A DNA stretch of 11,827 nt from Chitinophagales bacterium (GTDB lineage: Bacteria > Bacteroidota > Bacteroidia > Chitinophagales > UBA2359), in contig JAHDDN010000137.1 in NCBI GenBank assembly GCA_020629335.1, forward strand, positions 1-11,827, given 5' to 3'. The notes below the pieces were generated by a model. That model did not search any database, was not told the DNA's origin, and worked only from the letters and a program-made list of their open reading frames with translations. The position numbers were made by a program, and so were the translations under genes. Shown here piece after piece: positions 1 through 11,827 of this stretch (its first letter is position 1; every line of letters begins with the position of its first letter).

Positions 1-234
1 GCAACTTTATTGGCTTAAATGTCAACTTTAGTATGGGCTTTGTGTTACAAAAGCCTAAGGAATACTAAAACAATAAATTGCCGTTTTCTACTGGTAAAAA
101 TAAACAATCATTTCGTTACAAAAGCCTCACGTAGCGATGCTATGCTTCGTTTTTGTGCCTTATGCTTGTTTATTTTTCCTGTGTATAAAAGGGGCAATTT
201 ATTATTTCAATATTCCTAAGAAGAAAAAATAAGA
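1..234. other. Gene-free upstream region with long imperfect inverted repeat
   Basis: No gene is supported here. Seen directly: positions 55-107 and 166-220 form an imperfect inverted repeat. The best-matching blocks are AATAAATTGCC (11 bp) and AAAAATAAACAA (12 bp), plus GGAATA near the outer ends. A 13-bp direct repeat GTTACAAAAGCCT occurs at 44-56 and 115-127, and the first copy is also half of a small hairpin (GGCTTT at 36-41 with AAAGCC at 50-55). The short open frame crossing this stretch has no protein-like composition. The region could be a decayed miniature element or a structured leader of the gene that starts at 235. Confidence 0.6.
55..220. repeat. Imperfect inverted repeat, about 54 bp per arm
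   Basis: The arms are 55-107 and 166-220, with a loop of about 58 bp. When the right arm is reverse-complemented it aligns to the left arm with only small gaps and shares the blocks GGAATA, AATAAATTGCC and AAAAATAAACAA in the same order. The right arm ends 14 bases before the start codon at 235, so a transcript through the region could fold it next to the ribosome site. A degenerate miniature transposable element is an alternative explanation. Confidence 0.6.
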
Positions 235-1641
235 ATGATTATGAGACACCTATTATTAAGTATCGTATTGATGGCATTGATTAATATGCCTATACAAGCA
301 CAAGAATATGTTGAATTATTATATAACTGGTCTGATAGCTTAATGATTCCTTCAGATGCTTATGCGAATCCTTATAATGAAGTTTGGGGATTTGTAGTTA
401 ATGATCGGGAGTTTGGTGTATTAGGTTCCACAGCAGGTACTCATTTTTTTGATGTAACTGATGTCGATAATATTACTGAAGTCGCTTTTGTAGAAGGTAA
501 GCATATCGGTGGGGACATTATTCATCGGGATTATCACGATTATTCAGGTTATTTATACGCAGTTTCTGACGAAGGTTATAGTAGTTTGCAAATTATTGAT
601 ATTAGCAATTTGCCAGAGTCTGTTGATGTGGTTTATGATTCTGATTCTTTGATTATTCGTTCTCATAATATTTTTATTGACACTACTCATGCTAAAATGT
701 ATTCTTGTAATACAGAAAATGGGGAAGAGGTTTATAGTGATTTAGATGTTTTCAGTTTAGCAGATCCAGTTAATCCACAATTTATTGGTAAGCATGAAGG
801 TTCTGGTAGTATACACGATATATATGTCAGAGACAATATTGCTTATATGAATGCAGGTACTGTGGAGGGCTTAATTGTAGCAGACTTTACTGAAAATAAC
901 AATGGGCAAATAATTGGCACCTTAACAGATTATACTGCTTGGGGATTTGGTTATAATCATTCAGGATGGTTATCAGAAGATGGTAATATCTATGCTTTTG
1001 CAGATGAGACACATGGTATGGAAGTCAAAATTTGCGATGTGTCAGATGTTACGGATATGAAAATCCTATCTGTTATAGGGCCAGACACGAATGAAAATGC
1101 GATTCCTCATAATTTGATGATCAGAGAAAATTATCTTTATGTATCCTACTATTATGATGGGCTACAAATTTTTGATATTTCAGATCCTGCTAATCCAGTG
1201 AAGGCGTCGGAATTTGATACTTTTGAAGGAGGTTCTTATCAATCTTATGAGGGCGCATGGGGTGTTTATAGCTTCTTACCTTCAGGAAATGTATTGGTTT
1301 CAGATATGCAATCGGGCTTCTTTGTATTTGATGTAGGTTATACTCCACAAGAACCGACTAATCCTTCTAGCATAGAAGATCATTTAGCGGTTTCTCCATT
1401 CTCTTTTAATACCTTGGTTAATGAGCAATTAAAAATTAAAACTCAATTTGACCGAGCACAATCTATCAACTTAGAAATATTTGATATGAAAGGCGGTTTA
1501 TTACTTTCACAAGATTTAGACTTTAGTGCTGGCGAACGCATTCAAATATTAGATGTAGTAGGACTACAGTCAGGTAATTTTTATCTGGTTAAAGCGAGTG
1601 CTGATTCAGAAGTATTTACTGGGAAGTTTTATAAAAAGTAA
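235..1641 (+). CDS. Choice-of-anchor B family (LVIVD-repeat) secreted protein with T9SS sorting domain
   Basis: A 468-residue secreted protein. It begins with a signal peptide (hydrophobic LLLSIVLMALINM, likely cut after IQA, near residue 22). The middle (about residues 25-375) is built of repeated beta-propeller-like units with phrases such as LQIIDISNLPE, LDVFSLADPVNPQFIG and LQIFDISDPANPV. This is the pattern of LVIVD repeats and of the choice-of-anchor B family. Conserved-looking HN/HD pairs (HNIFID at 144, IHDIYV, HNLMI) lie between repeats. From about residue 379 the C-terminus looks like a type A sorting domain (LEIFDMKGGLL ... GNFYLVKA ... GKFYKK), so secretion by the type IX system and surface attachment or release are inferred. 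The substrate or ligand is unknown. The start is 235 or the in-frame ATG at 241; an in-frame stop at 217-219 limits any extension. No Shine-Dalgarno site is visible, only A-rich bases. Confidence 0.88.
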   Translation: MIMRHLLLSIVLMALINMPIQAQEYVELLYNWSDSLMIPSDAYANPYNEVWGFVVNDREFGVLGSTAGTHFFDVTDVDNITEVAFVEGKHIGGDIIHRDYHDYSGYLYAVSDEGYSSLQIIDISNLPESVDVVYDSDSLIIRSHNIFIDTTHAKMYSCNTENGEEVYSDLDVFSLADPVNPQFIGKHEGSGSIHDIYVRDNIAYMNAGTVEGLIVADFTENNNGQIIGTLTDYTAWGFGYNHSGWLSEDGNIYAFADETHGMEVKICDVSDVTDMKILSVIGPDTNENAIPHNLMIRENYLYVSYYYDGLQIFDISDPANPVKASEFDTFEGGSYQSYEGAWGVYSFLPSGNVLVSDMQSGFFVFDVGYTPQEPTNPSSIEDHLAVSPFSFNTLVNEQLKIKTQFDRAQSINLEIFDMKGGLLLSQDLDFSAGERIQILDVVGLQSGNFYLVKASADSEVFTGKFYKK

Positions 1642-1711
1642 TAAATCAGTTCAATAAAATGTCGTAATTTGCGCTTATAATAGAAAAGGAAAGTTTCTCT
1701 ATAAGTGTAAA

Positions 1712-3679
1712 ATGAGCTATTTGATGATGAGTTGGAAGTGCTTTATTGTTTTTTGTTGGAGTGGAGTTTTGTTATTCCTTGGGTCATTTAATGCCCAAGC
1801 ACAACTCCTAAAAAAAGACACGATAGATCGAAAAGCTCGTTATCAAGTCATTCAATTAACTTATGATATAGAGCACCCAACTTATGAGCTAAGAGACACT
1901 GCCTTAGTCAATTTTCAGCGTTATAGACCGACAGAAGAAAGGCTTTTTGAGTATGCTCATTTAGGGAATTTAGGACAAGCCCATCAGCCATTAGTTTTTG
2001 AGTATAATAGAAGTGTCGGCTTTGATATTGGTTTTCATAATTATGACCTTTACTTCTTTGATAAGCATCAAGTGCCTTACTTTAAAACCTTGGCCCCGCT
2101 TACAGAAATAGGCTATTTATTAGGCTCACAAGAAGAGCAGAAAATTAATTTTACCCACGCCCAGCAATTCATCCGAGGAATTAACTCTTGCATAGATTAT
2201 CAACGAGTCACCTCCAAGGGGATTTATGAAAACTCAAAAGGAGGTGTTCATGCTTTTGCCTTCACGAATTGGTATCAATCCAAGAACAAGAAATATAATG
2301 TCTACGCCAGTATGGTGTGGAACAAAGCCACTCCTAAGCTCAATGGAGGTATGACTAGTGCCTTCAATGAATCACAATCAAGTATATTACGTCGAATTGC
2401 AAATGTGAACTTGCCTGATGCAGAGTCCAGCTTTAGAGATATGAGCTATTTCATTCGACAGTCTTGGGATTTGGGCCGTAATCGAGAAATCGCTATTAAT
2501 GATTCGGTATCCAAAACGGTATTTGAAGCCAATTGGCGTTTGGCGCATAGCATCCGTAGAAGCGTAGCTTATCATCAGTATACTGACAATCAACAGAAAG
2601 GAATAGATAATTTCTATCCCATCACTAATTACAATAGTAGCGGAGCTTTAGATACCACTTCTTATACCCATTATGAAAATATAGCCTCTCTCCAATATCT
2701 CCGATTTAAAGACATTCCATTACTCAATAATGGTTGGATGATCGGAAGACTTCATCACCATTATTTGAGTCAAACAGATAGCCTATTCAACTTTATCTCC
2801 AATAGTGATACGACCTATACGGATACTACAGGACAAAAATATAATTACCAAAGTTTTCAAGTTTCGGGTGATTTACAAAATGAAGATAGTTTTGAAAATA
2901 AGCTTCATTATCACGTCCATGCAGCTTATGGCTTAACGGGTTATTTGCAAAACAACTTTGAGCTCAATACAAAACTTCGATTTACACCCAATCCAGCCAT
3001 TGGCTATTTTCAAGCCTATGTATCCCTACAAAATCTTAGCCCTACGCTGATGCAAACACATTGGAAGAGTAGCCATATAGAATGGGATAATGATTTCCAA
3101 AATACCACCTCTTTACAGTGGCAGTTGAAATACTTTTTCCCGAAACTAAATCTTGAACTAGCTTATAATAGTTACGCCTTGGGCAAGCATATTGTCTATG
3201 GCGAAAATGCGATTCCAATTCAATTAGATGAAACGGTTCTCATTCAGCAATTGAAAGCTTCTTTTGGCTACCGTTTGGGTAAATTTCATTTCCAGCATGC
3301 AGCAGCAGTGCAGTACAAAAATTCAGATTATATTCGGATTCCTGCTTTTTACACTCGTCATAATGTTTACTTTCAGGATAATATCTTCAGTGATGCCATG
3401 CGTCTACAAGCAGGTATTGATATTAGTTATACCACTGATTATGATCCTTATCAATTCATGCCTTCCAATAGCCAATTTTATGCAGGAGGAGATGAGGTCT
3501 TGAACTTCCTTCCAATAGCCGATCTTTATGTCAATATGAAGATTGGCCAAGTCAGGATCTTTACCAAAGCAGAATACATCAACCAAGGAATCGGTCAGTC
3601 GGTCTACTATCACATCGCTGACTACCCAATGCCCGATACAGCACTAAAAGTCGGCTTCAATTGGCAGTTTTATGATTAG
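1712..3679 (+). CDS. Putative outer-membrane porin (Bacteroidota Porin_10-like family)
   Basis: A 655-residue protein with a signal peptide (hydrophobic residues about 8-27, likely cut after AQA near residue 31). It is otherwise rich in alternating polar and aromatic residues typical of outer-membrane beta-strands (for example YLQNNFELNTKLRF, FGYRLGKFHFQHAAAVQYK), ending in the aromatic strand ALKVGFNWQFYD. Its length, the N-terminal region (QLLKKDTIDRKARYQVIQLT) and the overall layout agree with the putative porin family found widely in Bacteroidota. The family name is from recall; the barrel nature is inferred from strand pattern. It probably forms a diffusion channel or structural barrel in the outer membrane; the solute is not known. 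It starts 70 bases after the preceding stop on the same strand. ATGs at codons 5 and 6 are alternative starts that would keep the signal peptide. Confidence 0.82.
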   Translation: MSYLMMSWKCFIVFCWSGVLLFLGSFNAQAQLLKKDTIDRKARYQVIQLTYDIEHPTYELRDTALVNFQRYRPTEERLFEYAHLGNLGQAHQPLVFEYNRSVGFDIGFHNYDLYFFDKHQVPYFKTLAPLTEIGYLLGSQEEQKINFTHAQQFIRGINSCIDYQRVTSKGIYENSKGGVHAFAFTNWYQSKNKKYNVYASMVWNKATPKLNGGMTSAFNESQSSILRRIANVNLPDAESSFRDMSYFIRQSWDLGRNREIAINDSVSKTVFEANWRLAHSIRRSVAYHQYTDNQQKGIDNFYPITNYNSSGALDTTSYTHYENIASLQYLRFKDIPLLNNGWMIGRLHHHYLSQTDSLFNFISNSDTTYTDTTGQKYNYQSFQVSGDLQNEDSFENKLHYHVHAAYGLTGYLQNNFELNTKLRFTPNPAIGYFQAYVSLQNLSPTLMQTHWKSSHIEWDNDFQNTTSLQWQLKYFFPKLNLELAYNSYALGKHIVYGENAIPIQLDETVLIQQLKASFGYRLGKFHFQHAAAVQYKNSDYIRIPAFYTRHNVYFQDNIFSDAMRLQAGIDISYTTDYDPYQFMPSNSQFYAGGDEVLNFLPIADLYVNMKIGQVRIFTKAEYINQGIGQSVYYHIADYPMPDTALKVGFNWQFYD

Positions 3680-3784
3680 AATAAGTTGATGGTTGATAGC
3701 CCATAGTCTATCGTTTTTAAGTAATGTATCCTAATGTAAGCAGTAATTAACTTTAGCTACTATAAACCCAACTACCTTAAGAGA

Positions 3785-3792
3785 TACTTTTG
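3785..3792 (+). promoter_or_regulatory. Candidate Bacteroidota -7 promoter element TACTTTTG
   Basis: TACTTTTG followed by CA fits the Bacteroidota primary sigma factor -7 consensus TAnnTTTG. No clear TTTG -33 element lies at the expected distance upstream. A second match, TAATTTTG, lies at 3839-3846, also without a good -33. Either would drive the acyl-CoA dehydrogenase gene with a leader of roughly 70-125 bases. A six-base hairpin (TTAGGC at 3815-3820 with GCCTAA at 3827-3832) lies between them. Confidence 0.35.
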
Positions 3793-3924
3793 CACATTTG
3801 CTTACAATAAAAAATTAGGCATTTTGGCCTAAAAAGTGTAATTTTGGGTATAAATTTTAATCAAAAAGGGCCTTTCTTTGTTGATGATAGTGAAGATTAG
3901 TCCAAATAAAAACCAAAAATTCCA

Positions 3925-5724
3925 ATGGCACAGATTGACGAATTACAAAAAGAAGTATTGAAAGGAGGAGAATTCTTAGTCAAAGAATCTCGCCCAGAAG
4001 ACGTATTCATTCCAGAAGAACTCACCGAAGAACAACGCATGTTTGGCGAAACAACCAGAAGTTTCGTTCAGACTGAAATAATGCCAGTATTAGATAGAAT
4101 TGAAAAATTAGAAGAAGGCTTAACACCCAGCTTATTAGAAAAAGCAGGTGAATTAGGCTTATTAGGCGCAGGCTTACCAGAGCAATATGGCGGAATGGGG
4201 CTTGATAGCAATAGCGATAGCTACATACATGAAGAGATTGGGAAAGCTCCTTCTTTTAGTGTATCGGTAGCAGCTCACTGCGGTATAGGTACACTTCCAG
4301 TATTATATTATGGTACGGATAAACAAAAAGAAGAATTATTACCGAAGTTAGCCTCAGGCGAACTAAAAGCTTCTTATTGCTTGACAGAACCTGGTTCTGG
4401 TTCAGATGCCTTAGCAGCTAAAACAAAAGCGGTATTAAGTGAAGATGGCAAACACTACATCATCACTGGTCAAAAAATGTGGATTACCAATGCTGGTTTC
4501 GCAGACTTATTTACGGTATTTGCGAAAGTAGATGGAGACAAATTCACTGGCTTCCTGGTAGACGCTAATTCTGAAAATATTAGCTTAGGAGCAGAGGAGG
4601 ATAAAATGGGTATCAAAGGTTCTTCTACTCGCCAAGTCTTTTTTGAAGGCGTAAAAGTGCCAGTAGAAAATGTATTAGGAGAGATCGGACAAGGACACAA
4701 AATAGCCTTCAATGTCTTAAATATCGGTCGTTACAAATTATGTGTAATGGCAGTTGGTGGAGCTAAAGCAATGACTAGCGAATCTATTAAGTATGCCAAT
4801 GAAAGAAGTCAGTTTAAAGTGCCGATTGCGTCATTTGGAGCCATTCAGCACAAGATTGCTCAGCAGGCAATATTGACTTATGCAGCCGAGTCAGGTACCT
4901 ACAGAACCTCTCAGTTAATCCAACAAAAAATAGACAACTTAGTAGCGGATGGCATGGATCCAATCGAGGCTAAAATGAAATCAGCAGAAGAATATTCTAT
5001 TGAGTGTGCGATGCTAAAAGTTTTTGGTTCAGAGACATTAGATTATGTTGTAGACGAAGCCGTACAGATACATGGAGGAATGGGTTTCTCTGAAGAAACA
5101 ATGGCAGCTAAGGCTTATCGTGATGCAAGAATCAACCGTATCTTTGAAGGAACGAATGAAATCAATCGTTTACTTTCTGTAGGCATGTTGATGAAGAAAG
5201 CGATGAAAGGTCAAGTAGACATTATGAGTCCAGCCATGGCCGTTCAAAAAGAATTAATGGCCATCCCTAACTTCGGCGAAGAAGACAGCAGTGATATTTT
5301 TGCAGCAGACAAAAAAGCGATTCAGAATGCCAAGAAAGTATTCTTGATGGCCGCAGGCGGAGCCGCTCAAAAGTATATGGCTAAGTTAGAAGAACAGCAA
5401 GAAGTAATGATGTATTCAGCAGATATTTTGATGAATATCTTCATGGCAGAATCAGCCTTATTGAGAGCCGAAAAAATTCATCAAATGAAAGGCGAGGAAG
5501 CAGCGTCTATTTATATGGATATGACTAAAGTATTCATCTCAGACATGATGGCCAACATCAATGGCTGGGCAAAGAATGCCATTAATCATTACGCAGAAGG
5601 AGATGAGCTACGCATGATGCACATGGGCGTAAAGCGTTTCACAAAATACGCACCTTACAATACCATTGCAGCCAGAAGAAGAATAGCCGCTCACTTAATT
5701 GAAGCCAACGAATATAATCTTTAA
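3925..5724 (+). CDS. Acyl-CoA dehydrogenase, long form (about 600 residues)
   Basis: An FAD-dependent acyl-CoA dehydrogenase, catalysing the alpha,beta-dehydrogenation of acyl-CoA thioesters, the first step of beta-oxidation, and passing electrons to electron-transfer flavoprotein. The N-terminal helical domain (about residues 30-150) includes LGLLGAGLPEQYGGMGL. The first family signature is CLTEPGSGSDALAA at residues 152-165, followed by the beta domain with GQKMWITNAG. The second signature, QIHGGMGFSEE, starts at residue 381. The glutamate in RIFEGTNEINR (E408) occupies the position of the catalytic base in short- and medium-chain enzymes. At 599 residues it is much longer than the usual 380-400. 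The extra C-terminal part of about 160 residues resembles the extension of the VLCAD/ACAD9-like branch, so long-chain substrates are plausible but not shown. The start is A-rich without a Shine-Dalgarno site. A strong terminator follows, so the gene probably forms its own transcript. Confidence 0.95.
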   Translation: MAQIDELQKEVLKGGEFLVKESRPEDVFIPEELTEEQRMFGETTRSFVQTEIMPVLDRIEKLEEGLTPSLLEKAGELGLLGAGLPEQYGGMGLDSNSDSYIHEEIGKAPSFSVSVAAHCGIGTLPVLYYGTDKQKEELLPKLASGELKASYCLTEPGSGSDALAAKTKAVLSEDGKHYIITGQKMWITNAGFADLFTVFAKVDGDKFTGFLVDANSENISLGAEEDKMGIKGSSTRQVFFEGVKVPVENVLGEIGQGHKIAFNVLNIGRYKLCVMAVGGAKAMTSESIKYANERSQFKVPIASFGAIQHKIAQQAILTYAAESGTYRTSQLIQQKIDNLVADGMDPIEAKMKSAEEYSIECAMLKVFGSETLDYVVDEAVQIHGGMGFSEETMAAKAYRDARINRIFEGTNEINRLLSVGMLMKKAMKGQVDIMSPAMAVQKELMAIPNFGEEDSSDIFAADKKAIQNAKKVFLMAAGGAAQKYMAKLEEQQEVMMYSADILMNIFMAESALLRAEKIHQMKGEEAASIYMDMTKVFISDMMANINGWAKNAINHYAEGDELRMMHMGVKRFTKYAPYNTIAARRRIAAHLIEANEYNL

Positions 5725-5757
5725 TACTTAATTTTACCTCTACATAAACAAACTCCC

Positions 5758-5792
5758 AAGCCCGTTAAGCGAAAGTTTAACGGGCTTTTTTT
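5758..5792 (+). terminator. Rho-independent terminator of the acyl-CoA dehydrogenase gene
   Basis: The stem AAGCCCGTTAAGC (5758-5770) pairs with GTTTAACGGGCTT (5775-5787), allowing one G-T pair. The loop is GAAA, a GNRA-type tetraloop, and the stem runs into seven T residues at 5786-5792. It lies 33 bases after the stop codon at 5724, on the same strand. Confidence 0.93.
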
Positions 5793-5831
<39 letters not shown>

Positions 5832-5844
5832 TTTATTCTTTTCT

Positions 5845-5867
5845 GTCGCAAGCGTTTCGCTTGTGAT
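5845..5867. repeat. Hairpin with TTCTGTCGCAAG motif, copy 1
   Basis: CGCAAGCG (5847-5854) pairs with CGCTTGTG (5858-5865) around a TTT loop, and the stem extends by two more pairs. The 12-mer TTCTGTCGCAAG at 5841-5852 recurs at 6304-6315, where GCAAG and CTTGC again form a hairpin around GGG, and at 11762-11773 without an obvious partner arm. Confidence 0.65.
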
Positions 5868-5893
5868 TCTTCAAAGCTGAACTATCATCAAGA

Positions 5894-5920
5894 GGGCTGA
5901 CACATAGGTCAGCCCCTACA
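5894..5920. repeat. Hairpin repeat GGGCTGAC/GTCAGCCC
   Basis: GGGCTGAC (5894-5901) pairs perfectly with GTCAGCCC (5908-5915) around ACATAG, followed by CTACA. Its reverse complement begins TGTAGGGGC and contains ACCTATGTGT. The same two blocks are found at 6053-6080, so this is a small repeat family present twice in inverted orientation. Confidence 0.7.
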
Positions 5921-6029
5921 GATTCTTCCCGTATTTACAGATTATTATCGGTATAAGCCACAATCTTTCGAATAGCAATAAAAAATTCATCGTTCATCAT
6001 TTATAGTTCATAGTTATTTTTGGGGCTTC

Positions 6030-6102
6030 CCCTTTCTAATTTTGCATTCGACTGTAGGGGCGCTACCTATGTGTGTGCCCACGAATGCAAAATTAGAAAG
6101 GG
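6030..6102. repeat. Perfect 21-bp inverted repeat enclosing a 31-bp spacer
   Basis: The left arm 6030-6050 (beginning CCCTTTCTAATTTTG) and the right arm 6082-6102 (ending AATTAGAAAGGG) are exact reverse complements over 21 bases. The 31-base spacer holds the second TGTAGGGGC...CTATGTGT element. There is no T-run after the right arm, so it does not look like a terminator. It could be a REP/BIME-like or miniature mobile element, or the footprint of one element inserted into another. Confidence 0.85.
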
Positions 6103-6154
6103 TCGGGCTGTCCGCTCTTATGTGCCTATGCTGCTCCTATTTCGCTAAGGCATA

Positions 6155-6240
6155 CTTGTCTGCCTTTCAGGCCAGCCTGCGTTTGCCTAAGCTCCATAAG
6201 TCGCATCATATACGGCCCATACCGCTACCATCCCTAAGCC
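6155..6240 (+). repeat. Interspersed repeat, left copy (about 85 bp, 44-bp perfect core)
   Basis: Positions 6197-6240 are identical to 11518-11561 over 44 bases, in the same orientation. The similarity extends leftwards with small gaps to 6155 (CTTGTCTGC ... GCCAGCC ... CTAAGC) against 11479. The two copies enclose the methyltransferase/nuclease operon, the Rpn remnant and the lipoprotein gene. Confidence 0.9.
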
Positions 6241-6303
6241 AGGTTTTTAACTGATTAACTTTGGAACTGAATAACTGATAAACTGGATTAGATGAATGCC
6301 TTT

Positions 6304-6323
6304 TTCTGTCGCAAGGGGCTTGC
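6304..6323. repeat. TTCTGTCGCAAG motif, copy 2, with small hairpin
   Basis: TTCTGTCGCAAG at 6304-6315, with GCAAG (6311-6315) pairing to CTTGC (6319-6323) around GGG. The downstream ...GGACTTCTT also resembles the flank of copy 1 (...GTGATTCTT). Confidence 0.55.
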
Positions 6324-6419
6324 TTGGGACTTCTTGCTTTTGCTGATTTTTCAGATTCTGAGCGCTTTATCTTTCGGAATGCAATACAAATCCCTTCATT
6401 AATTATTAAAAAAACTGTT

Positions 6420-6446
6420 ATACCTAGTGCGTCAGCGCACAGGTAT
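6420..6446. promoter_or_regulatory. GTGCG stem-loop upstream of the methyltransferase operon
   Basis: ATACCT and GTGCG, separated by one bulged A, pair with CGCAC and AGGTAT around the loop TCAG (6432-6435), giving 11 base pairs. It is followed by GACCTAA at 6451-6457 and again at 6481-6487. The second copy is part of the dyad ACCTA-AC-TAGGT at 6482-6493. No T-run follows the stem. Whether this is a binding site for a regulator or another repeat cannot be told from one sequence. Confidence 0.4.
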
Positions 6447-6580
6447 CTATGACCTAAACTTGATTGACCGAATTCATTGTGACCTAACTAGGTAAATGCA
6501 TTTTAGAATTGTCATAAAAATTCATTGCTATTTATTCACTATTATTTTACATTTACAATAATTAATGAAATATTATTTAC

Positions 6581-6588
6581 TATATTTG
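6581..6588 (+). promoter_or_regulatory. Candidate -7 promoter element TATATTTG for the methyltransferase operon
   Basis: TATATTTG is an exact match to TAnnTTTG and lies in a strongly AT-rich stretch. The -33 position has no clear TTTG; the nearest, TTTAC at 6552, is somewhat too far. Transcription would begin at about 6595, giving a leader of roughly 98 bases before the ATG at 6693. Confidence 0.4.
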
Positions 6589-6692
6589 ACCTTGTGGAAT
6601 ACAAAATAGGAGAAGTTGATTGTTTATAAGGGGCTTACTACATATCCAAAGATTCAAGTCCAACTATCAAATAGATACAATACAGCAAATAA

Positions 6693-9683
6693 ATGAATCA
6701 GGAATTAAAATATAGCCTAGAGAAACTAGAAATGCTCGGGAATCCTAATTCTGGGTTAGTTCCTGTCCACGAAATTGATTCAAACCAGAATTTACGGCCT
6801 GAAGAATTTATTGCATTAGAAAATGCAAAAAAATACAAAGCCCAGTATGTGTATTTTAGGAGGTTCGAAAATCGACCATCAGTACCGCAGGTTTATCTCT
6901 ATGATTATACGAACCAGTATGATATAGATAAAAGTGAACTGACTTATTTACACAAACAACTTTATAGTTCAGGTTCTGTACCAATGTTTTTTATTTTTAC
7001 CAAACAAGATGTTCGGATTTTTAATTGTTTTGAGCGACCAGCCAAAGGTAGAGAACTTAAATATACTCCTCTTAAAACTATAAAACTTGCTTCAAATTTA
7101 TCGGAAACGATTGATGATGAAATCCAAGAAGAGTTCAAAGCCTTTTCAGGAAAGTCATTTGACAATGGTACATTTTGGGAGAATTCTAAATACAGTAATA
7201 AGTTTAAGTTTAGTAATAGTGCTTATGAAAAATTATTGATAGAACTCAAACAAGCATTAAAAGATATAATTTACCAAGAAATTTTACCTGCTAATTTTGC
7301 TCGCAAAATAATGGTTATTTCCATCCTTATTAAATATTTAGAGGAACGTGAAGATGAACAAGGGAATAAAGTATTTCCGATCAACTTCTTTTCTCATTTT
7401 TCAGAAGGTGCTACAAAATTTACTGATATTTTATATAAAAAAGGGGGTTATCTGGAATTACTAGATTATCTTGCTAAGCACTTTAATGGTGGGATTTTTC
7501 AACTTGAAGATGGTGAGAGAAAATTTCTTGCTAATCGAGATTTATCAAGATTTGGTCAATTTTTAGATGGAGAGATAGATGGGACTCAATTTGTATTTTG
7601 GAGACTTTACTCATTCAATGATTTACCAGTTGAATTAATCAGTAATATATATGAAGAGTTTCTAGGAAAAGAACCAGGAGTTGTATATACACCTCCTTAT
7701 TTGGTTAATTTTTTGCTTGATGAAGCAATGCCATTAAGTAGCGATGAAACCAATTTTAAAATACTCGATCCCGCCTGCGGTTCAGGAGTTTTTCTTGTTG
7801 GTGCATATCGTAGATTGATTTACAGATGGAGGAAAAAAAATAACTGGAAATATCCCGATTTAAAAATTTTAAAGAAGTTGCTCCGAGAAAACATTTATGG
7901 TGTAGAGCTGAAAAAAGAAGCAGTTGATTTAACTATTTTTAGTTTGAGTTTGGCTTTATGCGATGAGTTAACTCCTTTACAAATCTGGAAACATCTTCAA
8001 TTTGACGATCTTTATAAAGAGAATATTCTTCATGATGACTTTTTTAGCGTCATTTCTGATAAAAAATTTCAACAACAATTTGATTTGATAATTGGAAATC
8101 CACCTTTTGAAGCTAAGTTAACAGAAGCAGCTAAAAGGTTAGAAGTAATCAAAGGCAAAAAAAGAACAATAACAGTTTTATCTGAAGATAATGAAGAGAA
8201 GGATTTATTTATAAAGCTTCCTGATAACCAAATCGCTTTGCTTTTCCTTGAGCAATCAATTGAGCTTTGTAAAAAAGACAAAGGGCTTGTATGCCTTATT
8301 CAACCATCTGGACCTTTGCTTTACAATAATTCATCTTTTCAATTCAGGCAAGTATTACTGAAAAAATATAATATTCCTCAAATAATAGACTTTACACATC
8401 TTAGTAGGGTTCTTTTTGGTAGAAATGGAGATGTAGCAACAGCTGCTATTTTTGTTAAGAATGAAACTTCTAAACGAAAGGGATTACTTCATGTAACTGC
8501 TCGACGGACGAAACCACATAAGGAAAAACTATATTTTGAACTTGATACTTATGACTTTCATTATGTCCCATTTCGTTTAGCTATTAGTGATCCATTAATT
8601 TGGAAATCCAACTTTTTAGGGGGTAGTAGATATCATCAATTAGTGAATAGGTTAAAGTCTTTTCCTACACTACAAGATTATTTGAGTTCAAAAGAAGAAG
8701 ATGGTTGGGTAGTAAGTGAAGGTTTTACTGCAGCAACTCAAAATGATAATGCTAAACTCCAAGAACTTTCAAGGGCTAACCAAGAGTCAGAACTAATAGA
8801 ATTTAAAAATAAATTAGAGGCTCCTTTTTTAATGAATAAAAACTTTCTTCCAACTCAAGCTTTAACTGTTAAAGGAATAAATAAAGATCAGATTCAAGAT
8901 TCATTACCTACTAAATACTTTCATAGTAAAGGGAAACCTCAAATATATCTTGCCCCTCATGTTTTGATAAAAGAGTTAATTACAGAGGGGGGGATACCTA
9001 TTGCATTAAGTATGGAAGATTTAGCATTTCAAAGAAGAATCATAGGTATACATGCACCTTTTGAAGATGTAAATTTACTTAAAGATATTGTAGATAGGTT
9101 TTCAAATAGTAAACTGTATTCATTTTACATTGCGTTGACGAGTGGCCAGTACTTAATTAATAAATCATCAGCTATTTATAAACAAGATATAGATCAACTT
9201 CCATTTCCGATTGATAAAAATGAATTACTAATCTCTTTAGAAGAAGAAATTTTATTGGAAGATTTTAACAATTATTTACTAGAATTTAGGCGTAAAGGAG
9301 AAAATTCTAAAATTGTCTCACAAAATGCATCTTGTCAGCATTTAACAGAATTCGGAGAAACATTTTGTAAAGTACTACAATCTGTTTTTAAATCAATAAA
9401 GCCTTTTCAGTATTTTGAAACTGATTCTTATATATGTTTTCCATTCTACTTTGGAAAAAGACCAGATATTGATTTTAGTGACTCTGAACAAGCTGAACAG
9501 TACATAGAAAGGCTTGTTCAAAAAAACTCAGGAGTAAGCTTAAGATTGACTCGAATTGTTAGAATATATGAGGGGAATATTATTTACTTGATTAAACCGA
9601 AAAAGCTTCGCTATTGGTTAAAATCGATTGCTCTTCGTGATGCAGATGAGACTTTTTCAGACTTAAGAAAACAAGGATTTTAA
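6693..9683 (+). CDS. N6-adenine DNA methyltransferase of a restriction-modification-like system
   Basis: A 996-residue class I SAM-dependent DNA methyltransferase expected to methylate adenine N6 at a specific site. Residues 1 to about 340 form a large N-terminal region with no motif I can name (it includes QYVYFRRFENRPSVPQVYLY and FFIFTKQDVRIFN). The catalytic domain carries motif I, DPACGSG at 359-365 followed by VFLVGAYRRL, an acidic YGVELKKEAVDL segment, and motif IV NPPF at 469-472. A TaqI-like specificity region follows, ending in the typical IYKQDIDQLPFP (to residue 839). A further extension of about 155 residues ends LRYWLKSIALRDADETFSDL. The start is fixed: TAA lies in frame immediately before the ATG. 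The stop overlaps the next gene's ATG by one base, implying translational coupling. Hand counts of single 60-base lines gave 14 G+C at 7201 against 25 in the acyl-CoA dehydrogenase at 5101, consistent with acquisition. Methyltransferase activity is well supported; the target site is unknown. Confidence 0.92.
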   Translation: MNQELKYSLEKLEMLGNPNSGLVPVHEIDSNQNLRPEEFIALENAKKYKAQYVYFRRFENRPSVPQVYLYDYTNQYDIDKSELTYLHKQLYSSGSVPMFFIFTKQDVRIFNCFERPAKGRELKYTPLKTIKLASNLSETIDDEIQEEFKAFSGKSFDNGTFWENSKYSNKFKFSNSAYEKLLIELKQALKDIIYQEILPANFARKIMVISILIKYLEEREDEQGNKVFPINFFSHFSEGATKFTDILYKKGGYLELLDYLAKHFNGGIFQLEDGERKFLANRDLSRFGQFLDGEIDGTQFVFWRLYSFNDLPVELISNIYEEFLGKEPGVVYTPPYLVNFLLDEAMPLSSDETNFKILDPACGSGVFLVGAYRRLIYRWRKKNNWKYPDLKILKKLLRENIYGVELKKEAVDLTIFSLSLALCDELTPLQIWKHLQFDDLYKENILHDDFFSVISDKKFQQQFDLIIGNPPFEAKLTEAAKRLEVIKGKKRTITVLSEDNEEKDLFIKLPDNQIALLFLEQSIELCKKDKGLVCLIQPSGPLLYNNSSFQFRQVLLKKYNIPQIIDFTHLSRVLFGRNGDVATAAIFVKNETSKRKGLLHVTARRTKPHKEKLYFELDTYDFHYVPFRLAISDPLIWKSNFLGGSRYHQLVNRLKSFPTLQDYLSSKEEDGWVVSEGFTAATQNDNAKLQELSRANQESELIEFKNKLEAPFLMNKNFLPTQALTVKGINKDQIQDSLPTKYFHSKGKPQIYLAPHVLIKELITEGGIPIALSMEDLAFQRRIIGIHAPFEDVNLLKDIVDRFSNSKLYSFYIALTSGQYLINKSSAIYKQDIDQLPFPIDKNELLISLEEEILLEDFNNYLLEFRRKGENSKIVSQNASCQHLTEFGETFCKVLQSVFKSIKPFQYFETDSYICFPFYFGKRPDIDFSDSEQAEQYIERLVQKNSGVSLRLTRIVRIYEGNIIYLIKPKKLRYWLKSIALRDADETFSDLRKQGF

Positions 9684-9685
9684 TG
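9673..9685 (+). promoter_or_regulatory. Shine-Dalgarno-like AAGGA and overlapping TAATG
   Basis: AAGGA at 9673-9677 lies five bases before the ATG at 9683-9685, inside the end of the methyltransferase gene. The methyltransferase stop TAA (9681-9683) shares its last base with this ATG. It is the clearest Shine-Dalgarno-like site in the window and supports the chosen start of the nuclease gene. Confidence 0.65.
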
Positions 9686-10408
9686 CTATCAGATGCTTCT
9701 CGAAATATCAGTAGTGGTCAGCTAACTAGTGGGATTGAATTAGATTCATCAATTAAATCAGTTATTGAATTTATTGAAGTCTATTTTACAGAATTTTCAC
9801 AAAAGGTAAAAGGAGAAATAACGACTAGTGAAAAATCGTTAACTGATAGGGTTTGTAAATATTTCAATCGTAATGCTGGAAAATATCCATTTTATTTTCA
9901 GCACGAAAATGTAGAGGATCATACTACTGGTAAAAGTCCTCAAATTGATATTGCTACACTTTCGAGAAGTGAACAAATAATAATTGGTGATAGAAGCTAC
10001 AATGAGTTTGATCCTTTTTTTGCAATAGAAGCAAAACGACTTCCAACTCCAGGACATAAACGTGAAAAAGAATATGTAGTTGGTCATGAGAGGCAATGCG
10101 GTGGAATTGAACGATTTAAAAAAGAAATTCATGGTAAGAACTTGAAATTTGCAGCCATCATTGGGTATATCCAAGAGAAAAACGGAAACCATTGGTTTCT
10201 AAAAATCAATGAATGGATTGGAGAACTAATAACTTCTAATCCTGCCTTCTGGAAAAAGGATGATAGACTAATTAAACAGAATACAAAACCGAAAGGTTTA
10301 GATAAATTTATCTCAAAAAACTTTAAATCTGATGATAATGGACAAGAAGAATTTATAAATTTATTTCATTTTTGGATCAGTTTAGTTGATGAAAAAAAAT
10401 CAGCCTAA
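9683..10408 (+). CDS. PD-(D/E)XK-type nuclease, probable restriction partner of the methyltransferase
   Basis: A 241-residue protein whose central part shows a PD-(D/E)XK nuclease core: PQIDIATL with D89, then FFAIEAKRLP with E116 and K118. An upstream glutamate in YFQHENVED could also serve at the metal site. Downstream is a distinctive stretch REKEYVVGHE...GGIERFKKEIHG, then a hydrophobic strand FAAIIGYIQ and HWFLKINEWI. I recall GGI-x-RFK sequences of this kind in uncharacterised proteins, but I cannot name a family. One-base overlap with the methyltransferase, a good Shine-Dalgarno site and the same AT-rich composition argue that the two are one operon, so the likely role is cutting DNA that lacks the partner's methylation. 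A modification-dependent or abortive nuclease is the alternative. No signal peptide or membrane segment is seen. Nuclease fold: fairly sure; restriction role: inferred. Confidence 0.8.
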   Translation: MLSDASRNISSGQLTSGIELDSSIKSVIEFIEVYFTEFSQKVKGEITTSEKSLTDRVCKYFNRNAGKYPFYFQHENVEDHTTGKSPQIDIATLSRSEQIIIGDRSYNEFDPFFAIEAKRLPTPGHKREKEYVVGHERQCGGIERFKKEIHGKNLKFAAIIGYIQEKNGNHWFLKINEWIGELITSNPAFWKKDDRLIKQNTKPKGLDKFISKNFKSDDNGQEEFINLFHFWISLVDEKKSA

Positions 10409-10442
10409 TTCTTTCTTATAGACTTACATATTCAGGAATCCG

Positions 10443-10769
10443 TTGGCTATGAAACTCATTTACATCATGAAGAATTTAGAAAATATCAAAGGAATAGATC
10501 AACTGCCCAAATTCTTAACAGAGGATTGGATAGAACAAGCAATGAATAAATTAGATAAAAGTCAGATGACTCCAAAACAAAGAATGCATTATGAAATGAT
10601 GATGGCTAAAAATGCATCTATTATTGAAATGTTAAAAGAGGAAGAACGCCTACAAATTGCTAAAGAAACAGCCAAAGAAATGGCTAAGAAAATGAAAGCA
10701 AAAGGAATGTCAAATTCTGAAATTCAAGAATTGACAGGTCTAAGTATCGAGGAAATTGAAAATCTTTAG
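10443..10769 (+). pseudogene. C-terminal remnant of an Rpn/PD-(D/E)XK transposase-family protein
   Basis: The frame reads KLIYIMKNLENIKGIDQLPKF and ends AKKMKAKGMSNSEIQELTGLSIEEIENL. That ending, a charged helix followed by a small helix-turn-helix-like tail, is characteristic of the C-terminus of Rpn recombination-promoting nucleases / PDDEXK_2 family putative transposases, which normally run to about 300 residues. Here only about 105 remain. The catalytic nuclease part is missing: the frame is open back only to the stop at 10419-10421, and the preceding sequence is the end of the nuclease gene. The first possible start is TTG at 10443, and ATGs follow at 10449 and 10467. It begins 34 bases after the nuclease gene and may ride on its transcript. 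It could still yield a small helical protein, but decay of a once complete gene is the simpler reading. Confidence 0.72.
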
Positions 10770-10850
10770 AAGCCCTCAATTTCTTAATTTATCACCATTC
10801 AATTGTAGATGATTAATCCAGCTAATTTGAAATAATAACGCGGTCCTGAT

Positions 10851-10878
10851 AGTAGTGGGTGGCATTCATGCAACTACT
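10851..10878. repeat. Two-part stem-loop AGTAGT/ACTACT with inner GCAT/ATGC
   Basis: AGTAGT (10851-10856) pairs with ACTACT (10873-10878), and inside it GCAT (10862-10865) pairs with ATGC (10868-10871). It stands directly before the 28-bp palindrome, between the convergent Rpn remnant and lipoprotein gene. No T-run follows on the + strand. Confidence 0.45.
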
Positions 10879-10881
10879 TAG

Positions 10882-10909
10882 GTAGAGACGCATTGCAATG
10901 CGTCTCTAC
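10882..10909. repeat. Perfect 28-bp palindrome
   Basis: GTAGAGACGCATTG is followed directly by its exact reverse complement, with no spacer. It lies between the ends of two convergent genes. Palindromes of this GTAGAGACG...CGTCTCTAC type are, from recall, widely scattered in Bacteroidota and some other genomes, and the GTAGGGGCG element at 6054 looks like a relative. It may act as a bidirectional transcription stop or RNA-stabilising hairpin. Confidence 0.9.
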
Positions 10910-10945
10910 TTGCTATGTTAACTAATTTTTATTGCCGTAACTCTA

Positions 10946-11359
10946 CTATTGAATTTTCAAATAAAAGCTTTCATCTGAGTTACCATTTTTGGTACTATAA
11001 AGAACCCTAACTTCTACTACTTCATCTAATTCATAATCTGTGTCGTTAAGGTCGATATTCAATTCACTATTTTGTGAATAAACCTCCCCAAAGGTTTCGC
11101 TTTTTAGAGAGATTTCACTGGACCCAGAAATATTATCTGAATCAATAAAATACTGTGGGTTAGTTCCAGCTTGTGCCTGGATGCTTACTTTGGCAAAGTA
11201 GGCAGTATTTATTGAGACAGCTATAGTGTCATTATTGATAGAGTTATCATTATTATCATAAAACTCCACATAATAATTCAATTCTTCTTTAGAACAACTG
11301 GTTAAATTGACACTTAAAGCAATTAATAAGACTCCGAATAAGAATTTAATATTTTTCAT
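10946..11359 (-). CDS. Small lipoprotein, unknown function
   Basis: I do not recognise the family. Starting at the ATG whose complement lies at 11357-11359, it is 137 residues: MKNIKFLFGVLLIALSVNL, then the lipobox LTSC with C22 as the lipid-modified residue. The rest is acidic and beta-rich (YYVEFYDNNDNS, VEVRVLYSTKNG, SFYLKIQ), which would suit a small immunoglobulin-like or similar beta-sandwich domain anchored in a membrane and facing the periplasm or cell surface. A longer reading begins 17 codons earlier (to 11410) but places a charged segment before the hydrophobic core, so the internal start is preferred. It converges on the Rpn remnant and is the only minus-strand gene in the window. 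It looks intact and is probably a separate transcript. Confidence 0.75.
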   Translation of the reverse strand: MKNIKFLFGVLLIALSVNLTSCSKEELNYYVEFYDNNDNSINNDTIAVSINTAYFAKVSIQAQAGTNPQYFIDSDNISGSSEISLKSETFGEVYSQNSELNIDLNDTDYELDEVVEVRVLYSTKNGNSDESFYLKIQ

Positions 11360-11478
11360 TTTTTGTAATTTATTATTATGAGTTGTCTTAAAGATGCTTT
11401 TGGGAAGCACTTACCCCTATTTTGTTTTGAAAATTAGGCATATTAATTACGGCACTACCTATTAAGCGGCCTTGATAG

Positions 11479-11561
11479 CTTGTCTGCTAAAGCCAGCCAT
11501 CGCATCACTAAGCGCCGTAAGTCGCATCATATACGGCCCATACCGCTACCATCCCTAAGCC
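11479..11561 (+). repeat. Interspersed repeat, right copy (about 83 bp, 44-bp perfect core)
   Basis: 11518-11561 is identical to 6197-6240, in direct orientation; the left part aligns to 6155-6196 with gaps. The distance between the two cores is about 5.3 kb. As on the left side, a TTCTGTCGCAAG copy lies downstream (11762), though at a larger distance and with unrelated sequence between. Confidence 0.9.
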
Positions 11562-11782
11562 GAAACTAGTGATGAGTATAAAAAAATGCTTCACGCTAAA
11601 AAAATCTCTCATGCTGAGCACCAGCGGAAGAATCTATCCGAGCAAGAAACAGCAGGAATACGAAAAAGCAAGGCGTCAGCCGCCACTTTCTTCGTCCTAG
11701 GAGAAGAGTCTTGCCAAATGCTAAAAATACTATATGCACATCACTACACGTTAGTAAACCCTTCTGTCGCAAGTGGATAAAA

Positions 11783-11827
11783 CGGCCCAAGTTGTGCCAG
11801 TGATTTCGGCCCAAGTTGTGCCAGTGA
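11783..11827. repeat. Tandem repeat of 24-bp period, cut by the window end
   Basis: The 21-mer beginning CGGCCCAAGTTGTGCC occurs at 11783-11803 and again exactly at 11807-11827, separated by TTT. Two copies are visible and the second stops at the last base, so the array may continue beyond the window. Confidence 0.85.

What the first reader, a model, noticed from the sequence alone, without database searches (positions are those of the whole stretch)
6693..10408. Two-gene methyltransferase plus PD-(D/E)XK nuclease cassette that fits no named system I know
Seen: a 996-residue protein with DPACGSG and NPPF motifs overlaps by one base a 241-residue protein with D89...E116-A-K118. Known: N6-adenine methyltransferases paired with PD-(D/E)XK nucleases make Type II restriction-modification systems. 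Inferred: this is a defence cassette. It is unusual because the methyltransferase is far larger than a stand-alone Type II enzyme (the size of a Type IIG or BREX PglX-like protein) yet is paired with a small separate nuclease. No helicase, ATPase or specificity subunit is visible.
Basis: partly seen in the sequence, partly recalled or inferred. Interest (0 to 1): 0.75.

Follow-up and report, generated by a model that had tools for sequence, protein, structure and literature searches.

The report
Split methylase-nuclease DNA defence pair
Two neighbouring bacterial genes appear to form a DNA-protection system in which a large methylating enzyme reads the target sequence and marks the cell's own DNA, while a small separate cutter with no target-reading of its own probably cuts unmarked DNA, a layout that the searched family libraries do not name.

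Summary
A 996-aa gamma-class N6-adenine methyltransferase with a fused recognition domain (6693-9683) overlaps by one base a 241-aa PD-(D/E)XK protein (9683-10408) whose D89, E116 and K118 are invariant in 105 of 105 aligned homologues. The methyltransferase lies directly upstream in 20 of 23 genome nuclease loci (two exceptions are truncated remnants, one a contig edge) and in 15 of 15 fetched plasmid regions. In 25 genome loci no third gene recurs in more than 3.

Key test: across 61 paired systems nuclease identity follows the methyltransferase backbone (rho 0.86) but not its recognition domain (rho 0.00). So the nuclease probably has no specificity of its own and is guided by the methyltransferase: a Type IIG-like restriction-modification system with its nuclease in trans and no visible translocase, not an orthodox Type II system.

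No Pfam, NCBIfam or PADLOC model reaches cut-off for the nuclease. The split examples described in the paper sections read have translocases and other nuclease folds. Verdict: real, new variant of a known kind. Activity, complex formation and defence are untested.

The parts
6693..9683 (+). large N6-adenine DNA methyltransferase with fused recognition domain (996 aa)
6693..7142 (+). N-terminal domain, residues 1-150: predicted helix-strand-strand-helix-strand-strand, no conserved D/E...(E)xK set; candidate vestigial R domain (inference)
   Evidence: profile comparison did not confirm
7143..7652 (+). helical connector, residues 151-320; the HsdM/BrxX/DrdV-like region starts near residue 176
7653..8612 (+). 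gamma-class methyltransferase catalytic domain, residues 321-640; motif I DPACGSG at 7767-7787, motif IV NPPF at 8097-8108
8643..9242 (+). hypervariable target recognition domain, residues 651-850
9333..9680 (+). conserved C-terminal module, residues 881-996 (KP..RYW...RDADE..D); stays with backbone and nuclease when the recognition domain changes; candidate docking or dimerisation element (inference)
9683..10408 (+). small PD-(D/E)XK nuclease subunit (241 aa); D89 at 9947-9949, E116 at 10028-10030, K118 at 10034-10036

Best explanation
A two-gene, Type IIG-like restriction-modification system with the nuclease in trans and no visible translocase. The 996-aa protein binds an (unknown) target through its fused recognition domain and methylates adenine to mark self DNA. 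The 241-aa PD-(D/E)XK protein has no specificity of its own; it is recruited by the methyltransferase and cuts DNA when the site is unmodified. Shown computationally: gene pairing, gamma-MTase plus TRD fold, invariant nuclease catalytic residues, and no detectable link between nuclease sequence and TRD. Inferred: a physical complex, cleavage near the site, defence function, and that the N-terminal domain is a vestigial Type IIG nuclease domain.
Confidence: 0.72

Rival explanations
1. Orthodox Type II system: the small protein is a restriction enzyme that recognises the same site independently of the methyltransferase.
Against: Nuclease sequence does not follow the TRD in any 20-residue window (highest partial rho 0.14, or 0.18 in the 53-system subset, both at residues 101-120), whereas methyltransferase windows 521-880 do (0.36-0.85). 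With TRDs at 26-37% identity the nuclease stays 88-89% identical.
Confidence: 0.1
2. A BREX- or abortive-type system: the methyltransferase marks self, and the nuclease is an effector that attacks any DNA or kills the cell on infection instead of cutting at the site.
Against: No third gene recurs in more than 3 of 25 genome loci, so no BREX gene set is conserved. The nuclease co-varies with the methyltransferase backbone (rho 0.86), as expected for a partner in one complex, though shared descent in one operon would give that too. The Foldseek hit is weak (E 0.03, probability 0.38).
Confidence: 0.1
3. The large protein is itself an active Type IIG enzyme, and the small nuclease is an accessory, for example a second-strand cutter.
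For: The N-terminal domain sits where DrdV carries its nuclease domain and has a similar order of helices and strands. PADLOC scores the protein best with Type IIG models.
Against: In 86 methyltransferases the N-terminal 150 residues hold no conserved D/E plus (E)xK set: E43 (82 of 86) and D71 (78 of 86) are conserved, but no lysine reaches 80%. The separate protein keeps its triad in 105 of 105.
Confidence: 0.05

Closest known systems
Type IIG/IIL single-chain RM enzymes (MmeI, DrdV, BpuSI, Eco57I)
   Same: Gamma-class methyltransferase with helical connector and fused recognition domain; similar length; one recognition module for modification and, as inferred here, restriction.
   Different: Nuclease activity lies in a separate 241-aa protein; the N-terminal domain lacks a conserved catalytic set. 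[quoted passage not shown]
Type IIG-like systems with separate endonuclease peptides (AchA6III, OspHL35III, MexAMORF1192P; PMC4752239, section 10 and passages with the S4 figure legend read)
   Same: Methyltransferase-TRD on one peptide, endonuclease on another.
   Different: Those three have translocases and PLD, GIY-YIG or HNH nucleases; here no translocase is conserved and the nuclease is PD-(D/E)XK. The paper counts 76 Type IIG-like systems that differ in presence or absence of a translocase; I did not see its S3 table, so a pair like this one may be among them.
PADLOC model PDLC03603 'REase_MTase_IIG'
   Same: Matches the distant-branch methyltransferase L053 over positions 3-1009 of 1016 at E 1.5e-199, and the window protein at 3.6e-38.
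   Different: That locus also has its own small nuclease-like gene next door, so the single-gene Type IIG label looks incomplete there.
BREX PglX/BrxX
   Different: NCBIfam PglX scores are 31.7-43.6 bits against cut-offs of 400-900; no BREX gene set conserved in 25 loci.
Haloferax HVO_A0006/HVO_A0237 (PMC4389544, passages read)
   Same: A split Type IIG enzyme with a PD-(D/E)XK protein in trans was proposed there as one possibility.
   Different: There the nuclease is a Type IIG N-terminal fragment encoded apart from its possible partner on the same replicon; here it is a distinct family in a conserved gene pair.

Membership tests
Type IIG restriction-modification enzyme | Active N-terminal PD-(D/E)XK domain in the same chain as the methyltransferase | tested here: not met
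   No conserved D/E plus (E)xK set in residues 1-150 of 86 methyltransferases; separate nuclease gene. Whether the domain has the nuclease fold is open.
Type IIG restriction-modification enzyme | Gamma-class methyltransferase with fused recognition domain | tested here: met
   Pfam and fold matches; hypervariable residues 651-850.
Type IIG-like system (definition in PMC4752239) | One TRD serves modification and restriction | tested here: inconclusive
   Supported indirectly: nuclease does not co-vary with TRD in 61 systems. Direct proof needs experiment.
Type IIG-like system (definition in PMC4752239) | Cleavage of unmodified sites | not testable with these tools
   Needs biochemistry.
Orthodox Type II RM | Restriction enzyme with its own matching specificity | tested here: not met
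   Indirect sequence test: nuclease unchanged while TRD changes.
BREX | PglX above model cut-off, with a multi-gene set (gene set recalled) | tested here: not met
   Scores far below PglX cut-offs; no third gene in more than 3 of 25 genome loci.
Type I RM | Helicase-bearing HsdR and separate S subunit | tested here: not met
   Not visible among the window's ORFs and not conserved in 25 loci.
MADS | MAD2 methyltransferase above model cut-off | tested here: not met
   43.3 bits against 720.
PD-(D/E)XK nuclease superfamily (small protein) | D...ExK catalytic residues on neighbouring core strands | tested here: met
   D89, E116, K118 in 105 of 105, on strands 87-94 and 113-120 of the model.
PD-(D/E)XK nuclease superfamily (small protein) | Restriction-endonuclease-like fold | tested here: inconclusive

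The most novel reading that the evidence does not exclude
These pairs are a distinct, widespread class: a motor-less analogue of Type I systems in which a nuclease-only subunit works in trans with a fused methyltransferase-recognition chain whose own N-terminal nuclease domain has died. It would be a living intermediate between Type I and Type IIG, and part of what catalogues list as stand-alone Type IIG would really be these split systems.
Probability: 0.4. Interest if true: 0.65.

Novelty: new variant of a known kind. Interest (0 to 1): 0.55.

Why it matters
If true, one exchangeable recognition module directs both marking and cutting while the cutter stays constant. Specificity can then change in one step without self-damage, and new enzymes could be made by swapping one domain. 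It supplies a natural test of how Type I and Type IIG systems are related. It also bears on annotation: a PADLOC-type search can name such a methyltransferase as a complete Type IIG enzyme, while the nuclease is called a hypothetical protein in all 14 annotated plasmid regions fetched.

Tried and rejected
Orthodox Type II with an independently specific nuclease: disfavoured after the co-variation test. BREX, MADS, Type I: scores far below cut-off or no partner genes. Homology between the methyltransferase N-terminal domain and the trans nuclease: none found (hhalign probability 0.3%). Homology of the N-terminal domain with MmeI_N (6 sequences): none found (0.4%). A PF13588 set was fetched for the same purpose, but by eye was mostly another stand-alone family and was not used. 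PADLOC model PDLC03623 found nothing at E <= 1e-60 in 118 genomes and its controls did not ring either, so that is not evidence of absence. Phage records gave no relative of the nuclease, nor did one scan of viral contigs. Rfam gave nothing at gathering scores. The promoter scan was below shuffled expectation (13 against 22.2). A repeat of the TRD test on plasmid pairs was uninformative. The nuclease profile matched only a septin, by chance, in the PDB (E 0.37). Weak sub-cut-off family hits: Tox-HNH-HHH for the window nuclease, PDDEXK_9 for the L053 nuclease, PADLOC PD_DExK for the L003 nuclease.

Full report
What is there. The window is 11,827 bp, equal to the longest contig listed for its nuclease, so probably a whole metagenome contig. 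Neighbouring genes point to Bacteroidota: a Porin_10 protein, an LVIVD-repeat protein with a sub-cut-off Por-secretion tail, and an acyl-CoA dehydrogenase. No parent genome is held. ORF 6693-9683 encodes 996 aa and ORF 9683-10408 encodes 241 aa; stop and start share one base.

The pair is a unit. A nuclease profile hit 8 of 395 genomes of the Bacteroidales genome's phylum and 13 of 400 of one order, each count including the centre genome; in the Aminicenantes group it hit 1 of 149, the centre itself. These, with G002, give 23 nuclease loci: 8, 12 new, two in G001 and one in G002. 20 of 23 have the methyltransferase directly upstream on the same strand; L048 and L062 are 116- and 95-aa remnants, and L056 starts 458 bp inside its contig. 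In L055 the methyltransferase ORF is short (798 aa, near a contig end), and in L063 it lies in two frames. A methyltransferase profile in the same 395 genomes, scoring at most two candidates a genome, found 8 loci at E < 1e-130: 7 have the nuclease, and the eighth ends 198 bp after the methyltransferase. Four weaker methyltransferases (L050-L053) each also have a small downstream gene with a D...(E)xK pattern. Profile comparison relates those four genes to the window nuclease (95.7%, E 9e-9) and their methyltransferase N-termini to the window's (96.5%, E 7e-10). Among neighbours of 80 aa or more in 25 loci, only the two genes recur widely; no other cluster exceeds 3 loci. Shorter upstream frames in 22 loci and the window show no shared family. 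On plasmids, 20 records match. I fetched 15: 14 annotated regions have a methyltransferase gene just upstream, confirmed by profile, and the unannotated one, L114, has both frames by profile. In L109 a small ORF lies between. All 14 annotated nucleases are called hypothetical protein. A 61-70 aa ribbon-helix-helix-like ORF precedes the methyltransferase in 13 of the 15 regions (12 annotated; one unannotated in L117), so this branch may have a third, regulatory gene; its profile found nothing in the 28 genome loci or the window.

Who holds the specificity. I assembled 61 methyltransferase-nuclease systems: the window, 6 of the 20 genome loci with both genes, and 54 of the 120 listed methyltransferases matched to a listed nuclease by equal longest-contig length. 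Residues 651-850 are hypervariable: identity 0.30-0.46 in 8 blocks of 25, against a median of 0.68 (0.37-0.94) in the other 32. Over 1,830 comparisons nuclease identity correlates with backbone identity (0.86) but not with recognition-domain identity (0.00). The partial correlation is 0.02, reached by 172 of 500 permutations. No 20-residue nuclease window exceeds 0.14, including its own variable stretch (residues 181-220), whereas methyltransferase windows 521-880 reach 0.36-0.85. The subset of 53 systems from contigs of 10 kb or more, or read in DNA, agrees (partial 0.05; 114 of 500; highest window 0.18). Pairs with backbone of 80% or more have the same median nuclease identity, 72.0%, whether TRDs are below 40% alike (76 pairs) or 60% and above (17 pairs). 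P0128 and P0146 share 96% backbone and 88% nuclease but 37% TRD; P0128 and P0148 share 96%, 89% and 26%. Eleven TRD groups occur with one nuclease group of 44 systems. TRD more alike than backbone by 8 points or more is rare (1 of 1,830), so exchange between distant backbones is not shown. The alphaproteobacterial plasmid pairs show no clean TRD replacement and do not test the point. No orthodox Type II family was run as a positive control.

Mechanism. An orthodox Type II nuclease must recognise the methylated site; a constant nuclease beside changing recognition domains would be mismatched. The simplest explanation is that the methyltransferase positions the nuclease. The C-terminal module 881-996 stays with backbone and nuclease, is very conserved (R973, W975, D983, D985 in at least 84 of 86) and is shared by the distant branch. 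It is a candidate docking or dimerisation element (inference). Defence context is suggested by SIR2, TIR, AbiH or Shedu neighbours in 5 of 14 annotated plasmid regions.

Comparison with print. PMC3874165 (passages and the gamma-MTase section read) describes Type IIG by an N-terminal R domain. PMC4752239 (section 10 and passages with a figure legend read) defines Type IIG-like by a single TRD, counts 76 such systems, and describes three separate-endonuclease examples, all with translocases and with PLD, GIY-YIG or HNH nucleases; its table of all 76 was not seen and may hold pairs like this one. PMC4389544 (passages read) suggested a split Type IIG in Haloferax. PMC6158711 (passages read) calls Type IIB 'motor-less' Type I systems and Type IIG half of one, which this pair resembles. 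PMC4081073 and PMC3936762 were read in passages. Searches listed no paper that I recognised as describing such a PD-(D/E)XK pair; the library holds only open-licence papers, and REBASE itself could not be searched.

Annotation consequence. PADLOC model PDLC03603 (Type IIG) matches the L053 methyltransferase at 1.5e-199 over positions 3-1009 of 1016, yet that gene has its own nuclease-like neighbour. At least this model can label a split system as single-gene.

Noticed in passing
L108, L110-L113, L115-L122, upstream of the methyltransferase: A 61-70 aa ORF with a ribbon-helix-helix-like pattern precedes the methyltransferase in 13 of 15 alphaproteobacterial plasmid regions, several near-identical (12 annotated; L117 1328-1537 unannotated); Pfam RHH hits appear below cut-off in 5 of 6 tested. 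A possible controller protein; its profile finds nothing in the window or 28 genome loci.
   Followed up: partly
window 10443-10769: 108-aa ORF resembling the C-terminus of Rpn-family nucleases (NCBIfam TIGR01784, 3.5e-10, below cut-off); probably a remnant. A 331-aa ORF with a similar C-terminal pattern lies near the Aminicenantes homologue (L001 16539-17534, by eye).
   Followed up: no
window 6171-6240 and 11492-11561: A 70-nt direct repeat (89% identical) flanks the cassette and its downstream ORFs.
   Followed up: no
window 6030-6102: Perfect 21-nt inverted repeat with a 31-nt loop upstream of the cassette, near short tandem repeats at 5793-5837.
   Followed up: no
L048 7064-7414 and L062 5903-6190: Truncated nuclease remnants without a methyltransferase; L048 lies beside transposase-like ORFs in the opposite direction (by eye).
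   Followed up: partly
L050: The distant-branch pair sits among relaxase-like, coupling-protein-like and RadC-like ORFs, suggesting a conjugative element (by eye).
   Followed up: no
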